A stretch of 64,000 nt of DNA, taken from NCBI GenBank assembly GCA_018830485.1, contig JAHJRQ010000015.1, positions 372,001 to 436,000 of the forward strand, written 5' to 3'. Made by a program: the position numbers and the translations under genes. The notes under the pieces were generated by a model, which had not been told where the DNA came from, ran no database searches, and saw nothing but the letters and a program-made list of their open reading frames with translations. Below, piece by piece: positions 1 through 64,000 of this stretch. Source of the stretch: Pseudomonadota bacterium. GTDB lineage: Bacteria > Desulfobacterota > Desulfobulbia > Desulfobulbales > Desulfurivibrionaceae. The first letter of the stretch is position 1; every line of letters begins with the position of its first letter.

Positions 1-77
1 CCGGGAAAAATGCGCCTGGCACGACCATCTGGCCGCCACCCGGGTGGTTATGAAATAAGCCTGCCCGTGAAATTAGG

Positions 78-108
78 TTGACAAGCAGGACAGATTTCAA
101 TATATGAT
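78..108 (+). promoter_or_regulatory. Sigma70-type promoter of tRNA-Phe
   Basis: TTGACA at 78-83 and TATATGAT at 101-108 give a -35/-10 pair with a spacer of 17 to 19 bases, depending on which -10 hexamer is used. It ends 12 bases before the tRNA. Confidence 0.6.
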
Positions 109-120
109 AGCTACTTTTTT

Positions 121-196
121 GCCGGGATAGCTCAGTCGGTAGAGCATCGGACTGAAAATCCGAGTGTCCCTGGTTCGAATCCTGGTCCCGGCACCA
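121..196 (+). tRNA. tRNA-Phe (anticodon GAA)
   Basis: The acceptor stem GCCGGGA pairs with TCCCGGC. The anticodon loop reads CTGAAAA, giving GAA. The T-loop TTCGAAT is standard and CCA is encoded. The gene has its own promoter upstream and a strong terminator downstream, so it looks monocistronic. Confidence 0.97.
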
Positions 197-206
197 GTAA
201 AATCAA

Positions 207-240
207 AAGGGTTGCAGCTACAAGCTGCAACCCTTTTTTT
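207..240 (+). terminator. Rho-independent terminator of tRNA-Phe
   Basis: AAGGGTTGCAGCT and AGCTGCAACCCTT form a perfect stem around a three-base loop, followed by a run of T. Confidence 0.9.
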
Positions 241-570
241 ATTGTTGCACGGATTCAAGTTCCAAGTGCAACAGTAAGGTAACAACCTATATTTTCCAGC
301 ATTTTTTGGGATCGTCGCCGAGCAGAAAAGTTGGCTCATAATCATTCCTCCGGCATTTCACTTTACTTTTGTCGCCAAGAGCTCATAAGATTGGGGACCG
401 CCTTTCGTAATTTTAACCTAACCTTCTAGCAGGGAATATTTAAAGCGGTCGGGGTTAGTGAGACAACCTGATGTGTGAAATAAAACAGCTCTTTTTTTTG
501 GCGGACCGTCCGCGAGAGGGGGTGCGGCGGGTATGCCGCCTGCGCATAACGTACAGGCGGACCACCCACT

Positions 571-961
571 ATGAAGCCACAGCACACAAACACCCTTTCC
601 CAAATCTTCATCCTGCCGATCATTGTCGCCGCCTGGGCTATTTCTTCAACATCCACGACCCGGTGCTTTTCAGCATCGGCCGGGCGCCGAGCCTCAAGGC
701 CCTGGATTTTTCCTGCCAGGCGCTTATCGATAACTGCGTCTTTCTTTTTCACATACAGATGGCCGGGATACTGGCAGGCTGGATTCTCCGGGGTATTCTC
801 GGGGATAACAAGGGGAGGCTCACGATCATGTTCAGACCCTGGCGGCGGAACAGTTGGGCCGCAACTCCCTCAGCCTGAAGTCCAGCGCCTTGCTGATCGG
901 CGCAGCATGCCTGGTGGCAGCCTTCCACAAGGATCTGGATTATTTCGAGGAGTTTCTCTAG
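571..961 (+). pseudogene. Degenerate small protein gene, two frame changes
   Basis: A coherent, protein-like sequence is spread over three frames. It starts at the ATG at 571 (MKPQHTNTLSQIFILPIIVA), continues from about 630 in another frame (GYFFNIHDPVLFSIGRAPS..., then a hydrophobic stretch to GDNKG at about 815), and finishes in a third frame (QTLAAEQLGRNSLSLKSSA...DYFEEFL) with a stop at 959-961. Two single-base indels would restore about 130 residues with a hydrophobic N-terminus. I do not recognise the family. It could be a decayed gene or a sequencing artefact. The rest of 241-1258 shows no other convincing gene. Confidence 0.35.
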
Positions 962-1151
962 CCGACAGCCATCCTCCGGCCTACAATCGGAGGGACTTCT
1001 TCGCCAGGCGTTGACACACCACCCGCTTGCTCCTTCACCCCATCTTTCTCTCTCGCCACCGCAAGTAACTGCGTGCGAATGCGCCGAATTTTTCCCTTGA
1101 CAGCCGCAAGGCTTAAGAGTAAATGTTCTTGTTCTGAAAAAGACTGTCCAT

Positions 1152-1176
1152 ACGGCCCCGGTGCGGGCCGTTTTTT
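1152..1176 (+). terminator. Terminator or leader hairpin upstream of fusA
   Basis: ACGGCCC and GGGCCGT pair around a six-base loop, followed by six T. It lies about 80 bases before fusA. It may end transcription of the degenerate gene upstream or act in the fusA leader. Confidence 0.7.
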
Positions 1177-1258
1177 AATGCCGGTTTCCCAAGGTATGGT
1201 GCCTTGACCGGCGCCAGGCGTAACCGCGCAACTGCATAAATGGAGTGGAAGATTTACC

Positions 1259-3334
1259 ATGAAAGACCTTTCGAAAGTCCGCAATATTGGAATCAGCGCC
1301 CATATCGACTCGGGAAAAACCACCCTGACCGAGCGCATCCTCTTTTATACCCAGCGTATTCATGCGATCCATGAAGTGCGCGGCAAGGACGGCGTCGGCG
1401 CCAAGATGGACTCCATGGAGCTGGAGCGGGAGCGCGGCATCACCATCTGTTCCGCCGCCACCTACTGCGACTGGAAGGACCATTCCATCAACATCATCGA
1501 CACCCCCGGCCATGTGGATTTCACCATCGAGGTTGAGCGGGCCCTGCGCGTACTCGACGGCGCGGTGCTGATCCTCTGCTCCGTGGGCGGCGTACAATCG
1601 CAGTCCATCACGGTGAACCGGCAGATGACCCGCTACCGGGTTCCCCGCGTCGCCTTCATTAACAAATGCGACCGCACCGGCGCCAACCCGGACAAGGTCA
1701 TCAAGCAGCTTCGCGAGAAGCTGGGCCTCAACGCGGTGCCCATCCAGGTGCCCATGGGCCTTGAGGGCGACATGCAGGGGCTCATCGACCTGGTCAAAAT
1801 GAAGGCTGTCTATTTTGACGGGGAAAACGGCGACAAGCTCCGCGTTGAAGAAATTCCGGCCCAGTACAAGGATGAATGCGACGCAAAGCGGGAAGAGCTG
1901 CTGGACGCGGTTTCCATGTTCTCCGACGAATTGATGGAGGCCGTGCTCGAAGGCACCCCCACCGAGGAGATGATCATGGCTGCGATCCGCAAGGGCACGC
2001 TCTCCCTGGAATTCAGCCCGGTCATGATGGGCTCCGCCTACAAAAACAAAGGCGTACAGCTCCTGCTGGACGCGGTCAACGACTACCTGCCGTGCCCCAC
2101 CGATGTTGACAACTTCGCCCTGGACCTGGATCACGACGAGGCCGAGGTCAAGGTCACCAACCAGCCGACCGATCCGTTGCTGGCGCTGGCCTTCAAGCTT
2201 GAGGACGGCCGCTACGGGCAGCTCACCTACGTGCGCACCTACCAGGGCACCCTGAAGAAGGGCGATTCCATCGTCAATGTCCGGACCGGCAAGAAGGCCA
2301 AGGTCGGACGCCTGGTGCGGATGCACTCCGACGAGATGGAGGAGATCGAGGAGTCCGGCTCCGGCGACATCGTGGCCCTGTTCGGCATCGACTGCGCCTC
2401 CGGCGACACCTTTACCCGCGGCGACTACAACTTCTCCATGAGCTCCATGCATGTGCCGGAGCCGGTTATCTCCCTGTCCATCACCCCGGTGGACAACAAG
2501 GCCCAGGACAACATGTCCAAGGCCCTGAACCGCTTCACCAAGGAAGACCCCACCTTCAAGACCTATGTGGACCAGGAAACCCTGGAGACCATCATCTCCG
2601 GCATGGGCGAGCTGCACCTTGACGTCTACGTCGAGCGGATGAAGCGCGAGTACAAGGCCGAGGTAACCGTGGGCGCGCCCCAGGTCGCCTACCGCGAGAC
2701 CATTACCCAGCGGGCCGACTTCAACTACACCCACAAGAAGCAGACCGGCGGCTCCGGTCAGTTCGGCCGCGTTGCCGGGTACATCGAGCCCCTGGAAGAA
2801 GGCGAGTACGAATTTGTCGACCAGATCGTCGGCGGCTCCATTCCCCGCGAGTACATCCCCTCCTGCGACAAGGGCTTCCAGAAATGCCTGGAAAAGGGCT
2901 CGCTCGTGGGCGCCCATGTCACCGGGGTGCGCTGCGCCATCAACGACGGCGCCTCCCATGCCGTGGACTCCTCGGATATCGCCTTCCAGCTCGCTGCCAT
3001 GGGCGGCTTCAAGGAGGCATACATGAAGGCCAAGCCGGTGATCATGGAGCCGATCATGAAGGTCGCGGTGGAGGGCCCCACCGAGTTCCAGGGCTCCATC
3101 ATGGGCAGCCTGAACCAGCGGCGCGGCATGATCATCGGCACCAACGAGGAAGACGCCTACACGGTCATCGAGGCCGAGGTGCCGCTTTCCGAGATGTTCG
3201 GCTACTCGACCGATCTTCGCTCCTTGACGCAGGGCAAGGCGGAGTTTACCATGGAATTTGCCACCTACCGTCCGGTGCCCAAGAGCGTTGCCGAAGAGTT
3301 GATCAGCAAAGCCCAGAAAAAAGATAAAAAATAG
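1259..3334 (+). CDS. fusA: Elongation factor G, spdEFG1/mtEFG1-like
   Basis: Translational GTPase that drives ribosomal translocation in the cytoplasm. The G motifs are visible: AHIDSGKT at residues 14-21, DTPGH at 81-85 and NKCD at 135-138, followed by domains II-V with the usual full length of 691 residues. Stretches such as [20 protein letters not shown] and the [20 protein letters not shown] region resemble mitochondrial EFG1 more than the E. coli protein, as known for the spdEFG1 class of spirochaetes, planctomycetes and deltaproteobacteria. The gene is not in a str operon (no rpsL, rpsG or tuf next to it). It is followed nine bases later by a P-loop ATPase gene. Confidence 0.93.
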
Positions 3335-3343
3335 GATACCGCC

Positions 3344-4057
3344 ATGCTGAAACAAGAGCTGATTGAAAAGAATCCCATCCGCCACCTGAAGGGCGAAAGC
3401 GACGCCAAGGAATCCAGCCGGATGGGGTTGGTCATGGCCCGGGCAGGCGTGGGCAAAACCGCGCTGCTGGTGCAGATCGCCCTGGACAGTCTGTTGAACG
3501 ACAAGCAGGTTGTCCACGTCAGCGTTGGGCAGAGCCTGGACAAGACCAAGCTCTGGTACGACGACATGTTCAAGGATATCGCCGAGTTCTGCAATCTTGA
3601 GAACGCCGGGGAAATCCATGATTCGATCATGCACAACCGGATGATCATCACCTTCAACGAGTCCAAGTTCAGCCGGGCCAAGTTGGAAGAGCGGCTGCAC
3701 GACCTGGTGCAGCAGAACGTCATCAAGCCGAGCTGCATGGTGGTTGACGGCTTTGATTTTGCCAAAACCGACCGCGCGGTGCTGGAAGGGATGCGGGACC
3801 TGGCCACAACCATGGACCTGCAGATCTGGTTTTCCGCCGTGTGCAACGAGGAGGCCGATTGCCAGTGCGCATCAGGGATTCCGGCCCCCTGCAAAGGCAT
3901 GGAAGATCTTTTCAATACCGTTGTTCTGCTTCAGCCGGTTTCGCAAAGCGACTGCATCGACCTGAAGATCCTCAAGGGGACGGCGGCGGTCAGCAAATGC
4001 GGCAAGCTCCTCAAGCTTGACACAAAAAGCTTCATGATCAGGGAAAACTGCAAATAA
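3344..4057 (+). CDS. Uncharacterised P-loop ATPase downstream of EF-G
   Basis: A 237-residue cytoplasmic protein with a Walker A motif ARAGVGKTALL at about residues 32-42 and a Walker B-like CMVVDGFDF at about 131. It has the general look of a RecA/KaiC-like or signal-recognition-type NTPase: a glycine-rich loop early, then VVHVSVGQSLDKTK and a helical middle region. A cysteine-containing segment (CNEEADCQCASGIPAPC) sits at about 168-184. The ribosome-binding site overlaps the end of fusA and the gap is only nine bases, so the two genes are probably cotranscribed. I do not know its role; the position suggests a link to translation, which is inference. Confidence 0.75.
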   Translation: MLKQELIEKNPIRHLKGESDAKESSRMGLVMARAGVGKTALLVQIALDSLLNDKQVVHVSVGQSLDKTKLWYDDMFKDIAEFCNLENAGEIHDSIMHNRMIITFNESKFSRAKLEERLHDLVQQNVIKPSCMVVDGFDFAKTDRAVLEGMRDLATTMDLQIWFSAVCNEEADCQCASGIPAPCKGMEDLFNTVVLLQPVSQSDCIDLKILKGTAAVSKCGKLLKLDTKSFMIRENCK

Positions 4058-4087
4058 GCTTTTGCGGCAAAAAAACGATTCATCACA

Positions 4088-4117
4088 AGGTGGACGGCGC
4101 AAGCCGTCCGCCTTTTT
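4088..4117 (+). terminator. Rho-independent terminator after the fusA-ATPase pair
   Basis: AAGGTGGACGGC pairs with GCCGTCCGCCTT (one mismatch) around GCAA, followed by a T run. Confidence 0.9.
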
Positions 4118-4191
4118 TATTGACCTTTTGCCGGAGAAAAGGCTACCCTTGCCAGGAAAAGAGCCTCTTTCTCCAGGACAGACGATAGCCC

Positions 4192-4968
4192 ATGAAATTC
4201 AGACCATGCATCGACCTCCACCATGGCAGGGTAAAACAGATTGTCGGCTCCACGCTCTCCGACGGCCAACAGGAGAGCCTGACCACCAACTTCGCCTCGG
4301 ACCTGCCCGCCTCCGACTATGCCGCCATGTACAAGCACGACGGGCTGTTCGGCGGCCATGTGATCATGCTGGGGCAAGGCAACGAAACGGCCGCGGCCGA
4401 GGCCCTGCAGACCTTTCCCCAGGGATTGCAGGTGGGCGGCGGGATCACGTCGGACAACGCCGCGTATTGGCTGGATCAGGGGGCCAGCGCAGTGATTGTC
4501 ACCTCGGCGGTGTTCAAGGACGGGGTGGTGCATGAGGACCGCCTTGCCGAACTGGTTCGCGCTGTGGGCAAGGAGCGGCTGGTCCTTGACTTGAGCTGTC
4601 GGAAAAAAGGGGATGCCTACTATATAGTTACCGACCGCTGGCAGAAGTTCACCCGGGTGACGGTTTCCGAACAATCCCTTGCGTATTTCGCCGGCCACTG
4701 CGCAGAATTCCTGATCCACGCCGTTGACGTGGAAGGCAAATGCGGAGGCATCGAGGAAGAGCTCACCGCGCTGCTCGGCCGCTTCAGCCCCATCCCCACC
4801 ACCTATGCCGGCGGGGTGAAGAATCTTGCCGATCTTTATCGGGTCAAGGAGCTGGGGCTGAATCGCCTGGACGCCACCATCGGCAGCGCCCTGGACATCT
4901 TCGGCGGCACAGGCATCACCTATGCCGAGGCTGTGGCCTTTAACCGACGGGAAGAATGCCAAGCATGA
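4192..4968 (+). CDS. hisA: Eukaryote-type ProFAR isomerase (HisA/His6)
   Basis: TIM-barrel isomerase converting ProFAR to PRFAR in histidine biosynthesis. The opening FRPCIDLHHGRVKQIVGSTL follows the fungal/plant His6 pattern (CIDLH.G.VKQIVG.T) rather than the usual bacterial HisA start. Phosphate-binding segments are seen as LQVGGGI at about 81-87 and TYAGGVKNLADL near 204. The length of 258 also fits the eukaryotic-type subfamily. It is not next to other his genes. Its stop overlaps the ATG of the next small gene by four bases (ATGA), so the pair is translationally coupled. Confidence 0.9.
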   Translation: MKFRPCIDLHHGRVKQIVGSTLSDGQQESLTTNFASDLPASDYAAMYKHDGLFGGHVIMLGQGNETAAAEALQTFPQGLQVGGGITSDNAAYWLDQGASAVIVTSAVFKDGVVHEDRLAELVRAVGKERLVLDLSCRKKGDAYYIVTDRWQKFTRVTVSEQSLAYFAGHCAEFLIHAVDVEGKCGGIEEELTALLGRFSPIPTTYAGGVKNLADLYRVKELGLNRLDATIGSALDIFGGTGITYAEAVAFNRREECQA

Positions 4969-5162
4969 CCCAGGACACCGCCTCCCCGCACCCGACCGCC
5001 AACGCCGGGGGGGAAACCGAACTCCTCACCCTCCAGGTGGACCGCGATCTTTTCCGCGCCTTTCAACGCTGCACCTGGATCATTGCCCACGAAACCGACA
5101 GATCCAGGCTGGAGATCATGAACGAAATGGTCCGTGATTTTCTGATAAAGCACGGCTGTTGA
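4965..5162 (+). CDS. Small protein, possible ribbon-helix-helix fold
   Basis: A 65-residue protein. The core LLTLQVDRDLFRAFQRCTWI, followed by two helices ending in MNEMVRDFLIKHGC, has the beta-helix-helix pattern of CopG/Arc-type DNA-binding proteins, but this is a weak fold guess. The start at 4965 overlaps the hisA stop (ATGA) and lies about ten bases from GGGAAG; an in-frame ATG at 4956 is possible but too close to that site. Confidence 0.6.
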   Translation: MTQDTASPHPTANAGGETELLTLQVDRDLFRAFQRCTWIIAHETDRSRLEIMNEMVRDFLIKHGC

Positions 5163-5224
5163 GCAACCCCTCCTTGACCGCAGGGTCAGCCTCAGCTACT
5201 ATGGTCTAAACCATAACAATGGCT

Positions 5225-5330
5225 GCAACCTAACACCGCAAGAAGTCCCGCAGAGGCGCAAAGCGCGCAAAGAGGACCGTTGATATAAAAAATCTGTCCT
5301 ATGCGGCCTCTGCGCCTTGGCGAGAGCGCA
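5225..5330. repeat. Interspersed CGCAGAGG-type hairpin repeat
   Basis: Two imperfect arms, CCGCAGAGGCGCAAAG... and the reverse-oriented ...GGCCTCTGCGCCTTGGCGAG, surround an AT-rich centre. The same type of sequence recurs at 62617-62692. Such gene-free repeats are known between genes in many Desulfobacterota genomes. The rest of 5163-5365 holds nothing else I recognise. Confidence 0.55.
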
Positions 5331-5365
5331 TAGGTCGTTCGACTCCATACAATAGGTGTCTGCCG

Positions 5366-6262
5366 ATGCCCGGGGCTCCCCTGACCAACGAACAGCGCTT
5401 CGCGCTGATCCAAAAATATATCGAGCGAATGCCGAGCCTCTCCACCACGGTGACCAAGGTTCTGGAGGTCTGCAATCGCCCCAGCACCTCGGCCAACGAC
5501 CTGAACCGGGTCATCGCCCTGGACCCGGTCCTGACCGGACAGGTGCTCAAGCTCATCAACTCGGCCTATTATTCCCTGCCCAATCAGATCAGTTCCCTTA
5601 CCAGGGCGATCATCATGCTCGGGATCAACACCGTAAAAAACCTGGCCTTGAGCACCGCGGTGCTGGGCAGCATGGGCCGGCAAGACTCGTTTCGCTCGCT
5701 GTCCATGGATGCCTTCTGGACCCACTCCCTCTGCGTCGGGGTGCTGGCCAAGGCCCTGGCCGGACTCAAGGGAATCCCCGGCATGATGCAGGAAGAATTC
5801 TTTGTTGCGGGACTCCTCCACGATCTGGGGAAAATACCGCTGAACAACTGTTTTGCCGAGGAATACCGGCAGGCCCTGGAGCTGTCCACCATTGAACAGG
5901 GATCCTTGCCCAAGGCCGAGGAGATACTGCTAGGCTTCGACCATGGCCAGGCAGGGAAGATGATCGCCGACAAATGGCAGCTCAGTCAGGCCCTCACCGA
6001 GCTGCTCCGCTTCCACCACACCCCGGAAAATGCCTCACCCAACAACCGCCAGTTGGTCAGCGTGGTGGCCCTTGCCAATACCTACGCCAATCTCTTTGAC
6101 GTCGGCTCGGCCGGGGACCGTTTCCCGGACATGTCCAGGGTCGACGAGCTGCTCCTGCAGGTCGGTCTGAGGTGGCATGACCTTTCAAGCCTGCACACGG
6201 TTGTGGAACAGGAAATCGAAAAGGCCCAGGTTTTTCTCCAGATTGCCAGGGAGGCAGCATGA
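5366..6262 (+). CDS. HDOD-domain signalling protein
   Basis: A 298-residue single-domain HDOD protein, a divergent HD-type output domain common in bacterial signalling and lacking assured enzymatic activity. Family hallmarks are MPSLSTTVTKVLEVCN at about 19, DPVLTGQVLKLINSAYYSLP at about 53, LTRAIIMLGINTVKNLAL at about 77, and GLLHDLGKIPLN at about 152, where the HD pair is retained. The ATG of the next gene overlaps its stop (ATGA), so it forms a coupled pair with a metallo-beta-lactamase protein. The stimulus is unknown. Confidence 0.9.
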   Translation: MPGAPLTNEQRFALIQKYIERMPSLSTTVTKVLEVCNRPSTSANDLNRVIALDPVLTGQVLKLINSAYYSLPNQISSLTRAIIMLGINTVKNLALSTAVLGSMGRQDSFRSLSMDAFWTHSLCVGVLAKALAGLKGIPGMMQEEFFVAGLLHDLGKIPLNNCFAEEYRQALELSTIEQGSLPKAEEILLGFDHGQAGKMIADKWQLSQALTELLRFHHTPENASPNNRQLVSVVALANTYANLFDVGSAGDRFPDMSRVDELLLQVGLRWHDLSSLHTVVEQEIEKAQVFLQIAREAA

Positions 6263-7182
6263 GCATGAAGATCAAATTCTGGGGGGTCCGGGGCTCCATC
6301 CCCTGTCCCGGGCCAAAAACCATGAAGTATGGCGGAAACACGGCCTGCATCGAACTGCGCTTCCCGGACATCAACCGGCTCATCATCATCGACGCCGGTT
6401 CCGGCATCCGGGAGCTGGGCAATTTCATGATGGCCAACGATTTCAAGAATGGCCCGATCAATACGGATATCTTTCTGACCCACACCCACTGGGACCACAT
6501 CATGGGGTTTCCCTTCTTCACCCCCATTTATGTGCCGGGCAGCACCCTCAGGGTCCACGGCCCGGTCAGCTTTGAAGGCGACACCCTGGAAAAGATCGTG
6601 GGCGGCCAGCTCACCTACCGGTATTTCCCGGTTCGCCAGGCCGAACTTGCCGCCCGGATCGAGTATATCGATCTCAAGGAAGGAAAACTCGATCTGGGCG
6701 ACGGCATTACCGTGACCGCGAAATACCTCAACCACCCCCTCCTCTGCCTGGGCTACCGCTTTGCCTATCAGGGGAAGACCTTTTGCACGGCCTATGACAC
6801 CGAACCGTTCCGCAATGTTTTCTGCACGGATCCCGAAGACCCTTCCTATGACGAAGGCATGGCCGCCGAGGGCGAAATGGTGGCCCGGGAACAGAATGGG
6901 ATTTTAGAGCAGTTTTTTTCCGGAGTGGACCTCCTGGTGCACGATACCCAGTACACCCAGGAGGAATATCTGGCCAAATTCGTTGGCTGGGGCCACTCCT
7001 CATTCGAACATGCCGTTGCCGCGGCCACGCGCGCCGGGGTAAAAGCCCTGGCCCTGTTCCACCACGATCCGGCGCGCACCGATGACCAGATCGACACCCT
7101 CTCGGAAAAATATTGCCTCCGGGCAGGGGAGGGGGGCACCGAGATTTTCTTTGCCACGGAAGGAGCGGAAAGAGAAATTTAA
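6259..7182 (+). CDS. Metallo-beta-lactamase-fold hydrolase
   Basis: A 307-residue protein of the PhnP/tRNase Z-like part of the metallo-beta-lactamase superfamily. It begins KIKFWGVRGSIPCPGP, a start shared by many bacterial homologues, and keeps the zinc motif HTHWDH at about residues 74-79. Further ligand candidates are AYDTEP near 177, LVHDTQYT near 225, and GHSSFEHA near 246. Such proteins commonly hydrolyse phosphodiesters, and the superfamily often partners with HD/HDOD signalling proteins. It overlaps the HDOD gene by four bases. The substrate is not known. Confidence 0.88.
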   Translation: MSMKIKFWGVRGSIPCPGPKTMKYGGNTACIELRFPDINRLIIIDAGSGIRELGNFMMANDFKNGPINTDIFLTHTHWDHIMGFPFFTPIYVPGSTLRVHGPVSFEGDTLEKIVGGQLTYRYFPVRQAELAARIEYIDLKEGKLDLGDGITVTAKYLNHPLLCLGYRFAYQGKTFCTAYDTEPFRNVFCTDPEDPSYDEGMAAEGEMVAREQNGILEQFFSGVDLLVHDTQYTQEEYLAKFVGWGHSSFEHAVAAATRAGVKALALFHHDPARTDDQIDTLSEKYCLRAGEGGTEIFFATEGAEREI

Positions 7183-7275
7183 GTGACCAGGCAAAAATGT
7201 CGATGGGTAGTGTGACGAAACAACAGGGAGAAGCAATACCGCACAACAAGGAAACAACCACCGCAGGGGGAAACA

Positions 7276-7695
7276 ATGGTTATTTCCGAAGAGATCAAAT
7301 TTCCACGACCGGTGCGGATCGATCCGTATCGCAGGGAAAAAAAGGTCGAACCCATCGACAGCCTTTCCGCTGTGGCGCGGATCGGCGCCTTTACCCGGGA
7401 CTGGCAACGCAACCGCGGAGACCGCCGCGACCAGAGTCACGTTCCGCCCATGCCCGAGGAAGCCTCGGTGCGGCATCTGGTGCAACAGGTCAACACCCAT
7501 CTTGAAAATCAGAACATCCTCATCCATCTCGTGCTCATCAAGAACCAAAACGGGTATTCCCTTGATGTCTATGACTGCACCGGTAATGAGCAATGCGCCA
7601 TTATCGGCGACGTGGTCATCGACTTAAACGACCTGCCGGTGCTCCTGAAAAATCTCCAGCAGGAAGCCGGGATTCTCCTCGACACCATCTCCTAA
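7276..7695 (+). CDS. Uncharacterised protein, FlaG-like C-terminus
   Basis: A 139-residue protein with a basic, proline-containing N-terminal half and a compact C-terminal part (VRHLVQQVNTHLENQNILIHLVLIKNQNGYSLDVYDC...). The latter has the strand-strand-helix layout of FlaG/YvyC flagellar proteins. No other flagellar gene lies nearby, so the match is only structural intuition. It stands alone between the metallo-beta-lactamase gene and the dsr region. Confidence 0.65.
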   Translation: MVISEEIKFPRPVRIDPYRREKKVEPIDSLSAVARIGAFTRDWQRNRGDRRDQSHVPPMPEEASVRHLVQQVNTHLENQNILIHLVLIKNQNGYSLDVYDCTGNEQCAIIGDVVIDLNDLPVLLKNLQQEAGILLDTIS

Positions 7696-7758
7696 TCCGC
7701 CCAATTCTCCTTATATTCCTCTTCAATTCCCCTGATGTTTTTCTTGTTGAAATCTATA

Positions 7759-7804
7759 TTGAAACATGCTACCAATGCCTTTCATATTCTGAATGGTCAT
7801 TCAG
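7759..7804 (+). promoter_or_regulatory. Promoter with palindromic operator before the dsr region
   Basis: TTGAAA at 7759-7764 and CATATT at 7783-7788 (18-base spacer) form a plausible promoter. A perfect palindrome, CTGAATG-GT-CATTCAG at 7789-7804, lies where transcription would start. This is the spacing expected of an operator for an unidentified repressor controlling the RsbRD-like gene and perhaps dsrMKJOP. Confidence 0.45.
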
Positions 7805-7852
7805 GATGTAAGTATTTTCCCCTAACTCATTAGGGAGATCGCGAGGTGAAGG

Positions 7853-8395
7853 ATGTTGCTTGCAGAGCTGCTTGTCGACCGAAAAGGCGAGATTCTGGAC
7901 AGTTGGGTCGATCAGGTTCTGACCACCTACCCGGAGGATGGCTCCCGGTTCTTTAAAAAAGAGAAGGACCAGTTTGCCAACCCGGTGGGGTATACCGTGA
8001 AGAGCAGCCTGTGGGCGGTGTATGCCCTGCTCTTCGAAAAAAACGAGCCGGAAGGGATTGTCGCCTGCCTTCATCAGATGGTCCGGATCCGGGCGGTACA
8101 GACATTTAATCCTTCCGAAGCGGTTTCCATGGCATACATCTTGAAGAGGGTCGTAAAGGATTTCTCCAGGAAGGACAATGTCGCCGACCTTGAAGGCTGG
8201 CACGCCTTTGAAGAAAAGGCCGACATCCTGGCCTACACCTTGTTCGACCTGTATGCCGCCAGCCGGGAAAGGCTCTATCAAACCCGGGTCGCGGAGATTA
8301 AAAGTGGAAATCAGATGATAACCGATGCTGGTTGCCCTTCGAAGCTGATGGACGAGATAGTCCCCAAGGCGGAGCTGAAAACCATTAACGTGTAA
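7853..8395 (+). CDS. RsbRD N-terminal-domain protein preceding dsrM
   Basis: A 180-residue alpha-helical protein resembling the RsbT co-antagonist RsbRD N-terminal sensor domain: LLVDRKGEILDSWVDQVLTTYP, RFFKKEKDQFANPVGYTV, and later PSEAVSMAYILKRVV. In RsbR proteins this domain senses signals in stressosome partner switching; here there is no STAS domain. In my knowledge of sulfate reducers a gene of this kind often precedes dsrMKJOP, which suggests a sensory or accessory role for the complex. The 138-base gap to dsrM holds no terminator that I can see, so cotranscription is possible. Confidence 0.8.
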   Translation: MLLAELLVDRKGEILDSWVDQVLTTYPEDGSRFFKKEKDQFANPVGYTVKSSLWAVYALLFEKNEPEGIVACLHQMVRIRAVQTFNPSEAVSMAYILKRVVKDFSRKDNVADLEGWHAFEEKADILAYTLFDLYAASRERLYQTRVAEIKSGNQMITDAGCPSKLMDEIVPKAELKTINV

Positions 8396-8533
8396 GCCGT
8401 TGCAACACAAACTGCCTTGCCGCTTTCCTGGCAAGGCCTGCATAAAGAGACGTAACGGAATAGCCCACAACAGCAGGTTGACAACCCGGGGTATTGCGTT
8501 AAGCCTCCTAAACATGATGCGAGGTAACAGTAC

Positions 8534-9532
8534 ATGAGAATCCTGAATCCATTCATCGCAGTGTTGGCGCTTATCGCGGTTGGCCTGGTGGCCGCCCAGG
8601 TGCCGGGTGGGCAGGCTTTGATAGGGATCGTCTTGCCCTATCTCGCCTTTGCCCTCTTCTTGGGGGGCGTTGCCTATCGCGTAATGCATTGGGCCAAATC
8701 TCCCGTTCCCTTCCGGATTCCGACCACCTGTGGTCAGGCCAACTCCCTGCCCTGGATCAAACAGAACAAGATCGACTGCCCCTCCACCAGGCTCGGGGTC
8801 ATCGCCAGGATGATCCTGGAGGTTTTTCTGTTCCGCTCTCTGTTCCGCAACACCAAGGCGGAGGTGCATGAGGGCCCCAAGCTCGTCTACGGCTCCAGCA
8901 AGTTTCTCTGGCTGTTCGCCATCCTGTTCCACTACTCTTTCCTGGTCATCGTTCTCCGCCATATGCGGCTGTTCATGGAGCCGATCCCCGGCTTTGTCGC
9001 CGCCCTTGAGTTCGGCGACGGCTTTATGCAGATCGGCGCCCCGGTGTTCTATCAGACCAACGCCATCTTCCTCGCCGCCATCGCCTTTTTGTTCCTCCGC
9101 AGGGTGATGCTTTCCAACATCCGCTACATCTCGCTGCCCGCCGATTACTTTCCCCTGTTTCTGATCTTCGGCATCGCCGTCACCGGCATCCTGATGCGCT
9201 ATGTTTTCCGGGCCGATGTGGTGGCGATCAAACAGTTGACCCACGGCCTGACCACCTTTGCTCCGGCCATTGCCGCCGGCCAGATCAGCCCGATCTTTTT
9301 CATCCATGTCTTCCTGGTCTGCGCCCTGCTGATCTACTTCCCCTTCAGCAAGCTGATGCACATGGCCGGTGTCTTCATGAGCCCCACCCGGAACATGATC
9401 AACAACAGCCGGATGGTCCGGCACATCAATCCGTGGAATGACCCCAACATCAAGCCGCACTCCTACGCTGGATACGAGGACGAGTTCAGGGAGTTCATGA
9501 AGGAAGGCGGAATACCCGTTGAGAAGGAATAA
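8534..9532 (+). CDS. dsrM: DsrM, membrane cytochrome b subunit
   Basis: NarI-like diheme cytochrome b subunit of the DsrMKJOP complex, which exchanges electrons between the quinone pool and the cytoplasmic DsrC/DsrK side of dissimilatory sulfite reduction. It has 332 residues with an N-terminal membrane helix (FIAVLALIAVGLVAAQ), a cytoplasmic loop ending near FRSLFRNTKAEVHEGP, then a helical bundle with histidines in LFHYSFLVIVLRHMRLF and, later, HVFLVCALLIYFPFSKLMHM that fit heme b ligands. It is the first gene of the complex, and the ATG of dsrK follows five bases after its stop. Confidence 0.95.
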   Translation: MRILNPFIAVLALIAVGLVAAQVPGGQALIGIVLPYLAFALFLGGVAYRVMHWAKSPVPFRIPTTCGQANSLPWIKQNKIDCPSTRLGVIARMILEVFLFRSLFRNTKAEVHEGPKLVYGSSKFLWLFAILFHYSFLVIVLRHMRLFMEPIPGFVAALEFGDGFMQIGAPVFYQTNAIFLAAIAFLFLRRVMLSNIRYISLPADYFPLFLIFGIAVTGILMRYVFRADVVAIKQLTHGLTTFAPAIAAGQISPIFFIHVFLVCALLIYFPFSKLMHMAGVFMSPTRNMINNSRMVRHINPWNDPNIKPHSYAGYEDEFREFMKEGGIPVEKE

Positions 9533-9537
9533 GAACA

Positions 9538-11193
9538 ATGGCGATCATAAAAGCAGACAAACTCGGTGTAAGCGTTGCGAAGGGTCCGTCCCTCATGACA
9601 GGGGCTGTTCCGAAAAATGATTGGTGGGATGTCCCGGCCACATTCAAACCGGGGAACTATGCCTACCCCGCAAAAAAGGAAATCATTGAATACCACACGC
9701 AAAAGACCTTCCCCAGCCATCCTGGGCTGTTTGGTCAACCGCGCGACTGGGATCCTGAGAGCGACGACTGGAACCTGCCCGAGGGCTGGGAAAAGATCAT
9801 TCTCAATGGCCTGAAGGAGCGTCTTGATAAATTCCGTTCCTTGAAAATATTCATGGATTGCTGTGTCCGTTGCGGCGCCTGCGCGGATAAGTGCCACTTC
9901 TTCCTGGGCACCGGCGATCCCAAGAACATGCCGGTACTCCGGGCCGAACTTCTGCGTTCCGTATACCGCAACGACTTCACCCTGGGCGGCAAGATCCTCG
10001 GCAAGATGGCCGGCGGCCGGCCCATGACCTTCGGGGTGCTGAAGGAATGGTTCATGTACTTTTACCAGTGCACCGAGTGCCGGCGCTGCTCGGTGTTCTG
10101 CCCCTACGGCATCGACACCGCCGAAATAACCATGATCGGCCGCGAACTGCTGCATCTGGTGGGCGTGAACATCAACTGGATCATGGAGCCGGCAGCCAAC
10201 TCCAACCGCACCGGCAACCACATGGGCCTGCAGCCCCACACCTTTAAAGACAATATCGTGTATCTCTGCGACGACATCGAAGAGATCACCGGTATCCGCG
10301 TCGAGCCGACCTTCAATCGCAAGGGCGCCGAGGTGCTGTTCATCACCCCGTCGGCGGATGTCTTCGCCGAGCCTGGCATCTACACGGCCATGGGCTACCT
10401 GCTGCTCTTCCACCACATCGGCCTGGACTACACCTGGTCCACCTATGCTTCGGAGGGCGGCAACTTCGGACTCTTCACCAACAACGAGATGATGAAGAAG
10501 CTCAACGGCAAGATGTACGCCGAGGCCAAGCGGTTGGGAGTCAAGTGGATCCTCGGCGGCGAATGCGGCCACATGTGGCGTGTGCTCCATCAGTACATGG
10601 ACACCATGAACGGCCCGGCCGACTTCCTGCAAGTGCCCACCTCGCCGATCACCGGAACCCGCTTCGACAACGCGGCATCCACCAAGATGGTACATATCAG
10701 CGAGTTCACCGCGGATCTGATCAAGCACGGCAAGGTGAAGCTTGATCCGAAACGTAATGATCACCGCACGGTTACATGGCACGACTCCTGTAACACAGCC
10801 CGGGCCATGGGCTTGTTGGATGAGCCGCGGTATGTCATGCAGAATGTGTGCAATAATTTCCATGAGATGCCGGAAAACACCATCCGTGAATCAACCTTCT
10901 GCTGCGGCAGCGGCACCGGCTTGAACACCGACGAAATCATGGAACTGAGAATGCGGGCAGGATTGCCGAGGGCCAACGCGGTCAAATATGTGCGCGACAG
11001 GCATGCAGTCGATACCTTGGCTTGCGTATGCGCCATCGACCGCGCCACCTTGACGAGTCTGATGAACTACTGGAATCCCGACGTGAACGTGTGCGGCCTT
11101 TCCGAGCTGGTTGGCAACGCCCTGGTCATGGAGGGAGAAAAAGAGCGTGAAACGGGTCTCCGTTTTGAGCCACTTGCAGGAATGGAGGGCTGA
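9538..11193 (+). CDS. dsrK: DsrK, HdrD-like iron-sulfur subunit
   Basis: Cytoplasmic catalytic subunit of DsrMKJOP, related to HdrD of heterodisulfide reductase and thought to act on DsrC disulfide/trisulfide. The 551 residues contain two 4Fe-4S motifs, CVRCGACADKCHF (about 108) and CTECRRCSVFCPYGID (about 179), then CCG-type domains with GGECGHMWR, HDSCNTARAMG and TFCCGSGTG, which bind the special cubane cluster in this family. Gene order and five-base spacings on both sides support a single operon. Confidence 0.96.
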   Translation: MAIIKADKLGVSVAKGPSLMTGAVPKNDWWDVPATFKPGNYAYPAKKEIIEYHTQKTFPSHPGLFGQPRDWDPESDDWNLPEGWEKIILNGLKERLDKFRSLKIFMDCCVRCGACADKCHFFLGTGDPKNMPVLRAELLRSVYRNDFTLGGKILGKMAGGRPMTFGVLKEWFMYFYQCTECRRCSVFCPYGIDTAEITMIGRELLHLVGVNINWIMEPAANSNRTGNHMGLQPHTFKDNIVYLCDDIEEITGIRVEPTFNRKGAEVLFITPSADVFAEPGIYTAMGYLLLFHHIGLDYTWSTYASEGGNFGLFTNNEMMKKLNGKMYAEAKRLGVKWILGGECGHMWRVLHQYMDTMNGPADFLQVPTSPITGTRFDNAASTKMVHISEFTADLIKHGKVKLDPKRNDHRTVTWHDSCNTARAMGLLDEPRYVMQNVCNNFHEMPENTIRESTFCCGSGTGLNTDEIMELRMRAGLPRANAVKYVRDRHAVDTLACVCAIDRATLTSLMNYWNPDVNVCGLSELVGNALVMEGEKERETGLRFEPLAGMEG

Positions 11194-11198
11194 TAGCC

Positions 11199-11579
11199 AT
11201 GTACGGTAAAGGAAGAATCATACCCGCTTTGATTATATTTTTGGGCCTCATGACATCCCCGATCTGGTATAAATCCGGGGAAGCGAGCAAAATGCCCAAA
11301 CCTGAAAAACCAAAGGACTACACGGAGTGTGTTGCGCCGACTCAGGAAATGCGCACCTCGCACATGGTGCTGCTCAATGAGTGGCGCGATGACATCCTGC
11401 GTGAAGGCGGCGCCCGCACCGGGAAAACCCCCAACGGCACCGAATATATACGGAGCCTGCAGAATGGCTGCATGCAATGTCACAGCGACAAGAAGAAGTT
11501 CTGTGACGCCTGCCACAACTATACCTCCGTGAAACCGTATTGTTGGGATTGTCATCTCCAGCCGAAGGAGGCGATGTAA
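11199..11579 (+). CDS. dsrJ: DsrJ, periplasmic triheme cytochrome c
   Basis: Small triheme cytochrome of the Dsr membrane complex, anchored by an uncleaved N-terminal helix (IIPALIIFLGLMTSPIWY). Its three CxxCH motifs, CMQCH, CDACH and CWDCH, are packed in the last 45 residues. Cys44 in TECVAPTQEMRTSHM corresponds in position to the conserved cysteine that gives DsrJ its unusual His/Cys-ligated heme (known from Allochromatium). The length of 126 is typical. The dsrO start lies one base after its stop. Confidence 0.95.
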   Translation: MYGKGRIIPALIIFLGLMTSPIWYKSGEASKMPKPEKPKDYTECVAPTQEMRTSHMVLLNEWRDDILREGGARTGKTPNGTEYIRSLQNGCMQCHSDKKKFCDACHNYTSVKPYCWDCHLQPKEAM

Positions 11580-11580
11580 C

Positions 11581-12387
11581 ATGGACAGCAAGAGAAGAGA
11601 TTTTTTGAAGATTGCCGGGCTTACCGCCATTGCCGGCATTGCCGCACCCTCGGCTTTTAACACCCTGCTCAAGGGCGAGGCCATCGCAGCAGGCGGACAT
11701 GGGGCCGCGGCCCCAACCGGCAAGCGCTATGGCATGGTCATTGATGTCAAGAAATTCACCGAAAATCCCGGGCTGGCGGAACAATGCATCTCTGCCTGCC
11801 ACACCATCCACAACGTGCCGGATTTCGGGAACAGGAAGGATGAGATCAAGTGGCTCTGGATCGAATCCTACGAGCATGCCTTTACGACGGCGAGCCAGTA
11901 CAAACGGCCGGATGCGCTCAAGGACATGCCCATCCTGACCCTGTGCAACCACTGCGACAACCCGCCCTGCGTCCGGGCCTGCCCCACCAAGGCCACCTTT
12001 AAGAAAAAGGACGGCATCGTCGGCATGGACTACCACCGCTGCATCGGCTGCCGGTTCTGCATGGCGGCCTGCCCCTATGGCGCCAGGAGCTTCAACTGGC
12101 GCGACCCCCGGGGCAAGGATGCCAACGGCCAGCCCTTTATCAAGTCGGAAAACCCCAAATACCCTGCTCGGATGCGAGGAGTTGTGGAAAAATGCAATTT
12201 CTGCACCGAGCGTCTGGCCATCGGCCAGATACCTGCCTGCGTTGAAGTCGCAGCCCAAACCAAGGCCATTGTCTTCGGCGACATCAATGATCCCGAGTCG
12301 GAGATCAGCCAGGTGCTGAAGACATCCTTTACCATCCAGCGGAATCCTGCAATAGGGACATATCCATCCCTCTTCTATATTATTTGA
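11581..12387 (+). CDS. dsrO: DsrO, periplasmic ferredoxin-like subunit
   Basis: Periplasmic 4Fe-4S protein of the complex, exported by the Tat system: the N-terminus KRRDFLKIAGL is a twin-arginine signal followed by a hydrophobic, alanine-rich stretch. Cluster motifs are CISACHTIHNVPDF, LCNHCDNPPCVRACPTKATF, HRCIGCRFCMAACPYGAR and VEKCNFCTERLAIGQIPACVEVA, as in NrfC/TtrB-type subunits. At 268 residues it is of normal size. It should pass electrons between DsrP and DsrJ. Confidence 0.95.
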   Translation: MDSKRRDFLKIAGLTAIAGIAAPSAFNTLLKGEAIAAGGHGAAAPTGKRYGMVIDVKKFTENPGLAEQCISACHTIHNVPDFGNRKDEIKWLWIESYEHAFTTASQYKRPDALKDMPILTLCNHCDNPPCVRACPTKATFKKKDGIVGMDYHRCIGCRFCMAACPYGARSFNWRDPRGKDANGQPFIKSENPKYPARMRGVVEKCNFCTERLAIGQIPACVEVAAQTKAIVFGDINDPESEISQVLKTSFTIQRNPAIGTYPSLFYII

Positions 12388-12398
12388 GGTGAAAGATC

Positions 12399-13568
12399 AT
12401 GATTGAAAAAGCATTTAAAGGAAGCACCGGGTACTGGGTATGGATGCTCTTCCTGCTCTCCATAATGGGCATGGGCGGTCTCTTCTATGTCCAGCAATTC
12501 AACTACGGCCTGGGCATTACCGGCATGAGCCGGGATGTGACCTGGGGGATATACATCTCCCAGTTCACCTTTCTGGTGGGTGTGGCGGCCGGCGGCCTGA
12601 TGCTGGTGCTGCCCTATTATATCCATGACTACAAGGCCTTCGGCCGCATCGTCATCCTCGGCGAATTCATGGCCATTGCAGCCATCGCCATGTGCCTGAT
12701 GTTCATCATCGCCGACCTGGGCCAGCCCATGCGCGCCTTGAACGTTATGCTCTATCCCACCCCCAACTCCATGCTGTTCTGGGATATGATCGTCTTGAAC
12801 GGCTATCTGTTCCTCAACATCCTCTGCGGCTGGGTGGTGTTGCAGTCCGAATACAAGGGGATCAAGTATCCCAAGTGGATCAAACCCTTTATCTACCTCT
12901 CCATCCCGTGGGCGATCAGCATCCACACGGTTACCGCCTTTCTGTACTGCGGTCTGCCGGGACGTCATTTCTGGCTCACCGCCATTCTCGCCCCGCGCTT
13001 TCTGGCCTCGGCCTTTGCCGCCGGGCCGGCCCTGCTCATGGTCATCGCCATGATCCTCAAAAAGACCACCAAGTTCGACGTGGGCCGCGAGGCGCAGGAC
13101 AAGCTGGTGACCATTATCGGCTATGCCGCCATGCTCAACTTTTTCTTCCTGGGCTGTGAATTTTTTGTTGCCTACTACAGCCAGATCCCCGGCCACATGC
13201 ATACCCTGGATTACCTGTTCTGGGGCCTTGGCCATGGCGACCAGGTATACAACAACCTGGTGCCCTTCATGCGCGCCTCGGTGATCATGGGTCTGGCCGG
13301 CATCGCGCTGATCTTTGTCTCCCGTGCAAAGCAATCCGATGGGCTGCTGGTGGTTTCCTGCCTCCTCATCTTCATCTCTTTCTGGATAGACAAGGGCCTC
13401 GGCCTGGTTCTCGGCGGCTTTGTCCCGAGCCCGCTTGAGTATGTGACCGAGTATGTTCCCAGCGTCCAGGAACTCGGCATTACCGCCGCCATCTGGGCCA
13501 CGGGCTTCTTCATTCTCTCCATCCTCTACAAGGTGGCGATCAGCGTCAAGCTGGAAAAGGAAGCCTAA
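12399..13568 (+). CDS. dsrP: DsrP, NrfD-type membrane subunit
   Basis: Quinone-interacting integral membrane protein of the NrfD/PsrC family and last subunit of DsrMKJOP. Its 389 residues form about ten hydrophobic segments, beginning YWVWMLFLLSIMGMGGLFYV and ending ITAAIWATGFFILSILYKVA. It carries no cofactor motif, as usual for NrfD proteins. A strong terminator starts about 30 bases after the stop and closes the operon. Confidence 0.95.
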   Translation: MIEKAFKGSTGYWVWMLFLLSIMGMGGLFYVQQFNYGLGITGMSRDVTWGIYISQFTFLVGVAAGGLMLVLPYYIHDYKAFGRIVILGEFMAIAAIAMCLMFIIADLGQPMRALNVMLYPTPNSMLFWDMIVLNGYLFLNILCGWVVLQSEYKGIKYPKWIKPFIYLSIPWAISIHTVTAFLYCGLPGRHFWLTAILAPRFLASAFAAGPALLMVIAMILKKTTKFDVGREAQDKLVTIIGYAAMLNFFFLGCEFFVAYYSQIPGHMHTLDYLFWGLGHGDQVYNNLVPFMRASVIMGLAGIALIFVSRAKQSDGLLVVSCLLIFISFWIDKGLGLVLGGFVPSPLEYVTEYVPSVQELGITAAIWATGFFILSILYKVAISVKLEKEA

Positions 13569-13599
13569 AACACGTTGTACCCTGCGGCATGGTTGATTC

Positions 13600-13632
13600 A
13601 AGGCAAGCTCCTTCCGGGGCTTGCCTTTTTTT
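13600..13632 (+). terminator. Rho-independent terminator of the dsr operon
   Basis: AAGGCAAGC and GCTTGCCTT pair perfectly around a ten-base loop, with the stem running into seven T. Confidence 0.92.
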
Positions 13633-13782
13633 ACGCCCTCCCGGCAGCTGACCAGGGCGTCGCAACCGATAATATGGCTGGTTTGCCCGGGAGTTATGTT
13701 GTATTCTACCGATATCGTTGAAAATCAGCCCTGCTGTTTTCCCGTTTTTCGGGATGAAGCCCCACACAACCGAGTCCCCGCC

Positions 13783-16140
13783 ATGACGCCATCACACACC
13801 CCCACAAAGCCGACAACACACTCCATCCTCGACAAGATCGGCAACACCCCGCTGGTGCCGATCAAACGCTTGAATCCCTTAAAGAAGGTGGCGATCTACG
13901 CCAAGCTTGAGGCCTTCAATCCCGGCGGCTCGGTCAAGGACCGGGTGGCACTGAACATGATTGAAACCGCCGAGGCGGAGGGCGAACTGACCCCTGACAA
14001 GATCGTGCTGGAGGCCACCAGCGGCAACACCGGCATCGGCCTGGCCATGGTCTGTGCGGTCAAGGGCTATAAATGTCAGTTGATCATGCCGGAATCAGCA
14101 TCCATCGAACGGCGCAAGATCATGGAGGCCTTTGGCGCCGAGATCCTGCTCACCCCCGGCAAACGCGGCACCGATGGGGCCATCGAACAGGCCTACGCCT
14201 TGGCCCGCCAGTATCCGGATCGCTATTTCCTCACCGACCAGTTCAACAACACGGCCAACTGGCTGACCCATTACAAAACAACCGGACCGGAGATCTGGGA
14301 GCAGACCGGGGGCAGGGTGACGGACATCGTCGCCACCCTGGGAACCTCCGGCACGGTCATGGGGTTGTGCCGGTATTTCAGCGAGCACCACCCGGAAGTG
14401 CGCGTTACAGCTGTGGAGCCCTTTCTCGGCCACAAGCTGCAAGGGCTCAAGAACATGAAGGAGTCCTACACCCCAGGGATTTTTGACAAAAAACTCCCCT
14501 TTCAGATCATAAACATACCGGATGAGGAGGCGTTCACTTCCGTTCGTCTCCTTGCCCGCAAAGAGGGAATCTTCGCCGGCATGAGCTCCGGCGCCGCCAT
14601 GTCCGCGGCCCTGACCCGCGCCGCCCAGTTGAAGGAGGGCGTGCTCGTGGCCATCTTCCCCGATGGCGGCGAGAAGTATCTGTCCACCGAGCTTTTCACC
14701 AAGCAGGAAACGGAGGAATCCCAGCAGGCGGAGCTGCGCTTTTTCAATACCCTCTCCCGGAAAAAAGAGGTGTTTCGACCCATTGTTCCTGATACCGTGA
14801 CTTTTTACGCCTGCGGCCCCACGGCCCACGAACTGGCCCACCTGGCCCATTGCCGCCGCTTCATGGTTGCCGATCTCGTGCATCGGGTGCTGGTCCTGAA
14901 AGGGTATCAGGTGAAATTCTATATGAATTTCACTGACCTGGACGACAACACCATCAGGGGCGCGGGCAACAACAAAGAAAGCCTCGCCGCATTCACCGGC
15001 AGATATATCCAGGACTTCAAACAGGACATGGCGGCGCTGGAGATGCTCGAAGCCGCCGGATACCCTCGGGCCTCCGAGCATGTCCCGGGCATGATCGCTC
15101 TGGCCCAAAAATTGGTGGACAAGGGGTATGCCTACGAAAAACACGGCTCCATCTATTTTGACATCTCCAAATTCGCTAAATACGGCAGGCTGTCCGGCGT
15201 TGACCTGAGCAAGATCCAGGTGGGAAAAACCGTTGATCTGGATGACTATGAAAAGGAAAACCCGGTTGACTTCACCCTGCTCAAGCGTTCGACCTTGAGC
15301 GAGCTGAAAAGCGGCATCTTTTTTCAAACCGAGTGGGGGAACATGCGCCCCGGCTGGCATATCGAATGCGCGGCCATGACCCTTGATCTGCTCGGGGAAA
15401 CCATGGATATCCATACCAGCGGCCGGGACCTGCTCTTCCCACACCATGAGAACGAGAACGCCATCGCCGAGGCGCTCACCGGCAAGCCCCTGGCCAATTT
15501 CTGGCTGCACAGCGAACTGCTGCTGGTGGACGGCAAGAAGATGTCCGCGGAAAACCGGAACCTCATCACCCTGCGCGATGTCCTGGACAAGGGCTACACC
15601 GGCCGGGAGATGCGCTATTTCCTGATCCGGACCCATTACCGCAAGCCGATCAATTTCTCCTTTCGCAGCCTGGACGCGGCCAGCAAGAACCTGCGGCGCT
15701 TGGACGCCTTTGTCGGCAAGCTGCTCTGCCTGCCGCCGGGGCTGCCCCACGCCGAGGTCGCCGCCTATCTCTCCGACATGGAGGACCGCTTTTTCAAAGC
15801 CTTGAACGATGATCTCAATGTTTCCAAAGCCTTTGCCGCGCTGTTCGATTTTATTAAAAAGACCAACCCGATTCTGAGCCAGGGGCTCCTTGACCGCGAA
15901 CAGAAGGATTATATCCTGGAAGCCCTGCGCCGGATCAATTCCGTGCTGGGAATCATGCGTCTTGAGGAATGCCCCCTGGCCCCGGAGATCGACAAGCTGA
16001 TCCGGGACCGGGAAGAGGCGAGGAAACGAAAGGATTGGCAGAAGGCGGACGGGGTGCGCCAGGAATTGGCGAAAAAGGGCATCGAGGTGGTCGACACCGC
16101 CAAGGGGCCGGTCTGGAAAGAGGTAGAAAAGCAAGAGTAG
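13783..16140 (+). CDS. Cysteine synthase / cysteinyl-tRNA synthetase fusion
   Basis: One 785-residue protein. Residues about 15-310 are a PLP-dependent cysteine synthase (NPGGSVKDRVA with the Schiff-base lysine, TSGNTGIG, GTSGTVMG), which makes cysteine from O-acetylserine and sulfide. Residues about 325-785 are cysteinyl-tRNA synthetase. The zinc ligands remain (CGPT, GWHIEC, FPHHENE), and the tail DREEARKRKDWQKAD is typical. The class I motifs are altered: HIGH reads HLAH and KMSKS reads KMSAE. I chose the ATG at 13783 because the frame extending back to 13621 runs into the dsr terminator. The gene follows the dsr operon, so sulfide supply and cysteine charging sit together. Confidence 0.92.
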   Translation: MTPSHTPTKPTTHSILDKIGNTPLVPIKRLNPLKKVAIYAKLEAFNPGGSVKDRVALNMIETAEAEGELTPDKIVLEATSGNTGIGLAMVCAVKGYKCQLIMPESASIERRKIMEAFGAEILLTPGKRGTDGAIEQAYALARQYPDRYFLTDQFNNTANWLTHYKTTGPEIWEQTGGRVTDIVATLGTSGTVMGLCRYFSEHHPEVRVTAVEPFLGHKLQGLKNMKESYTPGIFDKKLPFQIINIPDEEAFTSVRLLARKEGIFAGMSSGAAMSAALTRAAQLKEGVLVAIFPDGGEKYLSTELFTKQETEESQQAELRFFNTLSRKKEVFRPIVPDTVTFYACGPTAHELAHLAHCRRFMVADLVHRVLVLKGYQVKFYMNFTDLDDNTIRGAGNNKESLAAFTGRYIQDFKQDMAALEMLEAAGYPRASEHVPGMIALAQKLVDKGYAYEKHGSIYFDISKFAKYGRLSGVDLSKIQVGKTVDLDDYEKENPVDFTLLKRSTLSELKSGIFFQTEWGNMRPGWHIECAAMTLDLLGETMDIHTSGRDLLFPHHENENAIAEALTGKPLANFWLHSELLLVDGKKMSAENRNLITLRDVLDKGYTGREMRYFLIRTHYRKPINFSFRSLDAASKNLRRLDAFVGKLLCLPPGLPHAEVAAYLSDMEDRFFKALNDDLNVSKAFAALFDFIKKTNPILSQGLLDREQKDYILEALRRINSVLGIMRLEECPLAPEIDKLIRDREEARKRKDWQKADGVRQELAKKGIEVVDTAKGPVWKEVEKQE

Positions 16141-16214
16141 GACGCGGCTCGCAGTGCAGGGCGAAAACGGTATTGCTTTCTTGGCCCGATCGTTCTAATA
16201 TCTGTCGCACAAGG

Positions 16215-16291
16215 GCGCCCGTAGCTCAGCCGGATAGAGCACCGGCCTTCTAAGCCGTAGGTCACAGGTTCGAATCCTGTCGGGCGCACCA
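16215..16291 (+). tRNA. tRNA-Arg (anticodon TCT), integration target
   Basis: The acceptor stem GCGCCCG pairs with CGGGCGC, the anticodon loop CTTCTAA gives TCT, the T-loop is TTCGAAT and CCA is encoded. The 3' half (16243-16291) is the left attachment repeat of the mobile element, so this part was restored by incoming DNA. Confidence 0.97.
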
Positions 16292-16304
16292 ATAAAACAA
16301 CATG

Positions 16305-16337
16305 AATCCGACCAGTTAGTAGCTGGTCGGATTTTTT
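16305..16337 (+). terminator. Terminator of tRNA-Arg, carried by the element
   Basis: AATCCGACCAG and CTGGTCGGATT pair perfectly around a short loop, followed by a T run. It lies inside the element, which thus supplies both the tRNA 3' end and its terminator. Confidence 0.88.
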
Positions 16338-16373
16338 CGTTTCAGGCCAAAAAACCTCATTTTCGGCAACTCA

Positions 16374-16393
16374 GTGTCCCAAATGTGTCCCAA
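16374..16393 (+). promoter_or_regulatory. Putative left arm-type integrase sites
   Basis: TGTCCCA is repeated eleven bases apart (TGTCCCAAATGTGTCCCAA). A near copy lies at the other end of the element (28426-28447), as expected for arm-type sites bound by a tyrosine integrase or its partner. Confidence 0.45.
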
Positions 16394-16427
16394 GAAAATC
16401 ACAAGTTCTTTAATGCGTTTTTTTGTT

Positions 16428-16826
16428 CTATTTTTTACTGTCCCGCCTGGAGCCCATTTTCAATTGCGGCTCTTGATCATCATCCTTACTATTCAAATTA
16501 TGCTTTAGATCGAACCTGGCCGTAGCCCTATCCCACCACGGCCCCTTTAGCCCCATAAAACCACCAGGGAAAAACTTATAAAGGAAAAACTGATGCAAGT
16601 ATGGAAGTGCGCAAAAAACACATAAAAAAATCATAAATATAAATATCGATTGCAACACAAAAACAGATAGGTGCTTTGAAAGAACAGGATATAACTTATA
16701 TCGATAGAATACAATCAATGATGGGCATACAACAAAAAACAAAACGCCAAGAAAAAACTTGGCCCCATTGTGTGGCGGAATGCTATTGCATATTTCCTTC
16801 AGTTTTTTTTCTTTTTCTTCATTCAT
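16428..16826 (-). CDS. Small two-helix membrane protein
   Basis: A 132-residue protein with two strong hydrophobic segments (FFLGVLFFVVCPSLIVFYRY and VFVLQSIFIFMIFLCVFCALPYL) and a charged C-terminal tail ending in SRRDSKK. I place the start at the ATG at 16826, eight bases from GAGGAT; an upstream in-frame ATG at 16847 overlaps the repressor gene. It lies directly downstream of the XRE repressor gene on the same strand and is probably cotranscribed. It is AT-rich. Function unknown; a superinfection-type role is only a guess. Confidence 0.6.
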   Translation of the reverse strand: MNEEKEKKLKEICNSIPPHNGAKFFLGVLFFVVCPSLIVFYRYKLYPVLSKHLSVFVLQSIFIFMIFLCVFCALPYLHQFFLYKFFPGGFMGLKGPWWDRATARFDLKHNLNSKDDDQEPQLKMGSRRDSKK

Positions 16827-16843
16827 ATAATCATCCTCGCATC

Positions 16844-17272
16844 TCAATCTGAAACCATAATTATTTGACGATGAATTTTTTCTTCAACATTCCCCCTTTG
16901 AATCCCAGCATTCTCCTTTTCTATAAAATCTTCATAAAATAATTCGACTAACTCTCTCCTTTTTTCCTTAGTCCATGGCTTAAGATACTTTTTTTTAAAG
17001 CTATCTATTGCGTCCGTAACCTCTAACAACAAATCATAGTCAATAACTGTTTTAGGTAGACCTTGCCCCACAAGTATCCAATTCGTGTTGAAATCAAGTT
17101 TGGATAACCCCGCAAGCACCTTACTGCCCGGAATCTTTAGGTCATACTCATATTCGACCCAAGCACTCTTTGAACAGCCGACCTCTTCCGCCATTTTTTG
17201 TTGGGTGAACCCAAGGGACTCCCTGGCGGTTTTTAACCTTCCACCCAATTTTAGCGCACTATCTGTTGACAC
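16844..17272 (-). CDS. XRE-family repressor of the mobile element
   Basis: A phage-repressor-like DNA-binding protein of about 142 residues. The helix-turn-helix RLKTARESLGFTQQKMAEEVGCSKSAWVEYE is at the N-terminus; DFNTNWILVGQG is the usual segment that follows this fold in CI/Cro-like proteins. The GTG at 17272 is the likely start, eight bases from AGGAA; a TTG at 17278 is too near that site. The gene is transcribed away from the excisionase-like and replication genes, a lambda-like control layout. Confidence 0.82.
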   Translation of the reverse strand: MSTDSALKLGGRLKTARESLGFTQQKMAEEVGCSKSAWVEYEYDLKIPGSKVLAGLSKLDFNTNWILVGQGLPKTVIDYDLLLEVTDAIDSFKKKYLKPWTKEKRRELVELFYEDFIEKENAGIQRGNVEEKIHRQIIMVSD

Positions 17273-17323
17273 AATCAATCTTCCTCTCGATGGTAAAAAT
17301 TTTTCTTGAATGTTTTATTTAGG

Positions 17324-17361
17324 CGCTATATATTATGCTATAGCGTATTACAGCATGCTAT
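17324..17361. promoter_or_regulatory. Operator region between repressor and early genes
   Basis: The divergent gap 17273-17393 holds the inverted repeat CGCTATA-(8)-TATAGCG at 17324-17345 and the direct repeat ATGCTAT at 17335 and 17355. This AT-rich region is the expected location of the early promoters and the repressor binding sites. Confidence 0.5.
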
Positions 17362-17393
17362 CCCATAAACAATTATACTCGTTGTGGAGCCCA

Positions 17394-17597
17394 ATGCATA
17401 TGAAAAATCAAAAATTGGTGACGGTGGCTGAAGCCGCTGAACTGACAGCCATGAGCGAACAATGGTGGCGGGGCGCTCTTGCTGGCCGCAGACCTATGCC
17501 GCCTGTTCGGGTCGTCCGTATTGGACGCGCGATCCGGCTACACTTAGGTGACCTTGAAGCCTGGATAAATCAGGCTAAAGGGCAAAACGGGAAGTAA
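17394..17597 (+). CDS. Excisionase/AlpA-like DNA-binding protein
   Basis: A 67-residue protein with an AlpA/MerR-type winged helix: LVTVAEAAELTAMSEQWWRGALAGR is followed by RVVRIGRAIRLHLGDLEAWI, the DNA-recognition pattern of excisionases and small activators. The start is either the ATG at 17394 or at 17400; GGAG at 17386-17389 is close to both. It is the first rightward gene after the operator, where recombination directionality factors are common. Confidence 0.75.
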   Translation: MHMKNQKLVTVAEAAELTAMSEQWWRGALAGRRPMPPVRVVRIGRAIRLHLGDLEAWINQAKGQNGK

Positions 17598-17607
17598 GAG
17601 GCCGATA

Positions 17608-17898
17608 ATGACCACCACCATGGATATCATTCGCACCATGTACCCCGACCGGATCACCTTGTCGGTGGAGGAACTGGCCCCGCTGATCCATATGTCGAAA
17701 ACTTACATCCGCAAAGAAGTACGTGCAGGCAGGTTTCTCATACCCTGGAGACGGATCGGAAGCAGGATACTGTTTCCGGTTTCAGCGGTGGTCACAACCC
17801 TTGATGGCAGCGACAGCCCACCAACACCCCGCCGACGTGGCAGACCCACCAAGGCGGAGTCAATTGAACGTGAACGCCAATCCTCCGCACAGGAGTAA
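17608..17898 (+). CDS. Second small helix-turn-helix protein
   Basis: A 96-residue protein with a helix-turn-helix core (TLSVEELAPLIHMSKTYIRKEVRAGRF, then PWRRIGSRILFPVSAV) and a basic, proline-rich tail (PPTPRRRGRPTKAESIERERQ). It resembles helix-turn-helix domain-containing excisionase-family proteins of mobile elements. It lies ten bases after the AlpA-like gene and ten before the O-like gene, so all three should be cotranscribed. Confidence 0.7.
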   Translation: MTTTMDIIRTMYPDRITLSVEELAPLIHMSKTYIRKEVRAGRFLIPWRRIGSRILFPVSAVVTTLDGSDSPPTPRRRGRPTKAESIERERQSSAQE

Positions 17899-17908
17899 AT
17901 AGTCAAAA

Positions 17909-18367
17909 ATGAGCATCAAGCTGATGACAGCAGTTTGGGCATCAAATCTCCCGAGCGGCAAAAAGCTCGTCGCCCTGGCGTTGGCAGATTGTGCCGACGA
18001 TGATGGCCGGTGTTGGCCATCGGTAGATCCTCACCTAGTCCAAAAATGCAGCATGTGCGCTCGCGCAATTCAAGGCCATCTGGCCGCTCTGGTAAACGAA
18101 GGAATCCTAACCCGTACAGACAGACCAGGCCGATCAACTCTCTATATTTTCGACCCCCGCAAAATATGCACCCCCGCAGTTTCTGCACCCCAGCAAAATA
18201 TGCGCACCCCCCCGCAGAATTTGCACCCCACCCCCGCAGATTCTGCGGGAGCCCCCGCAAAATCTGCGGGCATAACCATAAAGAAACATCAATTACCCCA
18301 AAAGAAACAAGACGGAGGAACAAAAAGTGGAGACCGAAGATCAAAAAATGTTGTCGAACCCATCTGA
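17909..18367 (+). CDS. O-like replication initiator with internal iterons
   Basis: A 152-residue protein whose N-terminal 80 residues form a winged helix typical of phage replication proteins (MTAVWASNLPSGKKLVALALADCADDDGRCWPS at its start, divided here by no gap; then a helix-turn-helix ending GILTRTDRPGRSTLYIF). The second half is a proline/alanine-rich linker encoded by six quasi-palindromic DNA repeats, followed by a basic tail. The gene overlaps the next one, a DnaC-like helicase loader, by 41 bases. The arrangement matches lambda O and P: an initiator with the origin inside its own gene, followed by a loader. Confidence 0.72.
   Translation: MSIKLMTAVWASNLPSGKKLVALALADCADDDGRCWPSVDPHLVQKCSMCARAIQGHLAALVNEGILTRTDRPGRSTLYIFDPRKICTPAVSAPQQNMRTPPQNLHPTPADSAGAPAKSAGITIKKHQLPQKKQDGGTKSGDRRSKNVVEPI
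18154..18272 (+). repeat. Six iterons, candidate replication origin
   Basis: Six 11-bp quasi-palindromes of the form GCARAWTNTGC, most preceded by a C run, start at 18159, 18176, 18193, 18214, 18236 and 18257. The spacing is 17, 17, 21, 22 and 21 bases. They lie within the O-like gene, like the iterons of the lambda origin. Confidence 0.7.
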
Positions 18368-19112
18368 ACTCCCTGAACCAGAAGAAAAGTATTACGAGGA
18401 TTGCCCGATTCATGGCCCTTGGTTGCGGTCAGTGTACGACCCTAAGCATCAGCAGTATTGTTCGGTGTTGCCAATAGGTTGCCCTGATTGCCGACGAACC
18501 GCGCAAGTGCGGGGATTATTAAAGCGTGTGGCAATCCCTCCCCGCTTCGCGAACTGCACTTTTGATACCTTCACCGTTGAATCACCGGATCAAAAAACCG
18601 CCCTGGACACCTGCAGAGAGTACGCCGACAACTTCCAGCAAATGCACACCAAAGGAGTGTGCATGGTGCTGCGGGGAAATGTCGGCACCGGCAAAAACCA
18701 TCTGGCATGCGCCGTAGCGCGGCAGGTAAGCGAACAAGAAGGGTTTTCTTCGCTTCTGCTTACGGTAGCCGAAATAATCCAGCGAATAAGGGCTACGTGG
18801 GACCGCCAATCGACAGAAACAGAGGCTGAAATTATTGAACGTTTCGCCGGTGTAGACCTGCTGATCCTTGATGAGGTCGGGCGGCAATATGGCACCGAGG
18901 CTGAAAGAATCACCTTGTTCCAGGTGATCGATGCCAGATACCGAGCTATGCGGCCAACTATGGTGATTTCCAACCTCCTTCCCAGGGAAATAACTGAGTA
19001 TCTCGGAGACGCGGCATATGACCGTCTCCGTGAAAACGGTGGCCGGCTGGTCAACTTTGATTGGTTTAGCCACCGGGCGTACAAGGAGGAAACGAGTGAC
19101 TATCCTGCGTAG
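18327..19112 (+). CDS. DnaC-like helicase loader
   Basis: A 261-residue AAA+ ATPase resembling DnaC and phage-type loaders. A cysteine-rich N-terminus (CPIHGPWLRS, then CPDCRRTAQVRG) looks zinc-binding. The Walker A motif GNVGTGKNHLA is at about residue 115 and Walker B LLILDEVG near 177; sensor-type segments MVISNLLPREI and DRLRENGGRLVNFDW follow. It should load the host DnaB helicase at the element's iteron origin. An alternative start is the ATG at 18348. The next gene starts inside its end. Confidence 0.85.
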   Translation: METEDQKMLSNPSELPEPEEKYYEDCPIHGPWLRSVYDPKHQQYCSVLPIGCPDCRRTAQVRGLLKRVAIPPRFANCTFDTFTVESPDQKTALDTCREYADNFQQMHTKGVCMVLRGNVGTGKNHLACAVARQVSEQEGFSSLLLTVAEIIQRIRATWDRQSTETEAEIIERFAGVDLLILDEVGRQYGTEAERITLFQVIDARYRAMRPTMVISNLLPREITEYLGDAAYDRLRENGGRLVNFDWFSHRAYKEETSDYPA

Positions 19113-19968
19113 CACCATAACCGCACTCCTGGTGGTGGGCCTGGCCATGCCCGCGCCGTCGGCGCTTGCTTGGGGTGTTGTAACCGACCCGACCAGCTAC
19201 ACCTATTACGTCAAGCAAATAGCCGAAGCGCAAAAGCAGCTTGCAGAGACACAGAAGCAAGTCGAAACCTTGGGTGGCATTAAGACTATTGCGGACAAGG
19301 CGCAACGGGCGGTAGTGGGCAACTATAACCGGGCCAAGGGGCTTGTTTCTGACTTGCAGCGAATCAGGAAGAAGCTGGAAGCAACTCCGACCACCATGCA
19401 AGGGACCGCTAAAAAGTGGCTGTCCCTCGGCAATGATGGCCTGGAAATTGGCGAAGACGGCTTTGTGTCCGTGGGCAAACTGCTTGACACAAACTGGATT
19501 GACCCCCGCGACATAAAGAACAACGTGGAGCGGTTGAAGAAGATCGACCAGATTTATCAGGTCAAGCAAGCCTCATTGCGCGGCAATATCGAGGCCAGCG
19601 ACGAAATATTAAGAACCATGCCGGAACGGCTAAAAACCATCGAAGGGCTGGTTGAGCAGATAGACCAGACCGAAAACGTTAAGGACGCCACGGACTTAAA
19701 CAATCGGTTTCTGGCAGAAATCTTAAAGGTTCTCGCGGAAATGTCGGCAATAGCCGCCAAGATAGGGGAGAGCTACGCGCTGCTCAATTACCAGGGCGCG
19801 AGTGATCAGGTCTTGCAACAACGCATGGCAGGGCAGGAAACCATTGAAAACGACCGGATGCAGGGCTTCAAGAAGATGCAGGAAGAAATCCGGGCCAAAG
19901 GGATCAACCCGGATAATCCAACCAACGAGGATTTTAGGAAAGCTCTATCAGGAGGACGGAACGAATGA
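19096..19968 (+). CDS. VirB5/TrbJ-like type IV secretion protein
   Basis: A 290-residue secreted protein. The GTG at 19096 is chosen because it follows AAGGAGG by six bases and begins a clear signal peptide (TILRSTITALLVVGLAMPAPSALAWG). The mature part is almost all helix, with YYVKQIAEAQKQLAETQKQVETLGG near its start, as in TrbJ/VirB5 minor pilus proteins. The last 36 residues (RMQGFKKMQEEIRAKGINPD, then NPTNEDFRKALSGG) recur in the next gene. The start overlaps the helicase loader gene by 17 bases. Confidence 0.8.
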   Translation: MTILRSTITALLVVGLAMPAPSALAWGVVTDPTSYTYYVKQIAEAQKQLAETQKQVETLGGIKTIADKAQRAVVGNYNRAKGLVSDLQRIRKKLEATPTTMQGTAKKWLSLGNDGLEIGEDGFVSVGKLLDTNWIDPRDIKNNVERLKKIDQIYQVKQASLRGNIEASDEILRTMPERLKTIEGLVEQIDQTENVKDATDLNNRFLAEILKVLAEMSAIAAKIGESYALLNYQGASDQVLQQRMAGQETIENDRMQGFKKMQEEIRAKGINPDNPTNEDFRKALSGGRNE

Positions 19969-20222
19969 AAATTAGAATATGCGGTTTTGTTATAGCGGTA
20001 CTTCTTGTTGCCGGGGGCGCTCAAAGCAACGAGGATAAGGCAACCGAAAAAGGGGTTTTCCCACAAGAGAACACCCAATCAAGCAAGGCGTTAAAGGCAG
20101 AGAAAAAAGAACGGATGCCAGGATTTAAAAAGATGAAAGAGGAAATCCGGGCCAAGGGGATCAACCCGGATAACCCAACCAATGAGGATTTCAGGAAAGC
20201 CCTCACCGGCGGAAGAAGATAG
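19965..20222 (+). CDS. Small secreted protein in the TrbK position
   Basis: An 85-residue protein with an N-terminal signal sequence (ICGFVIAVLLVAGGAQS) and a short charged region, ending in RMPGFKKMKEEIRAKGINPD and NPTNEDFRKALTGG, nearly the same tail as the TrbJ-like protein before it. In plasmid RP4 the order is trbJ-trbK-trbL, where TrbK is a small entry-exclusion lipoprotein; this gene occupies that place but has no lipobox cysteine. It overlaps its neighbour by four bases (ATGA). Confidence 0.65.
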   Translation: MKIRICGFVIAVLLVAGGAQSNEDKATEKGVFPQENTQSSKALKAEKKERMPGFKKMKEEIRAKGINPDNPTNEDFRKALTGGRR

Positions 20223-20232
20223 GGAGAAAAAA

Positions 20233-21261
20233 ATGGAAAACATTTCCTCCTCTATTTTCTTAAAATTGCTGTTGAGTCTGGACAATTACACCTACGGACT
20301 GTTTGCACCGCTCATGGTTTCCTTTCGCGGCTTCCTTTTTACCATCACAGTATTATGGCTCGTTTTAATGGGTTATCTGGTGGCAAAGGGAACATTTAAG
20401 GAAGCTACAGGCAATGTTATCACCTCTCTAGGTCTAGTTTTTATTCTGTCCTGCTTGGTTTTTGATCCTCAAATATATTTCAAGTGGGTGGCGGACCCTT
20501 TTAAATTCTTGGTTTTTGATCTTTCCACTTTTTTAATCAGTTATGGAAGTGAAACAAAAAACTATGGAGATATCTTCCGCAATCTTGACGCCGCTTTTGG
20601 AAAACTTGTAACCGCAATGGATCAAATAATGCCCAAAGACAACTTCATCACCAATGCGGGATTGTATATCAAGGCAGCGGCGGCCTTGACTCTGTTGGGT
20701 CTGGCCTTTGCCGCAGCCTATTTTGCCTTCTTTTTTCTGTTCGCCATGAGCATCTTTGCGCTTCATGTGCTTTTCATCGTTGGCGGGATATGCATTATCT
20801 TCGCATCGTTCCCGCAAACCCGGCACATCACATGGCAGTGGCTTAGAACGCTGATTAACTACGGGCTGACCGCGATTTTCGCCAGCCTTATCATGAGCAT
20901 GTTTCTTTCCGGGATCAACACCGCGATTGACGACCTCGCGAGGATCGCGCAAACAACCAACGAAATTTTCACAACGGAATATGCAACAGCCCTTGTATGG
21001 GCAGCTTTGGCCTTTGGAATGCTTTTGAAAGCCCCTGATCTTGCAGCCTCATTGAGTGGCGGCACAGCGGGCAGCTCCGCCGGGATCACGGCGGGCCTGT
21101 CGCTGGTATCCACATCGATCCTCAAGGGCATTAAAACAGGGGCCGGACCAGCCGGGCGCCTCGGTGGCTCCCTGGCAGATCGTGGCCTTTCAAATCTCCC
21201 GGGTGGTGCAGGCCGGGCTTACAGCTACATGAAAGGAATCTACAAAGGAGAAGGCAAATGA
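20233..21261 (+). CDS. VirB6/TrbL-like membrane protein
   Basis: A polytopic inner-membrane protein of 342 residues in the TrbL/VirB6 family, which forms the membrane channel base of type IV secretion systems. Hydrophobic segments include FRGFLFTITVLWLVLMGYLV, NVITSLGLVFILSCLVF, the long run from AAAALTLLGLAFAAAYFAFF, and ALVWAALAFGMLL. The glycine/serine-rich C-terminus (SGGTAGSSAGITAGLSL) is typical. The ATG at 20233 follows AGGGAGA. The next ORF overlaps by four bases. Confidence 0.82.
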   Translation: MENISSSIFLKLLLSLDNYTYGLFAPLMVSFRGFLFTITVLWLVLMGYLVAKGTFKEATGNVITSLGLVFILSCLVFDPQIYFKWVADPFKFLVFDLSTFLISYGSETKNYGDIFRNLDAAFGKLVTAMDQIMPKDNFITNAGLYIKAAAALTLLGLAFAAAYFAFFFLFAMSIFALHVLFIVGGICIIFASFPQTRHITWQWLRTLINYGLTAIFASLIMSMFLSGINTAIDDLARIAQTTNEIFTTEYATALVWAALAFGMLLKAPDLAASLSGGTAGSSAGITAGLSLVSTSILKGIKTGAGPAGRLGGSLADRGLSNLPGGAGRAYSYMKGIYKGEGK

Positions 21262-21650
21262 TTCTCTCATCACAACCAGACAAGGAGAGCAGGATGGAAC
21301 AGACACGCGGGAACTATTACACGATGATGGGCCTGGGACTGGCCGCAATAACTGTTGGTGCGGCTATCGCCGTCTGGTTGCCGCCGGTCTGGAAAGCGGT
21401 TGTGCCGGTTCCTCAAGGCCGTCAGGGGTTGTTTGACTTTGTAATGTTCGTACTCTCAATGAGCGCAGGCATTGGTGGCCTCCGGGCAGCGTTGGCAATC
21501 AATGCCCATTGGCTGCCCCGGTGCAAAATGAGCGAGGAACAACGGGAGAGAATAGAGACATATGGCCTCCCTTGCAGAGAGAGCATTGACCGTCTTGTCA
21601 TGCGGATGGCTGCCGGTTGCGTCGCTGTTGTGCTGTTCAACTACTTTTGA
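21258..21650 (+). CDS. Small membrane protein of the transfer operon
   Basis: A 130-residue protein with hydrophobic segments YTMMGLGLAAITVGAAIAVWL, FVMFVLSMSAGIGGL and, at the end, VMRMAAGCVAVVLFNYF. Two starts are possible: ATG at 21258 (overlapping the TrbL-like stop, AAGGAG seven bases before) or ATG at 21294 (AAGGAG six bases before). I do not recognise it. Its coupling to the TrbL-like gene suggests a membrane accessory of transfer. Confidence 0.6.
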   Translation: MILSSQPDKESRMEQTRGNYYTMMGLGLAAITVGAAIAVWLPPVWKAVVPVPQGRQGLFDFVMFVLSMSAGIGGLRAALAINAHWLPRCKMSEEQRERIETYGLPCRESIDRLVMRMAAGCVAVVLFNYF

Positions 21651-21660
21651 GGATCTTTGA

Positions 21661-22050
21661 ATGGCAACCACCAAGAAAAAAAAAGTCCCGTTCCACCCCG
21701 TTTTCCCTGAGCAGTATCCCCAGGAGTGCCAATCATGCAAAACCCCAACCGTCTGCCAAAAATTCATGGTAGCTGGCCTAAAGGCTGATACCGGGTGTTG
21801 TATTTTTATTTGCCACTGGAGGCATAAAAAAGGTCGCCCAAAAAATGATGCCAACATGGTGGCGGATTCGGCCCCTGGAGCATCAGATTTTGTCACGGAA
21901 AAAAACAGGAAAATTATTCTCCTTCGCGCTTTCCTCCTTTCGTGCCCCCCTGAAACCGGAAAACCGCAGGGAATCAGGCCCCGGAAAGCCTCTTGCAATC
22001 AAGCTCTTCCGGGGATGCGCATGTCTACCAGGGAAATTCCGAAAAAGTGA
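21661..22050 (+). CDS. Cysteine-containing hypothetical protein
   Basis: A 129-residue protein with a basic start and cysteines in CQSCKTPTVC and CCIFICHWRHKKGRP that could bind a metal. It lies ten bases after the membrane protein gene. The C-terminal half is low in complexity and overlaps the repeat at 22015, so the true protein could be shorter in function than its frame. Function unknown. Confidence 0.45.
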   Translation: MATTKKKKVPFHPVFPEQYPQECQSCKTPTVCQKFMVAGLKADTGCCIFICHWRHKKGRPKNDANMVADSAPGASDFVTEKNRKIILLRAFLLSCPPETGKPQGIRPRKASCNQALPGMRMSTREIPKK

Positions 22051-22114
22051 ATAAAAAAATATCATAATTCTATGTGGTTATGGATTTCGTGGCAGGATGC
22101 GCATGTCTACCAGG
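22015..22114 (-). repeat. Two inverted copies of the CTGGTA-ATGCGCA repeat
   Basis: ATGCGCATGTCTACCAGG occurs at 22015-22032 and again at 22097-22114. Read on the minus strand these are CCTGGTAGACATGCGCAT, matching four plus-strand copies at 25182-25347. A half copy (TATGCGCAC) lies at 22129-22137. Confidence 0.8.
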
Positions 22115-22170
22115 AAAATTTCTAAAATATGCGCACAGGCCAAACAAGATGAACCCATCGGTTTTTGGTA

Positions 22171-22261
22171 TAGCAGGCACTTTTGGGCTTCTAGCAGGGA
22201 GGTAATGACTTCTAGCAGGCTGAAAATTGCTTTTAGCAGGCGGAAACAGCCTTCTAGCAAT
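22171..22261 (+). repeat. Five 21-bp iterons next to oriT
   Basis: TAGCAGG (TAGCAA in the last copy) recurs at 22171, 22192, 22213, 22234 and 22255, exactly 21 bases apart, mostly within TTCTAGCAGG. The two-helical-turn phasing points to cooperative protein binding on one face of the DNA. The open frame across it is set by this periodicity and is probably not a gene. Confidence 0.8.
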
Positions 22262-22320
22262 CAGCCGAAAACGGAAAAGCAGAGAAAAAAGGCCCCAAAG
22301 ACCAAAAACAGCAAAAACGA

Positions 22321-22388
22321 AGTGATAAAACGCATAGTAAATATGCTGTTATCACTTGGCAGGATACCCTATTTGTACAACAAATAGG
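22321..22388 (-). other. Predicted origin of transfer (oriT)
   Basis: On the minus strand a perfect 8-bp hairpin (CCTATTTG/CAAATAGG, 22368-22388) is followed by GTATCCTGCC. This matches the IncP-type nic core TATCCTG at 22360-22366, with a predicted nick just after the G. Beyond it lies an imperfect inverted repeat starting AGTGATAA at 22321 and ending TTATCACT at 22356. It sits about 100 bases upstream of mobC and the relaxase gene, as usual for MOBP systems. Confidence 0.7.
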
Positions 22389-22483
22389 TGAAGCCCTGGG
22401 CTTCTTCCTGCTTTTTCTTTTGGGCCAGAGGCCCGAAAAAGGGTGGCCCTCCCTGAAGGGAACCCGGCCAGGAGAAAAGACAA

Positions 22484-22855
22484 ATGCAAAAAGCCAAGCA
22501 TGACCATCCTGTAAGAATCCGGCTTCAAGAACTTGGCCCGGAAATTGAACGCCGGGCCAAAGCCGAAACCAAGGGGAACAGATCAAGATTGATCCGCCGC
22601 GCCCTCAAGATGTACTTGAAGGGCGACGGTCAGCGGGTAGAGGACACGGCGGGCCTCTTGGTGGAACTTCGGGGCCTGCGGGCGGAGTTTCACAGGATCG
22701 GCAGCAACTTCAACCAGATCGCGCGGGCACTTAACATGGAAGAACCTGTTCCCCAGGAAAATATTTTAGCGGCGCACATGGAGCTACGACGGGGATTTAA
22801 CGAGGTTAAAATCTTATTTGAGGCTGTTGCTGATGATATCGCAAAAACCATATGA
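22484..22855 (+). CDS. MobC-like relaxosome accessory protein
   Basis: A 123-residue protein. The N-terminal part PVRIRLQELGPEIERRAKAETKGNRSRLIRRAL looks like a ribbon-helix-helix DNA-binding domain. The second half has ELRGLRAEFHRIGSNFNQIARALN, the hallmark of MobC/MbeC-type mobilisation proteins, which bind oriT and assist the relaxase. Its stop lies inside the relaxase gene (23-base overlap). Confidence 0.85.
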   Translation: MQKAKHDHPVRIRLQELGPEIERRAKAETKGNRSRLIRRALKMYLKGDGQRVEDTAGLLVELRGLRAEFHRIGSNFNQIARALNMEEPVPQENILAAHMELRRGFNEVKILFEAVADDIAKTI

Positions 22856-24368
22856 GGAGCGAGCGCTTGAACAACCGCATGTCAAAAAGGGCGGCAAGAG
22901 CCAAAACAGCGCAGCCGCCGCGTTGCGCCTCCGGCTTTCCTCGCCGGGCTACGTCAAGGCCGCGCATCGAGGCGGAGCCGAGGCCGTTATCAAGGTTGCT
23001 TCTTTCGCGCGGGGCTTTCAGACCCGGCTCATAATGGATTACATAGGCCGCACCGACAAGGAACCTGACCCGGACACCCCGGGTCAGGAGATCGAGCTTG
23101 AAAATCACAAGGGGGATATTTTCAAGGGCAAGGACGAGATACAACGAGTTTATGAAGAGTGGGCCAAGGATTTTGGGAAGGCCAAGCCCGGCACGAAGCG
23201 CCCGCCGCGTGACGCAACCCATATCGTCTTTTCAGCCGGAGCGGACAACACGCCGAAAAATCGCAAGCTGACCTTGCTTGCCGCTCAAGAAGTGGCGCGG
23301 GAGCATTTTGCAAACAAAGGATACGACTACTTGATGGGGCTGCATCAGGACGCGGACAAGCCCCACGTCCATTTTGTGGTGCGAAATCACCACCGGGAGA
23401 GGGGCGGCAAAAAATTCAAGCTCAACCCGGCGGACTTGTTCGTGATCCGTGACCACTTTGCGCGGGCGCTTCGTGAGGTGGGCCTTGATCATGTGGCCAC
23501 TCTGCATCGGGACCGCCCAAAGGATGCGGCGACGATCCGTGCCGAGATTGACACCGGCATCAAGCAGGTGCGACAAAAAGAAAACTGGCTTAGAGTCCAG
23601 ATCGAGAAAAAAGCGCCGGACGTAAACGCCCTTAAGCATCGAGAGGCTATACTTGACACCGTGACGCGGCTTAATGACCAGATCAAGAAGATAACAAAAT
23701 CAAAAAGCCCGGAACGTGCGGAGCTTATGGGTGAAACCAGGAAGATCAAGCGGGCGCTTTTGAAGTCCGAGCCGGACTTGCAGACACAGATTGAAAGCAC
23801 CGTGCGCGGCCTGGGCAAAAACGCCCTGCGCTATCGGGAACTGATAAACGAATTGACCAACCCGACGCCGAAACAACCGGCCATCCAGCTTGCCCCGCAA
23901 GAACTGGAAAGCCGGAAAAAGTATCTTGCGGGCCTAGAACAGCGCACGGCCCGCGATATTGCCCTTGCGCGGGAAGCGATCAAGAAAAGCGAGGCCAGCA
24001 AGCCCGACAAGGAGCTTGCCCTTGAAGCATTGCGGCAGCATGGCCGCTTGATGCAAGGTGTTTCCATCGACAAGGAAACCGACAAACTCCTTGACCGGTT
24101 GGCCAAAGAAGTGGAAAATTTCGGGGAGCGATACAAGAAATTACGAAACCCGGTGTCCGGGGAGTTGCCTAGGAGCACCCTGGAGCGGCTACAGAATCGC
24201 CGAATTTTGGAAAAACAGGCCCAGAGCATCGAGAAAGGGATTGCTCAAGCGCAGAAATCAGTGCGGCTGGCGCCGGTCAGCCCCAAGATCAGGGAAGCGG
24301 CTCAAAAGATACTGAAACAGCACCAGCAGACCATGAGTCGCAGCCTGGGCAAGACACAGGAAAAATAA
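22833..24368 (+). CDS. MOBP-type relaxase (MobA/VirD2 family)
   Basis: Nicks oriT and stays bound to the transferred strand. A 511-residue protein: motif I tyrosine in RLIMDYIGRT near residue 73, and motif III HQDADKPHVHFVVRNHH near 175, with the paired histidines that bind metal. The rest is a long helical, lysine- and glutamate-rich C-terminal region with many EL/KK heptads, probably coiled coil. I choose the ATG at 22833, which overlaps mobC, rather than 22818. There is no primase or helicase domain. Confidence 0.88.
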   Translation: MISQKPYEERALEQPHVKKGGKSQNSAAAALRLRLSSPGYVKAAHRGGAEAVIKVASFARGFQTRLIMDYIGRTDKEPDPDTPGQEIELENHKGDIFKGKDEIQRVYEEWAKDFGKAKPGTKRPPRDATHIVFSAGADNTPKNRKLTLLAAQEVAREHFANKGYDYLMGLHQDADKPHVHFVVRNHHRERGGKKFKLNPADLFVIRDHFARALREVGLDHVATLHRDRPKDAATIRAEIDTGIKQVRQKENWLRVQIEKKAPDVNALKHREAILDTVTRLNDQIKKITKSKSPERAELMGETRKIKRALLKSEPDLQTQIESTVRGLGKNALRYRELINELTNPTPKQPAIQLAPQELESRKKYLAGLEQRTARDIALAREAIKKSEASKPDKELALEALRQHGRLMQGVSIDKETDKLLDRLAKEVENFGERYKKLRNPVSGELPRSTLERLQNRRILEKQAQSIEKGIAQAQKSVRLAPVSPKIREAAQKILKQHQQTMSRSLGKTQEK

Positions 24369-24382
24369 GAACAGGAGTGAGC

Positions 24383-24586
24383 ATGAAAAAAACTCTCAGG
24401 GAGTGCTACGCGGAAGCCAAAGCAAATGCTGCGCTTGAGGGAATCTCGCTTGATGGCCCACCCGAACTTGCCGCTCTGCTGGAAGAATGGCTTTCCGGCA
24501 AGATAACCTCGGAACAATATCGAGAAGGACTCAACACGCATTACCGGAAGGTGTCTTGCGGTGATACCGAACCTGTTGAGGATTAG
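24383..24586 (+). CDS. VbhA-like small protein
   Basis: A 67-residue acidic protein; LEEWLSGKITSEQYREGLNTHY near the middle resembles the C-terminal part of the VbhA antitoxin family. AGGAG lies five bases before this ATG; a GTG at 24377 is unlikely. No Fic toxin gene is next to it, so it may be an orphan antitoxin or an unrelated helical protein. It follows the relaxase gene by 14 bases. Confidence 0.6.
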   Translation: MKKTLRECYAEAKANAALEGISLDGPPELAALLEEWLSGKITSEQYREGLNTHYRKVSCGDTEPVED

Positions 24587-24677
24587 ATTAGATATCCAGC
24601 AAAACTTCGCGCGGCTGACCTGGTGATCTTGGCTGCCGCCCAGCTCTCATGCCTCACAAATATTCGAGAAATGGCCC

Positions 24678-25001
24678 ATGGCTCACCTATATGAACATTG
24701 CTACGACTGTGATCGTTGGCTCGGTCGCGAATGGAAAGAGGTGCATCTTTGGCTTGACGCGCTCTTTGCCGAGTATGGCACGGCTCATCGCTGCCATCGG
24801 CACCATGTTGAAGGCATCGAGGAGGTGCGACAGCAATGGGGTGACGAGGCTGCGATCGCAGCCAAGATTCATGTTATAAGGGACTGCTGGGGTCTTCCCA
24901 GCAAAGCCGATTATGAGAACCGTTTCGTCAATCAATACGGACAAGAGGAAGACGCGACTTGGGACGAAGCATGGGTGATGATCAAGGCCTGCTTGCCTTA
25001 A
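24678..25001 (+). CDS. DUF6915-like hypothetical protein
   Basis: A 107-residue protein: MAHLYEHCYDCDRWLG, HLWLDALFAEYGTAHRCHRHHVEGI, then IHVIRDCWGLPSKADYE. The His-rich RCHRHHVEG and the LPS.ADYE ending recall the small DUF6915 family, often found on mobile DNA. The histidines and cysteines could bind metal. It is the last rightward gene before the repeat region. Function unknown. Confidence 0.6.
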   Translation: MAHLYEHCYDCDRWLGREWKEVHLWLDALFAEYGTAHRCHRHHVEGIEEVRQQWGDEAAIAAKIHVIRDCWGLPSKADYENRFVNQYGQEEDATWDEAWVMIKACLP

Positions 25002-25181
25002 AGGTTATAAGCGGGGGCGTACTTGAAAGAACGGGATGGTGACGGATCACACTCCTGGCCAGCGCCAGTTTGTCACCAAAAAGAGAATGGTGACAATTCG
25101 GTCACGCCCTGTGCTCAAAGATTATCGCCGAATTGAATCTTGCCTTATCCACTCGTAAATATGTATATATTCGTAAATTCT

Positions 25182-25347
25182 CCTGGTAGATATGCGCACT
25201 TTCCGTTTTTTTGCTGGTACTTATGCGCACCCTGACAGCAAAACATGTAACAGCTCGAAATAACGATATTTTAATCCTCAATTTTTCAAGCATTTTGCTG
25301 GTACTTATGCGCATATTTCCAGCTTTTTCCCTGGTAGATATGCGCAC
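25182..25347 (+). repeat. Four direct copies of the CTGGTA-ATGCGCA repeat
   Basis: CTGGTAGATATGCGCAC at 25183-25199 and 25331-25347, and CTGGTACTTATGCGCAC/T at 25214-25230 and 25298-25314. TCGTAAAT is also doubled at 25153 and 25171. The stretch 25002-25571 has no convincing gene; apart from these repeats I see only scattered GGTGAC words. Confidence 0.8.
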
Positions 25348-25571
25348 CCTCCGAAAAAGAAGAAGCCATGTTGCGCGTGACCGACAGTGGCACAGCAAGT
25401 CCGTTTTCCGCCTTTGGCGGTGCCTGGAATGAGGGAAGCGGGGGTCTGGCCAGAATCAGGCAAGCAAGGAGCAAGGCAACCAGGGGGAATCTGGTTGACG
25501 CTCCGCTGCTTCGCCTACGGCTCAGTTGCAAGGAAGGGGGAGAGATTTTAAGAACTGGCGCAGTAGCACTG

Positions 25572-26198
25572 CTAACTAGCCAACAATTGCGGGGCACTTC
25601 TGTCAAGGCCCTCTCTGATTCTTGTGAAATGAATTGAGAGTTTTACAAGAAAAACATAAAATCCCAAGTTTCCCAAAGAAAAAATTCTTTTCTCAGAGGC
25701 GGGTTTTTTATAAAGTTCGGAAGCTGAAATATGATTTATTTTGTCCAAAAATATTATAGCATCATATGTCAATTGTTCATTTTTAGGTAAGTAGAATATA
25801 TGACTTACTTGCTGTTTTTTGATGTTAGCGACATGGGTATTAACTCGCTCTTGATCAATTCCGCTTTTTTCAAGCGCATTTTTATATTTTTCGAGATTGA
25901 AAACTGGAGTGTAGATAGCGCTTAGGGGAGCAAATCTTTCATTTGCTTGATCCAAGTCGCACGAATTAGACAATAAGACAACCGGGGCTGGCCGTATATC
26001 GGCAGATGGGAGGTTGATACAAAAAACATCTTTGACCCCATCCCCCTGGAAATAATTTACATCAGACAAACTCCCTTGACTGTAAAATCGTTTATCTATG
26101 TTCTGGGGAAATTGCTCCAAATCTCTAAAAAGTGTTTTCTGCGAACCAGAAGATAAATATTGAGGTAGATATTGCTTTATTTCCTCAAATGTACTCAT
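25572..26198 (-). CDS. Cargo operon protein 3, unknown
   Basis: A 208-residue AT-rich gene, third in a minus-strand trio. The central segment PAPVVLLSNSCDLDQANERF looks like a buried strand followed by a conserved Asn/Cys/Asp cluster that could be functional. Later segments are mixed helix and strand (IFYLPKNEQLTYDAIIFLDKINH). There is no signal peptide or membrane helix. I do not recognise the family. The start is one base after the stop of protein 2, so translation is coupled. It is probably cargo of the mobile element. Confidence 0.7.
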   Translation of the reverse strand: MSTFEEIKQYLPQYLSSGSQKTLFRDLEQFPQNIDKRFYSQGSLSDVNYFQGDGVKDVFCINLPSADIRPAPVVLLSNSCDLDQANERFAPLSAIYTPVFNLEKYKNALEKSGIDQERVNTHVANIKKQQVSHIFYLPKNEQLTYDAIIFLDKINHISASELYKKPASEKRIFSLGNLGFYVFLVKLSIHFTRIREGLDRSAPQLLAS

Positions 26199-26199
26199 T

Positions 26200-26502
26200 C
26201 TAAATCAGGTCCCAAAAGTGCTCATTAACTATTTTTGTGAAAACAGGATCGGGATCTTCAGCGTTTTGCAGCAAATTAGATACAAATTTTTGTAATATTT
26301 CTTTTTGTCTTTGTTCCGTCTGGGCTCCCACAATCATATCATAATAAGGATTAGGGTTATATCCGCTTGAGGACACCCTCCAACACGTAGGCAGGTTGTT
26401 CATTTTGACGCTAGGAATGTCAATAGGTTGTACATATGGCAAAGATAACACAGCAGCGGACGCTACTCCACCAACCAGATGTTTTATTTGTGTTGTAAGC
26501 AT
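26200..26502 (-). CDS. Cargo operon protein 2, unknown small protein
   Basis: A 100-residue protein with a weakly hydrophobic start (LVGGVASAAVLSLPYVQP) that could be a signal or membrane anchor, then a soluble part with SSSGYNPNPYYDMIVGAQTEQRQ. It lies 11 bases after the TIGR04255-type gene and one base before protein 3. Function unknown; the tight spacing says the three products work together. Confidence 0.65.
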   Translation of the reverse strand: MLTTQIKHLVGGVASAAVLSLPYVQPIDIPSVKMNNLPTCWRVSSSGYNPNPYYDMIVGAQTEQRQKEILQKFVSNLLQNAEDPDPVFTKIVNEHFWDLI

Positions 26503-26513
26503 ATTCTTTTCCC

Positions 26514-27221
26514 CTATTCGTAATCTGGATTTAGATCACTTATAAAGTCATCCTTTAATAAACTAAAAAATATTTTTTTTTCTTCTATGTGAGCATTTTC
26601 TGCTTCACTAATAATTTCTTGAGGATTCACTATATAGGTATCTATATCAATTACAGAACCATTGAATATATCGCCCTGAATATTTATCTCAGCATTATTT
26701 GCCATACGGAGTGTATTGGTAAATACGCCTGATGATATGTCGGCAGTTATACTCTTACTGCAACTTTCTAAGTTTCTATCTCCTATAGATAGATTTATTG
26801 TTGACCTACTAAACACATCCATATCTTTAAATATATTTATATATCTTAATCCAGCTCTCGTTATCTCTGACGCAATCTCTGTTTTCTGGAATTTTTCTAC
26901 AGATCGTTTTATTTCCGCAAAGAAAAAATCCCACCCCTTATATTCCTGGGCATGCACAACCGAGAAAACCTTAGGACCAACCTGAATAAGGAAATTTTCC
27001 CCCGATAATTTATAATGTGGACTAAACATTAGATTGGGATCATTTGTGCGTATTTGTTCCGGTAGCTGTTGTATCGGTAATGGCTCAACTTTTGGATAAT
27101 CTTCTTTGAATTGGCTATAAACTATTCCAAAAATTGCATCTGCCGGGATTTGCGATTCAAACCGCAATTCAAATATTGATTCAACAAGGGGACAAGGTGT
27201 GATTTTCTTAGGAAGGCGCAT
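26514..27221 (-). CDS. TIGR04255-family protein, cargo operon protein 1
   Basis: A 235-residue protein. RLPKKITPCPLVESIFELRFES at the start, then PLPIQQLPEQIRTNDPNLMFSPHYKL and FLIQVGPKVFSVVHAQEYKGWDFFFAEI, are the conserved blocks of the TIGR04255 family, sporadic proteins of unknown function found on accessory DNA. I start at the ATG at 27221, directly before these blocks; the frame is open to 27296. Base composition is far more AT-rich than the flanking integrase and relaxase genes. It leads the three-gene operon. Confidence 0.78.
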   Translation of the reverse strand: MRLPKKITPCPLVESIFELRFESQIPADAIFGIVYSQFKEDYPKVEPLPIQQLPEQIRTNDPNLMFSPHYKLSGENFLIQVGPKVFSVVHAQEYKGWDFFFAEIKRSVEKFQKTEIASEITRAGLRYINIFKDMDVFSRSTINLSIGDRNLESCSKSITADISSGVFTNTLRMANNAEINIQGDIFNGSVIDIDTYIVNPQEIISEAENAHIEEKKIFFSLLKDDFISDLNPDYE

Positions 27222-27408
27222 AATTATATGCTCGGCATTTAAGGTGAAAAAAATAAATGTTTTTAGCTTGTAACATGAACGATCATTCAGTGTCAATCTA
27301 CACTAAGAGTCAACATCTCCCAGGTGGCCCCTTACTAATCCCCCTTAAAACTTCCACAAAAAGCCCTGCAAAGCCAGGACCCCTCATGGTTCTCCAAACA
27401 GAAGGGCA

Positions 27409-28398
27409 TCACCCAAGCTTTGCCGCCAAGTTTTCAGGCCGCAGGTGGGTGTAACGCAACAACATTCTCAAATCTTTATGGCCGGTAACGGCGGCAACAT
27501 CCATAAGCTCCAACCCCTTTTCAAAAAGCCGACTTGTAGCCTCGTGACGCAAATCATGAAACCGCAAATCGTCAGATTTTGCCCGCCGGCAAACCCGGTT
27601 GAAAGCCTGGGTGATACTGTCTTTTTCAACCCCCCATACATTCCCATCGATTCTGCGGGGAATTCCTTTCAAAATCGTTACTGCTTTTGAGGAAAGGGGG
27701 ACCGTCCTAGGACTTTTCCTTGTTTCCCCAAAGGGGATTACCCATGTCTGCCTGTTGAGGTCAACATGCTCCCAACGCATAGCAGCAATCTCCCCGCGTC
27801 TAGCTGCTGTCTCCACAGCGATTGTAATGATATTTCCAATCGCTTTACCTTTAGAGGCAATCGCCGCCTCAACAAGACGCTGCTCCTCACCAACTTGGAG
27901 GCGACGATCCCGGCCAGGTGGAAGTTTGGGCATGCGAATTTGAGCGGTCGGCAAGCCATGGGGAAGGTGGATGCCACAATCGATCTGGGCGAATTTTAGA
28001 ACCCGGCTCAACAGGCCCAGCTCGTGCTTTACTGACTGCGGGGATACCTGCTGCTGGCGCTGATCGCGGTAGACCGCGATATGGTTACTGCGTAGAGCAG
28101 CCACGGAAAGATGGCCAAGTTCTTTCTTGAGAAGGGCCAGGCGAAAACATTCTCTTTTTCCGCCATCGGACAGACGCGGAAAGACTTCTTTTTCGTACCG
28201 ATCAAGAATCTCGGCAACGCTGGTTTGTTCAGCAACACTACTGGAGATAAAAATGCCTCGCTCCATCTCGGACTCGGTTTTACGCGCCCACGTCTCGGCA
28301 TTTTTTTTGTCGGAGAAGGTTTTAGTCAGGGAAGAGAAACCCTTTTTACGGATTTTGACGCGCCACTGATAAGGACCTCGTTTTTCGATAAATGCCAT
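27409..28398 (-). CDS. int: Tyrosine recombinase integrase
   Basis: A 329-residue site-specific recombinase. It has an N-terminal arm-binding region (MAFIEKRGPYQWRVKIRKKG), a SAM-like core-binding domain, and a catalytic domain with ETAARRGEIAAMRW (first Arg), FHDLRHEATSRLFEKG (His-x-x-Arg box) and VTGHKDLRMLLRYTHL (His and the Tyr nucleophile). It lies 105 bases from attR and reads toward the element's interior, and should catalyse integration into tRNA-Arg. The 187 bases between it and the cargo operon hold no gene. Confidence 0.95.
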   Translation of the reverse strand: MAFIEKRGPYQWRVKIRKKGFSSLTKTFSDKKNAETWARKTESEMERGIFISSSVAEQTSVAEILDRYEKEVFPRLSDGGKRECFRLALLKKELGHLSVAALRSNHIAVYRDQRQQQVSPQSVKHELGLLSRVLKFAQIDCGIHLPHGLPTAQIRMPKLPPGRDRRLQVGEEQRLVEAAIASKGKAIGNIITIAVETAARRGEIAAMRWEHVDLNRQTWVIPFGETRKSPRTVPLSSKAVTILKGIPRRIDGNVWGVEKDSITQAFNRVCRRAKSDDLRFHDLRHEATSRLFEKGLELMDVAAVTGHKDLRMLLRYTHLRPENLAAKLG

Positions 28399-28425
28399 AA
28401 TGAAAGATTCCCATCCTGGAGTTTA

Positions 28426-28447
28426 TTGTCCCATATGAGTCCCATAT
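28426..28447 (+). promoter_or_regulatory. Putative right arm-type integrase sites
   Basis: TGTCCCATATGAGTCCCAT lies just upstream of the integrase start, near-identical and in the same direction as the left copy at 16374-16393. It could also regulate the int promoter. Confidence 0.45.
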
Positions 28448-28503
28448 ATTTATTAACATTTTATCAAATCCTGAAAAATCAGCAAGTTATTTTATTTTAA
28501 TAA

Positions 28504-28552
28504 CGGCCTTCTAAGCCGTAGGTCAGAGGTTCGAATCCTCTCGGGCGCACCA
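28504..28552 (+). repeat. attR, displaced 3' end of tRNA-Arg
   Basis: Matches 16243-16291 at 47 of 49 positions. The two differences (C to G at 28526, G to C at 28540) pair with each other in the T-stem. This fragment should be the original host 3' end left after integration. Confidence 0.93.
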
Positions 28553-28583
28553 CACCGCACACATCGACGTGAACCCACCCCCG

Positions 28584-30677
28584 CTAGGTGTCCATCATCT
28601 CCCAGAGCGTCTGCGCCAAGGCGAAGAGCGGCGCGACAAACAGGGTTATAATTAGCAGCGCCTGCCGCTGCAGCCAGGAATTTGTAAGCAGTTCGATCAT
28701 CCCGCCGGAGTCGCCACCCAGCCAGAAGGCAAGAAGAGGAAAAAGCAAGGCCCCCAGCCCCAGCAAGACCATCTCGGTGATAAGCAATTTTCGGCCAAAG
28801 AGCTTTGCTCCGTCACATACAATTCGTACCCAGGCCATCCTCGCCGCAAGCGGCTTCAAGCCGTCGCAACTCTCCCGGACCTGCATCAGTTTTTCCTGGA
28901 TAGTCTGGTACAGTTGGCCATGCATGTTCTGCTTGGCCAACCCTTCTATTTCATTGAGCTTTTGCCGACCGGCCTCAAGTATTCCCTGGAAATTGACAAA
29001 AAAAGACTGGTAGGGATACTCCTGCCAGTACCGCCGGAAGGATTCGCAGGTGGCTGCCATTCCGGCAATATCGGCTTGCATGGCGTCGAGGGTGTTTTCC
29101 TGGAGGCGGTAGCAGGCGCGCAACAAAGCCTGTGCCTTATGCGCCACATCCAGCAGGTCGTAGTAGCTTCCCTGGGCAAACTGCTTTTCCAGGTCGGCGA
29201 GGTCGGCAAACAGGGTTGCCGGGCTTGCCTCCTCGGCAAACCAGGTCTGGAGATCCCGACACACCTCCTGCGCCTTCACCAGATTTTCTTCGGCCTCCTG
29301 CCGCTGGACCTGCAGCCGGACGGAAAGGAGATCCTCAACCGGCCCGGCAACAGCAAGCAATTGCGGATCCATGAGCGCGGCAATGAACAGCTCTTTGCGA
29401 TCGGCAACCAAGGCTCGGAGCTGCCGGAGGCTTTTTTCCGACATATCGCCCTGAACCATAAGCTGAACCTGACGATACAGAGCCTCGGACAGATCCCGGC
29501 GCACACTGAAAACAGTGTCCAAGGCATGACCCGCCTTCCAGTGATCCTTGCGAAGGGCATAGTATCTGGACTGCAACAGGGCGATATAGATCTTTTCCTT
29601 GTCCGAGTTCGCCATGATCGCGGCATGTTCCAGAAAATGCTCCAGATCGTTGTCGCGGTCGAGCTCCAGGGCGATAAAGGCGCGGCCGATTGTGGCATAG
29701 AACTGCTTTCCCTTGGGCCGCCTGCTTTCCTCGACAAAGAGATCCTCGGCCTGGCCGTGCTGACCCACCCGCAGACAATCAAGACCCAGATGCAGGCTGT
29801 GACTGTCCACCGAAACCATGTCCGGCTTGGTCAATTCCTCCCATTTGGAACTGCTGTTAAAGGCTATGTTCCACAAAAACCTGGGCTGATAGACCAGATT
29901 CAGGTCAAAATAGGCCAGATACACCTGGAGGATGGGGCTCTGCCTGATCTGGGACACGGTGAGACCGGCCGCCATGGTATTGGCCAATTTCTCTTGGGCG
30001 GACATGGCCTTGCCAAAGAGTTCGCTCAAATTTTCAAGAGACAGATAGCCGACCAGGGAAATTCCCTGCGTGGCCATGGTCAACATCTTCCCGGGGCAGT
30101 CCGCCGGACGGTGGGTTGTCATCCCGCAGTAGAAACAGGGCGAAAAAGACCCGGCAAGGGGAAGGGCGCGATGGGGAAAAATCTCGACCCGGGGAGTTTC
30201 CGGAATGGACAAGGAGAGCAGATATACGCCGTTGCCGGCCTCGACAAAGGTGTGAGACAACGAATCCCCCCCCGCCTGCCCCTCGGCCCACTGCTGTTTC
30301 AGGGAGGGGGTGGCATAGGGCTGCTCGTAGTGGAGAAGATCCCAGAAGGTTGCCGCAGGGTCATACACCGGGCCGGGCGGATCGCCTTCCTTTTCAAGGT
30401 GCAGGACAATGTGCAGGGGCAGGGGGCCGAAACTCTCCTTCCACTCGTACACCTTTTTCAGCCGGGCCAGATTTTCCAAAAGCACGATACAGGCGACATC
30501 CGGGTGCGGGAAGGAGAAAAGGAGCAGGGATTCCGTGCTGGCGGGACCTTCCGTCCCTTTTGCGGCAAGGGACTGGCGCAGATCCAAAAGAAAATCCGCC
30601 CAGTTTTCTCCCAGGATATTCTGTCCCTGGTAGTTCAGAGCCTGAAGGGCGAGGACAGTGGTAAATTCTGCTGCCAT
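28584..30677 (-). CDS. Large hypothetical protein with C-terminal membrane helices
   Basis: A 697-residue protein I do not recognise as a named family. A possible zinc site CFYCGMTTHRPADC lies at about residues 177-190. The middle (about 290-500) is helical with TPR-like repeats (HLGLDCLRVGQHGQAEDLFVE; LLQSRYYALRKDHWKAGHAL). The C-terminus has two membrane helices (LITEMVLLGLGALLFPLLAFWL and LLIITLFVAPLFALAQTLW). It reads in the same direction as the REC-TPR and kinase genes upstream, with 45 bases to the REC-TPR stop, so the three may form a signalling operon. Confidence 0.8.
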   Translation of the reverse strand: MAAEFTTVLALQALNYQGQNILGENWADFLLDLRQSLAAKGTEGPASTESLLLFSFPHPDVACIVLLENLARLKKVYEWKESFGPLPLHIVLHLEKEGDPPGPVYDPAATFWDLLHYEQPYATPSLKQQWAEGQAGGDSLSHTFVEAGNGVYLLSLSIPETPRVEIFPHRALPLAGSFSPCFYCGMTTHRPADCPGKMLTMATQGISLVGYLSLENLSELFGKAMSAQEKLANTMAAGLTVSQIRQSPILQVYLAYFDLNLVYQPRFLWNIAFNSSSKWEELTKPDMVSVDSHSLHLGLDCLRVGQHGQAEDLFVEESRRPKGKQFYATIGRAFIALELDRDNDLEHFLEHAAIMANSDKEKIYIALLQSRYYALRKDHWKAGHALDTVFSVRRDLSEALYRQVQLMVQGDMSEKSLRQLRALVADRKELFIAALMDPQLLAVAGPVEDLLSVRLQVQRQEAEENLVKAQEVCRDLQTWFAEEASPATLFADLADLEKQFAQGSYYDLLDVAHKAQALLRACYRLQENTLDAMQADIAGMAATCESFRRYWQEYPYQSFFVNFQGILEAGRQKLNEIEGLAKQNMHGQLYQTIQEKLMQVRESCDGLKPLAARMAWVRIVCDGAKLFGRKLLITEMVLLGLGALLFPLLAFWLGGDSGGMIELLTNSWLQRQALLIITLFVAPLFALAQTLWEMMDT

Positions 30678-30722
30678 TGGATTAATCAGCCTGTTTCTTG
30701 TCGGAGAAGGACCAACCCTGGC

Positions 30723-31886
30723 TCACAGACATTTATCCAGGATGGAGCGGGCTTCCTTATGGCCGGGATCGAGCCGGAGGACCTTCGAAACCCACTGGTC
30801 TGCCCGGACCAGTTGTTTCATGGCATAATAGGCCTTACCCAGGACCAGGAACAGCTCGATGTCGTCGGAGGTTTTCTCCGCCGCCTTTTCGAGCACCTTG
30901 ACTGCTTCGTTGGCATCGCCCGCTGCAAACAGGGCCATGCCGATTTTTTTATTCAAATAGAGGCGCTCCGGGTCCGCCTTGAGTACCTCCCGGTAACATT
31001 TGACCGCCAGATCCCCCAGGCCGCAGCCGATGCAGGTCTCGGCAATATCCTCCTTGAAGTCGATATCGTTGCTCTTTGTTTTCAGGACCAACCGCAGGAC
31101 TTTTTCCGCCTCGGGCAACTGATTTTTCTTGATGAGCAGCTTGGCGAAATTCATGGCCCTGTCCGCATGCCTGGGACTGATCTCCATGGCCCGGTTGAAA
31201 TTTTCCATGGCCATTTCCATCTTGCCCTGACGGTAGTAAATCTGGCCCAGGGCATGGTAGGAACTGACATCGAGCCGGTTGATCTCCACCGCCTTTTCAA
31301 AGCAGAGCTGGGCTTTTTTCAGATCGCCCTTTTTCCCGAAGAGACGCCCCAGCTCCCGGTAGGGCTTGGAGGAGCGGTCATTGATCTTGGCCGCCTCCGT
31401 GGCCTTGGCAATGGCGCCGTCAAGATCGCCCTTTTCATCAAGGGTGCGCGCCTGGAGCAACAGTTGGTTGAAGGGCGAAGGGTTGTTGATCTGGACCAGC
31501 AGCTCCATAACCTTCTGCTCCAGGGTCGCGGTGACAAAAGGTTTGGTCATGTAGGCATCAACATCATGCTCCGCCGCTTCGGCAACAATATCCATGTTGG
31601 CTTCCGCGGTGACCATGAGAAAGGGGATGTCGCGCCATTTCTTGGTGGAACGGATCAACCCCAGAAGCTCGGTGCCCGACATATAGGGCATGTTGTAATC
31701 ACAGATAATGAAATCGATGACGATATTTTCGGTCTGCAGAAGCTTCCAGGCATCCCTCCCATTGGCCGCCTCGTAAAACTCCTTGCCGAAATGGACCAGC
31801 TTCAGCATGGCCTTGACCGAACGGCGCATGTTGTCGATGTCGTCCACGACAAGAAAAACCATGTCTTTTGGCGCTTTGAGCTTCAT
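30723..31886 (-). CDS. Response regulator with TPR repeats
   Basis: A 387-residue cytoplasmic protein. The REC domain (about 8-130) has the acidic pair VVDD, phospho-acceptor IICDYNMPYMSGTELL near residue 63, and TKPF with the conserved lysine. Then about seven TPR units follow (SYHALGQIYYRQGKMEMAMENF; LNKKIGMALFAAGDANEAVKV). There is no DNA-binding domain, so output is probably through protein contacts. The GAF-kinase gene ends 39 bases upstream on the same strand, making it the likely partner. Confidence 0.88.
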   Translation of the reverse strand: MKLKAPKDMVFLVVDDIDNMRRSVKAMLKLVHFGKEFYEAANGRDAWKLLQTENIVIDFIICDYNMPYMSGTELLGLIRSTKKWRDIPFLMVTAEANMDIVAEAAEHDVDAYMTKPFVTATLEQKVMELLVQINNPSPFNQLLLQARTLDEKGDLDGAIAKATEAAKINDRSSKPYRELGRLFGKKGDLKKAQLCFEKAVEINRLDVSSYHALGQIYYRQGKMEMAMENFNRAMEISPRHADRAMNFAKLLIKKNQLPEAEKVLRLVLKTKSNDIDFKEDIAETCIGCGLGDLAVKCYREVLKADPERLYLNKKIGMALFAAGDANEAVKVLEKAAEKTSDDIELFLVLGKAYYAMKQLVRADQWVSKVLRLDPGHKEARSILDKCL

Positions 31887-31925
31887 CCGACTTCTTTCCC
31901 TTTGCTGAAAACCGTCAACTCTTCA

Positions 31926-33164
31926 TTACAGGGGCAATCTGACATAAAAACGAGACCCTTTTTCCGGTTCGCTCTCGACTCCGATGCGGCCCCGGTGAAT
32001 CTCCACGGCCAAACGGCAGAAATAGAGGCCAAGGCCGGTGCCGACCAGGGCATCCTGCTTGTCGGAGATTCTGGCGTATTTCTCAAAAATGGTGCGGTGC
32101 TTGGCGGCGGGGATGCCGGGGCCTTGGTCCTGCACATAAAATTCAAGCTGCTTTTTGCCGGGAAGCCGCCGACAGCCGAAACGGATGGTGGTGTTGCTCG
32201 AACAATACCCCAAGGCATTGGTGAGCAGGTTCTGCAACACCCGCAGGATGAGGATCCGGTCCAGGGCAATCCGCGGCAAATCCTCGTCTGCCTCAAGGAT
32301 CAGTTCAATATCCTTGATCCTGGCCATGCCCTTGATGCTGCACAGGCATTCGGCCAGCATGGGACGGACCGCGACCACCTCCTTGATGGGGGTGAGCTTG
32401 CCGTCTTCAATCTTGCCGATGCTCACCAGGTTCGATACCATGCGCACCGCCCGGTCGCACCCCATTTGGGCGGACTCCAGAAACTCGCGGTTTTCCTCGG
32501 AAACGGTGTAGGAGAGGATATCGAGATTGGCCACCACCTCGGAAAGCGGGCCCTTGAGGTCATGGATCAGCATGCGGGAGAGGTCGGCCCGCAAGGCCTC
32601 CTGATGCCGCAGCTCCTGGTTTCGTTGCCGGAGGGTGCGCTGCTGCCTCCGGAGATCCTGCTGCAGGTTTTCCTGGACCAGCAGGGAGAGGATGACGCTG
32701 CTGAAGTCGAAAAGTCGGGTGATATCCTCCTTGAGGAGATCCCGGTCCCCGATCTTGTCGGTGACATTGATGACGCCCAACACCTTGCCCTTGTGGAGGA
32801 TCGGCATGGAGAGCAGCGAATTGCGCCGGTAGTTGCCGCGGCACTGTCCGCCAAAGCGCTTATCCTTGCAGATATCCTTGATGAAAAGGGGCTCCTGGTG
32901 CCTGGCCACCCAGGAGGCAACGGAGCTCTCATCGTCAATGCGCTGCTCATGTCCGATGATCTCGGCGCGGCTTGCCGCCCTAACCACCAGATATTTCTTG
33001 CGCTCCAGCACCATGAGGGAGCCTTGCTCCACCCCCAGATACTCAAGAATAACCGCAAGAATCCGGCCCAGGCGCCTTGGGTAATCAAGGCGGGGGGTGT
33101 TGATCACCCCGGCAATCCGGGAAAAACTGTCCAGAAGCCGGTTAGCCAGCTCCAGATCCCGCAT
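31926..33164 (-). CDS. GAF-domain sensor histidine kinase
   Basis: A 412-residue soluble kinase. A GAF sensor domain lies at about 20-160 (LGVEQGSLMVLER, SMPILHKGKVLGVINVTD), a coiled-coil linker follows, the HisKA box is LSRMLIHDLKGPLSEVV near 200, and the HATPase boxes are NLLTNALGYCS, DQGPGI and GTGLGLYFC. The start at 33164 is preceded by GGTGGAGAG; a GTG at 33185 is open but less likely. It pairs with the REC-TPR protein directly downstream. The 33185-33440 gap toward guaA holds no clear gene. Confidence 0.9.
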   Translation of the reverse strand: MRDLELANRLLDSFSRIAGVINTPRLDYPRRLGRILAVILEYLGVEQGSLMVLERKKYLVVRAASRAEIIGHEQRIDDESSVASWVARHQEPLFIKDICKDKRFGGQCRGNYRRNSLLSMPILHKGKVLGVINVTDKIGDRDLLKEDITRLFDFSSVILSLLVQENLQQDLRRQQRTLRQRNQELRHQEALRADLSRMLIHDLKGPLSEVVANLDILSYTVSEENREFLESAQMGCDRAVRMVSNLVSIGKIEDGKLTPIKEVVAVRPMLAECLCSIKGMARIKDIELILEADEDLPRIALDRILILRVLQNLLTNALGYCSSNTTIRFGCRRLPGKKQLEFYVQDQGPGIPAAKHRTIFEKYARISDKQDALVGTGLGLYFCRLAVEIHRGRIGVESEPEKGSRFYVRLPL

Positions 33165-33440
33165 ATTTGTCTCTCCACCCTTCACGGCAGCCCCTTTCCC
33201 ATAGGATTTGTCGGTAACAACCCGGTACCCCTCAAAAAATCATTCCGCCCTCATGGTATCACAAAAAAAACGGCGTGGTAAAGCGGCAACTGAGACTATT
33301 CCCACTCATGACCATCTAGCTTGGCAGACCCTGCGAAAGGAACTGTTCAGCAGTGCCGCAGATGCGCGGAAGAGGTCGGCGAAGTGTGCTGCTGCACATG
33401 AGCCGACCGATGACAATGCAGATGCTGTGCTGATGGACAG

Positions 33441-35012
33441 TTACTCCCATTCGATGGTTCCCGGCGGCTTACCGGTGATATCGTAGACCACCCGGGAGAC
33501 GCCGCGCACCTCGTTGCAGATGCGCCGGGTGACGTGGTCGAGGAATTCGTAAGGCAGATGGGCCCAGCGGGCGGTCATGAAATCAACAGTCTCCACGGCG
33601 CGCAAGGCTATGACATGGGCGTACTGGCGGTTGTCGCCCACCACGCCCACCGAGCGCACCGGCAGGAAGACGGTGAAGGCCTGGGAGACCTTGTCGTACA
33701 GCTCATGCTTGCGCAGCTCCGCGATGAAGATGTCGTCGGCCAACCGCAGGGTGTCGGCGTAGTCCTTGCGCACCTCGCCCAGGATGCGCACTCCGAGGCC
33801 CGGGCCGGGGAAGGGGTGGCGGTAGACCATCTCCGATGGCAGCCCCAGCTCCACACCGATGGCGCGCACCTCATCCTTGAACAGCTCCCGCAGGGGCTCC
33901 ACCAGCCCAAGCTTCATATGCTCGGGCAGGCCACCCACGTTGTGATGGCTCTTGATCACCTTGGCCTTGCCGGTCTTGGCCCCGGCCGATTCGATGACAT
34001 CCGGGTAGATGGTGCCCTGGGCCAGCCACTTGACGTTGCTGAGCTTGGCCGCTTCCTCCTCGAATACCTCGATGAAGGTGTTGCCGATGATCTTGCGTTT
34101 CTGTTCCGGATCTTCCACGCCTTTGAGCTTGGTCAGAAACCGCTCCTCGGCATTGACCCGGAGCACCTTGACCCCCATGTGCCTGGCAAAGGTGGCCATG
34201 ACCTGTTCGCCTTCGTCCAAGCGCAGCAGGCCGTTGTCCACGAAGACGCAGGTGAGCTGGCTGCCGATGGCCTTGTGCAGCAGGGCGGCCACCACCGAGG
34301 AATCAACGCCGCCGGAAAGCCCCAGCAGCACCTCGTCGCTGCCCACCCTGGCGCGGACCTGCGCAAGGGAGTCGCTGATGATGTTATCCGGGGTCCAGAG
34401 ACGGCCGCAGCCGCAGATCTCGTGGACAAAGCGCTCGATGATCCGTTTGCCCTGGCGGGTGTGGGTCACTTCCGGATGAAACTGGAGGCCGTAGAAGCGG
34501 CGGGACTCGTCCGCCATGCCGGCCAGGGGGGCGCTGTCGGTCTCGCAGATGGCCACGAAGCCTTGGGGCAGCTTGTTGACCCGGTCGCCGTGACTCATCC
34601 AGACGTCGAGCAGCCCGTAGCCCTCGGGGCTGGCGTGGTCCTCGATGTCGGCCAGCAGCTTGGAGTGGTTGCGGGCCCGCACCTGGGCATAGCCGTACTC
34701 GCGGTGGGCGGAAGGCTCCACCTCGCCGCCCAATTGGGCCGCCATGGTCTGCTGGCCGTAGCAGATGCCGAGCACCGGCACCCCAAGGGTGAAAACCGCC
34801 TCGGCAGCGCGAGGGGTCTCGGCCTCATGCACCGACTGCGGCCCGCCCGAGAGGATGATCCCGTTGGGCTTGAAATCCCGGATCTCGTCTGCGGTCATGT
34901 CCCAAGGATGGAGCTCGCAATACACCCCGGCCTCCCGCACCCTGCGGGCAATGAGCTGGGTGTACTGGGAGCCGAAATCAAGAATCAGTATCTTTTCGCC
35001 GTGGATATCCAT
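33441..35012 (-). CDS. guaA: GMP synthase (glutamine-hydrolysing)
   Basis: Converts XMP to GMP using glutamine and ATP. The 523 residues contain the class I amidotransferase domain with catalytic Cys in GICYGQQTM near 84 and QFHPEVTHT, the ATP pyrophosphatase P-loop LSGGVDSSV near 233, and the C-terminal dimerisation domain ending [10 protein letters not shown]. It follows guaB by 29 bases on the same strand, the common guaBA operon. Confidence 0.97.
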
Positions 35013-35041
35013 TTTTTTACCTTTATGCAGGGTCAGGAGGT

Positions 35042-36502
35042 TCAGCCCAACCGGTAATTCGGAGCCTCTTTGGTGATGATCACGTCGTGGACATGGCTTT
35101 CCTTGAGCCCGGCGGCGGTGATCTTGACAAACTTCGCCTTTTGGCGCAGCTCCTCGATGGTGGCCGCGCCCAGATAGCCCATGCCGGAGCGCAACCCGCC
35201 CATGAGCTGGTAGATCATGTCGGAGAGCGGCCCCCGGTAGGGCACCTTGCCTTCGATGCCCTCGGGCACGAACTTGGCCTGACTTTCCACCCCTTCCTGG
35301 AAGTAGCGGTCGCTGGAGCCCTGCTTCATGGCGCCGAGCGAGCCCATGCCCCGGTAGCCCTTGTAGGTCCGCCCCTGGTACAAAAAGGTCTCTCCGGGGG
35401 ATTCGTCGGTGCCGGCAAAGAGGCTGCCGATCATCACCACCCGGGCGCCGATGCCGAGGGCCTTGGCGATCTCGCCGGAGTACTTGATCCCGCCGTCGGC
35501 GATCACCGGCACGCCGAATTTCTCCGCGGCCTTGGCACAGTTGTGGATCGCGGTCATCTGCGGCACCCCGACCCCGGCCACGATGCGGGTGGTGCAGATG
35601 GAGCCCGGCCCGACCCCGACCTTGACGCAGTCGGCTCCGGCCCGGATCAGGGCCTCAGCCCCTTCCCCCGTGGCCACGTTGCCAGCAATGACCTGCAACT
35701 CGGGAAAGGCGTCCTTGATCCGGGTCAGGGCGTTGAGGATATTGCGGGAGTGGCCGTGGGCGGAATCGAGCACCACCACATCCACGCCCACGCTGATCAA
35801 TTTCTCCACATGCTCCAGGGAGGAGTTCACTCCGATGGCCGCGCCCACCCGCAGCCGACCCAGGTCGTCCTTGGCGGCGTTGGGATATTTGCGCACCTTT
35901 TCGATATCCTTGATGGTGATCAGACCCTGGAGATTGCCGTCATCATCCACCACCAGGAGTTTTTCGATGCGGTGCTCGTGGAGCAGGGCTTTTGATTGCT
36001 CCAGGGTGATCCCCGCCTTGGCGGTGACCAGATCCTTGCTGGTCATGACCTCCCGCACCAGCAGATCCTCATCGGAAACAAACCGCAGATCGCGGTTGGT
36101 GACAATACCCACCAGCTTGGTGCCATGCAGCACCGGCACCCCGGAGATCCGGTAGGTGCGCATGATCTCGTTCACCTCGCGCACGGTTTGCGCATCATTC
36201 ACCGTGATCGGGTCGATGACCATGCCCGATTCGGATTTCTTGACCTTGCGCACCTCGCGGACCTGCTCTTCCACGCCCATGTTCTTGTGGATGATCCCGA
36301 TTCCGCCCTCCCTGGCCATGGTAATGGCGGCCCGGTGCTCGGTGACCGTGTCCATGGCCGCGCTGACCAGGGGAATATTCAGGGTGATGGTCTTGGTCAG
36401 CATCGTGGCCAGGCTCACCTCGTTGGGCAGTACCTCCGATGCGGCAGGCACCAGGAGCAGGTCGTCAAAGGTATAGGCGTGTTCGATTGTATCGAGTGAC
36501 AT
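35042..36502 (-). CDS. guaB: Inosine-5'-monophosphate dehydrogenase
   Basis: NAD-dependent oxidation of IMP to XMP. Its 486 residues have the N-terminal [10 protein letters not shown] signature, two CBS domains at about 95-205, the catalytic cysteine in [18 protein letters not shown] near 305, and the flap segment [13 protein letters not shown]. It is the first gene of guaBA. The 189 bases upstream, to the end of the Ppx/GppA gene, show no clear gene or riboswitch. Confidence 0.97.
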
Positions 36503-36691
36503 CAGCGGACTCCCTCAAAAAAAATATGGCGGGTGATGCGCCTCGCTTGCCAAGGCGACCTGGAATACTCAGCAGCAGCCCGAAAACGGGGGGCAAAAAA
36601 CATGGTGTGTTCACTATAAAAAACTTTCAATCCGGAGGTCAATGGCGAGTTTTAGGAGGAATGCTTCTGCTGCCGGACAGTGCCTGCGGAC

Positions 36692-37612
36692 TCAGCCCCC
36701 GGAGGCTGCGCTCAGGAGAACACCCTCCAGCAGCCCGGCGTCGCTCACAAGCACCGGGCGCGCCAACTCCTGCTGCAACTCCTGCACAATCACCGCTCCG
36801 GCCAGGATAATCGCCCCGCGCCCATCTTCCAGGCCGGGCAGACCATTGCGTTCCTCCGGAGAAAGAGCGGCCAGACCGGTAGCCAGACGGGACACCGCAA
36901 TCTGGCTCAACTGGTGATTCTGGACCCGCTGGGCATCATACCGCTCCAATCCCAAGGCGAGGGCGGCCAGGGCTGTCGCTGTCCCGCCCGAAGCCATGAA
37001 CAGAGAAACGTGCCCGCGCTGTTCGCCCCCGAGGATAGCAAGAAGAGCCGGGGCGAGAATCGCCCGGATCTTCTTGCGCATGGCAGGGAGATCGCCGGCG
37101 AACTCCTCGGTCAAGCCGACAGCGCCCAAGGGCAGGCTTCTCAGCCGGGGCTCGCTTTCCGCCGTGGCCTGGAGGATAATCTCGGAGCTGCCTCCGCCCA
37201 CATCCGCCAGTAAGAGAGGGTAGCGCCGCTGTTGGGAAGGCAGGGCGGAAAGTGTTCCCCGCATGGCAAGGCGGGCCTCCTCCTCGCCGGACAACACCTC
37301 GATCCGCACCCCGAGCAAGGCCTTGCCCCGCTGGAGAAACTCTTCCCCATTGGCCGCTTTTCGCACGGCATGGGTGGCGCAAGCCCGGACGCGGCGAACA
37401 GGGTAGGGGGCCATCAGCGCCGCAAACCGGGAGAGAGCCGCCTCAGCCCGAAGCATGGCCGCGGGAACGAGAAGGCCGCTCACGCCAAGCCCCTCGCCCA
37501 GACGGACCGTGACCAGATCATGGGCAAGAGGACGCAAACGCCCATCCTCCACCTCGGCCACCAGCAAACGGAAGCTGTTGGTCCCCATATCAATGCCGCA
37601 GGCTATGCTCAT
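36692..37612 (-). CDS. Ppx/GppA-family phosphatase
   Basis: Exopolyphosphatase / pppGpp phosphatase family with the actin-like ATPase fold. The 306 residues start CGIDMGTNSFRLLVAEV (phosphate 1 loop), continue with ATHAVRKAANGEEFL and the phosphate 2 loop LLADVGGGSSEIIL, and end with FMASGGTATALAAL. It is the short form without a C-terminal HD domain. I start at the ATG at 37612, next to the conserved block; the frame is open to 37693. It is followed by guaBA on the same strand. Confidence 0.9.
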   Translation of the reverse strand: MSIACGIDMGTNSFRLLVAEVEDGRLRPLAHDLVTVRLGEGLGVSGLLVPAAMLRAEAALSRFAALMAPYPVRRVRACATHAVRKAANGEEFLQRGKALLGVRIEVLSGEEEARLAMRGTLSALPSQQRRYPLLLADVGGGSSEIILQATAESEPRLRSLPLGAVGLTEEFAGDLPAMRKKIRAILAPALLAILGGEQRGHVSLFMASGGTATALAALALGLERYDAQRVQNHQLSQIAVSRLATGLAALSPEERNGLPGLEDGRGAIILAGAVIVQELQQELARPVLVSDAGLLEGVLLSAASGG

Positions 37613-37741
37613 CACCGCTTCGCTGTCACCGCTTCGCTGTTGCCTTTTGTCTGGTGGTGCCGTACAATATAAGGAAAGAATCCCAATACTCATAAGGGGT
37701 TAGCGTCGGCCACCCCATACCCCCGCAACAAGGAACGCCCC

Positions 37742-38350
37742 GTGATACTTGCCATCAATCCGGACAACCCCCAGCCCCGCCTGATCCAGCAGGCGGCGGA
37801 GGCCCTGCGCAAGGGAGCGGTGATCTGCTATCCCACCGACACCGTCTACGGCATCGGCTGCGACATGTTCAACCAGAAGGCGATCAAGCGGATCCATCAA
37901 ATAAAAAAGAGGCCGATACACCAGCCTTTCAGCTTCATGTGCTCAAGCCTCAAAAACGTCAGCACCTATTGCCATGTGTCCAACATGAGCTACAGGATCA
38001 TGAAAAAAGATCTGCCCGGTCCCTACACCTTTATATTGCAGGCGGCAAAGCTGGTGCCGAAAATCATGCTCAGCCGGCAGAAAACCGTGGGGATCAGGGT
38101 GCCGGACAACGGTATCTGCCTGGCGTTGATCGAGGCCCTGGGCAACCCGATGCTCAACACCAGCGCCATCCTGAACCCGGATGATCCGCCCATGAGCGAG
38201 GCCTTCGAGATCGAGGCGCGATTCGGCAAACAGGTGGATATCATCATCGACGGCGGCACGGTGTACCCGGAGCCGTCATCGGTGGTCTCGCTTATCGGCG
38301 ATACCCCGGAGGTGCTGCGTCAAGGCAAAGGCGACACCACGCATTTCTGA
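37742..38350 (+). CDS. YciO/Sua5-family protein
   Basis: A 202-residue YrdC-fold protein related to L-threonylcarbamoyladenylate synthase, which makes the precursor of the t6A37 tRNA modification. Motifs: GAVICYPTDTVYGIGCDMFN, IKKRPIHQPFSFMC, LPGPYTFIL, and VGIRVPDN. The KRP[I/L] and GPYTFIL patterns are closer to the YciO branch, whose exact role is less certain. It stands alone on the plus strand between minus-strand genes. Confidence 0.88.
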   Translation: MILAINPDNPQPRLIQQAAEALRKGAVICYPTDTVYGIGCDMFNQKAIKRIHQIKKRPIHQPFSFMCSSLKNVSTYCHVSNMSYRIMKKDLPGPYTFILQAAKLVPKIMLSRQKTVGIRVPDNGICLALIEALGNPMLNTSAILNPDDPPMSEAFEIEARFGKQVDIIIDGGTVYPEPSSVVSLIGDTPEVLRQGKGDTTHF

Positions 38351-38363
38351 CGGAATTCGCCGT

Positions 38364-38651
38364 TTATTTCCCGTTTTGAATCAAGGCGTCCTTCAGCGAT
38401 TTGCTCATGGTGAAGTGCAGGTTCTTGCGGGAGGTGATTTTCATGACCTTGCCGGTCCTGGGGTTCTTGGTGGTACGCGCCTTGCGCTGACGCACGGAAA
38501 AACTGCCGAAGCCTCGGATCTCGACGCGCCGGTCCTCGGCCAGGGCCTCCACTATGGTGTCCAGCATGATATCAACGGCCTGGCTCACATCCTTTTTCAG
38601 ATACGCGCCCATCTCCTCGGCCACCGCATTTACCAAATCCCGTTTCAACAT
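38364..38651 (-). CDS. Integration host factor / HU-family protein
   Basis: A 95-residue DNA-bending protein. The hallmark arm segment GFGSFSVRQRKARTTKNPRTGK is intact, and the N-terminal KRDLVNAVAEEMGAYLKKDV helix is as in IHF. The location behind rpsA and sppA points to the IHF beta lineage (ihfB/himD), which follows rpsA in many proteobacteria. It may matter to the nearby mobile element, since tyrosine integrases often use IHF. Confidence 0.92.
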   Translation of the reverse strand: MLKRDLVNAVAEEMGAYLKKDVSQAVDIMLDTIVEALAEDRRVEIRGFGSFSVRQRKARTTKNPRTGKVMKITSRKNLHFTMSKSLKDALIQNGK

Positions 38652-38665
38652 CGTTTAATACACTC

Positions 38666-39589
38666 CTATCGCAAGGTCCCTGTCCATTCATAGGCCAGAA
38701 CCGGACCAGATAAACCTGTCTGCTGTAACAGCGATTCACTATTTTTACCGGTCATCAAACGCAGGAAGGAAAAATCGTCTTCCCGGGGATAGATGAGTTC
38801 CGGCATCCTGTCGCTTGTGATCCCGGACAGCTCGGCGGCCAGCATGACCGCATCGCTGAAATTGCCCAACTGATCGACCAGGCCGTATTCCTTGGCCTGC
38901 AGCCCGGAAAAAATACGCCCATCGGCGATTTTTCTCACCTCGGCCGCCGGCAAGGAGCGGCTTTCCGACACGGCCAGGACAAACTGCTCCTGTACGTTAT
39001 CGATCATGCCCTGGAGCATCTGCCTCTCCTCCTCGGTCATGGGCCGGGAAGGAGAACCGATATCCTTCAGCCTGCCGCTTTTGACCACCTCGTTCTTGTA
39101 GCCGATCTTGTCAAACAACCCTTCCAGGTTGGCAAACTTGAGGATCACCCCCATGGAGCCGGTCAGGGTGCCTGGGTTGGCGACAATCTTGCCCGCGCCC
39201 AAGGAAACATAGAGGCCGCCCGAGGCTGCCACCGAACCCATGGAGGCGACCACCGGCTTGACCTTGCTGGTCCGCCGGACCTCGTCATAGATTTCCTGGG
39301 AAGCGCCCACGGCCCCGCCGGGGCTGTCGATCCGCAACACAATGCCCTTGATCTTGGGCTCCTCGCGAAAGGCCACCAGATTGGCGAGAATCTCCTCGGA
39401 TTCGAGGATAACGCCCTTGACATCAATGACCCCGACCCCCTCCTTCAGGAAGAGCTCGGACTTGGACGGACCGGTGAGGCTGGTAACAAAAAAGGTTATT
39501 CCGCCCCAAAAGAACAGCATGATGCCTCCCAGGATCAATAACCCTGTGAGAACCGGATGCCTGTGGCGGAATAACCCTTGTGACATGAC
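38666..39589 (-). CDS. sppA: Signal peptide peptidase SppA, short form
   Basis: Membrane serine protease that degrades signal peptides left after export. It has 307 residues from the ATG at 39589, one N-terminal membrane helix (PVLTGLLILGGIMLFFWGGITFF), IDSPGGAVGASQEI near 100, and the catalytic serine in SVAASGGLYVSLGAG; the catalytic lysine should lie in LKDIGSPSRPMT. It is the single-domain (about 300 residue) form. rpsA lies upstream and ihf downstream on the same strand. Confidence 0.93.
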   Translation of the reverse strand, partial: VMSQGLFRHRHPVLTGLLILGGIMLFFWGGITFFVTSLTGPSKSELFLKEGVGVIDVKGVILESEEILANLVAFREEPKIKGIVLRIDSPGGAVGASQEIYDEVRRTSKVKPVVASMGSVAASGGLYVSLGAGKIVANPGTLTGSMGVILKFANLEGLFDKIGYKNEVVKSGRLKDIGSPSRPMTEEERQMLQGMIDNVQEQFVLAVSESRSLPAAEVRKIADGRIFSGLQAKEYGLVDQLGNFSDAVMLAAELSGITSDRMPELIYPREDDFSFLRLMTGKNSESLLQQTGLSGPVLAYEWTGTLR

Positions 39590-39608
39590 AAACCCGAAAT
39601 GAAAAGTT

Positions 39609-39634
39609 AGGAGCCGCGGCAGTGCCACGGCTCC
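39609..39634 (-). terminator. Hairpin between rpsA and sppA
   Basis: GGAGCCG and CGGCTCC arms enclose a GC-rich loop; on the minus strand it is followed only by a weak AACTTTT. It may partly separate rpsA from sppA. Confidence 0.4.
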
Positions 39635-39646
39635 TTTTAGGCCTGG

Positions 39647-41368
39647 TTACTCCTGGGCCTTATTGTCCATCTCTTCCTTCAACAGGTCGCCGATGGTGGA
39701 CGGGCCGCCACTCTTGGCCTGCTTCTGCTTGAACTCCTCGTAGTTGCCTTCGCCGGAATCATCGGTCAGCGCCTTGATGGAGAGGCCGATCTTCCGGTCC
39801 TTGGCGGAAACGTTGATCACCTTGGCTTCCACGGAATCACCGGCATTGTACAGACCAACCGGGGTGGCAACCTTGTCCTTGCTGATCTCGGAAACATGGA
39901 TCAGACCTTCGATGCCCTCTTCCACTTCCACGAAGATGCCGAATTCGGTCACATTGGTGATCTTGCCCTGCACGGTGGCGCCCACCGGATACTTCTCGAT
40001 GGCCGCCTGCCAGGGATCCGGCTCCAACTGCTTGACGCCCAAGGAGAACCGCTCGTTCTCGCGGTCGATTTTCAGCACCACGGCCTGGATGGTTTCACCC
40101 TTGGCGTACTTCTCGGAAGGATGCTTGATCCGCTCGGTCCAAGAGAGGTCGGAGACATGGATCAGACCGTCGATGCCTTCCTCGATGCCGATGAAGACGC
40201 CGAAGTCGGTGATGTTCTTGATCTTGCCTTCGATGATGGAGCCCACCGGATAGTTCTCGCTGACCAGATCCCAAGGATTGGGCTGCAACTGCTTCATGCC
40301 GAGGGAGATGCGCTTGGCATCCACGTCGATATTGAGGATGACCACCTCGGCAGCCTCGCCGACCCCGACGATCTTGGAGGGATGCCGGGTCTTCTTGGAC
40401 CAGGACATCTCGGAAACATGGATCAAGCCCTCAACACCCTCTTCCAGCTCGGCAAAGACGCCGTAGTCGGTGATGGAAACCACCTTGCCCATGGCCTTGG
40501 CGCCGATGGGGTAACGCTCCTGCACGGTGGCCCAAGGATCTTCCTTGAGCTGCTTGACGCCAAGGGAAACCTTGTCGTTCTCGCGGTCGTACTTGAGGAT
40601 CTTGACCTGGATATCCTCGCCCACCTTGAACAGCTTGGAGGGATGGGAAACGCGGCCCCAGGAAAGATCAGTGATGTGACAGAGACCATCCATGCCGCCC
40701 AGGTCGATGAACACACCGTAATCGGTGATATTGGTGATGGTGCCGGTGACCACCTGGCCTTCGACCAGGTTGGACTGCATATCTTCCCGCAGCTTCTTGC
40801 GCTCGTCCTCAAGGATGGCGCGACGGGAGATAACCACGTTGTTGCGCTTGCGGTTGTATTTGAGAACCTTGAACTCGAAGGTCTGGCCGATGAGGCTGTC
40901 CAGATCCTTGACAGGCCTGAGATCGATCTGCGAGTAGGGCAGGAAGGCGGGAACGCCGATATCGACGGAGAGGCCGCCCTTGACCCGGTTGTCGATGCGG
41001 CCCGAGATGGTGCCGTCCGCTTCCTGGATCTTGGCGATGTCTTCCCAGACCTTGATGCCGATGGCTTTTTCGCGCGAGAGCTTCAGGCCGCCTTCGGCCT
41101 CCCGTTTCTCCACGAAGACGTCAAAGATGTCGCCCACCTTGACGTCGATTTCGCCATTTTCGTTTTTGAACTCGGAACAGTGGATCTCACTCTCCGACTT
41201 GTCGCCGATATCGACCACGATAAAATCGTTGGCCAGGGCGATGACGGTGCCGGACACGACCTCACCCACCTCCGCCACCTTGAGGCTTTCCTCGAAAAGC
41301 TGAGCAAAGCTCATTTCCCCTGCATTGTCATCGGACTTCGTTTTGGTTGCTGTTGTGCTAGTTGCCAT
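39647..41368 (-). CDS. rpsA: Ribosomal protein S1
   Basis: A 573-residue protein that brings mRNA to the 30S subunit. It has six S1 (OB-fold) repeats, visible as recurring GxVxxITDYGVF(A/I)xLEExxxGLIHVSE(M/L)SW units from about residue 30 to 540. The start ATSTTATKTKSDDNAGEMSF at 41368 follows a good Shine-Dalgarno site (AGGAGGA); the frame is open upstream to 41473. It is first in an rpsA-sppA-ihf row. Confidence 0.97.
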   Translation of the reverse strand: MATSTTATKTKSDDNAGEMSFAQLFEESLKVAEVGEVVSGTVIALANDFIVVDIGDKSESEIHCSEFKNENGEIDVKVGDIFDVFVEKREAEGGLKLSREKAIGIKVWEDIAKIQEADGTISGRIDNRVKGGLSVDIGVPAFLPYSQIDLRPVKDLDSLIGQTFEFKVLKYNRKRNNVVISRRAILEDERKKLREDMQSNLVEGQVVTGTITNITDYGVFIDLGGMDGLCHITDLSWGRVSHPSKLFKVGEDIQVKILKYDRENDKVSLGVKQLKEDPWATVQERYPIGAKAMGKVVSITDYGVFAELEEGVEGLIHVSEMSWSKKTRHPSKIVGVGEAAEVVILNIDVDAKRISLGMKQLQPNPWDLVSENYPVGSIIEGKIKNITDFGVFIGIEEGIDGLIHVSDLSWTERIKHPSEKYAKGETIQAVVLKIDRENERFSLGVKQLEPDPWQAAIEKYPVGATVQGKITNVTEFGIFVEVEEGIEGLIHVSEISKDKVATPVGLYNAGDSVEAKVINVSAKDRKIGLSIKALTDDSGEGNYEEFKQKQAKSGGPSTIGDLLKEEMDNKAQE

Positions 41369-41561
41369 GGAAACAATCCTCCTTTGATAGATCGAGCCTA
41401 TATACCAGAGAATATGACCAAATACAAACTTTTTATCGGCGGAGGAAGGACGAGGAGCTCCGGGGAAAAACATTGCCTAACTATTTAAAATAAAAGGGGG
41501 ATACAGCAGAAACAGGGAAGGAGGGAGGAGGGGGGGGGCGAGAGAAACTGTTTCCCGCCCC

Positions 41562-42503
41562 CTATTTTTTGGGGGTTTCGGCATCTGTTCCGGAGGGCGA
41601 TTCGCCTAAACCCGGCGGGGAGGAGTCGACAACCACCCGGTTGCCGCCTTGCGCCTTGCCCGAATACAACGCCTTGTCGGCGCGAGCCACCAGATCGGCG
41701 ATATCCTCCGCCCAGGTCTGGCCGGGGTTGCGGATAAACCGGGCCAAGCCGACGCTGAGGCTGGTCGAGGCGTACCGGGAGTCATGGTTGTAGCGCTCCA
41801 GGATGCGGCCGGCAACCAGCCCGGCCTGGTCGGCGGTGGCGTACGGAATGATAATGGCGAACTCGTCGCCGCCGAACCGGAAACACCAGTCCACATTCTC
41901 CCGGGTGCACTGCACGAGGATTCTGCCGATGTCCTGCAAAACGCGGTCTCCGGCCGGATGCCCGTACTGATCGTTATACTCCTTGAAACGGTCCACATCG
42001 AGCAGGGCGAGAAAAACCGGATATCCTTGCCGATGGGCCCGCGGCACCTCTTCGTGCAGCTTCATCTCAAAACAGCGCCGGTTATAGAGATCGGTGAGCA
42101 TGTCACACATGGAGAGATGTTCAAGCTTTCGGATCAGGGTCTGCTCGCGAATGACCCTGCTCACCTTGGCCTCCAGCTCATCCATGCCAAAGGGCTTGAT
42201 GATGAAATCGCTGGCGCCGGCCCGGATGACATCGGTATAGCCATAACGCTCGGCATGACCGGTAATGACGATAACCTCGACGCCGGGATATCCCTCCTTG
42301 ACATGCTTTAAAAGCTGCATCCCGTCACACCGGGGCATGGTCAGGTCCGTGAGAACCATGGTGAACTCGCCCTGCCGGAGCTTATCCTTCGCCGCCTCGC
42401 CGTCCATGGCCGTGTCAAAGGCGTGCCCCAGGGCGGCCATGGAGACCTTGAGCATCTCAAGGATGAACGGATCATCATCCACCAGCAGGATGCGGGTATT
42501 CAT
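41562..42503 (-). CDS. Response regulator diguanylate cyclase (REC-GGDEF)
   Basis: Makes cyclic di-GMP in response to phosphorylation. Its 313 residues have REC (ILLVDDDPFILEM; phospho-acceptor VLTDLTMPRCDGMQ near 52; IIKPFGM) and a GGDEF domain with LTDLYNRRCFE, LLDVDRFKEYNDQYGH, and the intact active site RFGGDEFAI. No RxxD inhibitory site is obvious upstream of the active site. I start at MNTRILLVDDD (42503). The Nudix gene ends one base before it. Confidence 0.93.
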   Translation of the reverse strand: MNTRILLVDDDPFILEMLKVSMAALGHAFDTAMDGEAAKDKLRQGEFTMVLTDLTMPRCDGMQLLKHVKEGYPGVEVIVITGHAERYGYTDVIRAGASDFIIKPFGMDELEAKVSRVIREQTLIRKLEHLSMCDMLTDLYNRRCFEMKLHEEVPRAHRQGYPVFLALLDVDRFKEYNDQYGHPAGDRVLQDIGRILVQCTRENVDWCFRFGGDEFAIIIPYATADQAGLVAGRILERYNHDSRYASTSLSVGLARFIRNPGQTWAEDIADLVARADKALYSGKAQGGNRVVVDSSPPGLGESPSGTDAETPKK

Positions 42504-42504
42504 T

Positions 42505-42942
42505 TCAGGCAACTGCTCGTTGTGCGGCAAAATAGTCACCCAGAATCCGTGCGTGGTCAAAGGCCAGAGGCGGCAGCGATCCTTCGTGAAAGATGGCAAC
42601 CTCGCCCGCATCATCGCCGGCAACGGGCGTCCCCTCCGCCGTGGCAAGAAAAACCGTGCTCACCGTATGCTGGCGGGGGTCGCGATCCGGCTCGGAATAG
42701 GTATGAAACTGGCGGCCAAGCCGGATCGAAAGCCCGGTTTCCTCACAAGCCTCCCGCACCGCCGCCTGCTCCAGCGACTCGCCGTAATCCACAAAGCCGC
42801 CTGGCAAGGCCCAGGCAAGAGGCGGATTTTTCCGCTTCACCAGGATAACGCCGGTGCCCATGGCGATGATGATATCCACCGTGGGCACAGGATTTCTATG
42901 GGTTGGCATCGCCTGGCCGCAGGCGGGACAATGGCTCACCAT
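42505..42942 (-). CDS. Nudix hydrolase with zinc ribbon
   Basis: A 145-residue Nudix protein. A short CPACG at the start may be half of a zinc ribbon. The Nudix box [24 protein letters not shown] is complete (GX5EX7REVXEEXG pattern with Ala at one position). Related ADP-ribose/NADH pyrophosphatase-like proteins act on nucleoside diphosphate derivatives. The start at 42942 overlaps the HAD gene stop by seven bases. It lies in one transcription unit with the HAD and REC-GGDEF genes. Confidence 0.88.
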
Positions 42943-43520
42943 CCGCCCTCCCCATAACACAGGGCATGAATGGTGCGCCAGCTCTCCACCTCCGGCAGAT
43001 CATGCTTGCCCTGGTTCCAGGGCTGGCGGTAGACAATGGGCTGAATACCCTCTTCCCGGGCCAGTTGCAGGCAGGTCTGAGCCCGGTCATCCACAAAAAA
43101 ATCCAAGCCCATCTCCTTGATATGGGCAGCCTTGCTGTCGTGCTCGCCGGTGGCGACCAGGCGCACCCGGCCATAGACCTGCGGGCCCAGTTCTTTTTTC
43201 AGCCAGCGGGCTATGGGTTTTTTCTGCGTTCGGGCCGTGATGAAGGTGAGGGGGCCATGCCCAGCGAAACGGGTCAACACCCGCCGGGCGTTGCGCATGA
43301 GCCGCAGGCCGCAGGCAACAGGCTCTTCCAGCAGGCGCCGGAAAATTTCCTCGATCATAGCCGGGTCGAGGTCGAGGCACTCCTCCACCTGAAATTCGGT
43401 TATCTCCTCCGGGCGCACCCTGGCCCCATACCCGCTCCGCGCCAGACGGATAAAAGCCTCCATGGTGTCGGCGACCACGCCGTCTATGTCAAAGCCGATG
43501 CGGCTTGGGTGAATATGCAT
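42936..43520 (-). CDS. HAD-superfamily 5'(3')-nucleotidase-like protein
   Basis: A 194-residue HAD phosphatase. The nucleophile motif is [17 protein letters not shown], motif II lies in PLTFITART, and the motif III/IV region is [11 protein letters not shown]. The small helical cap and the length resemble the deoxyribonucleotidase (NT5C) family. Together with the Nudix gene it suggests nucleotide clean-up. It is first in the minus-strand cluster. Confidence 0.85.
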
Positions 43521-43902
43521 GCAGCATTCCTTGATCCGCGCATATATATGTTGCGAAGAAGAATCAAAATCGGGTACATCTTCGCGCCACAGCGCAACTA
43601 TATCGCTTAGTGTAAACCAAAAACCGGTGAAAAGGGCAAAAACTCTTCTCTCCGGACAAGAAAAATCACCTTGTTGGCCCGGAAGGGTTGCCGACTACGC
43701 AGCACCATGCGATGTCATAAGGAAGCGACCGCGACCGGCGACAGGTCGCGCCGCGCTGCCGTGATTTTTTTTTAATGTTGCGTCACGAACAGGCGACCTT
43801 TTTCCTTAATTTGTCGGAATCCATCAGGTTTCCTTGACAAAAAAAACGAAAAAAAGCATAGTTGCTCATTCGTCCTCAAACTCAACGGAGCACCAGAATT
43901 TC
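43521..43902. other. Gene-free intergenic region
   Basis: 382 bases between divergent genes. I see no gene. A GC-rich segment around 43725-43760 (GCGACC...GGTCGC) can fold and is followed some 15 bases later by a run of T, a weak terminator-like feature. A frame is open back to a TTG at 43834 but lacks similarity. Confidence 0.4.
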
Positions 43903-44898
43903 ATGAAGCTACCCCCCCTTACCATCGGCAAGTTCACCGCCCAGGTACCCCTTGTTCAGGGTGGCATGTCCATCCGCGTCTCCACCTCGGCCCTGGCCGT
44001 TCCCGTTGCCGAGTGCGGCGGCATCGGCACCATCGGCGGCTCCGCCATTCCGGTGGAGGAGCTCAAGGCCGACATCCGCAAGGCCAAGGCCGCGACCAAG
44101 GGGATCATCGCGGTGAACATCATGTTCGCCATGAAGAATTTCTACAATCTGGTGCAGGGCTCCATCGAGGCCGGGGTGGACATGATCGTCACCGGCGCCG
44201 GGTTTTCCCGGGATATCTTCAAGATCGGCAAGGAGACCAACACCCCCATCGTTTCCATCGTTTCCTCGCCCTCCTTTGCCATGCTCGCCGAGAAACTGGG
44301 CGCCGCGGCCATCGTGGTCGAGGCCAAGGAAGCGGGCGGCCATCTGGGCACCACCGTGGCCCTGCGCGACCTGTTTCCCGAGATCCGCAAGGTGGTGAAA
44401 AAGGTGCCCCTGATCGCGGCCGGCGGCATTACCAACGGCTTCGAGATGGCGGAGATGATGGACAAGTACGGGGCGGACGGGGTGCAGATCGCCACCCGCT
44501 TTGTCCTCACCAAGGAATGTTCGGTGGCGGAAAGCTTCAAGCAGGCCATGCTCCATGCCAACAAGGAAGACATCGCCCTGATCAAGTCCCCCGTAGGACT
44601 GCCGGGCCGGGCCATCAAGACCCCCTTTGTGGAAAAGCTCCTGAGCAAGAGCGACCTCAAGGCCAAGGAATGCAAATACAAGTGCCTGAAAAAATGCGAC
44701 CATGTCTATTGCATCAGCGACAGGCTTACCGCGGCCTGCGAGGGCAACCTGGAAGACGGCCTGGTTTTTTCCGGGGAAAATGTCTATAAAATGAAGGAAA
44801 TCCTCACCGTCCGCGAGGTTTTCGACCAGTTTGTTTCGCAGGCCGAGTCCATGTACAAGGAACCTGGAGTGACGTATCCAGGAGCCGTTGCGCAATAA
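43903..44898 (+). CDS. Nitronate monooxygenase-like FMN protein
   Basis: TIM-barrel FMN enzyme of the NMO/FabK group, 331 residues. KFTAQVPLVQGGMSIRVSTSALA, GGIGTIGG, VEAKEAGGHLGT (phosphate and active-site region with His) and IAAGGITNG are typical. A cysteine set CKYKCLKKCDHVYC at about 255-268 is extra to the usual fold and may bind a metal or cluster. The ATG at 43903 precedes the conserved start; a TTG at 43834 is also in frame. The substrate is uncertain (nitronate oxidation or an enoyl reductase-type reaction). Confidence 0.85.
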   Translation: MKLPPLTIGKFTAQVPLVQGGMSIRVSTSALAVPVAECGGIGTIGGSAIPVEELKADIRKAKAATKGIIAVNIMFAMKNFYNLVQGSIEAGVDMIVTGAGFSRDIFKIGKETNTPIVSIVSSPSFAMLAEKLGAAAIVVEAKEAGGHLGTTVALRDLFPEIRKVVKKVPLIAAGGITNGFEMAEMMDKYGADGVQIATRFVLTKECSVAESFKQAMLHANKEDIALIKSPVGLPGRAIKTPFVEKLLSKSDLKAKECKYKCLKKCDHVYCISDRLTAACEGNLEDGLVFSGENVYKMKEILTVREVFDQFVSQAESMYKEPGVTYPGAVAQ

Positions 44899-45024
44899 CC
44901 TCTATTTTCATGACCTTTACGCTCCGGCGTTTTATGCCGTTTTGGCTATCCCGATGACGATACTATTTTGTTACAACGGCTGAGGAGGAGTCCTCACACC
45001 TTGCGCTCCTGCCCGAAAAACCCC

Positions 45025-46362
45025 ATGGCCCCATCCGCTGACCTGGCTGAACTGCCCGAACCCCTCATCATCCCAAGGGCCGAACATCCCATCTCCCGCA
45101 AGGATATCGACCGCGAAGCCCTGAAGGTAATGCATCGCCTCCGGGACGCGGGTTTTTCCGCCTACCTGGTGGGCGGCGCGGTGCGGGATCTCTACCTGGG
45201 CAAGAAACCCAAGGATTTCGACATCAGCACCAACGCCCGGCCCGGAGAGCTGCGCGCCCTGTTTCGCAACAGCCGGATCATCGGTCGCCGGTTCCGGCTG
45301 GTGCAGGTCTTTTTCTTCGGCAACAAGATTGTCGAGGTTTCCACCCTGCGCTGCCGCAGTGAGTTTGAAGAAGGGGAGCGGGAAGAAGACGAGGTGCTGG
45401 CCCACAACAACACCTTCGGCTCCGAAGCGGAAGACGCCTTCCGGCGGGATCTCACCATCAACGCCTTGTTCTACGAGATAGAGAACTTCACCATCATCGA
45501 TTACACGGGCGGGGTGGCCGACCTCAACAACCGGATTATCCGCATTGTCGGGGAGCCGGAACGGCGGATTGTCCGGGACCCCGTCCGCATGCTTCGGGCC
45601 ATCCGCCACGCGGCCCGAAGCGGTTTTACCATTGAGGCGCGCACCTGGCAGGCCATTATCGCCAACCTGGACACCCTGCGCCTCTGCCCGGATTCCCGGG
45701 TGCGGGACGAATTCTTCAAGGATCTGAACAGCGGCGCCTGCGCCCCCTGGTGCCGGCTCGCCGTTGCCAGCGGCATATTTTTTCTCCTCCTGCCCTGCTA
45801 TGATGGGATTATCAGCCGAGAGGCGGAAGAGCCCTCGGGCGAAACCGGCCTCCTGTTTGCCCTGTGCCGGGTAATTGATCGCTTGCATGCCAGCGGCAAC
45901 CCTCTGCCGGAACACCTCCTACTCGCGGCTCTCCTGCTGCCCTGGAGTCAGGCGCGCTTCGACCTTTTGCATCTGCCGGCCGAAGGCCGAGAAACCTTTG
46001 CCTTTTCCCGCACCCTCCGCACCCAGATTGATGCCCAGCTGGAACACCTCAATGTCAAACGGGCCTCCAGGGAGGAGATCACCTCCCTGCTGGTCAATCT
46101 CCCGGTTTTTGTCCGGCACGGCGCGGAACAGGCCTGGCCCGGCTGGCTGAAACGCAAGAGTTATTTCCCGGACGGGTTGCTCCTTTTTCAGCTCTACCGG
46201 GAAGCCCTTGGCGGCTCGCCCGCCGATCTTGCGCCACGGCCCGAGTCTGGGGCTCCCCCAAGAAGCGCCAAACCCAGGACCGGCAAGCCCCGCCAGCCCC
46301 GGGCAGAAAGCCGCACCCCGGCGTTTTCCGGCAAGAAGGGCGGGATCTTCGGCCTCAAATAG
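45025..46362 (+). CDS. pcnB: PcnB-type polynucleotide adenylyltransferase
   Basis: Class II nucleotidyltransferase of the poly(A) polymerase / tRNA nucleotidyltransferase family. FSAYLVGGAVRDLYLGKKPKDFDIST carries the G-G and DxD motifs. RNSRIIGRRFRLVQVFF is the PcnB-specific form, and RRDLTINALFYE and RDPVRMLRAIRHAAR follow. The basic tail (RSAKPRTGKPRQPRAESRTP) fits RNA binding. The start is uncertain: ATG at 45025, or TTG at 45001 which follows GAGGAGGAG. Confidence 0.9.
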   Translation: MAPSADLAELPEPLIIPRAEHPISRKDIDREALKVMHRLRDAGFSAYLVGGAVRDLYLGKKPKDFDISTNARPGELRALFRNSRIIGRRFRLVQVFFFGNKIVEVSTLRCRSEFEEGEREEDEVLAHNNTFGSEAEDAFRRDLTINALFYEIENFTIIDYTGGVADLNNRIIRIVGEPERRIVRDPVRMLRAIRHAARSGFTIEARTWQAIIANLDTLRLCPDSRVRDEFFKDLNSGACAPWCRLAVASGIFFLLLPCYDGIISREAEEPSGETGLLFALCRVIDRLHASGNPLPEHLLLAALLLPWSQARFDLLHLPAEGRETFAFSRTLRTQIDAQLEHLNVKRASREEITSLLVNLPVFVRHGAEQAWPGWLKRKSYFPDGLLLFQLYREALGGSPADLAPRPESGAPPRSAKPRTGKPRQPRAESRTPAFSGKKGGIFGLK

Positions 46363-46379
46363 GTTGGGGACTTTTTTAG

Positions 46380-46445
46380 CCACGAACCCCACGAAACGAC
46401 ACGAAAAACTTCAACAGATTTCGTGTTCTTTCGTGGGGTTTATGG
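46380..46445. repeat. CACGAAA-type interspersed hairpin repeat
   Basis: The arms CCACGAACCCCACGAAAC... and the inverted ...TTTCGTGGGGTTTATGG match at about 23 of 27 positions around a short centre. It lies between pcnB and bioB. This is a common kind of gene-free repeat in related genomes. Confidence 0.6.
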
Positions 46446-46466
46446 CCGATTTTTTGGACAATTATC

Positions 46467-47399
46467 GTGAAAACCATGCTTCGTCAGCCCCCCGACATCA
46501 CCGAACTCCAGGCAATGCCCTTGGACGAGCTCATGCGGCAGGCGTTGGCGACAAAGCTGGCGCGGCGCGGAACCTCCTTTTCCCTGTGCAGCATCATCAA
46601 CGCCAAATCCGGCACATGCAGCGAGGATTGCCATTTTTGCGCACAATCCGCCCATTACCGGACCGAGGCGCCGGTGTATCCGCTTTTGGACACCGCCCAG
46701 ATCATTGCTGCCGCCCGGGAGGCGCAAAAAAACGGGGCCAGCCGTTTTTCGCTGGTGACCAGCGGCAGGGGGTTGGCCGAAGCCGACTTGCCCCGCATGC
46801 TCGATATCATCCGTGCCATCCGCGAAGAGGTGGGAATCAAGATCTGCGCCTCCCTCGGTATTTTGGGCAAGGATGAACTCCTTGCGCTTAAAGAGGCGGG
46901 GGTTTCCCGCTACCACCACAACCTGGAGACCTCCAGGGAGTTTTTTCCGCAGGTCTGCACCACCCACAGTTTTGCTGACCGGATCGCCACCATCAAGGCC
47001 GCCCAGGAGGCCGGGCTTTCGGTGTGCAGCGGCGGCATCTTCGGGTTGGGGGAATCGGAAACGGACCGGTTGTCCATGGCCTTGAGCCTTGTTGAATGCG
47101 GGATTGACTCGGTGCCCATCAACATCCTCATCCCCCTGCCCGGCACCCCCTGCGCGGGTATTCCCCCCCTGCCCATCGCGGAAATTCTCCGGACCATCGC
47201 CCTCTACCGGTTGATTCTGCCCCAGGCCGCCATTCGGTTGGCTGCTGGGCGAGAATCCGCCCTGGCAGATTTCTTAAGCTCCGCGTTCATGGGCGGCGCC
47301 GACGGCATGATGATCGGCGGCTATCTCACCCAGCGGGGCCGTTCCCCCCGGGCAGATCGCCATTTTGCCGAAGAGATCAGGCAATTATGGTCGATCTGA
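46467..47399 (+). CDS. bioB: Biotin synthase
   Basis: Radical SAM enzyme that inserts sulfur into dethiobiotin. SAM-cluster motif CSEDCHFC lies in AKSGTCSEDCHFCAQSAHY near residue 50. YHHNLETS, GGIFGLGE and PINILIPLPGTP are family blocks. It is 310 residues long. The start is either the GTG at 46467 or the ATG at 46476; neither has a clear ribosome-binding site. Its end overlaps bioF by 13 bases. Confidence 0.95.
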   Translation: MKTMLRQPPDITELQAMPLDELMRQALATKLARRGTSFSLCSIINAKSGTCSEDCHFCAQSAHYRTEAPVYPLLDTAQIIAAAREAQKNGASRFSLVTSGRGLAEADLPRMLDIIRAIREEVGIKICASLGILGKDELLALKEAGVSRYHHNLETSREFFPQVCTTHSFADRIATIKAAQEAGLSVCSGGIFGLGESETDRLSMALSLVECGIDSVPINILIPLPGTPCAGIPPLPIAEILRTIALYRLILPQAAIRLAAGRESALADFLSSAFMGGADGMMIGGYLTQRGRSPRADRHFAEEIRQLWSI

Positions 47400-48556
47400 A
47401 GGCGTGGCTCAACGAGCAGCGGGAAAAGGGCAGGCTGCGCAGCCTGCGACCCGTCATCGCCCGGGAAAAAGGACGGCTCATCCTTGCCGAAGACGACAAC
47501 CGCACGCTTCTCGATTTTTCCTCCAATGACTACCTGGCCCTTGCCGAACATCCGGCCCTCATCGCTGCCGCCCAGGAGGCACTGAGCCGGTTCGGCGCCG
47601 GTTCCGGCGCCTCGCGCTTGATGAGCGGCGACCTTGCGGTGCACCATGATCTGGAGCAAGCCGTGGCCCAGCTCAAGGGCCAGGAAGGCGCCCTCACCTT
47701 CGGCTCCGGCTACATGGCCAACACCGGCATCATCCCCGCCCTCATGGGCCGCCACGACCTCATCTTCAGCGACCGGCTGAACCATGCCAGCATCCATGAC
47801 GGCTGCCGCCTGTCCGGCGCCAGGGTAATACGCTTCCGCCACAACGACCTCAATCATCTCGAAGAGCTGCTCACAAAAAAACGGGGGACAACCACCCCCT
47901 TGATCGTGGTGGAATCCATCTACAGCATGGACGGAGACCGCTGCCCATTGCGCGAACTGGCGGCGCTCAAGGAGCGGTTCGGCTGCCTGCTCATGGTGGA
48001 CGAAGCCCATGCCACCGGGGTTTTTGGTCCCACCGGCGGCGGAATCATTGAAGAAGATGGGATGAGCGGAGCAGTGGATCTGGCGGTGGGCACCTTCGGC
48101 AAGGGACTTGGCAGCTATGGCGCCTTTGTGGCCGGGAACAGGGAGATGATCGAGTATCTGGTCAACCGGGCCAGGAGCTTTATCTTTTCCACCGCCCTGC
48201 CGCCGGCGGTTGCAGCAGCCTCCCTGGCGGCGGTGCGCCTCATCCGGCACGAGCCCGGCCTGCGCCGCGAACTGCAGGAAAAAATCGGTTATTTCAAAGG
48301 GGTGCTGCGCAAAGGCGGATACGAGGCAGACCTTGGCCCCTCGCAGATCATCCCCATTGTGGTCGGGGAAAGCGAAGCGGCGCTGCACATCGCAGAGCTC
48401 CTCCAAAAAAAGGGGATCTTCGCCACGGCCGTCCGGCCACCCACCGTACCACAGGGCACGGCACGGCTCAGGTTCTCCATCACCCGCCACCACAGCACCA
48501 CGGATCTTTCCAGGGCAGCCGAAACGCTGCTGGAGATCATGGAGGATAGCCGGTAG
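47387..48556 (+). CDS. bioF: 8-amino-7-oxononanoate synthase
   Basis: PLP enzyme joining pimeloyl-thioester and alanine in biotin synthesis. Its 389 residues include FSSNDYLALAEHP, GSGASRLMSG, SDRLNHASIHDGC, VDEAHATGVFG, and the PLP lysine in GTFGKGLGSYGAF near 242. It overlaps bioB, so bioB-bioF is one unit; bioA and bioD are not in this window. Confidence 0.95.
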   Translation: MVDLKAWLNEQREKGRLRSLRPVIAREKGRLILAEDDNRTLLDFSSNDYLALAEHPALIAAAQEALSRFGAGSGASRLMSGDLAVHHDLEQAVAQLKGQEGALTFGSGYMANTGIIPALMGRHDLIFSDRLNHASIHDGCRLSGARVIRFRHNDLNHLEELLTKKRGTTTPLIVVESIYSMDGDRCPLRELAALKERFGCLLMVDEAHATGVFGPTGGGIIEEDGMSGAVDLAVGTFGKGLGSYGAFVAGNREMIEYLVNRARSFIFSTALPPAVAAASLAAVRLIRHEPGLRRELQEKIGYFKGVLRKGGYEADLGPSQIIPIVVGESEAALHIAELLQKKGIFATAVRPPTVPQGTARLRFSITRHHSTTDLSRAAETLLEIMEDSR

Positions 48557-48593
48557 TTCCAAGGGGAAAAGAAAGAAAAAAGCAGGAGGGAAA

Positions 48594-48625
48594 ATTTCCG
48601 GGCTGGGACACACCCAGCCCGGAAA
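48594..48625. terminator. Bidirectional hairpin between bioF and the lipoprotein gene
   Basis: TTTCCGGGCTGGG and its complement CCCAGCCCGGAAA form a perfect stem. On the minus strand it runs into AATTTT, so it mainly terminates the lipoprotein gene but can also stop bioF readthrough. Confidence 0.7.
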
Positions 48626-48637
48626 TGAGACAGCGAC

Positions 48638-48880
48638 TTACTGTGCAGCAGGAGCTGCAGCGTCAGCAGGAGCAGCAGCGTCGGCAGGAGCAGCCTCGGG
48701 TGCAGGAGCAGCCTCGGGAGCAGGAGCAGCAGGAGCAGGAGCTGCAGGCTCAACTGCGGGAGCAGCCTGCTCTACAACAGGGGCGGCTACTTCGGCTTCT
48801 TCAGCTTTCTTGCAGGCGATCATGCCGGTGGACAGAAGCAGCATCAGGGCAAGGGCAACAGTGGTTTTTACTGATTTCAT
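48638..48880 (-). CDS. Small Ala/Pro-rich lipoprotein
   Basis: An 80-residue exported protein. The signal peptide SVKTTVALALMLLLSTGMIAC ends in a lipobox-like MIAC, so Cys25 is probably lipidated. The mature chain starts KKAEEAEVAAP and is a low-complexity run of A, P, E and D (APEAAPAPEAAP, ADAAAPADAAAP), with internal DNA repeats. It is likely a flexible cell-envelope tether. I start at the ATG at 48880 next to the signal. Confidence 0.75.
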   Translation of the reverse strand: MKSVKTTVALALMLLLSTGMIACKKAEEAEVAAPVVEQAAPAVEPAAPAPAAPAPEAAPAPEAAPADAAAPADAAAPAAQ

Positions 48881-49067
48881 GGTTCTCTTCCTCTCTTTGT
48901 GTTTTAATAATTGCGACAATGCGCATTACCCTTTGGTAGTGATCACATCCGGATCACCCAGACAACTTTTCCCTCGGTCAGGAGTGACAAATATTCGCTT
49001 TATACCTCCGCTCCTCGCCCGAGTAAAGAAAAAACATCAGTTCCTCCAAAAAATTCCCTGCCTCCCC

Positions 49068-49892
49068 TTATTTTTGACACACGGGACAGCAGAACGTGGC
49101 CCTGCCTGCCAAAACGCTGCGCACCACCGGCTGACCGCAGCGGGGGCAGGGTTGGCCCTGCCTGCCGTACACCGCAAGCTCCACCTGAAAATATCCGGCC
49201 TCGCCGCTGACGTTCTCGTAATCGGAGATGGTGGAGCCGCCCATGGCAATGGCCTTTTCAAGGATCTGCCGGCCCTTTGTGACGATGCGCTGCCAATCGA
49301 GCCTGGACAACCGGTTGACCGGGGTGTGCGGGTGAGTGCAGGCGGCAAAGAGTGTCTCGTTGGCGTAGATATTACCCAAGCCCACCACCACCCGGTTGTC
49401 CATGAGAAAGCTTTTCACCGGCACCCGCTTGCCCCGGGCTTTGTCCAGCAGATAATCGGCGGAGAAATCCTCGGCAAAAGGCTCAGGACCCATACCGGCA
49501 AAGGGATCGTTCTCCCGCAGCTCATTTTCCGAATAGACCTCGACGCAGCCGAATCTGCGCACATCGTTGAAGCGCATCTCCTTGCCGTTATCCAGCAAAA
49601 AACGGAGATGATCATGCGCGCGGCGGGGGGAATCGCGGTCAAAAAGACCGATCTTGCCGGTCATGCCCAGGTGGAAGAGCATGACGCTCTTGCCGGTCAA
49701 TCGCAGCATGATATATTTGGCGCGGCGCTCCACCCCCAGGATGAAGGAGCCCTCGACCCGGCTGTACATTTTGGCCCTGGGGAAAGGCTTGCGCAGCTTC
49801 TTGTTGCTGAAGGAAACCGAGAGGATTTTACGCGTGCGCACCAGGGGTCCAAGCCCTTGACAGACCACTTCCACTTCCGGCAGTTCGGGCAT
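49068..49892 (-). CDS. mutM: Formamidopyrimidine-DNA glycosylase
   Basis: Removes oxidised purines (8-oxoG) from DNA. It begins PELPEVEVVCQGL, where Pro2 is the catalytic nucleophile and Glu3 the proton donor. FHLGMTGKI, NDVRRFGCVEV and VVGLGNIYANE follow. The C-terminal zinc finger is CPRCGQPVVRSVLAGRATFCCPVC. The length of 274 is normal. Confidence 0.97.
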   Translation of the reverse strand: MPELPEVEVVCQGLGPLVRTRKILSVSFSNKKLRKPFPRAKMYSRVEGSFILGVERRAKYIMLRLTGKSVMLFHLGMTGKIGLFDRDSPRRAHDHLRFLLDNGKEMRFNDVRRFGCVEVYSENELRENDPFAGMGPEPFAEDFSADYLLDKARGKRVPVKSFLMDNRVVVGLGNIYANETLFAACTHPHTPVNRLSRLDWQRIVTKGRQILEKAIAMGGSTISDYENVSGEAGYFQVELAVYGRQGQPCPRCGQPVVRSVLAGRATFCCPVCQK

Positions 49893-49907
49893 GGCACAAC
49901 TCCTTTC

Positions 49908-50594
49908 TCAGCCTGTCCCCTCGGGCTTGATTTTCCGGATCAGCGTGGGGATAAAGAAGGAGCCGGCAAAGAGCGCCAGGGAAAAAAGAGCCTTCCAGCT
50001 CACCAACTGCCACCAGTCGCCGGATCTCCAGACCTCGGCCAGGGTGGCGAAGAAAAAGGTGAGGACAAAGCCGCCGGCGAGGATGCCGAACAGGGTGCCG
50101 AAGAAATAGTCCTTGAATGTCACCCTGGTCAAGCCCATGCCGAAATTGAGGGGGGTGAAGGGGAAAAAAATCAGCCGCAGGTAGAGCACCGTGGCAAAAC
50201 CGTTGGCCGCGATCCGGTCATCGTATTGCTTCAAGCGGTCGCCGATCAACCCCGCGGCAAAATCCCGCCCCAGGTAGCGGCCGATGAAAAAGGCCAGGGA
50301 GGCGCCGAGCATGGCGCCCAGCTCATTGTACAAAAACCCGTGAAAGGTGCCGAAGAGCAGGGCGCCGAGCCCGGTGAACAGGGTGGCGGGCAGAAAAAGG
50401 CAGATACCTCCGGCATAGAGGAGCACAAACGCCAACGGCCCCCAAGGACCAAAGGATTGCACCACCTCTTGCAGATAACTTGGCGAGATGTAGTGCCGCG
50501 CCGGGGTAAAGCGGAACAGCACCACCATCCCGAGCAGGAAGAAGGCCAGGCCGACCGCCTTGCCAAGTCCCTTCTTTTTTAACTGTTCTGTCAT
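49908..50594 (-). CDS. TVP38/TMEM64 (DedA-like) membrane protein
   Basis: A 228-residue polytopic membrane protein of the VTT family. Core motifs are FLPATLFTGLGALLFGTFHGF, the re-entrant loop ASLAFFIGRYLGRDFA, and LRLIFFPFTPLNFGMGLTRV. Related proteins are lipid scramblases or transporters. In many genomes members of this family neighbour disulfide oxidoreductases like the one at 57964-59445. I start at MTEQLKKKGLG. It reads with mutM, 15 bases apart. Confidence 0.88.
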   Translation of the reverse strand: MTEQLKKKGLGKAVGLAFFLLGMVVLFRFTPARHYISPSYLQEVVQSFGPWGPLAFVLLYAGGICLFLPATLFTGLGALLFGTFHGFLYNELGAMLGASLAFFIGRYLGRDFAAGLIGDRLKQYDDRIAANGFATVLYLRLIFFPFTPLNFGMGLTRVTFKDYFFGTLFGILAGGFVLTFFFATLAEVWRSGDWWQLVSWKALFSLALFAGSFFIPTLIRKIKPEGTG

Positions 50595-50670
50595 AATGGG
50601 CCGTCCGTGAAAAATATCAAACACCCCGTACGTGAAGCGCCAGGAAAACAGGATACGGAGGGGAACTTAG

Positions 50671-53121
50671 CTATATGGCGTAATGGGCATACAGCTCATG
50701 GAAGGCCGTGTCGAAACTCCTTGTGCTGGCAAACTTTCCGGCTTCCCGCCCCATCGATGCCAGCAGATGCTTGTCAAGCAGCATCTCAACCCCCTCGACC
50801 AGCGCGGCGGCGTTCTCCCCCTCCACAATGAGGCCGGTTTCCCCGTCCAGGACATTGTCCTTGGGACCACCTCGGTCAGTAACCAACACCGGTACCCCGC
50901 AGGCCTGAGCCTCCAGAGGGGTTTGGCCGAAGGTGTCCGAGCTGGAGGGAAAAACAAACAAATCGCTCTGCCGGATCGCATCCACATAGTGCGAGTCATG
51001 CAGAAAACCTGTAAATTCAACCTGATATCCCTTCAACTCCTCCTGCATCTCCTGGCGGTACGGCCCATCGCCCACAAATTTCCAGCGCAGGTTCCGGTGC
51101 TTCTCCAACAGGATCTTAACAGCTGACAGCAGATACTCCAACCCTTTATCCTTTGACAGGCGACAGGAGGTAACCAGGGTAAACACCTGAGGGTCCCTGG
51201 CAATGGTCCCCGGACAAAACCTTTGGGTATCGACCCCCCGCTTCATGATCCTGATCTTTTCGGGCAGGACTCCATGATGCATCAGGTTGTTCCGTGAGTC
51301 GCAGGAAAGGGCGAAGACTATGTCCGCCTGATTGTAGAACAATCGCAGCCCTTCCCATACCAGCTCCTCGATCCGTGGATCGTCGGTGTAGACGCCAAGG
51401 TAGCGGGCGAACTCGGTGTGGTGGGTGACAAAAAAAGGCTTGTTGAAAATGCGCTTGGCCGCGAACAGGGCCGCAATCCCCATGGGGCCCGGGGTTGCCG
51501 CATGGAAATGGGTAAAGGATTCCTGATAGGCGTACTGAAGGATATCGAGCAGGGAAGGAATACTGAGGGCCTGTTCCGGATACTCCTCCGCCCGCCAGGC
51601 AAAACGGGCGGCAAAGACCTTCTCTCCCAAGGTGCTGCTGCCTTCGCCGCAGGTCAGCACCTTGTACGGTATCTCCAGCTTGGCTGAGATTCGCACCAGC
51701 CCCTGGGCGAACTTGGCCGGACCATTGATCTCCTGAAAGGTATCGAAAAAATGGGCCACTCTGGGCTGTTCCGCTTGGCCGTTCCCCAGAAAATGCTTTC
51801 TGGCCCTGTGGGTGAAGGAACGGGTTTCATCAAAGATCCGGACGGAGATCCCGTAGGGAATGATCAGCTTCTCCAGATCCGCAAGTGTGCCCAATGTCCT
51901 GAATGGATTAAAAAAAAGTGTTCGAACCGGGGTGCGCGACTTGTCCCGGATAAAGGTGATCACTGCGTCATCGACCGCCTCCTTCATCAGCTGAAAAAAA
52001 CAGTTCGAAGCGCTACTGTTTTCCGGGGGCTCAAAACGGCTGACCGGCAGTTTACGCAGGGCCTCACAAAGCAGAGCCAGACTCTCGTCATCGCGAAAAT
52101 AATAACCGGATTGCCTTTTTTGCGGCAGGCAGCGACCAAGCCGCATGGCCCAGAGTTTCAAGCGGCCCGGACTGGGCAACTTTTTGCCGGTAAGCAGGGC
52201 GTATAATGCCGTGAGACGGCGGTCGCTGGCGACCACACGCTCCACGGCGCTGTTCCCCCGGACTTTATGATCGGCGCCCACCGCATAGAGGACGAAGTTC
52301 AGGTTTTCCGGCCGCGAATTGCGGAGCACCGCCACCGAGGCGGCGGCCTGGCTGGTGAACAGCTCGCCAATGGTCCGGGCGGCGGGATTCAAGGTGAAAC
52401 TCCGCCCCAGATAGCGCTTGATATGAGCATCCTGCCCGGCCTTGTTGACGAATTTCCGGGCAGGATTGAGCTTGGGCCGCGAAATGTCGAGACTGTGCAG
52501 GTCGGCCAAGGTTTCCAGCATCTGGCCGGAAAGAGAGGTAATGATCTGGTGCAATCCGTTGTTGGTTTGCTGGCCCTTGGAGCCGTTCAACTCGAAATGG
52601 TCGAACAGGAGCAGCATCTGCCCGAAATGCTCGAGGGTCAGATGATCGTTCACCGAATAGAACGGGTGGGCGAGCATGTAATGGATGCCCGACTCATCGT
52701 AATATCGGATCAGGTCATGGATGTTGTAGCGCAATCGCTGAATCTCGGCAAAAATCATCTCAGCCCGGCTCTTTTCGAGGTCATAGGTCAGGACATGGAC
52801 CTTGCAGCGGCGCTTGTGATTGACATGGGGGAAGAAAGCGGTGACCTCCAGCGAGACCGGCACATCCTCATACCCCTTGTCCAACAGGTACAGATTGCCG
52901 TCAATGGTGTCGTGGTCGGTGCAGGTATAGTGCGTCAACCCAAGCTCCTTGGCCATATGGTAGGCCTCTTCCGGGTCCGTCATGCATTCGCCCACCCCGA
53001 TTTTTTTGGTGAGATAATTGGTGGGCTTGGAGGAAAAGCGCGTGTGGGAATGAAGATCGATCTTCAGCCCCGGACGGGCAAGATAGTCCTGCCGCTCGGC
53101 ATGGGAGTTCAGGGTGATCAT
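50671..53121 (-). CDS. PHP phosphoesterase-GT4 glycosyltransferase fusion
   Basis: An 816-residue protein. The N-terminal part (about 1-190) is a PHP metal-dependent phosphoesterase: LKIDLHSHTRFSS, CTDHDTIDGN, EVTAFF and MLAHPF carry the metal ligands. After a middle region of about 200 residues, a GT-B glycosyltransferase of the GT4 type begins near 405: HFHAATPGPMGI, FVTHHTEFARYLG, MKRGVDTQRF, TSCRLSKDKGLEYLL, and the donor site SSSDTFGQTPLEAQACGVPVL. The combination suggests one step that cleaves a phosphate and another that transfers a sugar, perhaps in glycolipid synthesis. It overlaps the radical SAM gene by four bases. Confidence 0.88.
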   Translation of the reverse strand: MITLNSHAERQDYLARPGLKIDLHSHTRFSSKPTNYLTKKIGVGECMTDPEEAYHMAKELGLTHYTCTDHDTIDGNLYLLDKGYEDVPVSLEVTAFFPHVNHKRRCKVHVLTYDLEKSRAEMIFAEIQRLRYNIHDLIRYYDESGIHYMLAHPFYSVNDHLTLEHFGQMLLLFDHFELNGSKGQQTNNGLHQIITSLSGQMLETLADLHSLDISRPKLNPARKFVNKAGQDAHIKRYLGRSFTLNPAARTIGELFTSQAAASVAVLRNSRPENLNFVLYAVGADHKVRGNSAVERVVASDRRLTALYALLTGKKLPSPGRLKLWAMRLGRCLPQKRQSGYYFRDDESLALLCEALRKLPVSRFEPPENSSASNCFFQLMKEAVDDAVITFIRDKSRTPVRTLFFNPFRTLGTLADLEKLIIPYGISVRIFDETRSFTHRARKHFLGNGQAEQPRVAHFFDTFQEINGPAKFAQGLVRISAKLEIPYKVLTCGEGSSTLGEKVFAARFAWRAEEYPEQALSIPSLLDILQYAYQESFTHFHAATPGPMGIAALFAAKRIFNKPFFVTHHTEFARYLGVYTDDPRIEELVWEGLRLFYNQADIVFALSCDSRNNLMHHGVLPEKIRIMKRGVDTQRFCPGTIARDPQVFTLVTSCRLSKDKGLEYLLSAVKILLEKHRNLRWKFVGDGPYRQEMQEELKGYQVEFTGFLHDSHYVDAIRQSDLFVFPSSSDTFGQTPLEAQACGVPVLVTDRGGPKDNVLDGETGLIVEGENAAALVEGVEMLLDKHLLASMGREAGKFASTRSFDTAFHELYAHYAI

Positions 53122-54419
53122 GGGCGGAGGTCCCGGTCAGGAGGGAGAAGACGGGCGAATCGGGCCATGGCGGTCAGATTCGGCGGTTGGCGGCAGTCGA
53201 AAAAATCACAGCTCCGGTAGTAGCGTAGGTCTTCCAGCAGGAGGCGGAAGAACGCGGGGTCGCGGCGGAGCTTTCCGGCAAGGCGGAATGGATGGCTGAA
53301 GAATTCGGCCAAGGGGCCCATCATCTCGGAAGGATCACGGAAACATTCCCACTCGCAACGGTGGCAATCCGGGGGGGCCGGTTTGGCCCCCAGGCGGATG
53401 TCCGGGAGCGCCGCGAAGGTGTCCGGCAGGTAGCCGCAGGGGTGGATTTTGCCTTGGCCTGCCTCGACAAAAAAGAAATCATGGCCGCCGCGGCAGGGGT
53501 AGAGCGACAGGCCGTTCTCCCGGTATTTCTTGATCAGGCTGTGCAGGGAACAGCGCGGGGAAAAGATCCGCATTGCGCCGCGAAAGGCAGGAATCACATC
53601 AAAGAGCGCCTGGAAGATGAGCCCCTTTTCCTCCGGGGTGAAGCGGATGACCAGATCATCCGATGAGGCCCCGTACACCTTGGCCAGCCCTCCCTGCGCC
53701 GCGTCGTTGCCCTCCGGGCTCGGAAACGGCTCGTCGCTCATGGGATAGCAGGCATTGACAATGGTGAAACCGAGGCTGTGGACAAAGGAGTAGAAGCGGC
53801 TGAATGCCTGCCGAAACAGGTGGCTGAACTCCTGGGGGTCGAGGGCGGGCTCGTAGAGGCGGGGATTCCTGCCGCCGGTGTGGCGGTTGATGCCGAGATT
53901 GACCGATGGGTAGATGCCGTGCGCATGGAATATGGGCACGGCCTTTTCAATGCCCCGGATCACTCCGGGCAGACCGCGCATCCGTTCATGCTCCTCGGGA
54001 TCGGCGGAGTCGATGCTGATCCAGAAGGTGTAGAGCTTGGTCGCCGCCAGCCGCGCGGCCAGGCCGGTGATCCGCGCCTCGAAATCGGGGCGCTCCGATC
54101 CGGCGAAGAGGAACCCGTTGGTGCCGGTGCGCACATATCGGATTCCGGCCCCGGTGGCATGATCGATCAACTCGACAAGGTCGTCGAGGAAAAGCAGGGG
54201 TTCGCCGCCGGTGAAGGAGAGCGCCTGGAAGCCATGCCGGGCGGCGTCATCGATGAGGCGTTTGGCCTGTTCCTTGCCCAGCCTGGTGCGGGGGATACTG
54301 CTGTTTGAGCGGCGCATGCCGCATTGCGGACAATCGCCATTGCAGTGACTGGCGTACTGGATGACCAGCTGGCCGGGGAGGCGGCCCTTGAAGAATGGGG
54401 TAATTTCCTGAAAGCGCAT
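53118..54419 (-). CDS. Radical SAM protein with C-terminal cysteine clusters
   Basis: A 433-residue radical SAM enzyme: CNGDCPQC (CX3CX2C) at about 26-33 and FTGGEPLLF near 70. The C-terminal third carries further cysteines (SPRCSLHS, LYPCRGGHDF, HPCGYLPD, CHRCEWECF, CDFFDC) like SPASM-type auxiliary cluster domains. The overlap of its stop with the PHP-glycosyltransferase start shows the two are made together. The substrate is unknown; a modified sugar or lipid is a reasonable guess. Confidence 0.85.
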   Translation of the reverse strand: MRFQEITPFFKGRLPGQLVIQYASHCNGDCPQCGMRRSNSSIPRTRLGKEQAKRLIDDAARHGFQALSFTGGEPLLFLDDLVELIDHATGAGIRYVRTGTNGFLFAGSERPDFEARITGLAARLAATKLYTFWISIDSADPEEHERMRGLPGVIRGIEKAVPIFHAHGIYPSVNLGINRHTGGRNPRLYEPALDPQEFSHLFRQAFSRFYSFVHSLGFTIVNACYPMSDEPFPSPEGNDAAQGGLAKVYGASSDDLVIRFTPEEKGLIFQALFDVIPAFRGAMRIFSPRCSLHSLIKKYRENGLSLYPCRGGHDFFFVEAGQGKIHPCGYLPDTFAALPDIRLGAKPAPPDCHRCEWECFRDPSEMMGPLAEFFSHPFRLAGKLRRDPAFFRLLLEDLRYYRSCDFFDCRQPPNLTAMARFARLLPPDRDLRP

Positions 54420-54721
54420 CCTGTCCTTTTATGAAGTCGGGTCGGAAAGGGGGCAGACCTCTGCATCTCCCATTCGAAAACGGCGCCGAGCTTGAGCGCC
54501 GCTTTGGGGATGCGCCCCGCAGTCGTTTTCCTGTTACGGTCGACAAGGATGGCTTTTTTCGCTCCACTCTCAAGAGAGCGGCCAAAAGATCCGCATCGAT
54601 TCTCTTGAGAGTATACCGGCGCATTGTTCAAAAACCGTTAGAATGTGGTTACAAATGAGTCCTTTTGGATGATCCTCCGCGTGCTCCCTCCGGAGGCTGA
54701 ATGACGGCTGTCCCGGCTCCA
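54420..54721. other. Gene-free intergenic region
   Basis: About 300 bases upstream of the radical SAM gene. I see no convincing gene. CTCTCAAGAGAG (54569-54580) and the nearby TCTTGAGAG give a small fold; otherwise nothing recognisable. Confidence 0.4.
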
Positions 54722-57700
54722 TCACAGGGCTTGGTCCAGATTGGCCTTTTCCCCCGCCCACAGCGGACACTGCCGCCGCAGGCACTCGCGGTTGGCCCCG
54801 GATTGACGGCAGATCATCTCCGCCTCGGCCAGGAGGGATATGGGCAGCAGGTGGTGGGAGAGAAGCGCCGCCTCCCGCAAGGCCGTAACCGTTTCCCGCT
54901 GGCAGCAGCGCGCCCCTTTGGTATGGGCAATCTCGCCCAGCACACGGGAGGTGACTTCCTGCACCTGCTGCCGAGCTTTGGGGGTAAGAGGCGTGGCCTC
55001 AAGCAACACGCTGAAAGCGATGCCCACCCCGACCGCGGCCCCACAATTGCCCCAGAAGCCGCAGACCCCGCCCGGCACCTTGCTGCCCCGCTCGATGCCG
55101 GTAAGGATGTCTTCCCGGCTGATCCTGCCGCCCAGATTGCGGTAGGTGGCCAGGATAATGCCGGGGACCATGGCATGGTGTTCCGGCCCGTGCAGGGGAA
55201 TGGCGGGATGGCTCCGGATGGTGCCCAAAAGCACCAGCATGTCCTGCTCTTTCGTTTCGGCACAGAGCAGCCGGATGGCGGAAAGGCCATCCTGTTGGTG
55301 GCAACTGTCGCAGATGTAATGCCCCTCGACGCAGAGTGCGTTGGTTTTCTTGACCCCGCCGCAGTAGTGGCAGGGAACCTCCCGCTCGCGGGCGAGATAG
55401 CCGACCTCCTTGCCGCAGACCATGCAGCCCGAGGGATGACGGCCGTTCACCGGCTGGCGCAGGGGGGGGAGGGCGACAATCTTGCCCGTTTCCTCCTTGG
55501 GGCCGGTGGCGCAGCAGCCGCTGGACGGGAGAAGTTCTACCGGAGAGGCGCAGCAACTGTTTTCCAGGGTCAGGTTGGAAACCGCCCCGTGCGTATCGAG
55601 AACAAACAGGGCATCGCCCAGGCTTTCCGCCTCGCTTACGGTAACTGCCGCGCGGCGCCCCTTGAGGAGCATCTCCCCGCTTTCCGTCCATACCGCTGCA
55701 AACGGCCCCCGATAGATGACCTCCACCCGGCGCGAATCTTTCGGCTTATACGCCCGGAAGGTGAGGGAGTAAAACCGGGTTTCCCCTTCAACCCGGTAAG
55801 GGAAGCGCTTGACCAGGCTGATCCCGGCAAAGCCGGCACCACGGAGCATGGCCAGCAGATCCTCCTGCCGCAGCGCCCCGCCCAAACATTCGCCCCGGAA
55901 CTGCTCGTTGTTCTTGATGGCCACCGGAATGGGATCATCGGTGACAATGTCGGAAACCACCAGCCTGCCGCCGGGCTTGAGAATCCGGAAGATCTCGTGC
56001 AGGGTTTGCCGCTTGTCCGGACTCAGGTTTATCACGCAGTTGGAGATCACCACGTCGGCCGTGGCCTCCCCCAGGGGAATGTCTTCGAGAAAGCCCTTCT
56101 TGAACTCCACATTGTCATAGCCCAGCCGGCTCGCCACCTTGGCTTTGGCCACCGCGGCCAGATGGAGCATCTCATCGGTCATGTCGATGCCGATCACCCT
56201 CCCCGCCGGCCCCACCTGGGGGGCGGCCATGAAGCACTCGACCCCGCTGCCGCTCCCCAGATCCACCAGCACCTCTCCGGGTTGCGGCTCGGCATCCTTG
56301 ACCGGGCTGCCGCAGCCGTAGGATTTTTTCCGGGAGTCGGCCGGGATGAAATTGGCCAGCACCTGATCCGGGGCAAAGGGGTTGACGATCTCCTCGTTGC
56401 AGACCAGCGCGGCCCGGCCGTAAAACTCACGCACCGTGGCGTGCCCCTGGTCTTCGGCCAGGGAAACCACGCAGTTGCAATGGGTGAGAGCCACTTCCCC
56501 GCCAGCCGGGCAATCGTGGCGCACCTCGCCCATCCGCAGCAGGATTTCCCCCTGCGCCCGGACGGGATATCGGCGGGCCTGCCTGCTGATCAGCCAGAGG
56601 GCCAATCCGTTGTACAGCTCCACATAGGGATCGTGCCCCACCAGTTCGTTGCCGGCCAGATAGCTGTGGTCAATGTCGCCGCCGCCCACCAGAAAACGCA
56701 AGGGGTTGACCCGATAACTCTCGCTGGCAACAAGGGTTGCCCTGCGGATCTTCTCCAGCACCGGGCTCCGCCGCCAGACCGTTTCCAGCCCGTCGGCCAG
56801 GGGGCCGCAGGCCAGATCCGCAATGCCGACCAAGGCAGGGGAGGGGTAGATCACCCCGTCCGGCCCCACGGCAAGCGACTCCCATCCCGTGTTGGACAGG
56901 TCGTGCCGGGTGCCTGGGGTGCTGAACACCTGGCTGCGCATGGTTTCCACGTTGTCGATGCGCACCGCCATCTTCTCGGCCATCTCCTGGGCCCGGATCA
57001 GCTCGGGAAGAATCTCGGCAGGCGCGACAAACTGCGCGACGCTGCCCTTGCCCCGGACAAAATGCCAGAGCAGGTGGATGTTTCCTATGCCCAGGCCGGC
57101 GGCAAGGGCGACAATCTCGGCCAGTTCCCGCACATTGGCCCGGTTCACCGCCACGGACAGGGTCAGGGGGAAGCCCGCCTCCTTGAGCAACCCCACGCCT
57201 TCCAACAGCCCGGCAAAGGTGGTTTTCCCCCGCAAGGCCTCATGCTGCTCCTTCAGGCCATCCAGGCTGAGCTGGAGGTGAAACCGGTCCCTGGGCAGGG
57301 CCAAAAGCCCGGGCAAATGCTCCTTGATCAACAGGCCATTGCTGAGCACCACCACATGAATCTTTGGGTCAGCAAGCAGCTCGGAGACCATGGAGACAAA
57401 ATCGGGGTAGACAAAGGGTTCGCCGCCGGTGAAATAAAAGAGGGTGCACCCCAGCCCCCTGGCCTCGGCAATGCCCTGGGCCAGGGCTTCCGGGGCCAGG
57501 GTGGCCCCTTGGGCCGGGGAGGAGGCGAAGAGACAGTGGCGGCAGGCCAGATTGCAGCGGTCGGTGAGATGAAACCAGCATTCCTTCAGGCTGTGCAGGG
57601 TGAGCAGCGGATAGCGCCCCGGGTACGGAGAGACCGGCCCGTCGGCAAGCTGGGAAACCAGGCGTCTGGCCGTCAACGTTCGCCCGTCGAGGTCTTTTTC

Positions 57701-57844
57701 CAACGGCGCGGCGCCGATACCGCGGCATTGCAACTCCTGCAACAGGCAATCAGCCTCGTGATCCGGCACGAACCAGTCCGGCCTTTCCGGCTGCACATAG
57801 ATCGGGGTTCCATCCTGCTCCAAGCGTTGCCATCCTTCCAACAT
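54722..57844 (-). CDS. Radical SAM / ArsM-like methyltransferase / DUF5714 fusion
   Basis: A 1040-residue, three-part protein. Residues about 75-450 are a radical SAM domain (CNLACRHC near 89, [11 protein letters not shown]). About 530-740 is a methyltransferase with [12 protein letters not shown] and the ArsM-like cysteines in KSYGCGSPV and RGECLGGAL. Cys pairs follow (NSCCASP, SGCCATG). From about 835 a DUF5714 domain runs ([38 protein letters not shown]). The ATG at 57844 is preceded by AGGAGG eight bases away; the frame is open far upstream but that part is not protein-like. A methylated arsenic or sulfur compound is a possible product; this is inference. Confidence 0.88.
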
Positions 57845-57963
57845 GCAATAACCTCCTGACACCGTCTGCAATTTAATGATTTCCTTCAATATAACCCGCT
57901 CGGCCAGGGAGTGCAATCCCTCACTGTGCGCACCCGGCAAACGGCGCCCTGGCCCCATTCCCG

Positions 57964-59445
57964 CTATTTTTCCTCCCTGCAGGCGACGTCCTCGCCACAG
58001 GTGCAGGCCCGCCCCTTGAAGCTGAAGAAAAATTTCAGCCCTTTCCTGACCGTGCTGGAAAATATCTTCGGGGCAAAAATCGAGCCCACCACCCTTTTGT
58101 TGATCTCGCCAAGGGTTGGGTAGGGGTGTATGGCCGAGGCGATTTTCGACAACCCCACCCCGCCGTGCATGATCGCCACCCACTCGCTTAAAAGATCGCC
58201 GGCATGGGGCCCCAGGATCTGGATGCCCAGGGGCTTTTCCTTTGTATCCAGCAGCATTTTGATCCGGCCGGCGCTCTCCCCTTCGGCCAGGGCGCGGTCG
58301 TTGCCGCTGAATTCTTCGGTCCACACCGAATACTCGATCCCGGCCTTGCGGGCGCTTTTTTCATTCATGCCGATGCTGGCCAGCTCGGGGTGGGTATAGG
58401 TGCACCAGGGCACATGGGTGTAGTCGGCTTTCCTGGGCAGATGAAAGATGGCGTTGCTCAGGACCACCCCGCCTTCATAGCCGGCCACATGGGTGAACTG
58501 ATAGCCGCCGATGACATCTCCAGCCGCATAGATATGCTTGTGACTGGTCCGGAGATGGCTGTTCACCGTGATCCCTTGCTGGTCGAAAGGGATATCGATT
58601 TCCCCGAGCCCCAGCCCTGCCACATTGGGAGAACGGCCAAGGGCCACCAGCAGCGCCTCGGCCTTGAGGGTCCGGGTCTCGCCGGCCTCATTCTTGATCA
58701 CCACTTCCCGCTCGCGGCCCAGATCGCCGACGCGCACCACGGAGGCGTTCATCTGAAAGGCAACGCCTTCTTTCTCAAGCTCCTGCTGGACGATATCAGC
58801 CATGTCCCTGTCTTCCTTGCTCAGGATCTGGCCGCTGCGCTGGATCACCGTCACCCGGGAACCGAGCCGGCAGAAGGCCTGGGCCATTTCAACGGCGATG
58901 GGGCCGGCGCCCAGGATGATCATGGAGCCGGGGAGCTTCTCCAAAGAAAAGATCTCCCGGTTTGTCAGATAGGGGGTCTTGGCGAGTCCCTCAATCGCAG
59001 GAACCAGGGCGGAAGAGCCGGTGGCGATCACCCAGGCGCGGGCGGAAATCCTTTTGCCGTCCAGGGTAATCGTATGTTCGTCGGCGAATTCCGGACTGCC
59101 GAATGCAACCTTGGCGCCCAGTTTGCAGAATCGCTCCACCGAATCGTGCTTCTGGATAATGCTGATCACTGCCTTGATCCGGGCGGAAACCTCCCTGAAA
59201 TCCACCGGCGGCGGGGTTATGGCAGGAAGACCGAAATGGGGCCCGTTTTTCATGAGATGATAGACATGGGCCGTCTTGATCAGGGTTTTGCTCGGCACGC
59301 AGCCGAAATGCAGACAATCACCACCCAGGGCCTCCTCTTTTTCGATAAGCAGGGTTTTCGCCCCAAGCTGCGCCGCCCCGGAAGCGACCGTGAGTCCTGC
59401 CGCGCCGCCGCCGATGATGCCGAGGTCATACTCAAAGTTCGCCAT
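57964..59445 (-). CDS. Pyridine nucleotide-disulfide oxidoreductase
   Basis: A 493-residue flavoprotein similar to dihydrolipoamide dehydrogenase and mercuric reductase. The FAD site is GIIGGGAAGLTVA, the redox disulfide GGDCLHFGCVPSK, the NAD(P)H site ILGAGPIAVEMAQAF, AAGDVIGG follows, and the C-terminal catalytic pair lies in HPYPTLGE. The tail adds a cysteine set (GRACTCGEDVAC), as in enzymes that hand electrons to metals or thiols. No MerR/MerT genes are present. It lies 119 bases upstream of the fusion gene on the same strand. Confidence 0.9.
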   Translation of the reverse strand: MANFEYDLGIIGGGAAGLTVASGAAQLGAKTLLIEKEEALGGDCLHFGCVPSKTLIKTAHVYHLMKNGPHFGLPAITPPPVDFREVSARIKAVISIIQKHDSVERFCKLGAKVAFGSPEFADEHTITLDGKRISARAWVIATGSSALVPAIEGLAKTPYLTNREIFSLEKLPGSMIILGAGPIAVEMAQAFCRLGSRVTVIQRSGQILSKEDRDMADIVQQELEKEGVAFQMNASVVRVGDLGREREVVIKNEAGETRTLKAEALLVALGRSPNVAGLGLGEIDIPFDQQGITVNSHLRTSHKHIYAAGDVIGGYQFTHVAGYEGGVVLSNAIFHLPRKADYTHVPWCTYTHPELASIGMNEKSARKAGIEYSVWTEEFSGNDRALAEGESAGRIKMLLDTKEKPLGIQILGPHAGDLLSEWVAIMHGGVGLSKIASAIHPYPTLGEINKRVVGSIFAPKIFSSTVRKGLKFFFSFKGRACTCGEDVACREEK

Positions 59446-59599
59446 GCCGTGCCTCATTGTGTAGCGCTTGAATTTTGTTTGATGTCGCAGGTGAAGCTGA
59501 TGTCCATAAAAAAATCAGCACGGCCATGGGAAGGGCAAAAACCAGGTTGCTCAGAAAAAGTTTGGCCGCGATGGGAAGATTTTTGTAAAAGGAGAGCAT
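59432..59599 (-). CDS. Short membrane peptide, chemoreceptor-like start
   Basis: A 55-residue frame with a good ribosome-binding site (GAAAGGAA). It starts LSFYKNLPIAAKLFLSNLVF and continues ALPMAVLIFLW, the way many chemoreceptors and sensor kinases begin, but then stops. It overlaps the start of the oxidoreductase by 14 bases and could couple its translation, or be the remnant of a larger sensor gene. Confidence 0.45.
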   Translation of the reverse strand: MLSFYKNLPIAAKLFLSNLVFALPMAVLIFLWTSASPATSNKIQALHNEARHGEL

Positions 59600-59808
59600 G
59601 GCGTTCCTTTCAAATCATTGCACAGACCGTGCGGCGAAGCCGGTCTCCGCCAGATGTCCGCCCAGGCCTTACAATAATCGCCCGGAGCATTTAAACTATG
59701 TACGCCACTCTCGGGTGCCGGTCAATTCTTAAGAAAAACGCTTAGCGTATTGGGAACAGTGCGTTATACCTTCAGCTTGCCCAAAAAGCCGGGCAAAAAG
59801 GACCAGCA

Positions 59809-60417
59809 ATGCTTGAAACGCGAACCGCCCTGCGCGCCAGAATCATGGCTGCCCGCGACACCCTTTCCCCGGAGGAAAGGCTACGAAAAAGCCTGGCCGT
59901 TACCGAACGCCTCCTGGCCCTGGAGGAGTTTGCCGGCGCCCGCCATGTTTTTGCCTATGTCAGCTTTCGCAGCGAGGTGGAGACCCCGAACCTCATCGCG
60001 CAGTGCCTCGACAAGGGCGTAACCGTAAGCGTGCCGCTGACCCTGCCTGCGGAACATCGGCTATTGGCGCATGCCATCACCGATCCGGTCCGGGATCTTG
60101 TTCCGGGCTATTGCTCCATTCCTGAGCCCTTGCACACCCTGCCCCTGGTGGACCCAGGCGCCATCGAGGTGGCGGTGACGCCGGGCAGCGTCTTTGACCT
60201 GCATGGAGGCCGACTGGGCTACGGCGGCGGCTATTATGACCGTTTTTTGCACACCGCGGCGCCGCAAGCCCTGCGGATCGGCCTGGCCTTTGATCTGCAG
60301 ATCGTTGCGACCGTGCCCCTTGAAAGCCACGATGAGCAGCTCGATTATCTTATCACCGAAACCCGCACCTTCAGATTTGGGAGAAAAACACCATGCCCCG
60401 AAAAACCGCGGTCCTGA
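59809..60417 (+). CDS. 5-formyltetrahydrofolate cyclo-ligase
   Basis: Recycles 5-formyl-THF to methenyl-THF with ATP. Its 202 residues contain RIMAARDTLSPEERL, YVSFRSEVETPNLIAQCL, and the signature VTPGSVFDLHGGRLGYGGGYYDRFL. No 6S RNA is recognisable upstream, although it often neighbours this gene. It overlaps the next gene by 25 bases. Confidence 0.93.
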   Translation: MLETRTALRARIMAARDTLSPEERLRKSLAVTERLLALEEFAGARHVFAYVSFRSEVETPNLIAQCLDKGVTVSVPLTLPAEHRLLAHAITDPVRDLVPGYCSIPEPLHTLPLVDPGAIEVAVTPGSVFDLHGGRLGYGGGYYDRFLHTAAPQALRIGLAFDLQIVATVPLESHDEQLDYLITETRTFRFGRKTPCPEKPRS

Positions 60418-61439
60418 AAGACCCGCTCTTTCTGGAACACGACCCGGGCTACGACCATGTGGAAAGCCCGGAGCGCTTGAGCGCCATCTACCAGGCCCTT
60501 GCCCGGCCGGAAGAAGCTGAAACCTTTTTCTATCCCGAATGCGAGCCTGCGAGCTACGCGGATCTGGCCGCAAACCACACTGCCGAGCATATCGAGCGGG
60601 TGGCCGAGACGGCGGGCAAGCAGTTCGACGTGCTTGACCCGGACACCCACACCTCACCGCGCTCCTACGAGGCGGCGGTTCTCGCCGCGGGCGCGGTGAT
60701 CACCGGCCTCAAGCTGGTGGCCGACGGGAAGGCGGACAATGCCGCGGCCCTGGTGCGCCCGCCCGGGCATCATGCCGAAGCGGACCGCGCCAAGGGCTTC
60801 TGCCTGTTCAACAATATCGCCATCGGCGCCCGCTATGGCCTGAAGCATCTCGGCATGGAACGGATCTTCATCCTCGACTGGGATCTGCACCACGGCAACG
60901 GCACCCAAAACGCCTTTTACGACACCGACCAGGTGTTCTACTGCTCCACCCACCAGTACCCGCATTATCCGGGAACCGGCGCCCTCACGGAAACCGGCGC
61001 GGGCAAGGGCGAGGGGTACACTCTCAACGTCCCGCTGCCGGGCGGCCAGGGAGATCAGGACTTCGCCAGGATCATGACCGAACTGGTTGCTCCGGTCGCC
61101 CGGCAGTACAGGCCGGACTGCATCATGGTCTCCGCCGGCTACGACACCCATGTCTCCGATCCCTTGGGCGGAATGGCGGTTACCACCGCCGGGTTTGCCT
61201 GTATGACCAGGGTTTTGCTCGATCTGGCGACGGAGCTCTGCGAAGGACGGCTGGTGCTGGCGCTGGAAGGAGGCTACAATCTGCAAGCCCTTGCCGATGG
61301 CGTGCTGGCAAGCCTCCACGAAATGGCCGGAAAGGGAGGTGTTCCAGCCGAGGCATTCACCGCCATGACCCGGACAAAAAAACCACTGCCCGCCTTGGAT
61401 GCGGCCCTGGGTGCGGCAAAAAAACACTGGACTTTTTAA
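60393..61439 (+). CDS. Histone-deacetylase-family amidohydrolase
   Basis: A 348-residue zinc enzyme of the HDAC/acetylpolyamine amidohydrolase family, which removes acyl groups from amines in bacteria. Motifs: RPPGHHAEADRAKGFCLFNN, ILDWDLHHGNGTQNAFY (zinc ligands Asp and His), YDTHVSDPLGG, and LALEGGYN. It is translationally tied to the cyclo-ligase gene. The natural substrate in this organism is unknown. Confidence 0.9.
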   Translation: MPRKTAVLKDPLFLEHDPGYDHVESPERLSAIYQALARPEEAETFFYPECEPASYADLAANHTAEHIERVAETAGKQFDVLDPDTHTSPRSYEAAVLAAGAVITGLKLVADGKADNAAALVRPPGHHAEADRAKGFCLFNNIAIGARYGLKHLGMERIFILDWDLHHGNGTQNAFYDTDQVFYCSTHQYPHYPGTGALTETGAGKGEGYTLNVPLPGGQGDQDFARIMTELVAPVARQYRPDCIMVSAGYDTHVSDPLGGMAVTTAGFACMTRVLLDLATELCEGRLVLALEGGYNLQALADGVLASLHEMAGKGGVPAEAFTAMTRTKKPLPALDAALGAAKKHWTF

Positions 61440-61526
61440 GGGAAACTCTGTGTTATAAAAAAATGAACCGAGCAGTTGCCGCCGGCGCGGACCATGATCG
61501 CGCATACCCTTAAGGATCCCTTCACC

Positions 61527-62585
61527 ATGGCTCAAGCAAAAATCCTCATCGCGGACGACGACACCCTGGTTCGGGAGGCTGTCTACAAAATCCTCACCAT
61601 GTTCGGTCACGCGGTGGTGCCCTGCGCCAGCGGCGAGGAGGCGATCGCCGCCCTCAACGGGGACTTTGACCTCGTCATCCTCGACATCAACATGCCCGGC
61701 CTGGACGGCTTTGAAACCCTCAAGCTCATCAACGACCGCAATTACGGCATCCCGGTGATCTTCCTCACCGGCGCCGGCTCCATGGAGTACGCGGTCAAGG
61801 CCATCAACCTGGGGGCCTACGACTTCATCCCCAAGCCCATCGAAGATCTGGACATCTTCAACATCAAGGTCAAGCGGGCCATCGAAAAGCGGATGTACGT
61901 CCTCCAGGAGAAGGCCTACAAGGAAAACCTGGAAGTCGAGGTGCGCAACAAAACCAGGGAGCTTGCGGAAAAAAACCGCCAACTGGAAGAATACAACGAG
62001 AATCTGGAAATCTCCGCCCTGAACACCATGCTCACCCTGCAGACGGCCCTGGAAGAAAAGGACATGTACACCGCGGGCCACACCACCCGGGTCACCCTGT
62101 ACGCCATGAATATCGCCCGGGCCCTGCGCCTGGAAAAGAACGAAATCACCGTGCTGGAGCGGGCCTGCAAGGTGCACGACATCGGCAAGCTGGTTGTGGA
62201 TGTCAGCTATATCCGCAAGCCCGGCCCGCTTTCCGATGAGGAATGGATCCTGATGAAAAAACACCCGGAGATCGGGGCCAACATCATCAAGCCCCTGGCC
62301 TTCATGCAGGAGGAGCTGTTCCTTGTCCGCCACCACCACGAACGCATGGACGGCAAAGGCTACCCCGACGGCCTGGGCGGAAATGACCTCAATCTGTTGA
62401 CCAAGATCATCACCGTGGCGGACAGCTACGACGCCATGACCTCCAAACGCAGCTACAAGCAGAATCTGGAACTCACGGATGCTATTGCCGAGATGAACCG
62501 TTGCGCCGGGAGCCAGTTCGACCCGGAGGTGGTGCGGGTCTTTGTCGAGGTGCTTGAGAGCCAGGCAAAGATAAACGCCTGTTAA
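61527..62585 (+). CDS. Response regulator with HD-GYP phosphodiesterase
   Basis: A 352-residue REC-HD-GYP protein that should degrade cyclic di-GMP, opposing the REC-GGDEF enzyme at 41562. REC: ILIADDDTLVREA, phospho-acceptor LVILDINMPGLDGF, IPKPIEDL. A coiled coil (VEVRNKTRELAEKNRQLEEY) links to HD-GYP with TAGHTTRVT, VHDIGKL and the intact HHERMDGKGYPDGL. I use the ATG at 61527; upstream in-frame ATGs lie at 61494 and 61476. Confidence 0.92.
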   Translation: MAQAKILIADDDTLVREAVYKILTMFGHAVVPCASGEEAIAALNGDFDLVILDINMPGLDGFETLKLINDRNYGIPVIFLTGAGSMEYAVKAINLGAYDFIPKPIEDLDIFNIKVKRAIEKRMYVLQEKAYKENLEVEVRNKTRELAEKNRQLEEYNENLEISALNTMLTLQTALEEKDMYTAGHTTRVTLYAMNIARALRLEKNEITVLERACKVHDIGKLVVDVSYIRKPGPLSDEEWILMKKHPEIGANIIKPLAFMQEELFLVRHHHERMDGKGYPDGLGGNDLNLLTKIITVADSYDAMTSKRSYKQNLELTDAIAEMNRCAGSQFDPEVVRVFVEVLESQAKINAC

Positions 62586-62616
62586 CCCCATATGGCCTTG
62601 CAACGACCTTGTCGCC

Positions 62617-62692
62617 CTCGCTAAGACGCAGAGGCCGCAAAGAAACTCATCATGTAAGCTTATTCCTTTTGCGCTCTTAGCGTCTTGGCGAG
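62617..62692. repeat. Interspersed CGCAGAGG-type hairpin repeat, second copy
   Basis: CTCGCTAAGACGCAGAGGCC... and the inverted ...CTCTTAGCGTCTTGGCGAG form an imperfect stem of about 26 bases, the same family as 5225-5330. The rest of 62586-62866 has no gene that I can see. Confidence 0.65.
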
Positions 62693-62866
62693 ATTTTTCC
62701 GCTTATCGCGAGACCATCTCGGATTGTTAACATCGCCAAAAGCCGCGATTACAAGGGTTATTGCTTGGTACTCTTTGAATTACTGTCACGGTCCTGTGTG
62801 TTTCTGGGGTCGTTACAAGCCCATCAGGGATTGACTTGCCCGGTTGAATACGTTACAAAACAAACC

Positions 62867-63151
62867 ATGAAAATCACCCCGGAAGAAGTACGATATGTCG
62901 CCACGCTGGCGAGGCTTTCGCTGTCGGAGGCGGAGGTGGAAAAAACCACCCTCCAACTGGACACCATCCTGAGCTATGTGGAAAAGCTGGATGAGCTGGA
63001 CACCAGCTCCGTTCAGCCCACGACCCATGCCCTGGCCCTCCGCAATGCCTTCCGCGAAGACGAGACCCGCGCATCCCTGTCCCAGCAGGAGGCCTTGGCA
63101 AACGGCCCGTTGCAAAACGGCGAAGCCTTCGTGGTTCCCAGGGTTATTTAA
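62867..63151 (+). CDS. gatC: Asp/Glu-tRNA amidotransferase subunit C
   Basis: Small scaffold subunit of GatCAB, which amidates Glu-tRNA(Gln) and Asp-tRNA(Asn). It has 94 residues: KITPEEVRYVATLARLSLSE, LDTILSYVEKLDELDTSSV and, at the end, FVVPRVI. The ATG at 62867 is chosen from the conserved start; the frame opens at 62765. Its stop codon lies inside the terminal repeat of the element that follows. Confidence 0.95.
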   Translation: MKITPEEVRYVATLARLSLSEAEVEKTTLQLDTILSYVEKLDELDTSSVQPTTHALALRNAFREDETRASLSQQEALANGPLQNGEAFVVPRVI

Positions 63152-63305
63152 GGGAGCCTTGAAAAATTCAAGGCTCCCGTGCGGGGCAGGACGCCCCGTC
63201 ATTTTTAGCCACGCAAGTGGCTAAAAATGTGAGAAAAGGCAAAACTTGTTTTGGCTTTGCGGCTTAAAAAATCAACAGGAAGTTGATTTTTCAAGGCTCC
63301 CTTAA
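63148..63305. repeat. 158-bp element with perfect 19-bp terminal inverted repeats
   Basis: TTAAGGGAGCCTTGAAAAA at 63148-63166 is exactly inverted at 63287-63305. Between them lie four further hairpins (about 63152-63178, 63181-63199, 63202-63226, 63266-63290). AGGGTTATT stands on both sides (63140 and 63312). It looks like a non-autonomous MITE/REP-like insertion between gatC and gatA. Confidence 0.7.
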
Positions 63306-63351
63306 GATATTAGGGTTATTGCAAATACGTCGTTGCCTGCCGGTTGTCTTG

Positions 63352-63378
63352 CGGACCTCCTTTCCGAGGTCCGTTTTT
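63352..63378 (+). terminator. Rho-independent terminator between gatC and gatA
   Basis: CGGACCTC and GAGGTCCG pair perfectly around six bases, then TTTTTG. It would reduce readthrough from gatC into gatA. Confidence 0.8.
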
Positions 63379-63437
63379 GTTGGCACTCCCCCGCGCCTCC
63401 GGCAGACATCCGATAAAACCAAGCGGTACGGTACATT

Positions 63438-64000
63438 ATGGAACTCCACGCCTTAACCATTCATGCCTTGCAGGATCTCCTGGCCAAGGGGGAGATCTCC
63501 TCCCTGGAGCTGACCCGTTCGGTGCTCGACCGGATCGACGGTGTGGAGCCAAAGGTCAACGCCTATATCACCCTGGACAGCAACAACGCCCTGGTCCAGG
63601 CAGAAGCAGCAGATGAACAACGCAAACGCGGCCACGGCGGCAGCCTCTGCGGCATTCCGCTCTCCATCAAGGATGTCCTCTGCACCAAGGGATTGCGCAC
63701 CACCGCAGGCTCCAAGATCCTCGAACCCTTTATCCCCCCCTACGACGCCACGGTAATCGAAAAACTGCGGAATGAAGGCGCGGTGATCCTCGGCAAGGTG
63801 AGCATGGACGAATTCGCCATGGGCTCGGCCAATGAAAACTGCGCCTACGGAGTGCCGAAGAACCCCTGGAACATCGCCCATGTCTGCGGCGGCTCCAGCG
63901 GCGGCTCGGCAGCCTCGGTGGCGGCTGACGAATGCATCGCCTCCCTGGGCTCGGACACCGGCGGCTCCATCCGCCAGCCCGCCTCCCACTGCGGCATCGT
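63438..64000 (+). CDS. gatA: Asp/Glu-tRNA amidotransferase subunit A (partial)
   Basis: Glutaminase subunit of GatCAB, cut by the window end after 187 residues. Amidase signature parts are seen: PLSIKDVLCTKGLRTTAGSK with the catalytic lysine, GKVSMDEFAMGSANEN, GGSSGGSAASVA with a catalytic serine, and SDTGGSIRQPA with the second serine. It starts at the ATG at 63438, 286 bases after gatC, an unusually large gap for this operon. Confidence 0.95.
   Translation, partial: MELHALTIHALQDLLAKGEISSLELTRSVLDRIDGVEPKVNAYITLDSNNALVQAEAADEQRKRGHGGSLCGIPLSIKDVLCTKGLRTTAGSKILEPFIPPYDATVIEKLRNEGAVILGKVSMDEFAMGSANENCAYGVPKNPWNIAHVCGGSSGGSAASVAADECIASLGSDTGGSIRQPASHCGI

Follow-up and report, generated by a model that had tools for sequence, protein, structure and literature searches.

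We identified a compact operon of three genes that is likely to be a tripartite toxin-antitoxin (TA) module, carried as cargo by an integrative mobilizable element. It was found in a window of 64,000 nucleotides (positions 372,001 to 436,000 of contig JAHJRQ010000015.1, GenBank assembly GCA_018830485.1, from a member of the Desulfurivibrionaceae), and all coordinates below are those of the window. The tripartite TA reading is the best available because the third protein has a predicted MazF-type fold, the middle protein resembles an antitoxin and the first protein belongs to a family, TIGR04255, whose genes lie beside TA genes. We propose that the third protein (P0003) is the toxin, as its predicted fold suggests, that the middle protein (P0002) is the putative antitoxin, and that the first (P0001) may act as a chaperone-like sensor or stabilizer of the antitoxin, a role that rests on the logic of analogous systems and not on fold.

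The trio occupies the minus strand, with the TIGR04255-family gene first (P0001, 235 amino acids, 26514-27221), followed by the small middle gene (P0002, 100 amino acids, 26200-26502) and a gene whose product contains an SNSCD segment (P0003, 208 amino acids, 25572-26198). All three frames are open and are separated by gaps of 11 nt and 1 nt; the order of antitoxin before toxin and the 1-nt spacing fit a TA operon. An alternative TTG start for the first gene is possible upstream at 27296, and the family alignment begins at the ATG at 27221. At 36.1% G+C, the trio is far more AT-rich than the remainder of the element (50.2%) or the window (56.8%). Scans for promoters and terminators stayed near chance level.

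On one side, the trio is flanked by a relaxase/mobilization gene on the plus strand (22818-24368, its family named by inspection only) and on the other by the tyrosine integrase of the element (27409-28398, minus strand), identified from its open reading frame and sequence. The integrase lies immediately upstream of the trio on the same strand, with a gap of 187 nt, an order that recurs in other loci. The element measures 12.3 kb and is integrated in a tRNA-Arg gene (16215-16291), where a 49-bp direct repeat marks its two ends, with the left copy inside the tRNA gene (16243-16291) and the right copy (28504-28552) repeating its 3' part (47 of 49 positions identical). These data support the trio as the cargo operon of an integrative mobilizable element, and the first-pass annotation of three packed, AT-rich minus-strand genes between a mobilization module and an integrase is confirmed. 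The repeats differ at two positions, which replace a C-G pair in the T arm of the tRNA-Arg by a G-C pair, so that the stem is kept in both versions. Next to the attachment site and a helix-turn-helix regulator, we also observed an AT-rich frame (16428-16847) that encodes a possible membrane protein of 139 amino acids.

Relatives of the trio were gathered from plasmids, phages, genomes and viral contigs. TIGR04255 lies just upstream of the third gene, on the same strand, in 96 of 106 loci, a set with some redundancy (the window itself and near-identical prophages) that comprises 68 distinct third proteins at the cut used. The gap between the two partners usually holds the middle gene, and several of the ten loci without an upstream TIGR04255 gene are contig edges. 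A search of viral contigs with the P0003 sequence alone returned no relatives; a six-sequence alignment recovered 46 loci. From locus L045, the genome that contains the window was placed in the phylum of Pelovirga (Thermodesulfobacteriota). The hosts include Bacteroidota, Pseudomonadota, Thermodesulfobacteriota, Verrucomicrobiota, Riflebacteria, Omnitrophota, Hydrogenedentes and Nitrospinota, and the carriers include prophages and phages, plasmid-like elements, one small circular record and chromosomes, where the trio sits between ordinary genes. Such recurrence of the three genes with their order kept, across phages, plasmid-like elements and the genomes of many phyla, is far beyond chance, and the concern that the three genes might not occur together in other genomes is clearly dispelled. 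The first gene is not recognizably TIGR04255 in five loci that keep the middle and third genes (L035, L036, L043, L056 and L069), and that of L035/L036 has no similarity to TIGR04255 by hhalign, so TIGR04255 is replaceable. These substitute first genes encode proteins of 209-295 amino acids and are possibly alternative sensors.

The third protein matches PHROG 4575 (E = 1.7e-44), and its AF2 model is of high confidence (pLDDT 92.3). In a Foldseek search of the PDB with this model, the best 40 rows were all MazF (best E = 5e-5), and PemK-like proteins ranked on top in a viral library. VIA-align superposed the model on MazF with a Z score of 11.5, at 2.8-3.0 Å over 111-113 of 113-115 residues, with CcdB next (Z = 9.5). 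Residues 47-195 are thus predicted to adopt the MazF/Kid/CcdB fold. Sequence comparisons gave fainter signals. P0003 had no match to Pfam PF02452 (PemK) at E up to 1, and hhalign of the SNSCD family against 17 genuine PemK proteins was weak (E = 0.0058, probability 6%), though IRPAPVVLLSN and IIFLDKINHIS were aligned to those parts of MazF where they would be expected. PDB sequence searches with two alignments (A4 and A5) yielded chance matches only. The gene had been described at first pass as unrecognized; this stands with regard to Pfam PemK and is superseded by the PHROG match and the predicted MazF-type fold.

The SNSCD family has residues of its own. Across 69 sequences, Q51, N78, C80, D81, P138, S188, R193 and R200 do not vary, and G52, D53, R88, D152 and H190 are nearly invariant; the SNSCD segment, which had looked conserved in the single sequence, therefore contains three invariant positions (N78, C80 and D81). 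The canonical catalytic Arg and Thr of MazF are not conserved in the same 69 sequences (columns 71, V/A/I, and 100, I/F/V, in a register taken from the weak profile alignment), and RNase activity of P0003 is therefore uncertain. P0003 thus resembles the MazF superfamily by its predicted fold, with a distinct set of invariant residues. MazEF, Kid-Kis and CcdAB of the PemK-MazF superfamily share with the trio this fold and an antitoxin-like gene directly upstream of the toxin; P0003 differs from their toxins in that it lacks a Pfam PemK match, has an additional N-terminal region, does not conserve the canonical catalytic Arg and Thr positions and has its own set of invariant residues, and the operon differs in having a third gene.

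The middle protein combines a moderately hydrophobic N-terminal part with a conserved C-terminal motif (..NEHFWDLI). Its N-terminal stretch had been taken at first pass for a possible signal or anchor, which was not borne out: the best Kyte-Doolittle 17-mer has a median of only 1.59 among 80 distinct middle proteins, no transmembrane helix is clear, and we rejected a membrane protein on this basis. A hydrophobic stretch does lie in the N-terminal half of 78 of the 80, which would suit a small membrane-active peptide that acts as the effector, with the MazF-fold protein and TIGR04255 as sensor or regulator. We regard this arrangement as very improbable, given the moderate hydrophobicity, the known toxins that fill the slot of the MazF-fold protein in sister operons and the position of the strongest conservation in the C-terminal tail. 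In middle proteins of the SNSCD class, conservation peaks in the last 30 residues, where mean pairwise identity is 0.29 compared with 0.12-0.19 in other parts, and the terminal motifs are of the type NFWDLI; all middle proteins found in the MazF class end in (T/S)F.(E/D)DW..P.ME.YD.L.

A natural swap among related TIGR04255 operons, which are not the window's copy, separates the two parts of the middle protein. Between L112 and L114, the TIGR04255 proteins are 85% identical, and the middle proteins retain 57% identity across their first 82 aligned residues; beyond these the middle proteins are unrelated, as are the third genes (a 223-amino-acid SNSCD-like protein and a MazF). Between L114 and L115, both with MazF, the C-terminal part of the middle protein is 86% identical. 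The N-terminal part of the middle protein therefore goes together with TIGR04255, and the C-terminal part with the toxin, a split to be expected for the antitoxin of a system like the toxin-antitoxin-chaperone (TAC) modules. MazE-like and VapB-like tails outside TIGR04255 loci were absent from the collected loci by regular expression, and one such tail had no match among plasmids by tblastn, so the identity of the middle proteins with these tails as antitoxins rests on position and co-inheritance.

The first-pass assignment of the leading gene to TIGR04255 was upheld by the NCBIfam profile (E = 3.3e-37, 128.7 bits, curated cut-off 30). The AF2 model of P0001 has a pLDDT of 96.6. Guanidino kinase, TBP-like, AdoMetDC and spermine synthase folds were considered for TIGR04255 and rejected, as the best Z score of about 8 is near the chance level stated by the tool; we therefore propose no enzymatic role, and no SecB-like fold appeared among the matches listed. 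In the three phyla surveyed, the family was present in 32 of 395, 30 of 398 and 24 of 395 genomes.

TIGR04255 heads compact operons that differ in their third gene. Examples of third genes exceed the Pfam cut-offs for PemK_toxin (1.8e-13) and PIN (5.6e-7), or fall below them for HicA (3.3e-4) and HEPN (0.0041), and one class matches DUF7689 (1.4e-40). Phage SNW-1 carries TIGR04255 with a HEPN gene (E = 3.7e-8). Among 77 TIGR04255 loci, we assigned third genes to MazF (8), HEPN (6), PIN (4), HicA (2), SNSCD and its relatives (11), DUF7689 (4), a family that we call NHANI/NPAHS (21) and others (6), leaving 15 unassigned or too short; class seeds were drawn from the same loci, so that these counts describe the set and are not independent, and the test lies in the Pfam assignments and a background count. 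The third gene is MazF, HEPN, PIN or HicA in 20 of the 77 loci, whereas among 438 background genes, taken from the flanks of SNSCD loci and from the window, one neighbours a gene of these four classes. On the TIGR04255 tree, the toxin class switches at least 16 times, where nine is the minimum for ten classes. TIGR04255 is thus consistently linked to TA operons of many kinds as their shared component. The first-pass annotation had allowed for a consistent link to some other known function; the link found is to TA genes, which it did not foresee.

Several third-gene families are candidates in their own right. The NHANI/NPAHS proteins (L121-L125, L164, L173, L174, L176, L178, L196, L206 and L207) bear NPNHAN.. 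or NPAHS.. motifs, are frequent, gave no Pfam match for the single member searched and in part accompany a middle protein with a conserved EEC..GWDGY.. motif; they are candidate toxins. DUF7689, with a YNCIGWAA motif, is the third gene in L113, L116, L117 and L128 and is a candidate toxin domain. A further family of 168-172 amino acids starting MFLAR.I..AKW occurs with a middle protein of 228-255 amino acids in the TIGR04255 operons L198, L200, L205 and L211.

One family ahead of many unrelated toxin folds is also the pattern of PanA (DUF4065), the promiscuous antitoxin of the Panacea systems (PMC8832971), which likewise occur on mobile elements and phages. TIGR04255 might by analogy be such an antitoxin, with the middle protein as an adaptor that is specific to the toxin and recruits it to TIGR04255, and with no chaperone involved. 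We consider this improbable: P0001 has no Pfam match and belongs to a different family, and Panacea loci consist, as described, of a toxin and an antitoxin gene, joined by a third gene in a subset only (PMC8832971), whereas a separate, toxin-matched middle protein is regularly present here and its C-terminal part tracks the toxin, as an antitoxin should. A tripartite module with an antitoxin in the middle remains our preferred reading.

The closest parallels are the TAC systems (Mycobacterium tuberculosis HigBA1-SecBTA and CmdTAC), which also comprise three-gene operons with a variable toxin family and one shared third component, and an antitoxin divided between a toxin-specific part and a part that serves the third component, as in the related operons L112, L114 and L115. 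In TAC systems, the antitoxin carries a short ‘chaperone addiction’ (ChAD) part that is held by a SecB-like chaperone, and titration of the chaperone could free the toxin (PMC5105189); CmdTAC can defend against phage, in that displacement of the chaperone by newly made phage capsid protein leads to degradation of the antitoxin and lets the toxin act (PMC11618068). The trio departs from TAC in its shared component, TIGR04255, for which the listed matches gave no SecB-like fold, in its order (shared component, antitoxin, toxin) and in the position of the partner-linked part of the antitoxin, which is N-terminal here and C-terminal (ChAD) in TAC.

By the same logic, P0003, with its N-terminal extension and MazF-type fold, would probably stop growth through RNA or another core target. 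The C-terminal tail of P0002 (..NEHFWDLI) would dock onto P0003, and P0001 would hold the hydrophobic, poorly conserved N-terminal part, keeping the antitoxin stable as a shared chaperone-like partner. An invader that titrated or altered TIGR04255 would then cause loss of the antitoxin and free the toxin, so that the cell no longer supports the invader, as in CmdTAC.

Genomic context provides several links to defence. Five Pseudomonas prophages (L004, L087, L088, L092 and L102) carry the trio 43-218 nt after a CI-like repressor, on the same strand, a position from which expression in the lysogen is expected. The trio abuts the portal gene in the P2-like phage Dobby; in P2-like phages, the region between gpA and the portal gene gpQ is a hotspot of anti-phage systems (Rousset et al., PMC9122126). 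Pseudomonas prophages hold the trio at the same sites as P2 cos hotspot cargo and repressor-linked exclusion genes. In a Riflebacteria genome (L037, 6860-8633), it interrupts a Hma defence operon, its genes standing between HmaA and HmaB in the same orientation (PADLOC scores of 1841 and 1497 bits), and type I restriction-modification or AbiEii genes are near it in L014, L045, L048 and L018; these five defence neighbourhoods were chosen by eye, without a background count.

Six elements including the window's (L001, L016, L065, L070 and L076 are listed) show the integrase followed by the trio on the same strand, and therefore an addiction role also fits. The trio could be a plain addiction or stabilization cassette by which mobile elements secure their maintenance in the host, with no anti-phage role, as its place right behind the integrases of several unrelated elements and its presence in prophages and a small circular record would suggest. 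We nevertheless think this unlikely, because the trio is also chromosomal among ordinary genes, inside an Hma operon and beside restriction-modification genes, and its prophage copies sit at repressor and P2 cos exclusion sites. From genomic position, we somewhat favour a role in anti-phage defence. The first-pass proposal of an undescribed defence system, to be sought near known defence genes, is consistent with these circumstantial links, and the trio is better read as a TA module for which defence is one likely use. It does appear to be undescribed: none of the three proteins matched PADLOC-DB (2023) models at E up to 1, their relatives giving stray weak matches only, and the open-licence literature searched contained no mention of TIGR04255 or DUF7689, with prior description elsewhere possible.

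As a kind of system, the trio belongs to the tripartite TA modules, an already known kind, and is unusually broad within it. The recurrence of TIGR04255 ahead of many toxins suggests a shared trigger or chaperone for the whole class. The arguments are finely balanced for the wider proposal that TIGR04255 marks a large, unnamed class of combinatorial tripartite TA systems for phage defence, in which one shared protein, as chaperone and invader sensor, is linked through a two-part antitoxin to interchangeable toxins, comprising MazF, PIN, HEPN, HicA, the SNSCD effector with its diverged MazF fold and several families so far not recognized as toxins. This gives a curated, functionless family a testable role, that of the component common to many tripartite TA operons, with the prediction that the DUF7689, NHANI/NPAHS and SNSCD third-gene families are toxins and that the middle genes encode their antitoxins. 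If TIGR04255 senses phage proteins, as CmdC senses capsid protein, it would provide a second way to couple the sensing of invaders to arbitrary toxins.
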